From Syntrophobacterales bacterium (GTDB lineage: Bacteria; Desulfobacterota; Desulfobaccia; Desulfobaccales; 0-14-0-80-60-11): a stretch of 46,298 bases of DNA. Of this stretch, positions 1-46,298 are shown one piece after another. Within the stretch, counting starts at the first letter, position 1. Every line of letters starts with the position of its first letter. The notes below the pieces were generated by a model, which saw only the letters and a program-made list of their open reading frames with translations, was not told the DNA's origin and ran no database searches. Made by a program: the position numbers and the translations under genes. Location: contig JAGVAH010000136.1 of the NCBI GenBank assembly GCA_020060385.1, positions 1 through 46,298 of the forward strand, written 5' to 3'.

Positions 1-87
1 AAGAAAAAAAATCGCCTCCGGGTGAAATTTTTTCGATGACACTTACTGGTCATCATATGCAAGTTCCTAACCGGACACTGCTGGGAT

Positions 88-141
88 TTAGGGGGATTTA
101 AGGGAACTAATTAAAATCCCCCCCCCTTTTTCAAAGGGGGG
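88..141. repeat. C-run/G-run palindromic repeat
   Basis: CCCCCCTTT at 121-129 pairs with AAAGGGGGG at 133-141 around a 3-nt loop, giving a perfect 9-bp stem. The preceding GGGGGATTTAA-like sequence (91-101) resembles the cores of the repeats near 38.8 kb and 41.5 kb, so this looks like a fragment of the same dispersed family. It has no coding potential. Confidence 0.55.
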
Positions 142-319
142 AGTAAAACCATCATTTTTCTAGCTCATGGCCTTATGAATTGCATCACACCAGTCATAAC
201 TTTTATCATTTCTTGGATGGGGCCATCTCTTTCTGGAAAACCTATCTTTTTTATAATAGTCACCCCTTGGCCTTTAACCTACCCCTAAATTATAAAAGGA
301 TAGTGGCCATTGCGCACCT

Positions 320-345
320 AACTTTGAACCTTGAACTTTGAACCT
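320..345. repeat. GTTCAAAG-type short intergenic repeat
   Basis: Iterated AACTTTGAACC / TTGAACTTTG units. The reverse complement closely matches 10377-10409 in this window, so it is a dispersed intergenic repeat. Function unknown. Confidence 0.5.
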
Positions 346-378
346 TTAGAGGTAGCTACGCGGTTCGCCAGGGACTGA

Positions 379-1302
379 TTAAAGAATTGCACCCACTCCT
401 TCCCAATACGCGTCCACGCGGGCCTGGATTTCCTGGAGGAGGGCGTCATGGCGCTGCGGATGAAAGAGGTGGGCGAAGCGTCCCTGGCGCTGCAGGTATT
501 CCTCCACTGGCAGCCGGGGGTGGGGGATCTTGGTGTGGACCACCTGGCCGTCCACGTATTCCTTGAGGGGCCAGATGCCGGTCTTCACCGCCAGCCTACC
601 GATCTCCACCGTGGCCTGGGGGTCGAAGTCCCAACCCGGGGGACAGGGGGCCAGGGTGAGGATCAGGCGAGGACCCTGAAGATTCTTGGCCTTCTCCATC
701 TTCCGGGCCAGATCCAGGGGTTCGGCCCCCACCGCGGTGGCCGCATAGACCGGTTGATGCGCGGTCCAGATGGCGAAGAGGTCCTTTTTATAACCCAGGC
801 AGCCCCTGGCTCCAAGGCTGGTGGCGGTGCGGGCCGCGTGGGGGGTGGCCTCCGAGTACTGCTGGCCGGTATTGCCGAAACCCTCGTTGTCGTAACAGAG
901 ATAGAGAAAATTGAGGCCCCGTTCCAGGGCGCTGGAGGTGGCGGAGAGCCCCATGCCGTAGGCGGAGCCGTCCCCGGTCAAAACCACCACCTCCAGGTCC
1001 TCTTCCGGCCCCATTCTGCCTTTCATCAGCAGCACGTCCAGGGCGTCCCTGACCCCCTGGGCCCCGGCCGGGGCCGAAGCCATGGCCGTATAGAGCCAGG
1101 AGCCCCGGAAAGGGGTGAAGGGATAGGTGGCCAGGAGCGTCAGGCAGCCCGCGGCATTGACGAACACGGTCTTGGTGCCCAGGAGGTCGTACACCTCATG
1201 GAGCACTTCCAACCCCCCGCACCCCGCGCACATGGGGGTGCCGGTGCCCAGGAGATGGGTGGAGGGAAGGGGTTTGGGACTTCGGAGCGTGGTCTCTTTC
1301 AT
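379..1302 (-). CDS. porB: 2-oxoacid:ferredoxin oxidoreductase, beta (TPP-binding) subunit
   Basis: The 307-residue beta subunit binds thiamine pyrophosphate and a proximal 4Fe-4S cluster in the enzyme that oxidises pyruvate (or another 2-oxoacid) to acyl-CoA, CO2 and reduced ferredoxin. MCAGCGG with Cys25/Cys28, Cys53 and Cys219 (APCPPGW) match the cluster ligands of PorB proteins. GDG at 110-112 followed by DNEGFGNTGQQ at 138-148 is the TPP/Mg2+ motif. The ATG is preceded by a weak purine-rich site. The gene begins 24 bp after the SulP gene and is probably co-transcribed with it; the alpha subunit is about 4.5 kb upstream, which is unusual. Pyruvate is the likeliest substrate, but other 2-oxoacids cannot be excluded. 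Confidence 0.95.
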   Translation of the reverse strand: MKETTLRSPKPLPSTHLLGTGTPMCAGCGGLEVLHEVYDLLGTKTVFVNAAGCLTLLATYPFTPFRGSWLYTAMASAPAGAQGVRDALDVLLMKGRMGPEEDLEVVVLTGDGSAYGMGLSATSSALERGLNFLYLCYDNEGFGNTGQQYSEATPHAARTATSLGARGCLGYKKDLFAIWTAHQPVYAATAVGAEPLDLARKMEKAKNLQGPRLILTLAPCPPGWDFDPQATVEIGRLAVKTGIWPLKEYVDGQVVHTKIPHPRLPVEEYLQRQGRFAHLFHPQRHDALLQEIQARVDAYWEGVGAIL

Positions 1303-1326
1303 ATCTTTTCCCCTGTCAGTGCCGGT

Positions 1327-3567
1327 TCAACTATCCGCCAGGATGCGTACTTCCCTGGAAGTGAGACGGACATTAATGGAAAGGACCTTGGCGATGTTGA
1401 CCACCAATTTCAAGGCCACTTCGGGTTCCTCCCGGGACAGGGCCATGAACTCCGGATAGGTCAGGATGAAGACTTGGGAGTCCTCTTCGGCCCAGACGTC
1501 CGCGGAACGGGGCTGGGCGTCCAGCAGGGCCATTTCCCCGAAGATTACCCCCGCCTCCAGGGTGAAGAGCCGCTTGGACTTCTGCCGGTGGGGCAGGGGA
1601 ATGGTCACCGTCACCGAGCCTTTGGTGAGGATGAATAAGTCCCGGTTGGCCTCTCCCCGATGGATCAGGCGCTCCCCTTTGGGATAGGAACGCAAAATTA
1701 GCCTGCGTTTCAGGGACTCCAACTCCCGGGGAGTAAACCCTTGGGTAATCTCCATCCGCTCCAGGGGAATTTCCCCGGTGGTATCAGGAGCGGGCAGCAA
1801 CTGCCCCAAAAGATCTTCTTCGGCCCATTCCAGGGCGGCATCGGTATCCGGAAAAAATTGCCCTTCCTGGAGCACCTTATTCAAATCCATGATCTCCATG
1901 AACTTCCAGAGGGACTGGTTGCCATGGAGATAGCTGATCAATAGGCGCTTCTCCCGGACCGCCGCGGTCTTGATCAGGTGCAGGAGGATATAGGCTCCGG
2001 TGCTGTCAATTTCATTCACCCGTTTCATATCCAAAATGGCGTAGTCAGCCGCACCCCAGGCACTCTCCACCTCCTTGGCGAGAATTTCGCCGGAGCCGAA
2101 AAATATGGGCCCTTGCAGCTCAAAGACCACAATCCTCCGGCCTTCCCGCCCCAGGATGGCGCTCTGGGCCTCAGGGCGCCTCTTTTTGGCGTGGATCTCG
2201 TCGCCGTAGTAGGTGCGCCGGAAAATGGACTTCCCCATCTTGCCGATAAACAGCAGGGAGGCAATGACGATGCCGATGCCCACCGCATCGATCAACTCAA
2301 AGGTGATGGTAATAACGGCGACGGTGGTGGAAATGCAGAGGTCAAAGAGAATGTCTTTTTCCTTTTGGAAGGGGATCTTACGGTGCTGCCGGATGGAGGC
2401 GGCCAGTTTCTTGACGATGTTGACGCTGCCTTTATCCACCATGGTGACGGCCACCGCCATGATCAGGCCGGCGATGACGGCCAGGGGGATTCTGCCCACC
2501 AGGGGGCCCAGCACCAGGATGACCAGGAGAATGATGACGCTGGACATCATCCCCGCCAGGGAGGTGCGGCCGCCGGCCCGGTAATTCACCAGGGTTCTGG
2601 GAACGCTGCCCGCACAGAAGATGGCGCCGAAAAACGAGGAGACGATATTGCCCAGGCCCTGGGCCCTGAGTTCCCGGTTGCTGCGGTGGCGGTAGCCGCT
2701 CACATGATCCGCGGCCACGCAAGTCAACAGGGACTCCAGGGAACCGAGCAATCCCAGGACCAGGCCGGGAATGACCAGGTAGGGCAGAAAGGCCCAGACC
2801 TGCTGCAGGTTCCAGGTCCGCAGCAGGTCCACATAGACCCTGGGTTCAGGGAACCTGGTGCTGATCTTGCCGATGAGGGGCCCCAGGTGGGAGTAGCCGG
2901 CCAGCGCGCCTAAAAGATAGTAAAATCCGGTGCCCACCAGCAAGGCCACAATGCTGGCGGGAATAATCTTGATCCAGCGGGGCGCCAGAAAGAAGGTCGC
3001 CAGGGTGGTCAGCCCCACCACGATGGTCAGGGGTTCAATTTGGGAAAGATGGTGGAACACGGCAATGAAGCCGGACTTGCCGGCGATGCCCAGCAGCGGC
3101 CCCAGTTGCTTCTGCACCAAGACAAAGGCAATGCCGTTGGTGAATCCGGCCACCACCGGAAAGGGCACATATTTGATGAGATTGCCGCAACGCAGCGTGC
3201 CCAGGCAAACCTGGAAAATGCCGCCGATGAGAATGGTGATGCAGACCAGGCCCACCAAGACCGCCACCCGGGGCCCCAGGGCTGGGGGAACCTGGGGGTT
3301 GGCCGCCAAGAGGGCCACCAGCGCGGCCAACACCAGGGTAGACGGGGCCTTGGGGCCGCTGATCTGGATGGGATTGCCCCCCAGCCAGGCGGCCACAAAC
3401 CCGGCAAAGACCGCGGTATAAAGGCCCAGGAGTGCGCCGCTGGCTGCAAAACCAACCCCCAGGGGGGCAAAGACAATGATGCCGTAGCCGATGCATTGGG
3501 GGATGGTAATGGTGGCCGCGGTCAGGGCTCCGGAGAGGTCTCCTTTCAAGTTGGAAAAGTTCACCAC
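1327..3567 (-). CDS. SulP-family anion transporter with STAS and cyclic-nucleotide-binding domains
   Basis: A 746-residue inner-membrane protein. Residues 1 to about 440 form the multi-spanning SulP permease, including a GPKAPSTLV segment. About 450-570 is a STAS domain containing the DSTGAYIL loop expected of STAS folds. About 615-735 is a cyclic-nucleotide-binding domain with FGEMALLDAQPRSADV, matching the phosphate-binding cassette including its Arg. SulP proteins carry sulfate, bicarbonate or organic anions; the fused sensor suggests direct control by cAMP or a related nucleotide, which is inference. The start is GTG (3565-3567) with a GGGGAGAGGGG-type ribosome site. It sits between the alpha and beta subunit genes of the 2-oxoacid oxidoreductase on the same strand, 24 bp upstream of porB. 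The substrate cannot be read from sequence. Confidence 0.92.
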   Translation of the reverse strand: MVNFSNLKGDLSGALTAATITIPQCIGYGIIVFAPLGVGFAASGALLGLYTAVFAGFVAAWLGGNPIQISGPKAPSTLVLAALVALLAANPQVPPALGPRVAVLVGLVCITILIGGIFQVCLGTLRCGNLIKYVPFPVVAGFTNGIAFVLVQKQLGPLLGIAGKSGFIAVFHHLSQIEPLTIVVGLTTLATFFLAPRWIKIIPASIVALLVGTGFYYLLGALAGYSHLGPLIGKISTRFPEPRVYVDLLRTWNLQQVWAFLPYLVIPGLVLGLLGSLESLLTCVAADHVSGYRHRSNRELRAQGLGNIVSSFFGAIFCAGSVPRTLVNYRAGGRTSLAGMMSSVIILLVILVLGPLVGRIPLAVIAGLIMAVAVTMVDKGSVNIVKKLAASIRQHRKIPFQKEKDILFDLCISTTVAVITITFELIDAVGIGIVIASLLFIGKMGKSIFRRTYYGDEIHAKKRRPEAQSAILGREGRRIVVFELQGPIFFGSGEILAKEVESAWGAADYAILDMKRVNEIDSTGAYILLHLIKTAAVREKRLLISYLHGNQSLWKFMEIMDLNKVLQEGQFFPDTDAALEWAEEDLLGQLLPAPDTTGEIPLERMEITQGFTPRELESLKRRLILRSYPKGERLIHRGEANRDLFILTKGSVTVTIPLPHRQKSKRLFTLEAGVIFGEMALLDAQPRSADVWAEEDSQVFILTYPEFMALSREEPEVALKLVVNIAKVLSINVRLTSREVRILADS

Positions 3568-3694
3568 GCTGTTGCCCCTCTCCCCGGCAGGACGGAGATC
3601 GATGCTCAGGAATGCTTGGGGGTGGCGGTCAAGACGTTAGCTTTGGTCTGTAGAATACGCCGATCTGGGAGAGGGTGTCAATAGTCAGGAGAAT

Positions 3695-3785
3695 TCAAGG
3701 GATTGCCTTAACTTCTGCCCTTCTTCCCGGGAAGTTTCCCTGGCCGCCAAATTGTGCCCCCCAGGTCCCGGCCCCTAGCAGCCGG
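3695..3785 (-). repeat. Possible fourth, highly degenerate copy of the porA 3' end
   Basis: On the minus strand a GGGGCCGGGACCTGG stretch, identical to the porA segment encoding GGRDL, is followed about 50 nt later by CAGAAGTTAAGGCAATC, which resembles the porA segment for RKLQAI. Order and orientation match porA. The match is short and the sequence between the anchors does not align, so chance similarity is possible. It lies directly between the SRPBCC and SulP genes. Confidence 0.25.
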
Positions 3786-3812
3786 ATGGGGGTGGGGCAG
3801 GCGCAGCCCCTT

Positions 3813-4586
3813 CTATTCTTTCTTCTCCACCAGCACCTGGTCTTCCAGGGCCATCTGGCGCCAGAGGGCACCCTTTTCCCGGCCGGGGACCCCGACGCTT
3901 TGGCCGGAGGCATAGATGGTCTCGTAATATTGGTATTGATCGGGCCGGCCATTCTCCGGGTTTTCCGGGTCCCCGGTGCGTACCTGGTATTTCTCCACCC
4001 GTTCCTTGATCCCCAGGAGTTGCCGCCGGGCCATAATGCTGTCCATCACTTGAAATACCCCCACGGCCAGCCGGGCCAGGGGCCCGCCCGCATCCCCCGA
4101 CATGCGGATTACCAGACGGGAGCCCCGGTCTTGAGGAGTGACCAGGATGTCCACCACCATGCGGGCCTTCGACCCCAGAAAATGTTCCCCCCCCACCCAC
4201 CAGACCAGTTCCCGGCCCGGCTCCAGATGACGGAGGTAACCGATGGCGGAGGCGTCCCCCAATTGCGGTGCCGGTATCCAGGAGACCAGGTGGAGCGCGG
4301 AGGCCTTGTTGCCGTTATCCAAGAAGTCGTAGCTGTACCAGCCCGCGCCCCGGCCCATCTGCGCCAGCCAGGGCCAGACCGCGTCCGGGGGCGGTGCCAG
4401 GGAAATGGCCCGGGTCATGGTCACCCGGGCCGGGGGACCGCCCTGCAGATAGGCGTCGCCGGTCATCGCCGCGGCGCACTCTGCCGCGGTCGCGCCCCAA
4501 CGGGTGCCCCAGGAGATAAAGGCCCTGAAGAGAAACACGCTCACTAACATTAAAACCGCGGCAATAATGATGATATACAGGTTCAT
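3813..4586 (-). CDS. Membrane-anchored SRPBCC-family protein
   Basis: A 257-residue protein with one N-terminal hydrophobic helix (YIIIIAAVLMLVSVFLF) followed by an SRPBCC/START-like fold: TRAISLAPPPDAVWPWLAQMG is the typical first strand and helix, and WYSYDFLDN with the later conserved Trp and Gly residues fits the family. Such proteins bind hydrophobic ligands or act in lipid and cofactor handling; no substrate can be assigned. The start is set at 4586 because GGGGAGGAGA sits just upstream; an upstream TTG (4604) would bury this site inside the gene. It lies on the same strand within the split oxidoreductase locus, flanked by porA 3'-end remnants. Confidence 0.8.
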   Translation of the reverse strand: MNLYIIIIAAVLMLVSVFLFRAFISWGTRWGATAAECAAAMTGDAYLQGGPPARVTMTRAISLAPPPDAVWPWLAQMGRGAGWYSYDFLDNGNKASALHLVSWIPAPQLGDASAIGYLRHLEPGRELVWWVGGEHFLGSKARMVVDILVTPQDRGSRLVIRMSGDAGGPLARLAVGVFQVMDSIMARRQLLGIKERVEKYQVRTGDPENPENGRPDQYQYYETIYASGQSVGVPGREKGALWRQMALEDQVLVEKKE

Positions 4587-4612
4587 CTGTTCTCCTCCCC
4601 CCAACTTTTGCC

Positions 4613-4700
4613 TCTACGCTTGGGCAATTGCCTGCAATTTTCTGAACTCCATCGCATTCTTCCGGCGCCAGGTCCAGGCCCCCAGGCACCGCTCAGTCTC
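4613..4700 (-). pseudogene. Degenerate copy of the porA 3' end (copy 3)
   Basis: Read on the minus strand, one frame gives GGLDLAPEE, like GGRDLAPEE of porA, and a shifted frame gives EFRKLQAIAQA then TAG, matching EVRKLQAIAQV near the porA C-terminus. About 80 bp between these two blocks of porA are missing. The frames differ, so this is a dead remnant rather than a gene. The second frame is open for 42 codons (4614-4742 from a TTG), but no ribosome site precedes it. It lies immediately upstream of the SRPBCC gene. Confidence 0.5.
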
Positions 4701-4864
4701 CAGGGCCGGGAGACCATGGGCCAGCCAATATTGACAGATCAAGGCTGGTACGTTAAAAACTTGCGGGGGCGATTCCTCTCACAGGCATGCCTGAATTGAC
4801 CGAGGTGGTGGCCCCTGGGTCCCATCCTGCCGGCGGCTGCGCCCTGCCGGGGGGGAGAAAAGCC

Positions 4865-5128
4865 ATGGAAACCTTCCGCCATAACCTTGCGCCCGGTGAA
4901 GTAAAGATCTTTTTGAAAACCGTGGGGGAACTGACGGAAAACCTCTTCATCCATTATTGCTTTAAAACCCCGGCCGCTTGCCCTCAATGCGGCCGCCCGG
5001 GGCTCTGCCGGGCCGCGGCGGTCAGTCTCTTGAGCAGCAGCTTTGACAAGGTAACCCACGAAATCAGCGTCTGCCTTAAATGCAGATACAAAGCTCTATC
5101 CACCGTTACGACCTGTGAGTCATTATAG
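4865..5128 (+). CDS. Small CxxC zinc-ribbon-like protein, unknown function
   Basis: An 87-residue ORF starting at ATG 4865, preceded by GGGGGGGAGAAAAGCC, a plausible ribosome site. The C-terminal half has ACPQCG, a further Cys (GLC) and VCLKC, which look like the knuckles of a zinc ribbon. No family was recognised. It is the only plus-strand gene inside the minus-strand oxidoreductase locus and is flanked by two porA 3'-end remnants, so it may have arrived separately. The frame is open further upstream (from 4787), but that part is Gly/Pro-rich and less protein-like. Confidence is moderate because the call rests on the Cys pattern and ribosome site only. Confidence 0.5.
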   Translation: METFRHNLAPGEVKIFLKTVGELTENLFIHYCFKTPAACPQCGRPGLCRAAAVSLLSSSFDKVTHEISVCLKCRYKALSTVTTCESL

Positions 5129-5179
5129 CCGCCACCTTCCGGCCAACTGGCCGGGAATCCCCCGGTCCTCTCCCGCCAA

Positions 5180-5275
5180 TCACTTTTCCTCCCCTGCCAA
5201 CCTCCCCCTCTCCGCCTGGGCCAGGGCCTGTAACTTCCTGACCTCCCTCAACTCTTTCTCGGTGTAAAGGAGCCG
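5180..5275 (-). pseudogene. Partial duplicate of the porA 3' end (copy 2)
   Basis: The minus strand encodes RLLYTEKELREVRKL then QALAQAERGRL and stops after 31 codons, nearly identical to the C-terminus of the intact porA (RLLYTEEELREVRKL then QAIAQVERGRL). Manual alignment of 75 nt against the native end (about 5886-5960) gives roughly 9 mismatches. No start codon or upstream porA body is attached; homology stops just before this block. It lies directly downstream of the secreted-protein gene. Confidence 0.8.
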
Positions 5276-5324
5276 CGGCCGCGGGGCCGCCGCTGCCACT
5301 ATTTTGCACCCGGGCCCTAGAGGA

Positions 5325-5810
5325 TCAGGGTTGGGGAGGGCCCACCCTCCCGGCGTTATCCATGATTTTCTGCCCGGTCACCCGGCCTTTCTCCACCGTG
5401 ATCATCAGGTCTTTTTCATGGATGGGCTGGGGCATTCTGACTCTGAGGACCTTGGCCTGGGGGACCCGGAGCTGGCCCGTGAACCAGGTGGCGGGTATGG
5501 GGGCCTTTTGGCCCGGGAAAAGGGCCTCCAGGCCCACCTCCCCCTTCTCAGTCCAGGCCCGGATGGCCTTTAAGTAGAGAACGCCCCCCTTAATTTCCCA
5601 GGTGGCTCTGTAGCCCCGCCAGGTAGCGGTATTGGGCCACCGGAACTGGGGGCGGGGGTGGCCGTCGCGGTAATACTGCTCCAGGGGGAGACTGTAGAGA
5701 GAATGTTTCTGGCCCTCGATGATGATGGAGTCCGGTATCTGGACGGTGGCCAGGGCCGCCTGGGGCACCAGGAAAGCCAGCACTACGAAGGCCGCGAGCA
5801 AGGCTCTCAT
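5325..5810 (-). CDS. Secreted protein of unknown function
   Basis: A 161-residue protein with a clear Sec signal peptide (MRALLAAFVVLAFLVPQAALA, cleaved after ALA), so it is exported to the periplasm or beyond. The mature part begins TVQIPDSIIIEGQKHSLYSL and is rich in aromatic and basic residues; PRPQFRWPNTATWRGYRATW followed by EIKGGVLYLKAIRAW suggests a compact beta fold. I recognise no named family or catalytic motif. The ATG follows a strong AAAAGGAGG site. It starts 50 bp after the porA stop and is probably in its transcript. A duplicate of the porA tail follows it. Confidence 0.8.
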   Translation of the reverse strand: MRALLAAFVVLAFLVPQAALATVQIPDSIIIEGQKHSLYSLPLEQYYRDGHPRPQFRWPNTATWRGYRATWEIKGGVLYLKAIRAWTEKGEVGLEALFPGQKAPIPATWFTGQLRVPQAKVLRVRMPQPIHEKDLMITVEKGRVTGQKIMDNAGRVGPPQP

Positions 5811-5860
5811 CTTTGCCTCCTTTTAAACTGCCAGGGAATCATTGCTCCGTGTCCCCGATT

Positions 5861-7114
5861 TCATCTTGTTTTGTCCTCAAGCCCCAATCTCCCCCTCTCC
5901 ACCTGGGCGATAGCCTGTAACTTCCTGACCTCCCTCAATTCCTCCTCCGTGTAAAGGAGCCGGGGGGGCGGGGCCTGGCCGCTCTCTGCGGCCTGGCGGG
6001 TGATGGCAGCCATCTCATAAAACTCCTCCGGCGCCAGGTCCCGGCCCCCCAGGCCGCCGATAAAGCTGGTGAGGACCGGCGCATCTTTCTGGCCATAGAG
6101 GGCCGAGGCCAGTTCCGTAAAGAGCACCCCGCCCTTGCCCAGGGAGATATTCTGGTCAATGACTGCCGCTCCTTTTTTGCCCAGGAGAGCCTCCCGGAGC
6201 CGGGCCTCCGGAAAGGGCCTGAGAAGCCGGGGCCGCACCAGGCCGATTTTTACGCCCGCGTCCCTAAGGCGGTCCACCGCGTCCTTGGCCTTGAGGGCAA
6301 AGGAACCGATCATGACGAAGACGAACTCGGCGTCCTCAGTACGAAAAACCTCCACTGCCTCGTGGCGCCGCCCGCAGGTCCGGGCGAACTCATCGGCCAC
6401 CTCGTCATAGACCATGAGGCCGTTTAAAGAGGCCAGGTGCATCTCGTAGCGAAAATAGGAATAGGGGCTGCCCCCCAGGACCACCACCGCCTGGCTCACC
6501 GGCGCGCTGGCCCGGAATTTTTGCATTCCGGATTCAAAAGTACCTACAAAGCCCCGGGCCTTATCCCCGTTGGGAATCTCCACCGGCTCCCGGGTGAAGG
6601 AGAGATAAAACCCGTCCATATTGACGATCACCGGCAGGCGCACCCTTTGGTCTTCCGCCAGGCGGAAGGCCAACAGCACGCTGTCCAGCACCTCCTGGCA
6701 GGTGGCGCAGTGGATCTGCAGGAAGCCGGAGTCCCGGGCCGCCAGGATGTCGTTGTGGTCGGGCTCCAGGGTGATGGGCGCGGACAGCCCCCGGGAGACG
6801 TTCACCAGCACAAAGGGGGCGCGCCAGCCCGCCACGGTATAGAGCATCTCCATGGCGTACAACAGGCCCTGGCTGGAAGTGGCGGTGAAGACCCGGACCC
6901 CGGTGGCGGCCGCGGCTCCCGCGGCCGTGGCCATGGAGTGTTCGGACTCCAGGGTCACCAGACGGCAGTCCAGTTCCCCGGTGTCCGTCCAGTGGGCCAG
7001 GGTTTCGATAATCTCCGTCTGGGGGGTGATGGGGAAGGCCGGCACATAGTCTACCCCGGCCAGCCGGGCCCCCCAGGCCGCCGCGGCGTTGCCGGTCAAA
7101 AGCCTCCGGGTCAT
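5861..7114 (-). CDS. porA: 2-oxoacid:ferredoxin oxidoreductase, alpha subunit
   Basis: A 417-residue alpha subunit that, with beta, forms the TPP active site. The N-terminal GNAAAAWGARLAGVDYVPAF then PITPQTEIIE is the family signature, and LESEHSMATAAGAAAATG is the conserved pyrimidine-binding region. A transketolase-C-like domain follows (VGLVRPRLLRPFP, IDQNISLGKGG). ATG 7114 is chosen because CAGGAGATC precedes it by a normal distance and the protein then begins MTRRLLTGNAAAA; an in-frame start 16 codons earlier lacks this site. The gene is 125 bp downstream of the gamma-delta gene with a palindromic repeat between. Its 3' end is the source of several degenerate copies further along the locus. 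Confidence 0.95.
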   Translation of the reverse strand: MTRRLLTGNAAAAWGARLAGVDYVPAFPITPQTEIIETLAHWTDTGELDCRLVTLESEHSMATAAGAAAATGVRVFTATSSQGLLYAMEMLYTVAGWRAPFVLVNVSRGLSAPITLEPDHNDILAARDSGFLQIHCATCQEVLDSVLLAFRLAEDQRVRLPVIVNMDGFYLSFTREPVEIPNGDKARGFVGTFESGMQKFRASAPVSQAVVVLGGSPYSYFRYEMHLASLNGLMVYDEVADEFARTCGRRHEAVEVFRTEDAEFVFVMIGSFALKAKDAVDRLRDAGVKIGLVRPRLLRPFPEARLREALLGKKGAAVIDQNISLGKGGVLFTELASALYGQKDAPVLTSFIGGLGGRDLAPEEFYEMAAITRQAAESGQAPPPRLLYTEEELREVRKLQAIAQVERGRLGLEDKTR

Positions 7115-7164
7115 GGTTCGATCTCCTGAGTGGTGGTTGGGGGGAGGGCTGGGGGCCAGCATTA

Positions 7165-7226
7165 AGTAATCAGTGATCAGTAATCAGTTTTTCTCACTGA
7201 TCACTGGCTACTGATCACTGATCACT
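7165..7226. repeat. TGATCA-rich inverted repeat
   Basis: AGTAATCAGTGATCAGTAATCAGT (7165-7188, given here as a described region) is followed by CACTGATCACTGGCTAC and TGATCACTGATCACT, forming an imperfect long hairpin around TTTTCT. It sits between the gamma-delta and alpha genes of one operon and might modulate processing or expression. It looks like a dispersed intergenic repeat. Confidence 0.6.
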
Positions 7227-7239
7227 TTCTATGCGGCAC

Positions 7240-8178
7240 TTAGTCCCCTCCCCCAACAACTTCATCTCCTGCCGCCTCCTCCTCCGGGACCGCCCGGATG
7301 GCATGGGCGGGGCAGGAGGTCATACAGATGAGGCAGCCCTTGCAGTGTTCGTAGTCGATCTGCGGGTAGCCTTCTGCATTGACGGTGATGGTGCTGTCCG
7401 GGCACAAGGTGCTGCAGATCCAGGCGCAGCGATGGCAGCGGTCATGGTCGATCACCGGCCGCACGGTGCGCCACAGGCCCGTGGGCACCTGGGCGCTGCT
7501 GGCCGGGGTGAAAATGTCCGGCGCGGCCAGGTTGGCCCCGTCAAAGGGGAGGTCGATCCAGTGGGGTTTATCGTAAGTTGCGGCGGAGGGCTCGGGGACT
7601 TCGGTCACGCAGCCGGCGTTCTCCTCCATCAAATCATAGGCCCCCAGGGCTGCGTCCAAATCCCTGGCCACCACAGCTTCCCCCAGATGGGCCAGTTCCT
7701 CCCGGATGGCCTGGGCCAGGCAGTCCCGGGGGATCACCCCCACCAGCCGGGCCGCGGCCCCGGCGCAGGCCGCGCCGATGAAGCGCAATTCGTGGGGATC
7801 GGTTAAGGCTGCGGCCCGGGGCAGGGTGAGCACCGGCCCCGCCAGGTTCAGCCTCTCCCGCCAGACTGCGTTTTTTTCCCTACTGCTAATGAGGAGCACG
7901 GTCCGGGGGGTGATCCCCGCCAATACCCCGGCTGCGGGAATGGACACCAGGGTCTCGTCCGCGACGATGACCAGGTCCGGCCGGCGGATAATCCCCCGTT
8001 CATTGATGGGGGTCCGGGAGGCCCGGACATAGGCGAAGATGGGCGCGCCCCGGCGTTCCGCGCCATAACGGGGGGCATCCTGAACTTCAAAACCCGCGAG
8101 GAAAAAGGCCGTGCCCAAAAGGCGGCTGGCGGTCTTCATGCCCTGGCCGCCCCGGCCGTGGAAACGGAGGCGATACAT
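7240..8178 (-). CDS. 2-oxoacid:ferredoxin oxidoreductase, fused gamma-delta subunit
   Basis: A 312-residue fusion. Residues 1 to about 185 are the gamma domain, starting MYRLRFHGRGGQGMKTASRL with the characteristic HGRGGQG and APRYGAERRGAPI. The C-terminal part is a delta-type ferredoxin domain with two CxxCxxxCxxxCP-type motifs (CHRCAWICSTLCP, and CKGCLICMTSCP with two residues between the second and third Cys), expected to hold two 4Fe-4S clusters passing electrons to external ferredoxin. ATG 8178 is preceded by CAGGAGGTG; an upstream in-frame start would add 29 Gly/Pro-rich residues read from a palindromic repeat and is rejected. It is the first gene of the oxidoreductase group. Confidence 0.94.
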   Translation of the reverse strand: MYRLRFHGRGGQGMKTASRLLGTAFFLAGFEVQDAPRYGAERRGAPIFAYVRASRTPINERGIIRRPDLVIVADETLVSIPAAGVLAGITPRTVLLISSREKNAVWRERLNLAGPVLTLPRAAALTDPHELRFIGAACAGAAARLVGVIPRDCLAQAIREELAHLGEAVVARDLDAALGAYDLMEENAGCVTEVPEPSAATYDKPHWIDLPFDGANLAAPDIFTPASSAQVPTGLWRTVRPVIDHDRCHRCAWICSTLCPDSTITVNAEGYPQIDYEHCKGCLICMTSCPAHAIRAVPEEEAAGDEVVGGGD

Positions 8179-8211
8179 GGCGCACCTCCTGATGGTGTCG
8201 GCAAATAATCC

Positions 8212-8257
8212 TTGGGGGCGGGGGCCAGGGACCAGAGGCCCCTGGCCCCGCCCCCAA
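8212..8257. repeat. Strong G/C-rich hairpin upstream of the gamma-delta gene
   Basis: TTGGGGGCGGGGGCCAGGG pairs with CCCTGGCCCCGCCCCCAA with one bulged base around a short loop, giving a stem of about 18 bp. It lies 34 bp before the gamma-delta ATG and would fall in the 5' leader if transcription starts further upstream. It may be only a dispersed repeat. Confidence 0.65.
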
Positions 8258-8321
8258 CCCCTCATAGGATTTTGGAAAAGGAATTAGGAGCAATACGGTT
8301 CACTTAAGCGTTAAAGGAATC

Positions 8322-8338
8322 GGTGGGCAGTGCCCACC
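8322..8338. repeat. Short palindrome
   Basis: GGTGGGCA and TGCCCACC are perfect 8-bp arms around one base. Confidence 0.6.
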
Positions 8339-8348
8339 CTACGTTATG

Positions 8349-8440
8349 TTATTCTGAACGGAGCGCCGCGGAGTAAAGAATCTCTGCTTTCCCAAGAAGT
8401 TAGAGATTCTTCGGTCGCCTCCGGCTCCCTCAGAATGACA
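8349..8440. repeat. Long imperfect inverted repeat (ATTCTGA...AGAATCTC type)
   Basis: ATTCTGAACGGAGCG ... AAGAATCTCT on the left mirrors AGAGATTCTT ... CTCCCTCAGAATGAC on the right around CTTTCCCAAGAAGT. Repeats of this appearance are common between genes in environmental bacterial genomes. It lies downstream of the minus-strand dehydrogenase and could limit readthrough. Confidence 0.6.
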
Positions 8441-8551
8441 AGGAAAATGATTTCCTTTCATCTCCACAAGATTAAGTGAACAACATTATAATTAGAAGAG
8501 AAGGCAGAGAACCACAACATCATGAGCCCTCCACTATTCTCTCTCTAGATA

Positions 8552-9664
8552 TTAAAAAATCCCCCAGCGCCTCGTGGTCATGGCCTTCTTCACCCTTTGC
8601 ACCGCCAGGTTCAGGGCGGCATCCCGGGGCAGGATCTTTTTGGCCTTTGCCTCTTCCAGCACTACTTTCGTATTATAACGCACTTTCTCTTCAATGGTTT
8701 CAAAGACCGCGGCCTGGTTTGCGCCTTGGTATTCCATGGCTGCGCAGATCACTCCCCCCGAATTGGCAATAAAATCCGGGACACAGATAACCCCCTGGTC
8801 ATGGAGGTATTTCTCGGCTCCGTAGGTCATGGGGATGTTGGCACCCTGCACCACCAGCCGGGCCTGGAGGCGATGCGCGTTCTCCTCGGTCAACACATCC
8901 GGGCGGGCCGCGGGAATCCAGATGTCACAAGGGAAATCTATTACTTTTTCCCGGTCACACTTCTCGCCCCTGGGGTAATCGGCCACGCTTTGACCGGCTT
9001 TTTTTAATTTGATGAGTTTCTCCACTTCCAGGCCTTCCGGGTGGTAGACCGCGCCCCGGGAATCCGCGGCCCCCACCAGGACGGCTCCCTTCTTCGTCAG
9101 AAAGCGGGCGGCATGGAGCCCCACCGCGCCGAAGCCCTGAATCACCAGGAGCGCATTCTTCAGCTTGAAACCGCAGAAAGGGAGCGCAGCTTCGGTGGCA
9201 TGACGCAGCCCCCAGCCGGTGGCCCCGATTTCATCCAGAGGGATGCCCCCCACTTCCGGGGGCAGTCCCGCAGCCCGGCCGATTTCATCTTTGATCCAGG
9301 ACATGCACATCTCGTCCGTGCCCATGTCCGGTCCGAAAATGTATTGGCGCTCATCCCGCAACGAGCAGGCCAGGGCCCGAATCAGGCGCTCCTTCTCCGG
9401 CGGGGGCAGCGCCGGGTCGCCCCAGAGAACTACCTTGGCCCCCCCGTGGGGCAAACCGGCAGCCGCATTCTTCAAGGTCATGGCCCGGGCCAGACGGACG
9501 CACTCCTCCGTGGTGACGTCCGGGGCCAGGCGCACCCCGCCGATGGCCGGCCCCGCAGCCACGTTGTCCACCACCAGCACTGCTTTCAGATTGACGGAGG
9601 GTTGATAGACATGCACAATTTTCGCGGGTCCCAAGTCATCAGCAAAATCAAAAAGATCAGCCAT
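8552..9664 (-). CDS. Glu/Leu/Phe/Val dehydrogenase family protein
   Basis: A 370-residue NAD(P)-dependent amino acid dehydrogenase, catalysing reversible oxidative deamination of an amino acid to its 2-oxoacid and ammonium. AMTLKNAAAGLPHGGAKVVL holds the substrate/catalytic Lys region, GPDMGTDEM the catalytic Asp region, and LVIQGFGAVGLHAARFL the GxGxxG nucleotide fold. ANSGGVICAAMEY is the usual C-terminal signature. HGGAK in place of the GGGKGG of glutamate dehydrogenases makes a Leu/Val-type substrate possible, but this is not proven. ATG 9664 has GAGGGGG upstream; an in-frame TTG 30 bp earlier overlaps the predicted -10 region and is rejected. Its product would feed the neighbouring 2-oxoacid oxidoreductase. 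Confidence 0.92.
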   Translation of the reverse strand: MADLFDFADDLGPAKIVHVYQPSVNLKAVLVVDNVAAGPAIGGVRLAPDVTTEECVRLARAMTLKNAAAGLPHGGAKVVLWGDPALPPPEKERLIRALACSLRDERQYIFGPDMGTDEMCMSWIKDEIGRAAGLPPEVGGIPLDEIGATGWGLRHATEAALPFCGFKLKNALLVIQGFGAVGLHAARFLTKKGAVLVGAADSRGAVYHPEGLEVEKLIKLKKAGQSVADYPRGEKCDREKVIDFPCDIWIPAARPDVLTEENAHRLQARLVVQGANIPMTYGAEKYLHDQGVICVPDFIANSGGVICAAMEYQGANQAAVFETIEEKVRYNTKVVLEEAKAKKILPRDAALNLAVQRVKKAMTTRRWGIF

Positions 9665-9693
9665 GCGCGCCCCCTCATTCCCTTGACCAGTCA

Positions 9694-9722
9694 ATTATAG
9701 GGGATTTAAGAAATAATGACGA
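9694..9722 (-). promoter_or_regulatory. Predicted sigma-70 promoter of the amino acid dehydrogenase
   Basis: On the minus strand TCGTCA (-35, 4 of 6 matches, 9717-9722) is separated by 17 bp from a perfect TATAAT (-10, 9694-9699). The -10 ends 30 bp before the ATG at 9664. Confidence 0.55.
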
Positions 9723-9950
9723 GGACCGATTAAAAGCAGGGAGGATTTTCTGCCTGTAACCCGGCCGGTCTTGCCCGCGCCCCCAAATTCTGGCGGGGTT
9801 CAATTGACTTTGAGGCCAGGACACACTAACATTCCATCAAGTTAACAGATGTTAAGGATAAGCTGTCCCGGCCTCCCGGCGGGCCCCGGATCCTCAGGGG
9901 CTGCCTAAGGGCCGGAGATGGCAAGAATATCCCGACAGGAGAGGTGCCTG

Positions 9951-10373
9951 ATGATACCAAGGGAAAGAGTGGGATGGATAGTGGCCGCGTTGGTTGCAGT
10001 CCTGGTCCTGGCCCTGGCCGGATGCGCGGTGGTCAAGGAGGTCCAGAAGAACGAGGCCGCGGATAAGGAACAGTTGCTGGCCGCCGCCGGCTTTAGGGTG
10101 AAGCTGGCCGACACCCCCCAGAAGCTGGCCCATTTGCAGACCCTGACCCAACGGAAGCTGATCAGCCACGAACGTCAGGGCAAGGTTTATTATGTTTACG
10201 CCGACGCCCTGAACTGCAAATGCCTCTACGTGGGCGACGAGGCGGCCTATCAACGCTTCCAGCAGATGCAGGTGGAGCGGCAAATTGCGGCCCAGCAGCG
10301 GATGGCCGCGGAGATGAACTATGACGCGGCCATGAATTGGGATATGTATGGGCCGTGGGACCCCTGGTGGTAA
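9951..10373 (+). CDS. Lipoprotein of unknown function
   Basis: A 140-residue protein with a lipoprotein signal: basic start (MIPRERVG), hydrophobic core, then LALAGC as lipobox, so the mature protein is anchored through the lipid on that Cys. The mature part has a KLADTPQKLAHLQTLTQRKL segment, ALNCKCLYVGDE with a CxC, a Gln/Met-rich helical tail and an aromatic end (MYGPWDPWW). No named family is recognised. The start is set at 9951 because AGGAGAGG lies 7 bp upstream; the frame is open earlier but that start lacks a site. It is the first plus-strand gene after the divergent dehydrogenase. Confidence 0.8.
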   Translation: MIPRERVGWIVAALVAVLVLALAGCAVVKEVQKNEAADKEQLLAAAGFRVKLADTPQKLAHLQTLTQRKLISHERQGKVYYVYADALNCKCLYVGDEAAYQRFQQMQVERQIAAQQRMAAEMNYDAAMNWDMYGPWDPWW

Positions 10374-10376
10374 GGG

Positions 10377-10409
10377 AAGTTCAAGGTTCCAGGTTCAAAG
10401 TTCAAAGTT
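10377..10409. repeat. GTTCAAAG-type short intergenic repeat
   Basis: AAGTTCAAGGTTCCAGGTT followed by CAAAGTTCAAAGTT matches the reverse complement of 320-345. Only its recurrence is supported. Confidence 0.5.
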
Positions 10410-10518
10410 AATTAAGGGTGCCTAATAGACGAAAATAGCGGGCAGGGAACCTATACCATTTATGGGTAGGCTCCAGGCCCGCGCCTGACAGGCAACTAAG
10501 CGCGTAGAGGGAATCATT

Positions 10519-11103
10519 ATGACCGCTCCTGGGGAAGTCACCGAAGTGAAAACCCTGTTTCCGGATCTGCAAGAGATCTCCCAGCACTGGAAATGGTTTT
10601 TGGGGTTGGGCATGGTCTCCATTATCCTCGGCACCTTCGCCCTGGGCTCCTCGGTCTTGGTGACCTGGGCCTCGGTGGTTCTCTTCGGTTGGATCCTGCT
10701 GCTGATGGGGGGCATCGAAATCGGGCACTCCTTCTGGCAGCGGCAGTGGGGCGGCTTCTTTCTGCACCTGGTGAACGGTATCCTCTCCATTGTCGTGGGT
10801 TTCCTGATGGTGGTCAACCCCGGGGCCAGCGCCCTGGTCTTGACCCTCCTCATGGCCATGTTCTTTATGGTGGGGGGCATCTTCCGGATGGTCACCGCCC
10901 TGATGATGCGCTTCCCCAGTTGGGGCTGGCGCCTGGTGAACGGCATCGTCACCCTGGTGCTGGGCATTCTCATCTGGAACCGCTGGCCCGTATCCGGCTT
11001 ATGGGTCATCGGCCTCTTTGTGGGCATCGACCTGATCTTTGCCGGCTGGTCCGCGGTGATGCTGGCCCTGGCCGCCCGGAACCTGCCGGCCAAAACCGTT
11101 TGA
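10519..11103 (+). CDS. HdeD/DUF308-family inner-membrane protein
   Basis: A 194-residue polytopic membrane protein. A soluble N-terminus (about 25 residues) is followed by six hydrophobic helices in the three two-helix repeats usual for HdeD-type proteins, with short turns such as SFWQRQWGG and LMMRFPSWGW. The family includes HdeD of Escherichia coli, linked to acid resistance, but the molecular activity is unknown. AGAGGG precedes the ATG. It converges with the peptide transporter gene. Confidence 0.82.
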   Translation: MTAPGEVTEVKTLFPDLQEISQHWKWFLGLGMVSIILGTFALGSSVLVTWASVVLFGWILLLMGGIEIGHSFWQRQWGGFFLHLVNGILSIVVGFLMVVNPGASALVLTLLMAMFFMVGGIFRMVTALMMRFPSWGWRLVNGIVTLVLGILIWNRWPVSGLWVIGLFVGIDLIFAGWSAVMLALAARNLPAKTV

Positions 11104-11129
11104 CCTGGGGTACCCAGTTTTAATCTAAT

Positions 11130-11160
11130 GGTGGCCCAGGCTTTCCAGCCTGGGCCCACC
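11130..11160. terminator. Hairpin between convergent genes
   Basis: GGTGGCCCAGGCT pairs with AGCCTGGGCCCACC (one extra C) around TTCC, between the HdeD-like gene and the convergent transporter. There is no T-run, so it may be a dispersed repeat or a bidirectional transcription barrier rather than a classic terminator. Confidence 0.4.
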
Positions 11161-11181
11161 CTGGTTAGATACTGCCGCCGC

Positions 11182-12615
11182 TCAGGCGTTGACATCCTCC
11201 CAGCGCTTGGCCAGTTGGATGAAGACAAACATCACGGCCGCGGCCAGAATCCCGGCAATGGCAAAGGGCGTCCAGACCCAGCTGGGATCGTACTTCTCCC
11301 ACAGAAGCCGGGTCACCTGGGCCGGGGTCTGCCCCAGCATCTCCGTCAACTTGGCAAAGGCCTGGGACCGGTGGGGCAGGTCATGGACGCCCAGCACTTC
11401 GGACATATACCGCAGGGCCAGATTCGCCTTTTCTCCGGATTTTTCATAGATCTTCCCTCCCAGAAAAGACCCGTAACCCCAGCCAATGGCATAAGGGATG
11501 CTGGAGTAGCCCATGTACAGGGCCTTCTTGTCCGCAGGGGCAATCACCGCCAGGTACTCCCGCATCTTGGGGGAACACATCATCTCCCCGGCGGTGAAGC
11601 CGACGATGCCCCCCAGGAGGACGTAGATGGACATGCTGGAGCCCACCACGTAAAGACCCAGGCTCACAAAGATAAAGCCGAAAAAGATGGAGGTGAGCCG
11701 GCGCATCACCCGGTTGAAATACCAGGAGAGAGGGGCCACCAGGAGAATAACCAGAAACGGGTTGAGATTGATCACCCACTCCTGGGCGATCTGGGGGCCC
11801 CGGGAGAGATTCCGGGAGAGCATGAACTCCGGCAGGTGCCGGGCCAGGGAGCTGCTGTCCACCCAATCCACGATGAAATTGGGGAGCATGTCCCAGAGCT
11901 GCTCGAAGACCGCCCAGAACACGGAAATAATGATAATAAAGGCCAGCAGCCGGGGATTGAGGATCTCCCGGCCCGTGTCCACCAACACCTGCCAGACGCC
12001 GGCGGCTCTATCGGCCCCGGAATCCACTTCCTTATAGGTAAAGAGCCAGAGCAGATTCAGGTTGACCAGGAGCGCGCAGCCATAGAAGACCATGGGCCAG
12101 GAGTAGCCATAGAGGAAATGGGCCAGGGGCGGGCCCAGGAAGGCGCCCACATTGATGACCATGTAGAAGAAACCCCAGCCCACCCCAGAGGTCTCGGGGG
12201 TGAGGGTCTTGACAAAGGTGCCCTGAATGGGCGGCTTGAAGACCGCGGTGCCCGCGGCCAGGAGCAGGCAACCCCCGAGAAACGGCCAAAAGGTCCGCTG
12301 GGTGGCCATCGTCAGGTAGCCCAGGCTTTTCAAGATGATGGCCACCACGATCTGTTTCTTGTAACCGTAGCGGTCTGCGAAGCCGCCGCTGAGGATGGGC
12401 AGGGTGGACTGCACCAGGGCCCACCAGAGGAAGATGAACCCTTTGTCGCTCTGGCTGAAGTGCAGGCCGCCGATCTCGTCGGCCTGGGCGATATAGATGG
12501 GAATGACCACGCGCACGCCGTAATAGGCGAGGCGTTCGATGGTCTCCATGATGTTGACCACCCAAAAAGGCCAGGTCAGGCTCCGGGTCTCCGCCCAGAA
12601 CGAGGTTTTCCGCAA
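11182..12615 (-). CDS. POT/PTR-type MFS transporter (probable peptide transporter)
   Basis: A polytopic inner-membrane transporter of the major facilitator superfamily, about 477 residues. NIMETIERLAYYGVR near the N-terminus is the ExxERxxYYG motif of proton-coupled oligopeptide transporters, and GGFADRYGYKK is the MFS loop 2-3 motif. LLLAAGTAVFKPPIQGT and FYMVINVGAFLGP fit the family. Start choice is uncertain: the frame runs back to a TTG at 12699, but the extra 28 residues are read from AT-rich, promoter-like sequence. TTG 12615 with GGGGGACC upstream gives a normal-length N-terminus before helix 1. Peptide uptake would supply substrates for the nearby amino acid dehydrogenase (inference). 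Confidence 0.88.
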   Translation of the reverse strand: MRKTSFWAETRSLTWPFWVVNIMETIERLAYYGVRVVIPIYIAQADEIGGLHFSQSDKGFIFLWWALVQSTLPILSGGFADRYGYKKQIVVAIILKSLGYLTMATQRTFWPFLGGCLLLAAGTAVFKPPIQGTFVKTLTPETSGVGWGFFYMVINVGAFLGPPLAHFLYGYSWPMVFYGCALLVNLNLLWLFTYKEVDSGADRAAGVWQVLVDTGREILNPRLLAFIIIISVFWAVFEQLWDMLPNFIVDWVDSSSLARHLPEFMLSRNLSRGPQIAQEWVINLNPFLVILLVAPLSWYFNRVMRRLTSIFFGFIFVSLGLYVVGSSMSIYVLLGGIVGFTAGEMMCSPKMREYLAVIAPADKKALYMGYSSIPYAIGWGYGSFLGGKIYEKSGEKANLALRYMSEVLGVHDLPHRSQAFAKLTEMLGQTPAQVTRLLWEKYDPSWVWTPFAIAGILAAAVMFVFIQLAKRWEDVNA

Positions 12616-12722
12616 TTTGTCGGTCCCCCATCGCCGGTAATTTGTATTGAAATTTATTCTATATCTTTTAAAATGCCAATCAGGGATTAAGGTTGCCAAT
12701 TTTTCTGGCGCAGGAGGTGGCC

Positions 12723-12983
12723 ATGGACACTAATCAGAGACCCGGAGCGCAGACCCACCCCCACGAAAACCGTATCTTTGCGGTTCAATTTTTGGAAAAG
12801 GGCCCGGAGCTTAAGGTCCCCGGCGGACATTACGACCCCATCCAACAGGTATATATCCGGGACTCGGACGGCAAGCCAGCTTTTGTGGACGAGTTCCTGT
12901 GCACCTCCAAGGGCAATGAAATCACCACCCATCATAGCACAAATGTCAGCGGAGCCACCTGCAGCGATCCCGACAACGGCTGA
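12723..12983 (+). CDS. Small hypothetical protein
   Basis: An 86-residue soluble protein starting at ATG 12723, with AGGAGGTGGCC at correct spacing. It contains ENRIFAVQFLEKGPELKVPG, then HYDPIQQVYIRDSDGKPAFV and a polar tail with two Cys (FLCTSKG, ATCSDPD). No known family or membrane segment was recognised. It is divergent from the peptide transporter gene and may share its control region. Confidence 0.65.
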   Translation: MDTNQRPGAQTHPHENRIFAVQFLEKGPELKVPGGHYDPIQQVYIRDSDGKPAFVDEFLCTSKGNEITTHHSTNVSGATCSDPDNG

Positions 12984-13030
12984 GATTCCGGAGCCAGAGG
13001 TGGATGGGCGGCAAGGCCTGATTGCCTGAA

Positions 13031-13585
13031 ATGTTAGGCGATAAACTGCAGCCTGCCACCGGCACTAGTTGCGAGCCCCCTGACCTGAGGGCAAAATCAG
13101 GATTGCTGCGGCGGTGTTTACTACGCTCCCCGTGGCAGTTAGCAGGCAATCTCACGCTCTTATCCCTCAGCGCGGCTTTGGGGATCGGGGCGTTATTGCT
13201 TTTTGCCCCTCTCTTTGACCGGGGCATCCTTCCGGAAAAATTTTCTCTGGCTGCCGCCATCCTCCTTGTGCAGCTCGCCGGTTTTCTGGCCGGGGGCGCC
13301 CTGGCGGCCGCGGCCTTCCACCTCCTTTCCTCTGACGGCGCAAATTTGGCCGCGGCCTTAACCCTGCCCACCTACGAGCCTCTGCCGAGGCAGGCGGGGG
13401 TGGGTATATTTTTCAGGCCGCCAGTTTTGGCAATCCCCCGAAGGGCTGGCACACCTGCCGTAAGGAACATTGGCGCCTTTCTGGGGCCGCGGCTGTCATC
13501 CCTGAAAGCTCCAGCTAAAAGAATAGTTTCCGGGTTTTTTGGTAAAAGATATATTTACTGGCAAATATTGATATGTAACCTGTGA
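13031..13585 (+). CDS. Possible small membrane protein, doubtful
   Basis: An open frame of 184 codons from ATG 13031. Two strongly hydrophobic stretches (LTLLSLSAALGIGALLLFAP and LAAAILLVQLAGFLAGGALA) would span the membrane. No ribosome site is evident, the C-terminal third reads as low-quality basic sequence, and no family was recognised. The GC-rich opposite frame is also open. It may be a decayed gene or non-coding. If it is not real, 12984-13600 is a 617-bp gap whose last 60 bp are AT-rich and probably hold the promoter of the large kinase. Confidence 0.3.
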   Translation: MLGDKLQPATGTSCEPPDLRAKSGLLRRCLLRSPWQLAGNLTLLSLSAALGIGALLLFAPLFDRGILPEKFSLAAAILLVQLAGFLAGGALAAAAFHLLSSDGANLAAALTLPTYEPLPRQAGVGIFFRPPVLAIPRRAGTPAVRNIGAFLGPRLSSLKAPAKRIVSGFFGKRYIYWQILICNL

Positions 13586-13600
13586 GCGAGTGGTGAGCTT

Positions 13601-16600
13601 ATGCATCAGCATTTGTCTTGCCTGTTGGTCTCTTCCCAGCCTGGCGACCGGGTCCTGGTGGAGGAGGCCTTGGGCCAAGGAAACAACCATCTCCGGATCC
13701 AGCAGACGACTGATGAGCTTTCCTGGAAACAGGCCCTGGAGGCCGGGGACTTTAACCTGGGCATCATTGCCGAGGCCTTGCCCTGGGCGGATACCCCCGC
13801 AGTGGCCCAAGGCCTGAAGAGCCGGTGCCCGGAGTGCCCGGTGGTCATGTTGGCTGCCCCGGAAAGGGAAAAGGCTGCCTGGGAGGCGCTCCGTTGCGGC
13901 GTGGACGACTACGTCCTGACCTCTCCCGAGGAAATTCGGCGACTGCCCGCGGTGGTCCAGGCCGCCAAGCACCGGGTCCGGCGGCCGGCCGGAGAATCTC
14001 TGGGGAGCGAAGGTGCAGACCTGCACACACTCTTGGACGCCATCCCCCTGGGTATCCTGGTGCACGATCCGGAAAGCGGACGCATCCTGGATGGCAATCA
14101 GGAGGCCTGTAAAGCGCTGGGCTTTACCCGGGAGGAATTGAGCGGTCTGGACCTGGGAGCCATCACCCTGGGTCAGCCCCCCTATACTCAAAATGAGGCC
14201 CTGAACATCATCCGCAAAACCATCCAGGAAGGGCCCCAAACCGTGGAATGGTTGGGCCGGGACCTGAACCGCAGGCCCTTTTGGGTGGAGGTTACTCTCA
14301 AATGCCTGCGCCTTGACGGCCAGCCGCGAGTGCTGTCTTTCGCCCGTAATATCACCGCTACCAAGCGAGCCCGGGAGGCCCTGCTGGAAGCGGAAGGCCG
14401 TTATGAAACCCTCCTGGACAGCGCCGGGGACGCCATCTTTATCCATGACACCGGGGGGCGGCTGCTGCAGGTGAATGACGCGGCCTGCCGGCTTTTGGGA
14501 TATTCCCGGGTAGAACTGCAGCAGATGACCCTGCAGGATATCGACGCCCCGGACCACCCCTCGCTAACCAAAAAGATCCGGGAGTCCCGCCACCGGGGCC
14601 ACGTGTTCGTGGAGACCGCACTCCGGCGCCGGGACGGCACCGGCGTCCCCGTGGAGTTGAGCAGCCGCCTGGTGGAGTACGCCGGCCTGCCCGTAGCCTT
14701 CAATATCGCCCGGGATATGACGGAGAGAAAGGAGGCGGAAGAAAAATTACGGCAATCGGAAGTCCTCTACCGCAGCATCTTTGAAAACACGGGCACCGCC
14801 ACCTGTATTTCTGACGAAAATACTATTTTACGACTGGTGAATGAGGAATGCATCAAACTTACCGGCTATAGCCGGGAGGAATTGGAGGGCAAGAAAAGCT
14901 GGACCGAATTCATCGTCCCCGAGGACCTGGAGAGGCTCAAGGAATACCATCGTCTGCGCCGCCTGGAGCCCGGGGCGGCGCCGCAAAGCTATACGCTCCG
15001 CTGGCTAGACCGGCAGGGAACCATCAGAGATATGCTGGTCAATATTACCTTGATTCCGGGCACGACGAACACCTTGGCCTCTTTGGTGGATCTGACCCCG
15101 CAGCAACAGGCGGAGCAGGCCCTCCGGGAAAGTGAGGAGCGCTACCGCCTCCTGGTGGAGACCATGAACGACGGCCTGGGCATGCAGGATGAAAACGGTC
15201 TGCTCAGGTTCGCCAATCAGAGAGTCTGTGAAATGCTGGGCTATGCCAAGGAGGAACTCCTCGATCGGCCCGTGCGCACTTTCATGGATCCGGCCAACCA
15301 GCAAGTTTTAGCGGCACAGATCGAACGGCGCCGCCGGGGAGAACGCCAAACCTACGAACTCACCTGGACGCGGAAAGACGGCACCCCGGTCATTACCAGC
15401 ATTTCCCCAGTCCCCATTTTCGACGCCGGGGGCAAATATCAAGGCAGTTTTGCGGTAATCACCGACATCACCGCGCAGCGGCAGGCAGAAAAGGCACTGG
15501 AGGAATCGGAGGAAAAATACCGGGCCATTTTCGAAAACACCGGCACCGCCACCGCCATTGCCGAAGAAGACCACGCCATTTCCCTGGCCAATGCTGAATT
15601 TGTCAAACTATCCGGTTATTCCCGGGAGGAACTGGAAGGTAAGATAAACTGGACCGAATTTTTCCGGGACGACGACTTGGCCAAGATGCAGGAATATCAC
15701 CGGCTGCGGCGTGTGGATTCCCGGCAGGCTCCCAGGAATTACGAGGCTCGCTTTATCGATCGCCAGGGGGCCGCCAAAGACGTGCTGATGACGGTGTCCA
15801 TGATTCCAGGGACCCTTAAAAGTGTGGCTTCCATCTTGGATATCACCGCCCGCAAGGAAGCGGAGCGGGAACTGGAATATGAAAGGAAAAAATTTCAGAC
15901 CCTGACCGAAGATTCACCCTTCGCCCTGCTGATGATCGATAAAGACGGGGCTTTCAAGTATGTGAATCCCAAGTTCATCGAACTGTTCGGCTATACCCTG
16001 GCAGATGTCCCCGATGGCCGGACCTGGTTCCGGAAGGCTTACCCGGACCCGGCTTACCGGCAGCAGGTAATTGCCTCCTGGATTGATGACCTGAAACGGG
16101 CCAAACCCGGGGAGAAAAGGCCCCGGACCTATACGGTCGTCTGCCAAGACGGTACGGAAAAGATCATCAGTTTTGTCCCCCTGCAATTGGAAAACGGCGA
16201 CAACTTGATGACCTGCGAGGACGTCACGGAGCGGTATCTGGCCGTGGAAGCGGTGAAACAGAGTGAACAACGTTTCCGCCTGCTCATGGAAAACTCCATG
16301 GTGCACCTGGCGGTTATCGATCCCCAAGGCACGGTTCTCTATGAAAACCCCACCATGGAAAGACTCCTGGGATATGAGATCGGGGAGCTTAAGGGCACTA
16401 ACGCATTTGAATTTCTCCATCCCGAGGATCTCCCCCGGGGCCTGGAGGTCATGAGGCAACTGTTGGCGTTTCCGGATAAGGTGGTGGCCGCGGAAGTGCG
16501 CTATCGCCATAAAGACGGGTCCTGGCGCATCATGGAAGTAAAAGCCAAAAACCTTCTGGATGAGCCGGTAATACGGGGCATCGTGGTTAATACCCAGGAT

Positions 16601-19600
16601 ATCACGGAGCGGAAACTGGCCGAAGAGGCGGTGAGGCAAAGCGAGCAGCGCTTCCGCCTACTCATGGAAAACTCCATGGTGCACCTGGCGATTTTCGATG
16701 CCCAAGGTACGGTTCTCTACGAAAATCCCACCATGGAAAGACTTTTGGGATATGAGATCGGCGAGCTGGACGGCAAAAACGGTTTTGCATTAATCCATCC
16801 CGAGGATCTGCCCCGGGCCTGGGAAGTTATGAGGCAACTTTTGGAGTCTCCGGGCAAGGTGTTTTCCACGGAAGTGCGCTATCGCCATAAAGACGGGTCC
16901 TGGCGCATATTGGAAGTTAAAGTCAAAAACCTCCTTAACGAACCGCTAATCCGGGGGGTTGTGGCTAATACCCAGGACATCACGGAACGCAAGGAGGCCG
17001 AGGAGGCGGTGAGGCAAAGCGAGCAACGTTTCCGCCTCCTCATGGAAAACTCCATGGTGCATCTGGCGATCATCGATGCCCAAGGCACAGTTATCTATGA
17101 AAACCCCAGCATGGAAAGCCCCCTGGGATATGAAAGCGGCGAATTTGAGGGTAAGAACAGATTAGATCTTATGCATCCCGAAGATCTCCCCCGGGCCTTG
17201 GAGGTTTTGAGGCAAATGTTGGGGGCTCCGGGGCAGGTTTTTACCGAGGAAGTGCGCTACCGCCATAAAGACGGTTCCTGGCGCTGGCTGGAAGTAAAAG
17301 GCAAAAACCTCCTGGATGAGTCGCTAATCCGGGGAATTGTAACTAATATCCAGGATATCACGCAACGGAAAGAAATGCTGGCGGCCCTGCGGCAGAGCGA
17401 GGAGCGTTACCGCGCCATTGTCGAGGATCAGACGGAATTGGTGAGCCGTTTTCTGGCGGACGGCACCTTGACCTTTGTCAACGAGACCCTTTGCCGCTGT
17501 TATGGCAAGACCCGGGAGGAGTTGATCGGCGGCAATTTCTATCCCTATCTGCCCGAAGATGAGCAAGCGGTGATCCGCAACAAGATTGCCGCCCTCAACC
17601 TGGATAATCCCATTGCCACCCACGAACACCAGGTCTTAGCGGCCGATGGCCGCATGATCTGGCTCCAATTGACCAAACGGGCCATCTTTGATGACCAGGG
17701 GCGGATCGTGGAGTATCAGGGGGTGGGCCGGGATATCACCGAGCGGAAACGGGCCGAGGAGGCTTTGCGGGAGAGTGAAAGGCTCCACGCCAGCATCCTG
17801 GACACCATGCCGGACCTGGTCTACGAATTAACCTTGGACGGGCAGTTGATTTATGCCAACCGGACCACTTCCCAGGCCTTGGGCTATGCCCCGGAGGAGC
17901 TACTTAAGCTCAAACTGGAGGACCTGGTGGATGCAGAGGGCCTGGCGCACGCGCAACGGGTGATTGAGGAAATGATAGCCAGCCGGCAGCCCTCCCGGCC
18001 AGAATACTACCAGCTGCGCACAGCTCAGGGGGGCTATATTCCCATAGAAACCAGCGCCATTATGGTGGAAAGGAGCAACCATCCCCCCACCCTTGTGGGC
18101 GTAGCCCGGGATATCACCGCGCGCTTGCAGGCCGAACAGGCGCTGCGGCAGTCGGAAGCGGAAAAATCCCTGATCCTCAGCAATATGTCAGATAGTTTGG
18201 TCTATTATGACCGTGCTCATCGCATCCTTTGGGCCAACAAGGCTATGTCCGATTTTGTGGGCCAGACCTCGGAAGAGATGATGGGCCGCTTCTGTTATGA
18301 GACCCTGTACCAACGTCACTCCCCCTGTCCGGATTGTCCGGTTATAACGGCGATGCAAGCCGGCCAAGCCGCAGAAGTAGAGGTGATCAAATCTGACGGC
18401 CGGATCCTGTTCTATCGGTCCTCCCCGGTGAAGGATGAAAATGGCGAGATTCAGGGAAATGTTCTGCTGGTGCGGGATATTACCGCCCGCAAGAAAGCGG
18501 AAGAAGCCATCAAAGACTCGGAAGAGAAGATGCGGCTGGTCATTGAATCCTCGCCGGTGGGGATCAGGATTACCCAGCAGGGGCGCCATATTTACGTCAA
18601 TCCGGCCCTGATGAGCATGTTCGGCTATGGGGACCCCGGGGAGATCGTGGGTTTGCCCGTGAGTCTGCTCTTCGCCTCGGACACCTCGACAATAGCGCCA
18701 CTTATTAATGTCAGCCCCGGGGTCAAGCCCGGCCCTTCCTCTTACGAAGCCCAGGGACTGAAGAAGGATGGCGCCCGGATCGAGGTGCAGGTCTGGCAGA
18801 CCGAGATCGATTACCACGGCGAGCCGGCGATCCTGGATTTTGTCCTGGATATCAGCGAAGCCAAGGACCTGCGCAGCCAGTTGCTCCAGGCCCAGAAAAT
18901 GGAGGCCGTCGGCACCCTGGCCGGTGGAATCGCCCATGATTTCAATAATATCCTTTTCCCCATCCTGGTCAACGCCGAGATGATCCTGGAGAGCCTGGCT
19001 CCCCACAGCGTTTTGCGGCAACGCATGGAGCGGGTCTTTAAGGCCTGCGAGCGGGCCATCGACCTGGTGAAACAGATCTTGGCTTTCAGCCGCCAAGAGG
19101 AACGGGAACTGTCACTGGTGCATCTCACTCCCATCATCGATGATTCCTTGAGATTGCTGCGGGCCTCCTTGCCGGCCACCATCGAGATGCGCCAGCATTT
19201 GGACGGCGCAGCGGATACGGTGCTGGGCGATCCCACCCAGATCCAGCAGGTGCTGATCAATCTGTACACCAATGCGGCCCATACCCTGCGGGACCGGGGC
19301 GGGGTGATCGATATCAGCCTGCGGGAGTTGGATGAGGAGCAGGCCCGGGGGGTGGTGCCCCCAAGTCTGGCCCCTGGCCCTTACCTGCAACTGACGGTCA
19401 AGGATAATGGCGGCGGCATGGATGCCGATACTAGGGAAAGGATCTTCGATCCTTACTTTACAACCAAGAAACCCGGAGAAGGCACCGGGTTAGGACTGGC
19501 CGTAGTCCATGGTATAATAAAAAGACATGGGGGGGCCATTTCCGTGGAATCGGAGTTGGAAAAGGGAAGCTCCTTCCATATCTTTCTCCCCCGGCGGGAT

Positions 19601-20029
19601 GGGGAAACCACGCCGGAAACTGAGGATCCCATCACCCTGCCCCTGGGCCGGGAACGGATCCTGCTGGTGGACGACGAAGGGGAAATAGTGTCGACCTTAA
19701 AGACTATGCTGGAAAGCCTGGGCTACCAGGTGGTGCCATTTACCAGCAGCCCCGCGGCCCTGGACGCCTTCCGGGCCTACCCCGATGACTTCGACCTGGT
19801 GATTACCGATCAGACCATGCCCCACCAGACCGGGGAAGAAGTGGCCCGGGAAATCCTGAATCTGCGCCCGGACCTGCCCATCATCATCTGCACCGGCTTC
19901 AGCGAGACGATGTCTTCGGAGAAGGCCAGGGCCATGGGTTTCCGGGATTTCCTCATTAAACCCGTGGCCACCAGGGTGATGGCGGAAACCATACGGCGGG
20001 CCTTAATGGGCCATCAGGATCAGGATTAA
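13601..20029 (+). CDS. Giant soluble hybrid histidine kinase: degenerate REC, 13 PAS, HisKA, HATPase, REC
   Basis: A 2142-residue sensor kinase. Residues 1-130 resemble a receiver domain but lack the phospho-acceptor Asp (IIAEALPW) and conserved Lys (DDYVLTS). Thirteen PAS domains start near residues 141, 267, 389, 514, 639, 764, 891, 1017, 1143, 1269, 1395, 1523 and 1643, most ending in a DITxRK motif. HisKA has GGIAHDFNN with His1779, the HATPase has NGGGMD and GEGTGLGLAV, and the C-terminal receiver has Asp2070. No membrane segment is visible, so it should sense cytoplasmic signals such as redox state or small molecules. PAS 7-9 are tandem copies at an exact 126-residue period, and PAS 3 and 5 are also alike. 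PAS 12 carries a PCPDCPV Cys motif. The NtrC-type gene starts 8 bp after the stop and is the likely partner. Confidence 0.95.
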   Translation: MHQHLSCLLVSSQPGDRVLVEEALGQGNNHLRIQQTTDELSWKQALEAGDFNLGIIAEALPWADTPAVAQGLKSRCPECPVVMLAAPEREKAAWEALRCGVDDYVLTSPEEIRRLPAVVQAAKHRVRRPAGESLGSEGADLHTLLDAIPLGILVHDPESGRILDGNQEACKALGFTREELSGLDLGAITLGQPPYTQNEALNIIRKTIQEGPQTVEWLGRDLNRRPFWVEVTLKCLRLDGQPRVLSFARNITATKRAREALLEAEGRYETLLDSAGDAIFIHDTGGRLLQVNDAACRLLGYSRVELQQMTLQDIDAPDHPSLTKKIRESRHRGHVFVETALRRRDGTGVPVELSSRLVEYAGLPVAFNIARDMTERKEAEEKLRQSEVLYRSIFENTGTATCISDENTILRLVNEECIKLTGYSREELEGKKSWTEFIVPEDLERLKEYHRLRRLEPGAAPQSYTLRWLDRQGTIRDMLVNITLIPGTTNTLASLVDLTPQQQAEQALRESEERYRLLVETMNDGLGMQDENGLLRFANQRVCEMLGYAKEELLDRPVRTFMDPANQQVLAAQIERRRRGERQTYELTWTRKDGTPVITSISPVPIFDAGGKYQGSFAVITDITAQRQAEKALEESEEKYRAIFENTGTATAIAEEDHAISLANAEFVKLSGYSREELEGKINWTEFFRDDDLAKMQEYHRLRRVDSRQAPRNYEARFIDRQGAAKDVLMTVSMIPGTLKSVASILDITARKEAERELEYERKKFQTLTEDSPFALLMIDKDGAFKYVNPKFIELFGYTLADVPDGRTWFRKAYPDPAYRQQVIASWIDDLKRAKPGEKRPRTYTVVCQDGTEKIISFVPLQLENGDNLMTCEDVTERYLAVEAVKQSEQRFRLLMENSMVHLAVIDPQGTVLYENPTMERLLGYEIGELKGTNAFEFLHPEDLPRGLEVMRQLLAFPDKVVAAEVRYRHKDGSWRIMEVKAKNLLDEPVIRGIVVNTQDITERKLAEEAVRQSEQRFRLLMENSMVHLAIFDAQGTVLYENPTMERLLGYEIGELDGKNGFALIHPEDLPRAWEVMRQLLESPGKVFSTEVRYRHKDGSWRILEVKVKNLLNEPLIRGVVANTQDITERKEAEEAVRQSEQRFRLLMENSMVHLAIIDAQGTVIYENPSMESPLGYESGEFEGKNRLDLMHPEDLPRALEVLRQMLGAPGQVFTEEVRYRHKDGSWRWLEVKGKNLLDESLIRGIVTNIQDITQRKEMLAALRQSEERYRAIVEDQTELVSRFLADGTLTFVNETLCRCYGKTREELIGGNFYPYLPEDEQAVIRNKIAALNLDNPIATHEHQVLAADGRMIWLQLTKRAIFDDQGRIVEYQGVGRDITERKRAEEALRESERLHASILDTMPDLVYELTLDGQLIYANRTTSQALGYAPEELLKLKLEDLVDAEGLAHAQRVIEEMIASRQPSRPEYYQLRTAQGGYIPIETSAIMVERSNHPPTLVGVARDITARLQAEQALRQSEAEKSLILSNMSDSLVYYDRAHRILWANKAMSDFVGQTSEEMMGRFCYETLYQRHSPCPDCPVITAMQAGQAAEVEVIKSDGRILFYRSSPVKDENGEIQGNVLLVRDITARKKAEEAIKDSEEKMRLVIESSPVGIRITQQGRHIYVNPALMSMFGYGDPGEIVGLPVSLLFASDTSTIAPLINVSPGVKPGPSSYEAQGLKKDGARIEVQVWQTEIDYHGEPAILDFVLDISEAKDLRSQLLQAQKMEAVGTLAGGIAHDFNNILFPILVNAEMILESLAPHSVLRQRMERVFKACERAIDLVKQILAFSRQEERELSLVHLTPIIDDSLRLLRASLPATIEMRQHLDGAADTVLGDPTQIQQVLINLYTNAAHTLRDRGGVIDISLRELDEEQARGVVPPSLAPGPYLQLTVKDNGGGMDADTRERIFDPYFTTKKPGEGTGLGLAVVHGIIKRHGGAISVESELEKGSSFHIFLPRRDGETTPETEDPITLPLGRERILLVDDEGEIVSTLKTMLESLGYQVVPFTSSPAALDAFRAYPDDFDLVITDQTMPHQTGEEVAREILNLRPDLPIIICTGFSETMSSEKARAMGFRDFLIKPVATRVMAETIRRALMGHQDQD
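16271..17404 (+). repeat. Three tandem 378-bp PAS-coding repeats
   Basis: The motif encoding RFRLLMENSMVHLA begins at 16271, 16649 and 17027, exactly 378 bp apart. The encoded domains share most residues, including EVRYRHKDGSWR and HPEDLPR. Exact spacing and high identity point to recent in-frame tandem duplication. Confidence 0.9.
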
Positions 20030-20037
20030 AGCAGCCT

Positions 20038-21423
20038 ATGGGAAATATTCTCATCATTGATGATGACCAGTTGATTTGCGAGACCCTGGCCGATGCGGTG
20101 AAGGGCTTGGGGCATGATGTCTCGTTTGCCCTGACTCTCGAAACCGGTATCAAAAAGGCCTGGGAACAGGAATATGACGTGGTGTTTTTGGATGTGCGCA
20201 TGCCCGATGGCAACGGGCTGCTGGCCCTGCCCCGGCTGCGGGAGACTCCGAGCTTCCCGGAGATTATCATTATCACCGGTTACGATGACCTCAATGGCCC
20301 GGAGCTGGCCATCAAAAACGGCGCCTGGGATTATATCCAGAAGCCCTCTTCCAAGAAAGAGATGTTGCTGCCTTTGATCCGGGCCCTGCAGTACCGGCAG
20401 GAAAAAAAGTCCAAAAAAGGCCTGATAGCCTTAAATATGAACGGCATTGTCGGCAGCTGCCCGCAGATGAAGACCTGCTATGATCTGCTGGCCCAGGCGG
20501 CCCAAAGCGACGTCAACGTGCTGCTCACCGGGGAAACGGGCACCGGCAAGGAACTCTTCGCCCGGGCCATTCATCAAAACAGCTCCCGGTCCTCCCATAA
20601 CTTCGTGGTGGTGGATTGCACCGTGCTTCCCGAGACCCTGGTGGAAAGCATGCTCTTCGGACACGAAAAGGGCGCGTTCACCGGCGCGGCCAAGCACCAG
20701 GATGGTCTAATCAAGCAGGCCCACAAGGGCACCCTCTTTTTGGATGAGGTGGGGGAACTGCCCCGGACTGTCCAGAAATCCTTTCTCCGGGTCCTCCATG
20801 AACGGCGGTTCCGGCCCCTGGGGAGCAAACGGGAAATAGCCAGCGATTTTCGCTTAGTCGCGGCCACTCACCGGAATCTGGAACAGATGGTGAGCCAGGG
20901 GCAGTTCCGGGAGGATTTGCTCTTCCGCCTCCGGTCCTTAACCATTGATCTTCCTCCCTTACGGGAAAGAAGGGGAGACATTAAAGAGCTGGTCATGCAT
21001 TTCATGGCCAAATTTTGGGGAGAACAGGGGGTGGGAACCAAGGGGCTGTCCCCGGAGATCCTGGAGATACTCACGGTGTATGATTGGCCCGGGAACGTGC
21101 GGGAACTGGTGAATACCCTGGAACGGGCTTGGGCCGCGGCTTACCATGAACCCGTGTTAATCCCCCAGCATCTGCCGCCCCATATCCGCATTCAGGTGGC
21201 CCAGAGCGCCGTGAAAAAACCCCTCTCTGTCAAGGAGCCTTTTACCCCCTACGTCTTCGGGGAAAAGATACCCAGTCTCCGGGATTTCCAGGAAGAGATG
21301 AAGGCCAGCTACCTCAAGAATCTGATGACCGCGGTGGGCAAGGACTTGCACCAAGCCTGCCGCGTCTCCGGCATGTCCCGTTCCAGCCTTTATGCCCATC
21401 TAAAAAAATACAAACTGTTATAA
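20038..21423 (+). CDS. NtrC-family sigma-54-dependent response regulator
   Basis: A 461-residue transcription activator. Residues 1 to about 120 form a receiver with VVFLDVRMP (Asp52 phospho-acceptor). The AAA+ domain has the GETGTGKE Walker A motif (165-172), GAFTGA (212-217) for contacting sigma-54, TLFLDEVGEL as Walker B and REDLLFRL. The C-terminal helix-turn-helix (HQACRVSGMSRSSLYAHLKK) is of the Fis type. It starts 8 bp after the giant kinase, so the two should form a two-component system. No sigma-54 promoter was found by eye in the window, so targets may lie elsewhere. It converges with the methyltransferase, the two stops being 10 bp apart. Confidence 0.95.
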   Translation: MGNILIIDDDQLICETLADAVKGLGHDVSFALTLETGIKKAWEQEYDVVFLDVRMPDGNGLLALPRLRETPSFPEIIIITGYDDLNGPELAIKNGAWDYIQKPSSKKEMLLPLIRALQYRQEKKSKKGLIALNMNGIVGSCPQMKTCYDLLAQAAQSDVNVLLTGETGTGKELFARAIHQNSSRSSHNFVVVDCTVLPETLVESMLFGHEKGAFTGAAKHQDGLIKQAHKGTLFLDEVGELPRTVQKSFLRVLHERRFRPLGSKREIASDFRLVAATHRNLEQMVSQGQFREDLLFRLRSLTIDLPPLRERRGDIKELVMHFMAKFWGEQGVGTKGLSPEILEILTVYDWPGNVRELVNTLERAWAAAYHEPVLIPQHLPPHIRIQVAQSAVKKPLSVKEPFTPYVFGEKIPSLRDFQEEMKASYLKNLMTAVGKDLHQACRVSGMSRSSLYAHLKKYKLL

Positions 21424-21433
21424 TTTTGCCCCA

Positions 21434-22453
21434 CTATTTCTTAGAAGCCACCAAGATGCTGGCCTCCCCGTCGTTATAACGGATATGTGCGGCCGGAGTC
21501 AGGCCGGCCTCCCCCATCCAGGCCGCCACTTCTCCCCAGGTGTAGGCCCGGCCCCGGGGAGTGACGGCCAGCATGTGCACCCCGAACATGGCCGGCCCCG
21601 GGGGGCTGGCCCCGTCCGGGTGGAGATAAAAGTCCTGGATGGCCAGCGTCCCCCCGGCATTTAAGGCTTGGACGCACTTGTGGATGATCAGGCGGCACTG
21701 CTTTTCGTCGTGGCTGTGAAGGATCTGGGAGACCCAGATAAAATCGTAGCCCTGGCCGATGTCGTCTTCCAGGAAGTTTCCCGCCAGGGTCTGGATGCGG
21801 TCCTCTAGACCCTGTTTGGCGATCTGTTCCTGGGCGATGGTAATGGGCCGGGGCAGATCAAAGACCGTGGCCCGGAGCTGGGGGTAGGCCCGGACAAAGG
21901 CGATGGCGTAGGTGGCGGGGCCTCCTCCCAGGTCCAGGAGCCGGGAAACGTTTTTCAGGTCCAGGGCCGCAGTCACCTGGGGGGCCAGATCCCGGGCGAT
22001 GGCGTCCATGCCGCAGATAAAGGCCCGGACCTCCTTTTCGTCCCGCTCGGGTCTGGCGTCCAGCCACTTCTCCGGGTCCGCGTCCCCGGGTCTGCCCCTC
22101 AGCACCGTGTTTTGCAGATCGTTCCAGCCCCGGTCCCAGGTGTGCTCCATGTGTTTGATGATCGCCCCCCGGTAGTCCTCTCGGCCCTGCACCAGGTAAC
22201 GGGAGGCAATGTCGCTATTCCGGAAGTTATCCCCCTCCTTCACCAGCAGTCCCAAGGCCGCCAGGCCGTTCAGGAAGATGACCATGGCCCGGCCGTCGGC
22301 CTGGAGCCGACCCGCAACCTCCGCGGCCCGGCGGGGTTCCTCCAGATAATCAAACACCGCCAGGTCCACTGCGGCCATCAGCATCTTGGCGGCCTGGAAA
22401 CCCCGGGCCATGGCCAACAATTCTTGAAAATCGGCACTGGGAGAAACCGGCAT
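21434..22453 (-). CDS. SAM-dependent methyltransferase, O-methyltransferase type
   Basis: A 339-residue methyltransferase with an N-terminal winged-helix dimerisation domain (AAKMLMAAVDLAVFDYLEEP, then LNGLAALGLLVKEGD) and a C-terminal Rossmann domain with the SAM-binding LLDLGGGPATYAIAF. Later features are VFDLPRPI, LEDDIGQGYDFIWVSQILHS and GGTLAIQDF. This layout is that of plant-type small-molecule O-methyltransferases, also seen in CrtF/BchU-like bacterial enzymes; the substrate is unknown. AAAGGA precedes the ATG. A small palindrome, GATTAG-CATT-CTAATC (22524-22539), lies 71 bp upstream. Confidence 0.87.
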   Translation of the reverse strand: MPVSPSADFQELLAMARGFQAAKMLMAAVDLAVFDYLEEPRRAAEVAGRLQADGRAMVIFLNGLAALGLLVKEGDNFRNSDIASRYLVQGREDYRGAIIKHMEHTWDRGWNDLQNTVLRGRPGDADPEKWLDARPERDEKEVRAFICGMDAIARDLAPQVTAALDLKNVSRLLDLGGGPATYAIAFVRAYPQLRATVFDLPRPITIAQEQIAKQGLEDRIQTLAGNFLEDDIGQGYDFIWVSQILHSHDEKQCRLIIHKCVQALNAGGTLAIQDFYLHPDGASPPGPAMFGVHMLAVTPRGRAYTWGEVAAWMGEAGLTPAAHIRYNDGEASILVASKK

Positions 22454-22523
22454 CGCTTGTCCTTTCCCTATCTTGATAAGAAATCTATCCCTGGAGAGGC
22501 AGGCGCCTGGGCGCCAACAGACT

Positions 22524-22539
22524 GATTAGCATTCTAATC
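22524..22539. promoter_or_regulatory. Palindromic operator-like site upstream of the methyltransferase
   Basis: GATTAG and CTAATC are perfect 6-bp inverted arms separated by CATT, 71 bp before the methyltransferase start. A dimeric regulator could bind here. It is short enough to be coincidental. Confidence 0.25.
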
Positions 22540-22649
22540 ATTGAGAGAGGATATGCAAGGGCTGGAGGGTTTATGAGGGGTTGAGGATTACCGGGGCCGG
22601 TGGCCCCAAATTTTCGGCCCGGTGCGGTCCCCGGCTCCCTCCGCAAAAG

Positions 22650-23282
22650 CTAACCTGTCGATTCCGTCTTTTCCAGCCGCAGCTCTTCTTTACCCAAGGC
22701 GAAGACCGGACCTGCGGTTAGGGAAGTGCTCTCCCAGAAATCCCGGCGATAACGATAATAATTGTGTAACCGGGTCATGCCCCGGACCAGCAAGTGCAAG
22801 GGCTCATCCCCCAGGTTGTCCAGACAGGACTGCAAAAGCACCAGGAAGGCGGCGGGCAGGTAAAAACTCTCTTTGCCGATGCTCCCCTGGAATTCCAGGC
22901 GAAAATTGCCGTCCTGGAACTGGAATAATTCAGCCTGGTAAGAGCGCAAGGGCTGCTCAGGCTCATCCCCGGTCAGGCTCAACTCCCCCAAAGGCAGGCG
23001 GATGCGGCTGGCAGGGCCTTCTTGGGCCAAAACCAATTCGCATACCTGCTCCACAAAGCCCATTAACTCCCGGGCCACCCGCACGTCGTTCATCTCTGCC
23101 AATTCAAACAAAATGCGGGCATAAAGATACAGGACCAAGGGAACGGTATCGTTTTCCTGGTCTCGGCTGCGGTGCCAGAAGATGGAAGGTCTGACTTTTC
23201 CCTCGGGGAAAAAATCGATGCGCACCGAGGCCTTGTGCAAGCCCCGATCCCGGCGGAATCGTTCCCAAAAACGCTTAATCAT
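22650..23282 (-). CDS. Hypothetical protein coupled to the zinc-ribbon gene
   Basis: A 210-residue soluble protein beginning MIKRFWERFRRDRGLHKASV. It has helical segments (LVLYLYARILFELAEM; ARELMGFVEQVCELVLA) and a C-terminal half with FLVLLQSCLDNLGDEPLHLL and MTRLHNYYRYRRDFW. No family was recognised. The start is the ATG whose first bases overlap the TGA of the upstream gene (ATGA at 23279-23282), which implies translational coupling; the longer frame upstream lies inside that gene and is rejected. It probably acts with the upstream membrane protein. Confidence 0.75.
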   Translation of the reverse strand: MIKRFWERFRRDRGLHKASVRIDFFPEGKVRPSIFWHRSRDQENDTVPLVLYLYARILFELAEMNDVRVARELMGFVEQVCELVLAQEGPASRIRLPLGELSLTGDEPEQPLRSYQAELFQFQDGNFRLEFQGSIGKESFYLPAAFLVLLQSCLDNLGDEPLHLLVRGMTRLHNYYRYRRDFWESTSLTAGPVFALGKEELRLEKTESTG

Positions 23283-24235
23283 TGCCGGCGAGATTCGCTT
23301 GCAGCAGCCACGGGCCCTTTGATGACTTGTATCTTGTAGCCATATCCGGATAGATTGGGGGGCGCCCCAAAAAACACCACCATGAAAGATTGCTCCTCCC
23401 CAGGTTTCAATACCTGTTTTTGGGCCCGGCCCCCGGGGGTATCGAGCCAACGGTTGATTTCCTCAGGGTCCAGACTCTGCAGCTCGTCATCAAAAACCAC
23501 GGTGCCCCCATAGAATTCCCGTTCTTTCACGGTCTTTTGCTTGGGGTCAGTGAGAATGGCCTTAAGCAGGATGGGGCCCCGGGGTTGCTGGGAAGCATTT
23601 TTTACCTTGCCCTGAATCAGCAGGAGTTGCCCGCCCTTGCGATTCACCAGTCCCCGGTAGCGCTCTTCCTGGCCGACGATCTCCAGGTCTTTCAGATCGG
23701 CCGCGTCGGCCGGCGGTGATGGGGGTGGAGGCAGAGTCTCCAACTTGGCGATGCCCGCAGCTTTGGCTGCCGGCGACAGGGAGGGTTGGTCCTGTAAATG
23801 GACCTTTTGGGCCAGCCAGCCATAACCCCAGAACCACATGACCACGCAGCCCACCAGCACGCCACCCAATAAACCCAGGATTAAGGACATGATCCAGGGC
23901 CAGGGGGAACGTTTGGCGCCGGCAGTGAGAAGGATGGAGGGTTTGGGTAACGCGGCCTTGGCAGCAGCCTGGGCCACCAGTTCTTCATCGCTGGCCACCT
24001 TCTGCCATTCCGGGGTGAGGGGTGGGCCACTGGGCCTGGCCTCCTGGCCCCGGGCCACGAAGGGGACCGCATCATACTCCTCTTCTTCCGGAGGGGCTGC
24101 GGACGGGAGTTCTTCTTCCCGCTCCACCCAGAAGACGTGTTGACAACGGGAACAGCGGGCCTTGACCTTGGGCCCGGTTAGACGTTGCTCGTCCAGGTTA
24201 AATCTGGTATGGCACTTCTCACAAGTGACTACCAT
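23279..24235 (-). CDS. Zinc-ribbon, single-span membrane protein with DUF3426-like domain
   Basis: A 318-residue protein. The N-terminus MVVTCEKCHTRFNLDEQRL then KARCSRCQHVFWV is a two-CxxC zinc-ribbon of the MJ0042 type. An acidic and Ala/Pro-rich linker follows, then one transmembrane helix (near 115-137, IMSLILGLLGGVLVGCVVMW). The C-terminal domain fits DUF3426: LLIQGKVKNASQQPRGPILL, then KAILTDPKQKTVKEREFYGG and a final SFMVVFFGAP strand. The zinc ribbon would be cytoplasmic and the DUF3426 part periplasmic. The biological role of this family is not established. Its stop overlaps the start of the following gene. Confidence 0.85.
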   Translation of the reverse strand: MVVTCEKCHTRFNLDEQRLTGPKVKARCSRCQHVFWVEREEELPSAAPPEEEEYDAVPFVARGQEARPSGPPLTPEWQKVASDEELVAQAAAKAALPKPSILLTAGAKRSPWPWIMSLILGLLGGVLVGCVVMWFWGYGWLAQKVHLQDQPSLSPAAKAAGIAKLETLPPPPSPPADAADLKDLEIVGQEERYRGLVNRKGGQLLLIQGKVKNASQQPRGPILLKAILTDPKQKTVKEREFYGGTVVFDDELQSLDPEEINRWLDTPGGRAQKQVLKPGEEQSFMVVFFGAPPNLSGYGYKIQVIKGPVAAASESRRQ

Positions 24236-24537
24236 CCCTGAACCCCCAGAAATAATTAGCTAAAATAACAAGCATTAATTTTACCTTACCCAATGCTGCG
24301 GCGAAAGTCAACGCTTTCCCATGGCGCCTGCCTCTGCTCAAAAAATTTATTCTCCACTTGATCCCTTGGGGTTCAGCCCCTTGATCCACCAGGAGCCGGG
24401 GCAGATGGCCCCTATAAGAAGCAACTTCCACCCCAGAGTCAAAGACTTTCCTCCCCGGAATATCTCTGCCCATTACTTGCATCTTCCCCTACTTTCCCTA
24501 AACTATTCTTAAAAAATAGCTGGCAGGAGGGATGGAG
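24236..24537. other. Divergent intergenic region
   Basis: About 300 bp between the divergent DUF3426-type gene and the next plus-strand gene. AT-rich patches near 24250-24295 and 24340-24355 could hold promoters, but no clean -35/-10 pair was identified. Nothing coding was seen. Confidence 0.5.
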
Positions 24538-24870
24538 ATGCCCTATATAAAAAGCCATTACCGGCAAGAAATTGATGCGCGCATCGATCAACTGGCCCAG
24601 GGGATAATCCGCCAGGCCCAAGCATCCGGGGACCCGGCGGCCTTTGCAGGTCTTCTCAATTACGCCTGCACCCGGCTGGCCCTGCAAATAGTCCGCCGCC
24701 TATGCGGCCGCCTGCGCTATTGGCACATCGCCATACTCACCGGCGTCTTTAAGAATATCGCCGATGAATTTTACCGCCGCGTGGCCGCGGCTTACGAGGA
24801 TCAACAGCTGGCCCACAACGGCGATGTGGATTTATTCCAGGAATATTTAGGAGAAATTGAAAAATTGTGA
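24538..24870 (+). CDS. Small hypothetical protein
   Basis: A 110-residue, mostly helical protein beginning MPYIKSHYRQEIDARIDQLA. LLNYACTRLALQIVRRLCGRLRYW and TGVFKNIADEFYRRVAAAYE are amphipathic helices. No named family is assigned; the layout suggests a small phage- or plasmid-like accessory protein. ATG 24538 is preferred over ATG 24532 because AGGAGGG then lies at normal spacing. It is followed 30 bp later by an ABA-sandwich-like gene, so the two probably form one unit. Confidence 0.75.
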   Translation: MPYIKSHYRQEIDARIDQLAQGIIRQAQASGDPAAFAGLLNYACTRLALQIVRRLCGRLRYWHIAILTGVFKNIADEFYRRVAAAYEDQQLAHNGDVDLFQEYLGEIEKL

Positions 24871-24900
24871 TATTGATTGGAGCCTTAAGGGGACTTGCTA

Positions 24901-25203
24901 GTGCGGACTGAATATGCCGACCGGGAACTGGATCAGTTCATCGCCGCCCGGGTGATGGAAAAGAAAGGCACGCTGCCTTACACCTCCGACATTACCCAGG
25001 CCTGGCTGTTAGTGGAAAGGATGATGCGCCAGTATCATTGCGAGCTAAAGATGGATATGTTTTTGGGGGTCTCTGGAGAACTCTGGGTGGTCTCTTTTTA
25101 TAGCCCCAGAAAATGCAAAAGATATGAAAGCAGGGCCAAAACCGCCCCCTTGGCCATCTGCCGCGCCGCTAAGGAAGCCTATCTGGATCTGGTGGGCGGT
25201 TAG
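24901..25203 (+). CDS. Small protein resembling the phage ABA-sandwich domain
   Basis: A 100-residue protein. ADRELDQFIAARVME, then PYTSDITQAWLLVERM, and TAPLAICRAAKEAYLDLV match the order of features I know from the phage ABA-sandwich (BC1872-like) domain, found mainly in phages and prophages; its function is not established. GTG 24901 is chosen because AAGGGG lies 9 bp upstream; a TTG six bases earlier is too close to that site. No other phage genes are visible nearby, so it may be a domesticated or stranded gene. Confidence 0.7.
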   Translation: MRTEYADRELDQFIAARVMEKKGTLPYTSDITQAWLLVERMMRQYHCELKMDMFLGVSGELWVVSFYSPRKCKRYESRAKTAPLAICRAAKEAYLDLVGG

Positions 25204-25694
25204 CAACCCCGCCCCCTGCCATTTTCCCCATATTGCCCCAGACGTTCGCCCTCCTGGTCTCACCCCCAACCTGGGAAATGGCAGTGGGGGGCCCCCTCCC
25301 CTCACCCGCCTCCTTAATCCCCAGAGTCTGGCTGGCGAAGCCACCCATTTAAACCCGGGGATCTCGGCAAGATCCTCAAATTGGACCTGGGCCCGAGGCA
25401 AGGTCTCCTCCACCGCCAGCCCGAATCCCTCCAGCAAATCATCCCAGCCTCGTCCCTCCTTCTGGGGGAGGGAAATCTCCTTCTTAAGGGAGGGGATCAT
25501 CTCCTTTTCCCCTGGTTGAGATATTTTCGCTCCCCTCAGAAGAACATTAAGCAGATTTTGCAATTGATTTTAGATAATTTAAAGTTTCTGTTAAACTTAA
25601 TTAACCTGGAAATCGGGGAAACAGCAGGCTAAAAGTTTAATATTTATCTAAATATCTGACGCTTTTTTACCGACTACAGGAAAGGGAGGGTAAT
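25204..25694. other. Intergenic stretch upstream of the second giant kinase
   Basis: Roughly 490 bp. The first 300 bp are C-rich, and the minus strand has a weak open frame (about 25440-25500 reads MIPSLKKEISLPQKEGRG, then DDLLEGFGLAVEETLP) that could be a decayed gene. The last 130 bp are strongly AT-rich and probably contain the kinase promoter, though no convincing hexamer pair was found. Confidence 0.4.
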
Positions 25695-28600
25695 ATGGCG
25701 TCAAAAAAGAACCGCGATAATACTTCCCGAAAAGGGCATCCCCGGAGCCCTCATGCCCCCGTCTCTCCCGGAGACCTGATGGGCCGCCTGCTGGCAGGGG
25801 AAGCTTCAGGCGACACGGATTCTCTCCTCCATAGTATTCTCGATCAAAGCCCTTACCCCATGTGGATTGCCGACTCCCAGGGCACCCTCATCTGGCTCAA
25901 TCAATCCTGCCGGGACTTGCTGCAACTCTCCGGGGAGGAGGTCATTGGCAAGTACAATGTCTTCCGGGATAATATCGTGGAAGAGCAGGGGCTTCAGCCC
26001 CTGCTGCGCCGGGTCCTCGAACAAGGCGAACGCGTAAGATTCGAGATCACCTATGACACCGCCCTGCTGAAGACTCTGCCCCTAACCACCCCCACTCTGG
26101 TAATTCTCGACGTCACTGTTTCTCCCATCCTCGATGATCGCGGCCAGGTGACCCATGCCATCTTTCAACACGTGGACATCACCGAACGCAAACGCGCGGA
26201 AACCGCGTTGGCGGAAAGCGAACAGCGCTTCAAAACCTTTATGGACCACCTGCCGGCTGCGGTCTTTATCAAAGACCGAGCGGACCGTCTGCTCTTTGCC
26301 AACCGCCACCTCCGGGAAATCTTCGGCTGGGATGATTGCCTGGGGAAATCCACCGCAGAGCTGGTGCCCCCGGAGCATGCGGCGCGCATGGTGGCCGATG
26401 ATCAGAGGGCCTTGGCTACCGGCTCCCTGGTCAGTCAGGAGAAAGTCACCGACGTCCAGGGCCGGGAACGCTTCTTCGACACCTACAAATTCCCGGTGGT
26501 GTCCGATGGCGCTCCCGTCTTACTGGGGGGCATTGCCGTGGATGTGACCGCGCGTAAAAGGGCGGAAGACGCGGTCCAGCAGAGCGAGCGGCGTTTCCGG
26601 GCATTGATCGAGAACAGTGCCGATGCCATCGTCCTCTTTGGGGAGGACGGAGCGACATTGTACGGCAGTCCGTCTTCCACCCGCGTGCTAGGCTACGATT
26701 TGCCGGAGTTTAGGCGGAGAAATGCGTTTTCTCTGGTCCATCCTGAGGACTTGCCGGCCTTTACCGCCCTTTTTGCCGATATCCTGCAACACCCAGGAGG
26801 GACGAGAAGTATTACCGCCCGCGTAATGCACCAGGACGGTTCCTGGCGCTATTTGGAGGCCAACCTTACCAACCTCCTGGCAGACCCCAGTGTGGAGGCC
26901 ATCGTTAACAACTACCGGGACGTCACCGAACGCAAGCTGGCGGAAGAAGCCCTGGAGTTGTCCGAAAAGAAATACCGCAGTTTTTACCGAAGCATCCTGG
27001 ATGGTTTCGGCAGAGTGGACATGACCGGCAAAATTGTGGAGACCAACCAGGGATTCCTGGACATGTTGGGTTACACCCAGGAAGAAATCCAGGAACTGCG
27101 CTACCAGGACATTACCCCCGTTAAGTGGCATGAGTTTGAAGCCGAGATTATCGAGGAACAGGTTCTCACCCGGGGTTACTCGGACACTTACGAAAAGGAA
27201 TATATCCGCAAGGATGGCATCATCTTCCCCGTGGAATTGAGGACCTACCTGGTGGAAGACGAAAGCGGCGCGCCCCAAGGCATGTGGGCCTTTATTAGGG
27301 ACATCACCGACCGCAAGCAGAATGAAGAGGCCCTGAAAAAAGAAAAATTGTTCACCGAAGCCATAGTGGACAGCCTTCCCGGCACTTTCTTTCTCCTTGA
27401 TTCCCAGGGCCGGCAATTGCGGACAAACAAGTCCGGACTGGCGGCTTCCGGATACTCCATAGAAGAGCTGACCCAGCTGCATGCCCTGGATTCCCTGGCT
27501 CAAGAGGATAGAGAGGCGGGTCAACGGGCTCTGGAAGAGGTCCTGACCAAAGGGGAAGCTTCCATGGAAGCGCAAATGCTTACCAAAGACGGCCGTAAAA
27601 TCCCCTACCTCTTTACCGCCAGAAAATTTCTCATTGACGATGTGCCCCATATCTTAGGAACCGGGCTGGATATCACCGCACTTAAGGAGTCGGAGGAGGC
27701 GCTCCAGGAGAGTGAGGAACGATTTCGTCATCTGGCCGCGGCCGCGTTTGAAGCCATCATTATTCATGAGAAAGGCATCATTGTCAGCGCCAACGACCAA
27801 TTCTATGAGATGTTCGGTTACGAACCCGAGGAACTGCTGGGAAAAGAGGCCTTGCCCTTGACCGTGGCCCCCGAAGCCATTGAGTCCATGAGGAAGAAGA
27901 TTGCCGCCGGCAGTCTGGAACCATACGAGTCCATCGGCCTGAAGAAAGACGGGACCAAGTTCCCCATGGAGATTCGGGCCCGGGAGATGGAATACAGAGG
28001 GCGAAAGGCCAGAGTGGCGGCCATCAGGGACATCACCGAGCGCCGGCGGGCGGAAGAGGCCCTGCGGGAGAGCGAGGAGCGCTACCGCAGCCTTTTCCAG
28101 AACAACCATGCGGTGATGCTCCTGATTAACCCGGAAACCGGGGCCATCGTGGATACCAACCCCGCAGCCCGCAACTTCTATGGCTACTCCCATGAAGAGC
28201 TGCTGACTAAAACCACCGCGGATCTCAACACCCTGCCCCCGGATCAAATCTTCCGGGCCATGCAGAAGGCTAAAGCGGAAAGACAGAAACATTTTCAATT
28301 CCAACATCGTCTGGCCAGTGGGGAAGTCCGGGATGTGGAGGTGTTCAGCGGCCCCATCCGCATTAAGGGCCAGGACCTGTTGTATTCCATCATCCACGAC
28401 GTCACCGCCCGGAAAAAGGCCCAAGAGGCGCTGCGGGAGAGTGAGAAAAGATTAAAAGAAGCCCAGGAATTGGCGCATTTGGGGTTCTGGTACTGGAATG
28501 TGAAGACGGGCGAGGTCACCTGGTCCGATGAAGTTTATAAAATCTTTCAACTGGATCCCCAAGAATTTACCCCCACCATCGATTCAATCCTGGAATTATC

Positions 28601-31600
28601 GCCCTGGCCCGGGGATCGGGAGCGTGACCAGGAATTGCTTCGCAAGGCGATGGAGTCCCATGAACAGGGGGCTTACGAACAGCGGTTTATTCGTCCTGAC
28701 AAAAGTATTGGCTACTACTACTCGACCTTTCAGGGCAAGTATGATGCAGAAGGCCATCTCCTGACCATTGTGGGCACGGTGTTGGACATCACCGAGCGCA
28801 AAAAGGCGGAAGAGGCCCTGCGGGAGAGCGAAACAAAATATCGCCACCTTTACCAGGACTTCCAGGGGATCCTGGATACCATCCCCGACACCGTGTGCCT
28901 GCTTTCTCCGGATCTCACCATAATGTGGGCTAATCAGGTCCCTGCCATCCGCCCGGAACTGCCCAACATCTCCGAAATCGGGAAACACTGTTACCCTCAA
29001 CGTCATGGCCGCTCCGAACCCTGTGATGATTGTCCGGTCTTAAGATGCTTCCAATCCGGGAAGATGGAAACAGACATACATGGCGCGCACGGCAAGGTTT
29101 GGGAGCTGCGGGCCTTTCCCATTTACGATGATCAAGGGGAGTTGCGGGGTGGTTTGGAGGTCGCCCGGGACATCACCGAGAGCAAGCGCATGGAGGAGGC
29201 CCTGGAAAAGCGCCTGGTGGCCCTGAGCCGGCCGCTGGACGACGCCGGAGAAATCGATTTCCAGGACCTCTTCAATCTGAAAGACATCCAGCGCATCCAG
29301 GACCTATTTGCCCAGAGCACCGGGGTGGCTTCCCTGATCACGGCCCCGGATGGCACCCCCATTACCCAGCCCAGCAATTTCTGCCGTTTATGCAGCAGTT
29401 TCATCCGCCAGACGGAGAAGGGCCGCCAGAAGTGCGCCGCCTCCGACGCCAGACTGGGCCGCTATAACCCAACAGGTCCCACGGTCCATCACTGCCTCAG
29501 CGCCGGACTCTGCGGCGCGGGCGCCAGTATCACCGTGGGCGGCAAACATATCGCCACCTGGCTCATCGGCCAGGTCCGGGATGAAACGGTGACCGAAGAG
29601 GAGGTTAGGGACTATGCCCGGGACCTGGGACTCGACCCGGAAGAATTCCTGGCCGCGTTCCTGGAAGTCCCCCCTATGCCGGAAGAACACTTTAAGCAGG
29701 TGGCCCAGGCCCTCTTCGTTTTGGCCAACCAGCTTTCGGCCATGGCCTACCAGAATGTCCAACAGGCCCGCTTTATTACCGAAAGGAAACAAGCGGAGGA
29801 GCGACTGTTGGCTACCCAGGAACGCCTGGAATTAGCGCTGCAGGGAGCGGATCTGGGGACCTGGGATTGGAACGTGGAGACCGGAGCAATCTTGGTAAAT
29901 CAACGCTGGACTGAGATGCTGGGGTATACGTTGGCAGAAATCGAACCCCACGTCCGCTTCTGGGAGGGGCTAGTTCATCCGGACGATCTCCCGGGTGTCA
30001 TGAAGAACCTGAACGCCCACCTGGCAGGCCAAACCCCTTATTATGAAACCGAACACCGCCTGCGACATAAATCAGGAGACTGGGTGTGGGTGCTGGATAA
30101 AGGCAAAGTCATCGAACGGGACTCCCAAGGCAAGGCGGTGCGGGCCTGCGGCACTCACCTGGACATCACCGAAAGGAAACGGGCTGAAGCAGCCCTGCGG
30201 GAGAGCGAAGCCAGGTTCCGCCAGGTGGTGGAGTCTTCCCCACTGCCCATGGGCATCAGTAACGACTCCGGGGAGATCGAATATCTTAATCCCAAATTCC
30301 AGGAGACCTTTGGGTATACCCTGGGAGATATGCCCCGGCTGGAAGATTGGTTCCGGCTGGCTTACCCTGATCCGGCCTATCGGCAATTACTGCTGGCAAA
30401 GTGGCAGCAGGCCTGGGAGAAAATCCGCGAGGAGGGCCTCACTACGGTCAGGGAAGCGGAAATAACTTGCAAGGACAACTCGAAACGGATCATGCAAATC
30501 TTCGGCACCCAGATGGAAAACAAATCTCTGGTGGTTTTCAACGACTTAACCGACCGCAAGCGGGCCGAAATCGCGCTGCGGAATTCGGAACGGCGTTTGT
30601 CAGAAATAATTGACTTTTTGCCGGATGCCACTTTCGCCGTCGATCTGGAGGGGAAGGTCATCGCCTGGAACCGGGCCATTGAAGAGATGACCCTGGTGCC
30701 CGCAGAAGACATCGTCGGCAAGGGGAATTATGAATACACTTTGCCATTTTATGGAATACGCCGGCCGGCATTAATCGATTTGGTTCTTATGCCTGATGCG
30801 GAGATTGAAAAAAAGTATGCCTTTGTCCAAAAGGAAGGTGACATCCTCCTGGCTGAGGCCGAGGTGCATCTACATGGAGGAACGCAGGTGGTCTGGGCGA
30901 AAGCCCGTCCCTTGTATGATAGCCAGGGCAATGTGGTGGGCGCCATTGAGGCTATCCGGGACATCACTGAGCGCAAGCAGGCCGAGGAAGAACGGCTTAA
31001 GCTGGAAGCCCAGATGCGGGAGGTGCAAAAGCTGGAGAGCCTGGGGGTGCTGGCCGGCGGCATCGCCCATGACTTCAACAACCTGCTCATGGCCATCCTG
31101 GGCAATGCCGACCTGGCGCTGCTGACCCTGTCGCCCGCGTCCCCAGCCCGGCCCCACGTGGAGGAAATCACCCGGGGTTCCCTGCGGGCCGCGGACCTTT
31201 GCCGCCAGATGCTGGCCTACTCCGGCAAAGGCCGGTTTGTCATCGGCCGTTACAACCTCTCGGAGATCGTGCAGGAGATGACCCAGATGCTGAAAGTGTC
31301 GGTCTCCAAAAAGGCCACCCTGCGCTATTCTTTAGGGGAGGACCTCCCCGCGGTGGAGGTGGACGCCACCCAGATGCGCCAGGTGGTCATGAACCTGATC
31401 ATCAACGCCTCGGAATCCCTGGGGGACCAGAACGGCTTCATCTCCGTGGCCACCGGCGTCGTGGAATGCGACCGGGCCTATCTCTCCGAAAGCTACCTGG
31501 ATGATAACCTCGCGGAAGGAAGATACGTCTTTCTGGAAGTGGCGGACACCGGCTGCGGTATGGACGATGAGACCAGGCGCCGCATCTTCGACCCCTTCTT

Positions 31601-32159
31601 CACCACCAAGTTCACGGGGCGGGGACTGGGTCTGGCCGCAGTGCTGGGCATTGTCCGGGGGCACCAGGGGACCATCAAGGTTTACAGCGAGCCGGGGCAG
31701 GGGACGACCTTCAAGGTCTTGTTTCCGGCCGTGGACTGGGCCCCGGCTGAGCAGGGCGTCGGTGCTTCCACCGGCAGCAGGCAGCTCCAGGGGGGCACCA
31801 TCCTGCTGGTGGACGATGACGCCCACGTGCGTCAAGTGGTGATGGAAATGCTGGAGCGACTGGGCTTTGCAGTGCTGCTGGCCATAAACGGCCGGGAAGG
31901 ACTGGAGGTCTTTAAAGCCCACGGCGAGAAGATCACCTGCGTCATCCTGGATCTCACCATGCCCGAAATGGCTGGGGATGAAATGTTCCGGGAGTTGCGC
32001 CGTCTCCGGAAGGACGTCCCGGTGATCCTCTCCAGCGGCTTTAACGAACAGGAGGTGACCCAGCGATTCGCGGGCAAAGGGGTGGCGGGGTTTATTCAAA
32101 AGCCCTATACCGTGCGCACCCTGCAGGAGGCCTTGAGCCGGGTCCTGGGACCTGCCTAG
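25695..32159 (+). CDS. Giant soluble hybrid histidine kinase: 12 PAS, PocR, HisKA, HATPase, REC
   Basis: A 2154-residue sensor kinase with GGGAGGG before its ATG. Nine PAS domains precede a PocR domain (about 1189-1355: FQDLFNLKDIQRIQDLFAQS, then CLSAGLCGAGASITVGGKHI and GQVRDE). Three more PAS domains follow, then HisKA (GGIAHDFNN, His1792), HATPase (DTGCGMDDE, GRGLGLAAV) and a receiver with VILDLTMP (Asp2086). PocR domains are ligand sensors, named after the propanediol-utilisation regulator, so a small organic ligand is plausible. The ninth PAS has a Cys motif (HCYPQRHGRSEPCDDCPV). No membrane helix is seen. No response-regulator gene follows directly; output may pass through the attached receiver to a separate phosphotransfer protein (inference). 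Confidence 0.95.
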   Translation: MASKKNRDNTSRKGHPRSPHAPVSPGDLMGRLLAGEASGDTDSLLHSILDQSPYPMWIADSQGTLIWLNQSCRDLLQLSGEEVIGKYNVFRDNIVEEQGLQPLLRRVLEQGERVRFEITYDTALLKTLPLTTPTLVILDVTVSPILDDRGQVTHAIFQHVDITERKRAETALAESEQRFKTFMDHLPAAVFIKDRADRLLFANRHLREIFGWDDCLGKSTAELVPPEHAARMVADDQRALATGSLVSQEKVTDVQGRERFFDTYKFPVVSDGAPVLLGGIAVDVTARKRAEDAVQQSERRFRALIENSADAIVLFGEDGATLYGSPSSTRVLGYDLPEFRRRNAFSLVHPEDLPAFTALFADILQHPGGTRSITARVMHQDGSWRYLEANLTNLLADPSVEAIVNNYRDVTERKLAEEALELSEKKYRSFYRSILDGFGRVDMTGKIVETNQGFLDMLGYTQEEIQELRYQDITPVKWHEFEAEIIEEQVLTRGYSDTYEKEYIRKDGIIFPVELRTYLVEDESGAPQGMWAFIRDITDRKQNEEALKKEKLFTEAIVDSLPGTFFLLDSQGRQLRTNKSGLAASGYSIEELTQLHALDSLAQEDREAGQRALEEVLTKGEASMEAQMLTKDGRKIPYLFTARKFLIDDVPHILGTGLDITALKESEEALQESEERFRHLAAAAFEAIIIHEKGIIVSANDQFYEMFGYEPEELLGKEALPLTVAPEAIESMRKKIAAGSLEPYESIGLKKDGTKFPMEIRAREMEYRGRKARVAAIRDITERRRAEEALRESEERYRSLFQNNHAVMLLINPETGAIVDTNPAARNFYGYSHEELLTKTTADLNTLPPDQIFRAMQKAKAERQKHFQFQHRLASGEVRDVEVFSGPIRIKGQDLLYSIIHDVTARKKAQEALRESEKRLKEAQELAHLGFWYWNVKTGEVTWSDEVYKIFQLDPQEFTPTIDSILELSPWPGDRERDQELLRKAMESHEQGAYEQRFIRPDKSIGYYYSTFQGKYDAEGHLLTIVGTVLDITERKKAEEALRESETKYRHLYQDFQGILDTIPDTVCLLSPDLTIMWANQVPAIRPELPNISEIGKHCYPQRHGRSEPCDDCPVLRCFQSGKMETDIHGAHGKVWELRAFPIYDDQGELRGGLEVARDITESKRMEEALEKRLVALSRPLDDAGEIDFQDLFNLKDIQRIQDLFAQSTGVASLITAPDGTPITQPSNFCRLCSSFIRQTEKGRQKCAASDARLGRYNPTGPTVHHCLSAGLCGAGASITVGGKHIATWLIGQVRDETVTEEEVRDYARDLGLDPEEFLAAFLEVPPMPEEHFKQVAQALFVLANQLSAMAYQNVQQARFITERKQAEERLLATQERLELALQGADLGTWDWNVETGAILVNQRWTEMLGYTLAEIEPHVRFWEGLVHPDDLPGVMKNLNAHLAGQTPYYETEHRLRHKSGDWVWVLDKGKVIERDSQGKAVRACGTHLDITERKRAEAALRESEARFRQVVESSPLPMGISNDSGEIEYLNPKFQETFGYTLGDMPRLEDWFRLAYPDPAYRQLLLAKWQQAWEKIREEGLTTVREAEITCKDNSKRIMQIFGTQMENKSLVVFNDLTDRKRAEIALRNSERRLSEIIDFLPDATFAVDLEGKVIAWNRAIEEMTLVPAEDIVGKGNYEYTLPFYGIRRPALIDLVLMPDAEIEKKYAFVQKEGDILLAEAEVHLHGGTQVVWAKARPLYDSQGNVVGAIEAIRDITERKQAEEERLKLEAQMREVQKLESLGVLAGGIAHDFNNLLMAILGNADLALLTLSPASPARPHVEEITRGSLRAADLCRQMLAYSGKGRFVIGRYNLSEIVQEMTQMLKVSVSKKATLRYSLGEDLPAVEVDATQMRQVVMNLIINASESLGDQNGFISVATGVVECDRAYLSESYLDDNLAEGRYVFLEVADTGCGMDDETRRRIFDPFFTTKFTGRGLGLAAVLGIVRGHQGTIKVYSEPGQGTTFKVLFPAVDWAPAEQGVGASTGSRQLQGGTILLVDDDAHVRQVVMEMLERLGFAVLLAINGREGLEVFKAHGEKITCVILDLTMPEMAGDEMFRELRRLRKDVPVILSSGFNEQEVTQRFAGKGVAGFIQKPYTVRTLQEALSRVLGPA

Positions 32160-32596
32160 TATCCATCTTAGGTCAGCAACGCCCCCTTGCTGCCAGATTG
32201 CTGCCCAGGGGCCAGATAGTCGACAAGTAGAGTCGGATAAACGTCAAGCCTCCTTAGGGGAATGTCCGCTCCTGCAAAAGTTTGAAACTTTTGCCCGCGC
32301 CCCACAAATGATACAATTTGCATAAAACCGCGGGCATGGGGGGCAGGATGACGGTTTCCCAGGTCCTGGCGCGGCCTTGGGATAGCCACCCCAGCCATCT
32401 GGGAGAGCGTGGGGGAGGAGTTTACCCATGACCAGCAGCCCAACTAAAAAATAAATAGAGAATAATTTCCAGAGAATACCGAAACTGTCCGATTACATGT
32501 TTATACCCGATGTGGGGCGGATAAATTCAGTCGGCAGGCCCACGCTTTTCACCTTATTGCGGCGTCTCGGCAGCAGTCGGAGGCAGAGGGCAAGAG
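32160..32596. other. Spacer with perfect palindrome between kinase genes
   Basis: About 440 bp without a convincing gene. It contains the palindrome at 32274-32294 and an AT-rich section near 32440-32500 that may hold a promoter for the next kinase. Confidence 0.5.
32274..32294. repeat. Perfect 21-bp palindrome
   Basis: GCAAAAGTTT and AAACTTTTGC flank a single G. It lies 115 bp after the giant kinase stop. It has no T-run, so it is either a dispersed palindromic repeat, a protein-binding site or a weak terminator. Confidence 0.6.
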
Positions 32597-34675
32597 ATGA
32601 CGGCGGAACTGCATACCATTCGGGAGCGGCTGGAATTCATGCTTTCCGCCATTCCAGCCATCATCTACATCTGCGAACCCTACTTTCCTTATCGTTTCAC
32701 CTACATAAGCGAAACCATCCGGGAGCAGTTGGGATATGAGCCCGGAGAATTTTTAGCAGACCCGAATTTCTGGGCCGACCATATCCATCCCGACGATGGG
32801 CCCCGGGTTTTCTCAGAACTGGAGCAACTCGTCGAGAAGGGCCGCCTCGCCCACGAATACCGCTTCCGGCACCGGGACGGGTCCTACCGCTGGATGCACA
32901 CCGAGTTCAGGTTGGTGCGGGAAGCCGAGGGCCGGCCCCTGGAGTTGGTGGGATATTGCGCGGACGTGACCGCACGCAAACAGACGGAAGACCGGCTGGC
33001 GGCCCTCACCCGTCTCTACGCGGTCCGCAGCCGCATCAACGGGGCCATCGTGCGCCTCCGGGACCTCCAGGAGCTCTACAAAGAAGTGGCCCGGGTGGCG
33101 GTGGAGGAGGGCCGCTTCCACATGGCCTGGATAGGGGCGGTGGACGCGGAGGCCCAGCTGGTGAGACCGGTGGTCCAGGCCGGCAAGGTGGAAGGCTATC
33201 TGGATGAAATCATTGTCTCCACCCTGGACGCGCCGGAGGGCGGCAACCCCACCGCCGCCGCAGTCCGGGAGGGACGGGTGCAGGTGTGCAATGATTTGTC
33301 CCGGCCCCCCCGGGGAACCCGGTGGCAGGAGGGGGCGCTCCGGCGCGGCTACCGCGCCAGCGGCGCCTTTCCCCTCTGGTGTAATTCCAAGGTGGTGGCG
33401 GTCTTAAGCCTCTATGCCGATACCCCCGGATTTTTTGACGACGAAGAAGTGCAACTGCTGACCGCCCTGTCGGAGGACCTCTCCTTTGCCCTGACCGCCC
33501 TGGCGGAACAGAAGAAGCGTCTAACCGCCGAACTGACGGTGCAGAAGACCGCCGACCGCTTCCGGGCCTTGGCCAAGGCCGGTGGCCTGATTGCCTGGAT
33601 TACCGATGCCGCGGGCCGGGTCACCGAATTTTCCCCCTCCTGGCAAGCCTTAACCGGGCAGACCCTTGAGGACGCCCGGGGCCGGGGCTGGCAGGAGGCA
33701 TTGCACCCGGATGACCGGAAACTTACCAAAGAGGCCTGGTCCAGGGCCGTGGCCCATATGGCACCCTTTGAAACGGAATACCGCCTCCGGGGCCAGGACG
33801 GGGCCTACCGGTTCTTCCTGGCGCACGGGGTGCCGGTCATGGCCCCGGAGAACGGCATTCGGGAATGGGTCGGGGTCTGCATGGACATCACTGCCCGCAA
33901 ACAGGCGGAAGCGGCACTCAAGGAGAGCGAACATAAGTATCGGGAATTGGTGGAAAATGCCAATAGCATCATCCTGCGCATGAACAAACAGGGGGAGATC
34001 GCCTTTCTTAACGAGTTCGGCCAAAAATTCTTCGGCTACACCGAAGGGGAAATTATCGGCCGCCATGTGGTGGGCACCATTGTTCCCGAGACCGAGACCA
34101 CCGGCCGCGACCTCAAGCCTTTGCTGGAGAAAATCTGCGCCGACCCTGAGAGATTCGAGAACAACATTAACGAAAATATGCGCCGTAGTGGGGAGCGGGT
34201 CTGGATTGCCTGGACCAACAAGATGATTCTCGATGATCAGGGACAGTTGGTGGAGATCCTGAGCATCGGTTCCGACATCACCGAACGCAAACGGGCCGAA
34301 GAGACGCTGCAAGAGAGAGAAGCCACCTTGCAGGGAGTCTTGCGGACCGCGCCCATCGGCATCGGCCTGGTCCATAATCGCACCTTCGTCTGGGCAAATG
34401 ATCAAGTAGCTAATATTACGGGATATCCAGTAGATGAACTCAAGGGCCGGAGCGTGCGGATGCTCTATGCCAGCGACGCCGAGTTCGAACGGGTCGGCAG
34501 GGTTTACGAGAATCTGAGCACCGCCGGCGTGGGCTCGGTGATAACCAGCTGGCGACGCCCGGATGGGAAGGCCATTGACATCTGGCTGAGTTTATCTCCC
34601 CTCGATCCCACCAACCCTGCCAGCGGCGAGGTGTTTGCGGCCATGGATATCACCGACCGCAAGCGGGCGGAGTAA
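32597..34675 (+). CDS. PAS-GAF-PAS-PAS-PAS sensor, N-terminal part of a kinase cut by an in-frame TAA
   Basis: A 692-residue soluble sensor half. PAS (about 10-128), GAF (about 135-310), then three PAS domains, the last ending GEVFAAMDITDRKRAE right at a TAA stop (34673-34675). This motif normally leads straight into the coiled coil before the next domain. The same frame continues past TAA as KLKQRSKELTALNALAHRVQ into a GAF-kinase module, so GAA (Glu) to TAA is the simplest explanation. Alone, this product has no kinase core and could only act as a ligand-binding or decoy protein. AGAGGG precedes the ATG. The third PAS closely resembles the first PAS of the hybrid kinase at 36.4 kb. Confidence 0.85.
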   Translation: MTAELHTIRERLEFMLSAIPAIIYICEPYFPYRFTYISETIREQLGYEPGEFLADPNFWADHIHPDDGPRVFSELEQLVEKGRLAHEYRFRHRDGSYRWMHTEFRLVREAEGRPLELVGYCADVTARKQTEDRLAALTRLYAVRSRINGAIVRLRDLQELYKEVARVAVEEGRFHMAWIGAVDAEAQLVRPVVQAGKVEGYLDEIIVSTLDAPEGGNPTAAAVREGRVQVCNDLSRPPRGTRWQEGALRRGYRASGAFPLWCNSKVVAVLSLYADTPGFFDDEEVQLLTALSEDLSFALTALAEQKKRLTAELTVQKTADRFRALAKAGGLIAWITDAAGRVTEFSPSWQALTGQTLEDARGRGWQEALHPDDRKLTKEAWSRAVAHMAPFETEYRLRGQDGAYRFFLAHGVPVMAPENGIREWVGVCMDITARKQAEAALKESEHKYRELVENANSIILRMNKQGEIAFLNEFGQKFFGYTEGEIIGRHVVGTIVPETETTGRDLKPLLEKICADPERFENNINENMRRSGERVWIAWTNKMILDDQGQLVEILSIGSDITERKRAEETLQEREATLQGVLRTAPIGIGLVHNRTFVWANDQVANITGYPVDELKGRSVRMLYASDAEFERVGRVYENLSTAGVGSVITSWRRPDGKAIDIWLSLSPLDPTNPASGEVFAAMDITDRKRAE

Positions 34676-34729
34676 AAGCTGAAACAGCGCAGCAAAGAAC
34701 TGACGGCCCTCAATGCCCTGGCCCACCGG

Positions 34730-35914
34730 GTGCAGGCCAGCCTCTCCCTGGAAGAGGTGACGGAAGCGGCCTTGGACCGATCCGTTTACCCCAGCCCCCC
34801 CGATCTGGCAATGCTCTTTTTGCGTGAAGACGACCGCTTAGTCTTGCAGGGGGCCCGGCCGGAGCTTCTGACTCTGTGCCGGAAGGAAGTGCAGGTGTCA
34901 ATGGGAGAATGCCTCTGCGGTTTGGCTCTCGAGGCAGGGAAGCCGGTCTATTCCCCCGATATCCACGAGGATCCACGCTCCACCCTGACGGCCTGCAAGG
35001 AGTGGGGTATGCGTTCCTTCGCGGCCATGCCCCTCTGGGGCGGCGAGGGAGTTCTGGGAGTGCTGGGTCTGGCCTGGGCCGCGGCCCAGGACGTGGAGGC
35101 CCAGGCCAACTTTCTGGAAACCAGCGTCGGCGAGATCGCCATGGGGCTTAACAACGCCTTGTTATACCGGGAACTGCAACAGCACGCCAGGGAGTTGGAC
35201 CGCAGGGTGCGGGAGCGCACCGAGCAATTACAGGTGGCTAACAAGGAACTGGAAGCCTTCGCCTATTCCATCTCCCACGATCTCCGGGCACCGCTGCGGG
35301 CGGTGAGCGGCTTCGCCCAGATCATCGCCCGCCGCCATAAGGCTGCCCTCAACGAGGAAGGACGGCACTATGTGGACAACATCGTCCTGGCCTCAGAGCG
35401 CATGGCGCATCTCATCGACGACCTGTTGACCTACTCCCGCCTGGGGCGCCAGGCCCTGAAGCTCCGGGCCTTGGATCTGGGAAAGGTTGTAAAGCAGGCC
35501 ATCGACAACCTGACCGACCGGGTGGAGGCCACCGGGGCCATAATTAACCTGCCTGGGGATTGGCCCACGGTTTTCGGGGATCAAACGCTCCTCCAACAGA
35601 TCTGCACCAACCTATTGGACAACGCCCTAACCTACCATCAACCCGGCGTCGTCCCCGAACTCCGCCTGACCTGGAGCATGGAGGACGGCCAGATTATCCT
35701 GGCCATAGCCGACAATGGCATCGGCATCCCCCCGGAATACCAGGAGAAAATTTTTAATGTCTTCCAACGCCTCCACAGCGACGAGGACTACCCCGGCACC
35801 GGCATCGGCCTGGCCATCGTCAAAAAGTCGGCCATCATGTTGGGGGGCCAGGTGTGGGTGGAGTCCGAAGTAGGAAAGGGCAGCACCTTTTATATAAAAT
35901 TGCCCAAGGAGTGA
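34730..35914 (+). CDS. GAF-histidine kinase, C-terminal part of the kinase cut by an in-frame TAA
   Basis: This frame is continuous with the upstream sensor ORF apart from one TAA. It encodes a GAF domain (about 1-145: VQASLSLEEVTEAALD, MGECLCGLALEAGKPVYSPD) and a phytochrome-type kinase core with SISHDLRAPLRAV (His183 of this fragment), NLLDNALTYH, IADNGIGIPPEYQEKIF and GTGIGLAIVKK. The GTG at 34730 is only the first formal start; no ribosome site precedes it and it cuts into the GAF domain. Expression therefore needs readthrough, reinitiation or a correct GAA codon in the living strain. The adjacent Rcp1-like regulator begins 3 bp after its stop and is the expected partner. Confidence 0.75.
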   Translation: MQASLSLEEVTEAALDRSVYPSPPDLAMLFLREDDRLVLQGARPELLTLCRKEVQVSMGECLCGLALEAGKPVYSPDIHEDPRSTLTACKEWGMRSFAAMPLWGGEGVLGVLGLAWAAAQDVEAQANFLETSVGEIAMGLNNALLYRELQQHARELDRRVRERTEQLQVANKELEAFAYSISHDLRAPLRAVSGFAQIIARRHKAALNEEGRHYVDNIVLASERMAHLIDDLLTYSRLGRQALKLRALDLGKVVKQAIDNLTDRVEATGAIINLPGDWPTVFGDQTLLQQICTNLLDNALTYHQPGVVPELRLTWSMEDGQIILAIADNGIGIPPEYQEKIFNVFQRLHSDEDYPGTGIGLAIVKKSAIMLGGQVWVESEVGKGSTFYIKLPKE

Positions 35915-35917
35915 GAC

Positions 35918-36367
35918 ATGCCTAGACCGGCGCATATTCTCTTGGTGGAGGACAACCGGCTGGACATCGAGTTGACCCTGGACGCGTTTAAGGAAGCCAG
36001 GCTGGGAAATTCGGTGTATGTCGCCAAAAATGGCGAAGAGGCCATGGACTACCTCTTGGGCCGGAGGCAATTTGGCGACCGGGAGGAGTATCCCTTGCCG
36101 GACATCATCCTGCTGGACTTGAAGATGCCGGGCATGGACGGGTTTGAGGTGCTGCGCCGGGTCAAGGCCGAACCGGAAGTGAAACGCATTCCCGTGATCA
36201 TCTTAACCTCTTCCCGGGAAGAGGGAGACCTGGCCCTATCCTATGACTGCGGGGCCAACAGCTACTTGACCAAACCCGTCTCTTTTGAAGGTTTCCTGAA
36301 AGTGGTCCAGCAAGTGCAGGATTACTGGCTCATCCTCAATATCGGCCCCCCCAAGGAGCAGGAATGA
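35918..36367 (+). CDS. Single-domain response regulator, Rcp1-like
   Basis: A 149-residue receiver without an output domain. VEDNRLDIELTLDAFKEARL, IILLDLKMPGMDGFEVLRRV (Asp67) and ILTSSREEGDLALSYDCGAN followed by SYLTKPV give all conserved positions, and the long loop before the Asp (LLGRRQFGDREEYPLPD) is typical of the Rcp1 group paired with phytochrome-type kinases. It would receive phosphate from the kinase just upstream or from the hybrid kinase downstream. Its TGA overlaps the ATG of the next gene (ATGA), indicating coupling. Confidence 0.93.
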   Translation: MPRPAHILLVEDNRLDIELTLDAFKEARLGNSVYVAKNGEEAMDYLLGRRQFGDREEYPLPDIILLDLKMPGMDGFEVLRRVKAEPEVKRIPVIILTSSREEGDLALSYDCGANSYLTKPVSFEGFLKVVQQVQDYWLILNIGPPKEQE

Positions 36368-38664
36368 TGGACCCCATCCGTATCCTCTATGTGGACGACA
36401 ATCCCCTGGACCGGGACCTGGTGCGGGACTCCCTGGAGAGAGAGCAGGAAGGCTTTCAGCTCATTGAGGCGTCTTCCCGGCAGGAATTCGAGGAGAGACT
36501 CCAGGAAGGTAATTTCGACCTGGTGTTGAGCGATTTCAACATCCTGGGCTTCGAAGGCTTGCAGGTCATTGAGGCCGTAAAGGCCAAGGACCCGGACCTG
36601 CCGGTGATCATCGTCACCGGCACCGGCTCGGAGGAAATCGCGGTGGAGTCCATGCGTTCCGGCGCCGCGGACTATATCATCAAGACCCCCAACCACATTA
36701 AACGTCTCCCCGTCACCATTGGCGCGGTCCTGGAAAAGCGTCACCTGCAGATCGAAAAGGAGCAGGCAGAGGCAGCGCTTAGGCGCAGTGAGGCCAAGTA
36801 TCGGGAATTGGTAGAAAACGCCAATAGCATCATCTTGCGCCTGGACCCGGAAGGTCGAATCACCTTTTTCAACGAGTTCGCCCAGCTTTTTTTCGGATAT
36901 CCCCTGGAGGAAATTCTGGGCCAGCACGCGTTGGGGAGCATTGTGCCGGAGATTGAATCCACCGGCCTGGATCTCCGGGCCAAAATATCTGACCTGGTGC
37001 GCCATCCCGAGCGTTACGCCTTCACTGACAATGAAAATATGCGGCGCAACGGGGACCGGGTTTGGGTCTCCTGGACCAATAAAGCCATTCGGGACACATC
37101 CGGGATGATCAAAGAAATCCTGTGCGTCGGCAATGATATCACCGAGTTGCGGCGGGCCCAGGAGGCCTTTACAACCCTGGTCAACAGCGCGCCCATCGGT
37201 ATCTATATCGCCCAGGATGGCCGGTTCCGGCTCCTTAACCCGGCCATCCCCAAACTCACCGGCTACCTGCCCTCAGAATTAGTGGACAGGGACGTTTTCT
37301 TATTAGTGGCCCCCGAGTTCGAACCACTGGTCCGGGAACAGACCCGGAAAATGTTGGAAATGGCAGACCCCCCCCCCGTGGAATTCCAGATTATCACCAA
37401 AGACGGCCAGCGCCGGTGGATCATGGAAACCATTGCCCCCACCCTTTATGACGGGGGCAGGGCGGTTCTGGGGTATTGTTTGGATATTACCGAGCAAAAG
37501 GAAATGGCCCATCAGTTGCTGCAGGCCCAAAAGATGGAGGCCATCGGCATCCTGGCCGGGGGCCTGGCCCATGATTTTAACAACCTGCTCACCGCCATCA
37601 TGGGCTATAGCGAAATCATGATGATGGACCTCCGCCAGGATGACCCTTTCCACCTGTATGTGGAGGAGATCGCCAAAGCTGCCAGCCGGGGAGCTTCCTT
37701 GACCAATCGGCTATTGGCCTTCAGCCGCAAACAGATCCTGCAACCCCGGGTGGTCAACCTCAACGAAGTGGTCCTGGACCTGGAAAAGATGCTGCGCCGC
37801 TTGATCGGTGAAGATATTGAGCTGCTCACCGTCATTGACCAGGAACTGGGCCCCATCAAAGGGGATCCCGGCCAGATCGAGCAGATCATCATGAATCTGG
37901 CGGTGAATGCCCGGGATGCCATGCCCGAGGGGGGCAAACTGACCATTGAGACGGCCAACGTCTTTTTGGATGAGGCCTATACCCGGGGCCATGTGGGCCT
38001 CGCCCCCGGTCCCTACGTCATGCTGGCAGTGAGCGATAATGGGACAGGCATGGATGCGGAGACCATGTCCCACATCTTTGAGCCTTTTTATACCACCAAG
38101 GAAAGCGGCAAGGGCACCGGCTTGGGGTTGGCCACCGTTTACGGCATCGTCAAACAAAGCGGCGGGAATATTTGCTTTTACAGCGAGCCCGGCCAGGGCA
38201 CCACCTGCAAGGTCTATCTGCCCAGAGTGGCAGAGGGTGAGGTTGAAGTCAGACCGAAGACCACCCCGTCGACCCCTTTGGCAGGGAAAGAGACCATCCT
38301 CCTGGTGGAAGACGATGCCGCGTTGCGGGAATTGATCTGCACCGCTTTAAGGCGGCAAGGGTTTGCGGTGCTGGAAGCCGCCAACGGCGGGGAGGCCCTG
38401 CTGATCTGCGAGAACCAAAAGGCCCCCATCCATCTGGTACTCACCGACGTGGTGATGCCCCAGATGAGCGGCAGCGCCCTGGCCGAACGTTTGCAGCTTA
38501 TCCACCCGGAGATGAAGGTTCTTTATATGTCGGGCTATACGGAAAACGCCATAGTCCAGGCGGGGGTGCTGGAATCCAAAATCAACTTCATTCCCAAACC
38601 CTTCCGGATGCTGTCCCTGATGCAGAAGGTCAGGGAGGTGCTGGATACTGCCTCACCCTTATAA
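36364..38664 (+). CDS. Hybrid histidine kinase REC-PAS-PAS-HisKA-HATPase-REC
   Basis: A 766-residue soluble kinase. An N-terminal receiver ([22 protein letters not shown] with acceptor Asp) is followed by PAS domains at about 140-265 and 270-395, HisKA with [13 protein letters not shown] (His403), an HATPase ([47 protein letters not shown]) and a C-terminal receiver ([20 protein letters not shown]). Its first PAS is clearly related to a PAS of the split kinase upstream ([19 protein letters not shown] in both), so one was probably copied from the other. Start: ATG 36364 overlapping the upstream stop; the second ATG three bases on is equally possible. With the Rcp1-like regulator it forms a likely phosphorelay. 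Confidence 0.94.
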
Positions 38665-38706
38665 ATATACCTCCAAATGCAAATCTTTATATTTAAGTTC
38701 CTGCTG

Positions 38707-38723
38707 GGCTCGGGAACCGAGCC
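38707..38723 (+). terminator. Hairpin after the hybrid kinase
   Basis: GGCTCGG and CCGAGCC pair perfectly around GAA, 43 bp after the stop codon. No T-run follows, so termination would be weak or Rho-aided. Confidence 0.35.
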
Positions 38724-38779
38724 TAGTCCTCCCAGTGTCACGTCCCTTAATTACTGTGACAATTACAATTTGATTTTTT

Positions 38780-38834
38780 ACCCCCCTTTTCTAAAGGGGG
38801 ATTTCAAGAATCCTTCTGCCATCTTTTTATACCA
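38780..38834. repeat. Fragment of the C/G-run dispersed repeat
   Basis: CCCCCCTTTTCTAAAGGGGG followed by ATTTCAAGAATCC and TTCTGCCATCTTTTT matches the right half of the palindromic element near 41.55-41.61 kb, with few mismatches. Confidence 0.6.
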
Positions 38835-38859
38835 TTTCGCCATCAAAAGACATTGAACT

Positions 38860-38918
38860 GTAGGGGCGAATCTTGTATTCGCCCTGTGCGGGCGGGCGAA
38901 CACCAGGTTCGCCCCTAC
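38860..38918. repeat. GTAGGGGCGAA nested palindromic repeat
   Basis: Perfect outer arms GTAGGGGCGAA / TTCGCCCCTAC enclose a second inverted pair TTCGCCC / GGGCGAA. This looks like a common intergenic palindromic repeat. Confidence 0.7.
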
Positions 38919-39439
38919 AAGAAAATTGCCGTTAGATTGCGACTTGGTATTATCCGTTGATAAACTATTATCATGTCCCAGAAATAAGTTTCAAAATATT
39001 TACACTCAAAAACTCCCCCTCCCCACGGGGGAGGGGGTTGGGGGGAGGGGGGCGACTTTGGGCAAGCACTTGTTATCAGGCAAAAAGTCTCCAACCACAC
39101 CCCGACCCTCCTCCCTCAAGGGGGAGGGAGAAAAGACTGCCCTGATTATGAAAAGGATTTCTGGGACGCGATATTAAGAAGTTGCTTCTCAACTTGGGTG
39201 TCCAGGCTCCTTCCCTGGCTTACAGAGGCTTTTACTGGCTGACTGGTTATCCGGCGGCCGATCCATCCAGGATCTGCCGGGCGGGCCCGGAGGAGTGGAA
39301 TTAAAGAAAAATTACTTCTGCAATGCCATATTTTTGCTATCATGGCGCGGCAGAGGCCTAGCTGGCGCCATCCAGGGGCAGGAGTTTTTTTAACGCCTTT
39401 TCTGAAGAATTCCCAGGCTAAAGGAAATGGGGACTTGAC

Positions 39440-41203
39440 ATGAGAAACAACATGCCCAATGACCGATCCATCGCCTACTTCACCATGGAGATCGCCCTGG
39501 AGCCCGGCATCCCCACTTACAGCGGCGGTCTGGGAGCCCTGGCCGGGGACACCATCCGCTCCGCCGCAGACCTCAAAGTGCCCGTGGTGGCCGTCTGCCT
39601 CCTGCACCGCCAGGGCTATTTTTATCAGCGCCTGGATGCTCACGGCCATCAAACGGAAGAGCCGGTGGCCTGGGCCATTAACGATTTTCTCACCGAAATG
39701 CCGGAGCGGGCCGCGGTCCACCTGGAGGACCGGACCATCCACCTCCGGGCCTGGCGCTACGAGGTCAAAGGGATCAGCGGCTTTGTGGTGCCGGTCTACC
39801 TGTTGGACGCGGACCTGCCGGAAAACAGCGACTGGGACCGGCGCCTCACCGACCGGCTGTACGGCGGCGACGAATGGTACCGCCTCTGCCAGGAGGTCAT
39901 CCTGGGGATCGGCGGGGTGCGCATGCTCCGGGCCCTGGGTTACCGGGACCTGAAGCGCTTCCACATGAACGAGGGGCACGCGGCCCTGCTCACCCTGGAA
40001 CTTCTCAATGAAGAGGCGCAACTGCACGGCCAGGACACCCTGGGCCACGAAGCCATCGAGGCGGTGCGGGAAAAGTGCATCTTTACCACCCACACCCCGG
40101 TGGCTGCGGGCCACGACCAGTTTCCCCTGGAATTCCTGGCCAAGATCTCCGGCAACTTTAATTTAAGCGTCGACCAGCAGGATGTCTTCGCTGTGGATGT
40201 GCAGCAGCGTATCTTTCAATATAATGGCGACTTTACCCGGGTTCCGGAACTGGCCCAGCGGGGGGTCAGACTCAATATGACCTACCTGGCCCTCAATCTC
40301 AGCAACTACGTCAACGGCGTGGCCAAAAAGCACGGGGAGGTCTCCCGCCTGATGTTCGCCGACTACCCGGTGGATGCCATCACCAATGGGGTGCACGCGG
40401 CCACCTGGGCCACCCCCCCCTTCCAGGCGCTCTTTGACCGCCACATCCCCGGCTGGCGGGAGGACAACTTCAGCCTGCGCTATGTCCTGAACATCCCCGA
40501 GGAGGAACTCTGGGCCGCGCATCAGCAGGCCAAAGAAAATCTTTTGGAATACGTCAACCGGGAGACCAACGCCGGACTGGACGTGGACGTGCTCACCTTG
40601 GGATTCGCCCGCCGGGCCGCCTCTTACAAGCGGGCCGACCTGATCTTCACCGACCGGGAACGCCTGCGGCGCCTGGCCCGGGAGGCGGGCCCCCTGCAAT
40701 TGATCTTCGCGGGCAAGGCCCACCCCAAGGACCAACCCGGCAAGGACCTCATCCGGAGAATATTCCAGGCCGGCGAGGCCCTGAATAGGGATATCAAGGT
40801 GGCCTACCTGGCGAACTACGACACCTGGCTGGCCCGCCTCCTGACGGGCGGGGTGGACATCTGGCTCAATACCCCGCAACCCCCCAACGAGGCCTCGGGC
40901 ACCAGCGGCATGAAGGCGGCCATCAACGGGGTCCCCAGCTTCAGCACCCTGGACGGCTGGTGGCTGGAGGGCCACCTGGAAAACTATACCGGCTGGGCCA
41001 TCGGCGTGGGCGCGCCCGGGTGCCAGGAGTGCGTTGATGAGGCCGATTGTCTCTACAACAAGCTGGAAAACGTGATTATTCCGAAATACTATCAGCATCG
41101 CGCCGGGTTTATGGAGGCCATGTACGGGGCCATCGCCCTGAACGGCTCTTTTTTCAACACCCAGCGCATGGTGCAGCAATATGTGGTGAAAGCTTACCTC
41201 TGA
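39440..41203 (+). CDS. glgP: Alpha-glucan phosphorylase, short type
   Basis: A 587-residue GT35-family phosphorylase that would release glucose-1-phosphate from glycogen or maltodextrin with phosphate. Family signs are [20 protein letters not shown] with [16 protein letters not shown], then [39 protein letters not shown], and [20 protein letters not shown] with Lys492 as the pyridoxal-phosphate lysine. It is much shorter than the classic enzyme of about 800 residues and belongs to the compact form common in anaerobes and archaea. GGGGAC lies before the ATG; ATG 39452 is an alternative start. Neighbours are unrelated, so it is probably monocistronic. Confidence 0.93.
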
Positions 41204-41749
41204 AAACTACGGGCAGGGACCGGAGCCCCGGATCTTGCAATTTAATGGCCAGGCCTCCCATCTGCCCGGCTGTTTCCCAGTTGCCTCCAGCAACTGGGGC
41301 GTGTGCCCGGTCCGCCCAATAATTTCCAGGGGGGCATCGCTTCCTTGAGAACTCCCTGCAGCCTGTGGTTTTTTTCCCTTCTTTGATAAAACTTATAGGC
41401 CGCAAAAAGCCTGACTCTTGTCTAGAAGTCATTTCAAAACCGATTTTTTTACAGTCGTTTTGGCTTATCCTGGAAGGATTGATGGGCAAAAGGATCACCC
41501 CCCCCTTTTTTAAAGGGGAGCTGGGGGGATTATATAACCGCCTGATAATCCCCCTAAACCCCCCTTTAGAAAAGGGGGACTTAAAGAATCCTCCTGCCAT
41601 CCTTTTGCACGTTGATAGCTTATCTGCAGCCGCATATTAGGTTTTGAAATAGCTTCTTGGATGGGAGGTGTTCTTTGGCTCCTCCCAGAAGGGCGGCGCT
41701 GAGGCTGCAAGTTCCATCACCTTTTTCTTAGTTTGGTCATTTTGGCCGT
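41204..41749. other. Spacer holding a palindromic element
   Basis: About 545 bp without a gene between two convergent genes; nearly half is the palindromic element at 41424-41657. Open frames here encode only the artefactual PFSKGGFRG/PPSSPLKKGG peptides that such repeats give in translation. Confidence 0.6.
41424..41657. repeat. MITE-like palindromic element with three nested inverted repeats
   Basis: Outer arms AGAAGTCATTTCAAAACC (41424-41441) and GGTTTTGAAATAGCTTCT (41640-41657) match at 16 of 18 positions. Middle arms GCAAAAGGAT / ATCCTTTTGC (41486-41495, 41599-41608) are perfect. The core (about 41501-41578) folds into imperfect 34-nt arms around ATAACCGCCTG. It has no ORF. Partial copies lie at 38.8 kb and 0.1 kb. 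No target duplication was recognised. Confidence 0.6.
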
Positions 41750-42469
41750 TTAACGGGAGGCCACCCGTCTCCGGACACCGGCGATGATCTGGGGCAGCGT
41801 CTTGGTGGTGAACTCTCCTGCCAAAGATTTCGGCACCAAGCCCCCGGGGTCGGTCATCACCCGGTAAGTGAGACGGGTGCGGTTCTCCCCGAAAGGCTCC
41901 AGCTGCCAGGCGCCCCGATATTCCCGGAGATTGCCGATTATCAAGGACCAGGAACAGGTAAAGACCCCCCGGGCGCCTTGAGTTTCGTCCCAGAGGACCC
42001 GGACGACGTACCAGCGATCCCTGAGGGGCCAGGGAACCTCCAGATGGCCGTAGAAGTAGCCGATGTACTGGTGGCCGGGAATCCGGAAAAGGGCCAGGTC
42101 AGGGGGAGCGGCGGTGAGAAAGCCCTCCACCCCGGCTGCGGTCCCCGGGCTCCCCTGCAGGATTGCCTTGAGCTCCTCAAACCGCACCAACCTGCTCCTG
42201 ATCATTCTGGGAAGGAAATCCTGAAAATTATTGGCGTCGGTGACCACCTCCCAGACCTTGGCCGGGGGCGCGTCCACCACGCCGGTGGCCTCCCCCTTTT
42301 TCACCGAGGAACCGGGTACATCTCCGGAATAGGTGATGATTTCCCCCGCGGCCAGCCGGCTGTGGAAATCAGCGCTGTGGGCAGAGGATGGGAGGGACCA
42401 CCAGATGGTGAGGACCACCAGGCAGCAACCCCAAAATCCCCATCTTCCGGGCTTACCACCAATTAACAT
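41750..42469 (-). CDS. Secreted SRPBCC-family protein
   Basis: A 239-residue protein with an N-terminal signal sequence (GFWGCCLVVLTIWWSLPSSAHS, likely cleaved after AHS). The mature part is a SRPBCC/START-like domain: ATGVVDAPPAKVWEVVTDAN, then FLPRMIRSRLV, RWYVVRVLWDE, GAWQLEPFGENRTRLTYRVM and a C-terminal helix TLPQIIAGVRRRVASR. Such domains bind hydrophobic ligands in a deep pocket. Periplasmic members are of unknown function. AAGG lies before the ATG. It is divergent from the permease gene and unrelated in detail to the membrane-anchored SRPBCC protein at 4 kb. Confidence 0.82.
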   Translation of the reverse strand: MLIGGKPGRWGFWGCCLVVLTIWWSLPSSAHSADFHSRLAAGEIITYSGDVPGSSVKKGEATGVVDAPPAKVWEVVTDANNFQDFLPRMIRSRLVRFEELKAILQGSPGTAAGVEGFLTAAPPDLALFRIPGHQYIGYFYGHLEVPWPLRDRWYVVRVLWDETQGARGVFTCSWSLIIGNLREYRGAWQLEPFGENRTRLTYRVMTDPGGLVPKSLAGEFTTKTLPQIIAGVRRRVASR

Positions 42470-42673
42470 ATCCTTATGCCTTTACCGGGAGGGTCCTGCA
42501 AAGCGCCAGCTGCGGTTTCTGGTTATCCGCATGAGCAGGGATATTCCGGCTTTTTTCCCGGCGTCCCCCCGTTTTTCCCTGACAACCATTGAATCCCCAA
42601 TTTCTTACAAATTGGGGACTGGACTTCCGGCGGTCAAGTACTATCTTTTGATGAACATAATTTTGACCACGTA

Positions 42674-43990
42674 GTGACTGTCTTCCGAACCCTTATAGAT
42701 TCAGAGGCGGAGACATCACTTGCCCAGCTCATGTTTCCAGAAAGATTACTGCGCGTTGGGGCATTTTCCCTTCTTTTTTCCGTGGCCCTGGGAATTATGC
42801 TCTCTCCGGAAAACCTGGTGATCCTGGGACAACAATCCGGGGGGGCCGGGGCTACGGTTTTTCCCGGCCTGGCCCTCGCCGCGGCCATACATCTCTTTAC
42901 CGCCGGCACCTATAACCGCGATTCAGACTTTTTCGCCGCATCCGGGGGAGGGACGCACCTACCCAAAATTTTCCGACCCCCCCTGGCAGTGGCTCTATCC
43001 CTGGCTTCCCGGGGCGGTTTCGCCCTCTGGGGCACCACTGCCGTCCTCATTACCGCGGGCTACGTTTTTAACGAAACATTTATGCCCGCGTACCCCAATT
43101 TGGGTTTTTCCTTCACCCTGTTGGCACTGCTCATGGTTCTTAACCTTTTGGGGAGCCGCTGGGCCGGTGTCTTCCAGGTGGTATTTGTGGGTGCGGCTCT
43201 GGCGGGCCTGGTGGCATTAGTGGTGTTGGGGCTCCTGGGCTCCCCCCCTAATCTTCAACCCTCACCGGCCGGCGATTTGACCTGGAAGCAAGGTCTTTCC
43301 CCCATCCCCCTTCTTTTCCTTCCCTTTATCGGTTATGAACTCTCCTCCTTTTTGAAGGAAAAAATCCCAGGGTACGCTCTAAGTCCGGCAGCGCCGATGC
43401 TGGCCGGGATTATGGCCGCGTTCTGCCTTTTTTTCTTATGGTGTTTCATCTCCCGTAATTACGTGCCCGGCCTCAAGCTCCAGGAATCCACGGTGCCATA
43501 TGCCTACGTCGCCCGGGCCGTTGCCGGCGAAAGGGGCACACAGCTCATGGGGATCGTTTTGCTGGCAGGGTCCCTGGCCACAGCCAATGCCCTGCTCCTG
43601 GCCGTGCCTTTAATGGCCTCCGGCCTGCCGCCTGCGGGACTATGGCCGCTTATCCTCAGGGGCCGGGTCTTTAACCTCCTCTTATTAGTGGGGGCCGTTG
43701 CCCTGGTTATGGCCCTGGGCCTGGGGGGCAGCCCCAGCCTGCCCTCTTTTTTGAAAGCCAGCGTTCTCCTCTGGCTATTGGCTTATGCCTGGCATAACCT
43801 GGCTATCTGGCGGGAGAAGGGGCGAGGGGCGGCAATCGCCAACCTCTGCGCCTTGGCGCTGGTGGCCGCGGTGGTTCTGGCCCTGATAACCGATTCGGAA
43901 AGGGTAGTACTGGGAATCTACATGCTCCTGGTGGTGGGGGCTCTGGCCCTTTTCGGGTCCATACCTTATGGCGAGGGGAATTTGCATTAA
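42674..43990 (+). CDS. APC-superfamily-like permease
   Basis: A 438-residue integral membrane protein with about 12 hydrophobic helices. SLLFSVALGIMLSPENLVIL at the first helix, IPLLFLPFIGYELSSFLKEK in the middle and TVPYAYVARAVAGERGTQLM with GIVLLAGSLATANALLLAVP later resemble amino acid/polyamine/organocation transporters. The substrate is unknown. The start is uncertain: GTG 42674 keeps the longest frame but lacks a clear ribosome site, and ATG 42731 (MFPERLLRVGAF) is a good alternative just before helix 1. It ends 44 bp before the rhodanese gene and is probably co-transcribed with it. Confidence 0.75.
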   Translation: MTVFRTLIDSEAETSLAQLMFPERLLRVGAFSLLFSVALGIMLSPENLVILGQQSGGAGATVFPGLALAAAIHLFTAGTYNRDSDFFAASGGGTHLPKIFRPPLAVALSLASRGGFALWGTTAVLITAGYVFNETFMPAYPNLGFSFTLLALLMVLNLLGSRWAGVFQVVFVGAALAGLVALVVLGLLGSPPNLQPSPAGDLTWKQGLSPIPLLFLPFIGYELSSFLKEKIPGYALSPAAPMLAGIMAAFCLFFLWCFISRNYVPGLKLQESTVPYAYVARAVAGERGTQLMGIVLLAGSLATANALLLAVPLMASGLPPAGLWPLILRGRVFNLLLLVGAVALVMALGLGGSPSLPSFLKASVLLWLLAYAWHNLAIWREKGRGAAIANLCALALVAAVVLALITDSERVVLGIYMLLVVGALALFGSIPYGEGNLH

Positions 43991-44034
43991 TCAAGGGTTT
44001 GCCTCAAAAACTGTCACTTAAGGAGGGAGGCTCC

Positions 44035-44457
44035 ATGGATCATCAACCCAGTATATGGAAGGTGCTCATCGTAAACTGTATTGTGGCGGCTTTTTTAGCC
44101 ACAGGGACCGGCGTCGCGGCCGGGGCCAAAGAAGTCCCTTTGATCTCAAAAGAAGATCTCAAACCGGGATTGGACGCGGCAAGCCTGATCATCATCGACG
44201 TGCGCTCCGGCAAGGACTGGAATGCCAGCCAAAAGAAGATTAAGGGCGCGGTCCGGGAAGATCCGGAGAAGGTGGAGGCCTGGGCCAAGAAGTATAAATC
44301 CCAGCAGGATATTGTCTTGTACTGCGCCTGACCCAACGAGTGGACCAGCTCCCGGGTGGGGCGCCAACTCATGGATCTGGGGTTCACCCAGGTTTCCGTC
44401 TTAAAAGGCGGCTGGCACGAATGGTTCCGGGCCGGGTATCCCACGGATGATAAGTGA
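44035..44457 (+). CDS. Periplasmic rhodanese-like protein with in-frame TGA, probable selenoprotein
   Basis: A 140-residue product if TGA at 44329-44331 is read as selenocysteine (residue 99); otherwise it ends after 98 residues. ATG 44035 has AAGGAGGGAGG upstream. A signal peptide (IVNCIVAAFLATGTGVAAGA) directs export. The rhodanese fold follows: SLIIIDVRSGKDW, KIKGAVRE, DIVLYCA-TGA-PNEWTSSR, then GRQLMDLGFTQVSVLKGGWH and EWFRAGYP. In cysteine relatives this loop reads YC[AS]CPNE.TSAR, so TGA sits exactly where Cys is expected. The frame after TGA stays conserved for 41 codons, arguing against a plain stop. A stem-loop suits a bacterial SECIS. Such proteins may move sulfur or act in redox; the Cys-Ala-Sec pair favours a redox or sulfur-transfer role (inference). 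Confidence 0.82.
44338..44370 (+). promoter_or_regulatory. Candidate bacterial SECIS element after the rhodanese TGA
   Basis: GAGTGG (44338-44343) pairs with CCAACTC (44364-44370, one bulged A). An internal loop separates it from GCTCC (44348-44352) pairing with GGGGC (44358-44362), capped by the loop CGGGT with G in second position. The loop starts 21 nt after the TGA, within the usual 16-37 nt. Alternative foldings exist. Confidence 0.55.
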
Positions 44458-44594
44458 AGCAGGAAGTGCGGGGTTGAGAGGAAAGATCTCCTTACCTGTC
44501 AAACCCTTAATCCCAGAGGGGTAAGGGGCGCCATGGGGCCATTCCCCACGACCGGCGTCCTGGATCATCCCCGGAAAAGGAAAGGAGGGTAGCC

Positions 44595-44675
44595 ATGCGA
44601 ACCGGACTTTATGTGTTCTTTATGGCTGTCGGGCTCTTTCTGGCCCTGGTTTGCGGTTGAAGCTCCATCATCTGA
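44595..44675 (+). CDS. Tiny hydrophobic ORF with in-frame TGA, possible selenopeptide or small membrane peptide
   Basis: AAAGGAGGGTAGCC, one of the best ribosome sites in the window, precedes ATG 44595. The frame encodes 21 mostly hydrophobic residues (MRTGLYVFFMAVGLF ... LVCG) and reaches TGA at 44658-44660, then SSII and a second TGA at 44673-44675. With Cys or Sec at the first TGA the end would read VCG-X-SSII, like a small lipoprotein signal. A perfect hairpin follows at SECIS-like spacing. If TGA is a stop, the product is a 21-residue membrane peptide ending at 44660. It lies 137 bp after the rhodanese. Confidence 0.4.
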
Positions 44676-44689
44676 GTCAGGTTGACTCA
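44673..44689 (+). promoter_or_regulatory. Perfect hairpin at SECIS-like spacing after the tiny ORF's TGA
   Basis: TGAGTCA and TGACTCA form a 7-bp stem with a GGT loop. The loop begins 19 nt after the TGA at 44658 and starts with G, as bacterial SECIS loops do. It could equally be an operator or a repeat. Confidence 0.35.
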
Positions 44690-44694
44690 CCGGA

Positions 44695-44728
44695 CCTGGC
44701 CGGGGTGGCTACCGGCTCCCCGGCCAGG
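44695..44728 (+). terminator. Strong hairpin before the radical SAM gene
   Basis: CCTGGCCGGGG and CCCCGGCCAGG are perfect 11-bp arms around a 12-nt loop. It lies downstream of the permease, rhodanese and tiny ORF and 37 bp before the next gene. There is no T-run; it probably terminates or attenuates transcription. Confidence 0.5.
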
Positions 44729-44765
44729 ATTACTCAAAGAAGTTCAAGGGTCAACGGATAGGTAA

Positions 44766-46190
44766 ATGCGTATTCTACTATTAGCCATGCCGGACACCGC
44801 CGACGTCATCGATTACTTCGGCAAGCTCCCCAACCTGGGGCTAGTTAACCTGGCCGGCAACCTCCCGGGCCACGAAGTGCAGGTCCTGGATCTGGTGCTC
44901 TATAAACCCCGCATCCGCGTCCTTTTGGAAAGAGTCCTGGCCGATTTCCGGCCGGAGATCGTGGGCCTGTCGGCCATGACCTTCCAGTTTGACACCCTCC
45001 TTAGGGTAGCCCGCTTCCTTAAGGGCCGGGACCCGGCCCTCAAACTGGCGGCCGGGGGCTACCACGCCACCCTCATGGCCCGGAAGCTCGCGGCCGGGGG
45101 CCCGGACCTGCCCCTGGACTTCCTGATCCGGGGGGAAGGGGAAGCCACCTTCCGGGAGTTGGTGGACGATTTGGGAAACCCCAACCTGGACATGGCCAGC
45201 ATTTCAGGGCTCAGCTACCGCCGGGGGACGACCTGGCTCCATAATCCCGACCGCCCGCTCCTGGATCTGGCCGCGCTGCCCCTGCCCCGGCGGGAGGTCC
45301 GGCGGGACCAAGATTTCTTTTTCTTCGATCAGTCCATCGACGTGGTGGAGACCTCCCGGGGTTGCCCCCACGATTGTAAGTTCTGTTCCATCACCGGCAT
45401 GTACGGCCGCACCTTCCGCCCTTTCCCCCTGGAGCGCATCCTGGCGGACCTGCGGGCCGTCCGCAGCCGGGGAGCGAGCGCCGTCTTTATTGCCGATGAC
45501 AACCTCACCTTTGACATCGGCCATTTCCGGAGACTCTGCCGGGCCATTGTGGAACACGGTCTTAACGACCTGCGCTATGCCACCCAGGCTGCGGCGGTGG
45601 GGCTGGCCTGCCACCCGGAATTGGTGGCGGAAATGAAGCAGGCCAACTTCTGGATGGTCTTTGTGGGCTTTGAGTCCATGTCCGCAGCCAATCTCCGGGG
45701 GATGGGCAAGCCCACCAGCCCGGAAATCAACCGCCGGGCCGCAGCCTTGCTGCGGCGGCACGATATGGGCCTCATCGCCGGGGTGATCTTCGGCTACCCG
45801 GAGGACACCAGGGCCTCCATCAACCGGAATTACCGGCTGATGAAGCAAATGCGGCCGGACCTCATCTACTCCCAATACCTGACGCCCTATCCCGGCACCC
45901 GCCTGCGCCGGGAAATGCTGGCGGCCGGTCTGGTGGCCAATGCCGAGGACTTTCGCACTTATGACGGCTTCCACTGTAACGTCCGCACCCGGGCCCTGGG
46001 CCAGGCCACCCTCTACCAGAGCCTGAAACGGGAGTCCCTGAAAAGCTATTTCGACCCCTCCCTGTATGCGCGCAACTTTTTCCTCCGTCATAACCCCCTA
46101 GCCTTCTTCCGGGCCATCGCCAGGGCCATGCTCTCCATCCTGGCCATGGTCCTTAAGGGCCGCCAACCCGCACAAAAGCTGGATATCTGA
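44766..46190 (+). CDS. B12-binding-type radical SAM protein
   Basis: A 474-residue protein. The N-terminal 170 residues form a cobalamin-binding-like Rossmann domain (GLVNLAGNLPGHEVQVLDLV, EIVGLSAMTFQFDTLLRVA, LKLAAGGYHATLMARKL, FLIRGEGEATFRELVDDL). The radical SAM core follows, with CPHDCKFC (Cys200, Cys204, Cys207) binding the 4Fe-4S cluster that cleaves SAM; FIADDNLTFD and GVIFGYPEDT are typical later strands. A C-terminal helical region ends with a hydrophobic stretch (FFRAIARAMLSILAMVLK). Family members methylate unreactive carbons or build tetrapyrroles, lipids and natural products; the substrate here is unknown. No DxHxxG base-off motif is visible. Confidence 0.9.
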   Translation: MRILLLAMPDTADVIDYFGKLPNLGLVNLAGNLPGHEVQVLDLVLYKPRIRVLLERVLADFRPEIVGLSAMTFQFDTLLRVARFLKGRDPALKLAAGGYHATLMARKLAAGGPDLPLDFLIRGEGEATFRELVDDLGNPNLDMASISGLSYRRGTTWLHNPDRPLLDLAALPLPRREVRRDQDFFFFDQSIDVVETSRGCPHDCKFCSITGMYGRTFRPFPLERILADLRAVRSRGASAVFIADDNLTFDIGHFRRLCRAIVEHGLNDLRYATQAAAVGLACHPELVAEMKQANFWMVFVGFESMSAANLRGMGKPTSPEINRRAAALLRRHDMGLIAGVIFGYPEDTRASINRNYRLMKQMRPDLIYSQYLTPYPGTRLRREMLAAGLVANAEDFRTYDGFHCNVRTRALGQATLYQSLKRESLKSYFDPSLYARNFFLRHNPLAFFRAIARAMLSILAMVLKGRQPAQKLDI

Positions 46191-46298
46191 ACACTTTAAA
46201 AAATTGGGGGGGGAGGTTTTGAGGGTCTTTGGGGAACGCTCTCCCACAGTAGTGCCTCATCGTCTGCCAAGTCTAATTATAGCATTTGCCAAAAGTTC

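Follow-up and report, generated by a model that had tools for sequence, protein, structure and literature searches.

A probable selenocysteine-containing periplasmic rhodanese and its conserved upstream permease in a Syntrophobacterales bacterium

Introduction

A rhodanese gene in the genome of a Syntrophobacterales bacterium meets an in-frame TGA at codon 99 and continues beyond it, which raises the question of whether this codon ends the protein or is read as selenocysteine (Sec), and what the full-length protein might do. The window considered here is the whole stretch of 46,298 nucleotides in which the gene lies. A preliminary description proposed a selenoprotein that an ordinary gene caller would stop at 98 residues, and the list of open reading frames does give the truncated frame only. 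That description offered the proposal as new, whereas the family had been catalogued before: NCBIfam NF041203 describes a “rhodanese-related (seleno)protein” with the motif LYCAU, in a 2022 review it appears under COG0607 as form 2 with the motif CxU (PMC9312934), and in a 2026 review NF041203 is rhodanese form 3, again with CxU (PMC13188914), the two reviews naming the same example protein. From the family model and these listings it follows that the LYCAU family is a known selenoprotein family whose status was predicted computationally. What is new is the dedicated APC-type permease encoded upstream.

Results

Reading frame and family

With the TGA translated as Sec, the gene encodes MDHQPSIWK...DIVLYCA-U-PNEWTSSRVGRQLMDLGFTQVSVLKGGWHEWFRAGYPTDDK-stop, preceded by a strong Shine-Dalgarno stretch (Table 1). 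Translation bears out the description of a TGA at codon 99 followed by 41 further codons, with a second TGA closing the frame. The residues around position 99, VLYCAUPNEW, contain the LYCA motif followed by Sec, which lies at +2 of the first Cys. The read-through product scores 165.3 bits against NF041203 (cut-off 115; model positions 7–126 of 126) and 50.5 bits against Pfam Rhodanese, the latter match extending through residue 132. Its N-terminus is hydrophobic and signal-like, and 41 of 46 scored family sequences likewise have a hydrophobic stretch at the N-terminus, as would fit export. Comparison thus strongly supports a predicted secreted (periplasmic) single-domain rhodanese, which resembles NF041203 members in its score over the cut-off, LYCAU motif, CxU, export signal, length and phylum, and differs from them in nothing essential.

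Table 1. Features of the Sec-rhodanese locus (window coordinates)
Feature	Position	Strand	Basis
Diverged permease of the APC superfamily, conserved partner upstream of the Sec-rhodanese	42674..43990	+	all 12 matches directly precede a LYCAU gene; fold resembles AdiC, TM 0.76
Shine-Dalgarno-like stretch cttaaggagggaggctcc, ahead of ATG 44035	44017..44034	+	read from sequence
Predicted Sec-containing periplasmic rhodanese, LYCAU family NF041203	44035..44457	+	140 aa with Sec99; profile scores, signal-like N-terminus
TGC, Cys97, aligned with the canonical rhodanese catalytic Cys	44323..44325	+	alignment to YnjE domain 3, FYCG-TGWRAS
TGA, predicted Sec99 codon	44329..44331	+	same codon TGA in 48 distinct family sequences
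Putative bSECIS-type apical hairpin GCUCC-CGGGU-GGGGC	44348..44362	+	pairing in 98.8% of cells, 22 compensatory cells, loop G in 48/48
TGA, true stop of the Sec-rhodanese gene	44455..44457	+	read from sequence

The closest named relative comes from a Syntrophales MAG (69% identity), and a search of plasmid records returned rhodaneses below 36% identity only. All matches over the NF041203 cut-off in 29 genomes of the class have an in-frame TGA; across the phylum (395 genomes) 75 of 84 do, the remaining nine comprising eight with no stop at all and one with TAA. When the 48 distinct Sec forms were read residue by residue, the TGA fell at the identical codon in all, and 47 of them run on for 41–52 residues to a stop, so relatives do not end at the TGA codon. 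Recurrence of TGA at this same codon across many independent genomes excludes a sequencing error for TGC. Cys homologues, which the preliminary description suggested looking for, were found as YCSC (L088, L089), giving the expected pair of Sec and Cys forms; other non-Sec forms read YCAS, YCSS, YCSA and YSGS. The Ser and Ala forms imply that some members can do without Sec at this position. Five sequences (L067, L073, L077, L087 and L099) read YUxU, a second TGA replacing the canonical catalytic Cys, and would be double-Sec rhodaneses.

A hairpin conserved with the codon

The two-helix stem-loop of the preliminary description was recovered in every detail: an outer GAGU/ACUC helix starts 6 nt past the TGA, the apical stem starts 16 nt past it and the loop at 21 nt, with G at loop position 2. 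A hairpin just downstream of the UGA, with a small apical loop and G within its first two positions, is the form of a bSECIS. By itself, the window hairpin folds no better than dinucleotide shuffles of it (z about +0.5), all five pairs survive in about 2% of synonymous recodings, and an Rfam scan of the window at gathering thresholds gave nothing. Single-sequence folding, being not significant, was dropped as SECIS evidence in favour of comparison with relatives.

Across the 48 Sec forms, 237 of 240 possible pairs of the five-pair stem are formed, compared to 144 ± 6 when codons were exchanged for synonymous ones, where 300 trials reached at most 164. The 22 compensatory cells fall at three pairs, a result reached by none of 500 shuffles. 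Covariation amounts to 0.293 against 0.135, covariation control (a) leaving the relatedness of the sequences in; the stronger arguments are the synonymous-codon null and the slid controls, in which 0 to 5 compensatory cells remained once the partner was shifted 1–3 columns. Owing to this comparison with relatives, the hairpin 16–30 nt downstream of the UGA can be assigned as SECIS-type, conserved and covarying far more than chance would allow. Most relatives have GUGCC/GGCAC where the window has GCUCC/GGGGC; the amino acids shift along, from SA...VA to SS...VG, and the stem remains paired. Forms with Cys, Ser or Ala number nine, and eight of them retain one to three of the five pairs. The Ser form L090 (reverse strand), with TCA at the Sec position, keeps 5/5 pairs and is likely a relic of recent Sec loss via TGA to TCA.

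Selenocysteine machinery

The genome (4.15 Mb, 99.95% complete) encodes the whole set expected for a bacterial selenoprotein, selA, selB, selC and selD, as the preliminary description had proposed to check. The proteins score well over their cut-offs (selA 597 bits, cut-off 268; selB 364 bits, cut-off 242; selD 377 bits, cut-off 125), and selD itself contains an in-frame TGA. Two tRNA-Sec matches have the identical score of 78.3 bits and the anticodon TCA, each at a contig end (contig C30 of the genome, G000, 27215–27308, and contig C134, 25843–25936); they are probably one locus split or duplicated by the assembly. Co-occurrence with selA is uninformative, because 354 of the 395 genomes carry selA.

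A permease found beside the Sec-rhodanese

Pfam and NCBIfam gave no match at E≤1 for the protein encoded upstream. In eleven further loci that we examined, its homologues (about 31–62% identity) are likewise encoded upstream of a Sec-rhodanese. We built a profile from nine of these permeases, all from rhodanese-adjacent genes, and searched the 395 genomes at E≤1e-40. The subfamily occurs in 12 of them, spanning eleven genera and ten families of the phylum; every match immediately precedes a LYCAU Sec-rhodanese encoded on the same strand, 63–524 nt separating the profile matches, and no unlinked copy was found at this threshold in the 395 genomes. Since the profile derives from adjacent genes, the informative points are the lack of an unlinked copy and the gene order kept across diverged families. 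Most family genomes do without the permease, which is present in 12 compared to 61 with an over-cut-off rhodanese.

An alignment-based model (pLDDT 81.5) has an APC-type fold, with TM scores of 0.76 to AdiC and 0.68 to ApcT, and supersedes a single-sequence model that was useless (pLDDT 46). The profile also matches ApcT (E 1e-10), and fold and profile agree on the APC superfamily. Although the fold is alike, identity to ApcT and AdiC is only about 15%, and unlike them the window permease is found, at E≤1e-40, only beside LYCAU rhodaneses. Our literature search returned no paper joining selenoprotein, rhodanese and amino acid permease. We consider a functional link between the two proteins likely. 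The pairing in the window genome and eleven others suggests that the Sec-rhodanese probably handles the solute of the permease, processing or acting on a sulfur-containing amino acid or something similar.

Active site and sister rhodaneses

The preliminary description stated that Sec usually replaces a catalytic Cys. For this protein the statement has to be modified: the usual catalytic Cys is kept as C97, which aligns with the active-site-loop Cys of solved rhodaneses, and Sec stands at +2. The loop is two residues longer than in the solved structures, and within it Sec99 would be a second redox residue forming CxU with C97.

Decoding of UGA codon 99 by SelB and tRNA-Sec, under the direction of the downstream hairpin, has strong comparative support. 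In the chemistry that we consider likeliest, Cys97 would take sulfane sulfur off a substrate, and Sec99 would then attack the sulfur on Cys97, releasing sulfide or handing the sulfur on, with formation of a Cys-Sec selenenylsulfide. A periplasmic thiol reductase would reset the pair, for which the TsoB-type rhodanese/DsbD fusion selenoprotein of the same genome is a candidate. We lean slightly towards this sulfurtransfer chemistry of Cys97 and Sec99. Our literature search found no report of a substrate, persulfide or selenenylsulfide for the LYCAU family.

The TsoB-type fusion (L101, contig C157 of the same genome, 749–2968, reverse strand; 976 bits to NF045694, cut-off 805) has two in-frame TGA codons in YUAGLAU. 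It shares a Sec-containing rhodanese domain with the window protein, which is a single rhodanese domain with one Sec, whereas TsoB is a fusion with two. The window protein itself was rejected as a TsoB, as it scores 24.9 bits against the cut-off of 805 and consists of a rhodanese domain only, with no DsbD fusion. A third Sec-rhodanese of this genome (L100, contig C120, 390–719) encodes 109 residues with YCAU, no signal peptide and the same SECIS hairpin, and scores 69.7 bits against NF041203, below the cut-off. Its cytosolic-looking sister group also occurs at L033, L034 and L035.

A tiny ORF and a radical SAM neighbour

Downstream of the rhodanese lies a tiny ORF (44595–44675) that has a Shine-Dalgarno sequence and reads MRTGLYVFFMAVGLFLALVCG-TGA-SSII-TGA, in which VCG-(TGA) fits a lipobox. 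Its first TGA (44658–44660) is followed after 12 nt (15 nt in the copy L110) by a perfect 7-bp hairpin, TGAGTCA-GGT-TGACTCA (44673–44689). A stem as good at that distance follows 0.65% of the TGAs in the window, and a competing fold is predicted to be more stable. Copies are found at L109 (1502–1599, reverse strand) and L110 (1502–1602, reverse strand), the latter the same as L052 (3437–3537). In the three genomes of the genus that have it, changes before the TGA are synonymous, the sequence after it is nearly identical, and a 3-nt indel preserves the frame; one genome keeps the ORF without an adjoining rhodanese. No Cys form of the tiny ORF was found.

A wider distribution was considered and rejected, as a covariance model run on the 395 genomes gave real matches only in the window and in the same-genus genome G018; three weak distant matches without the TGA/lipobox anatomy were taken as chance. 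The third genome, G013, came from a DNA search. The next gene (44766–46190) encodes a B12-binding radical SAM protein that scores below every NCBIfam cut-off. The tiny ORF precedes it in each of the three genomes where both occur, and is absent upstream of two more distant radical-SAM homologues, one of them with just 124 nt of upstream sequence. Both a selenolipopeptide and a leader peptide are candidates for its product.

Discussion

The evidence bears on what the TGA at codon 99 does and on what the resulting protein does. If the TGA were an ordinary stop, the gene would encode a 98-residue rhodanese, truncated or in decay; a standard gene caller does end it there, and the energetically unremarkable single hairpin agrees with that. 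Against this, 48 distinct sequences share the TGA, followed by a conserved C-terminal block and a normal stop some 41 codons on, the SECIS hairpin covaries, and the short form would lack the C-terminal third of a domain that Pfam matches through residue 132; we regard an ordinary stop as very improbable. The YCSC forms among relatives might instead suggest a sense codon, the TGA being either read as Trp, Cys or Gly under an alternative code or a sequencing or assembly error for TGC. Yet the Sec-rhodanese gene and its neighbours themselves terminate in TGA, TGA recurs in relatives from many independent assemblies, the genome has a complete Sec system, and the hairpin is lost in Cys forms, all of which leaves this explanation scarcely credible. 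The preliminary description had named three things that would speak against a selenoprotein, namely a genome lacking Sec machinery, a TGC behind the TGA, and homologues all ending here; none of them does so, and its selenoprotein reading is supported. We conclude that UGA codon 99 is almost certainly read as selenocysteine, as judged by comparative sequence analysis.

Granted that Sec99 is used, the protein might still be a general peroxide or thiol-disulfide oxidoreductase that retains the rhodanese fold as a scaffold. The CxU motif does resemble redox motifs, solved sulfurtransferases have a shorter loop, and the name of NF041203 commits to no activity. On the other hand, almost all Sec forms retain C97 or have Sec in its place, as in the YUxU sequences, which suggests that the sulfur-accepting site is in use. 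We thus consider a general oxidoreductase rather unlikely.

The locus could also be part of a larger selenium-dependent module, in which the dedicated APC permease and the periplasmic Sec-rhodanese would be joined, within the genus, by a lipopeptide of 26–27 residues that has UGA at the Cys codon of its lipobox and a SECIS-like hairpin of its own. We hold this to be quite doubtful. No earlier case of Sec in a lipobox is known to us; if true, the module would place selenocysteine at a lipidation site.

For the family as a whole, the analysis corrects a gene truncated by standard annotation, and offers a clean case in which protein and RNA constraints act on the same codons. The probable link to the permease would give a concrete handle on the function of this selenoprotein family, as it predicts a solute.
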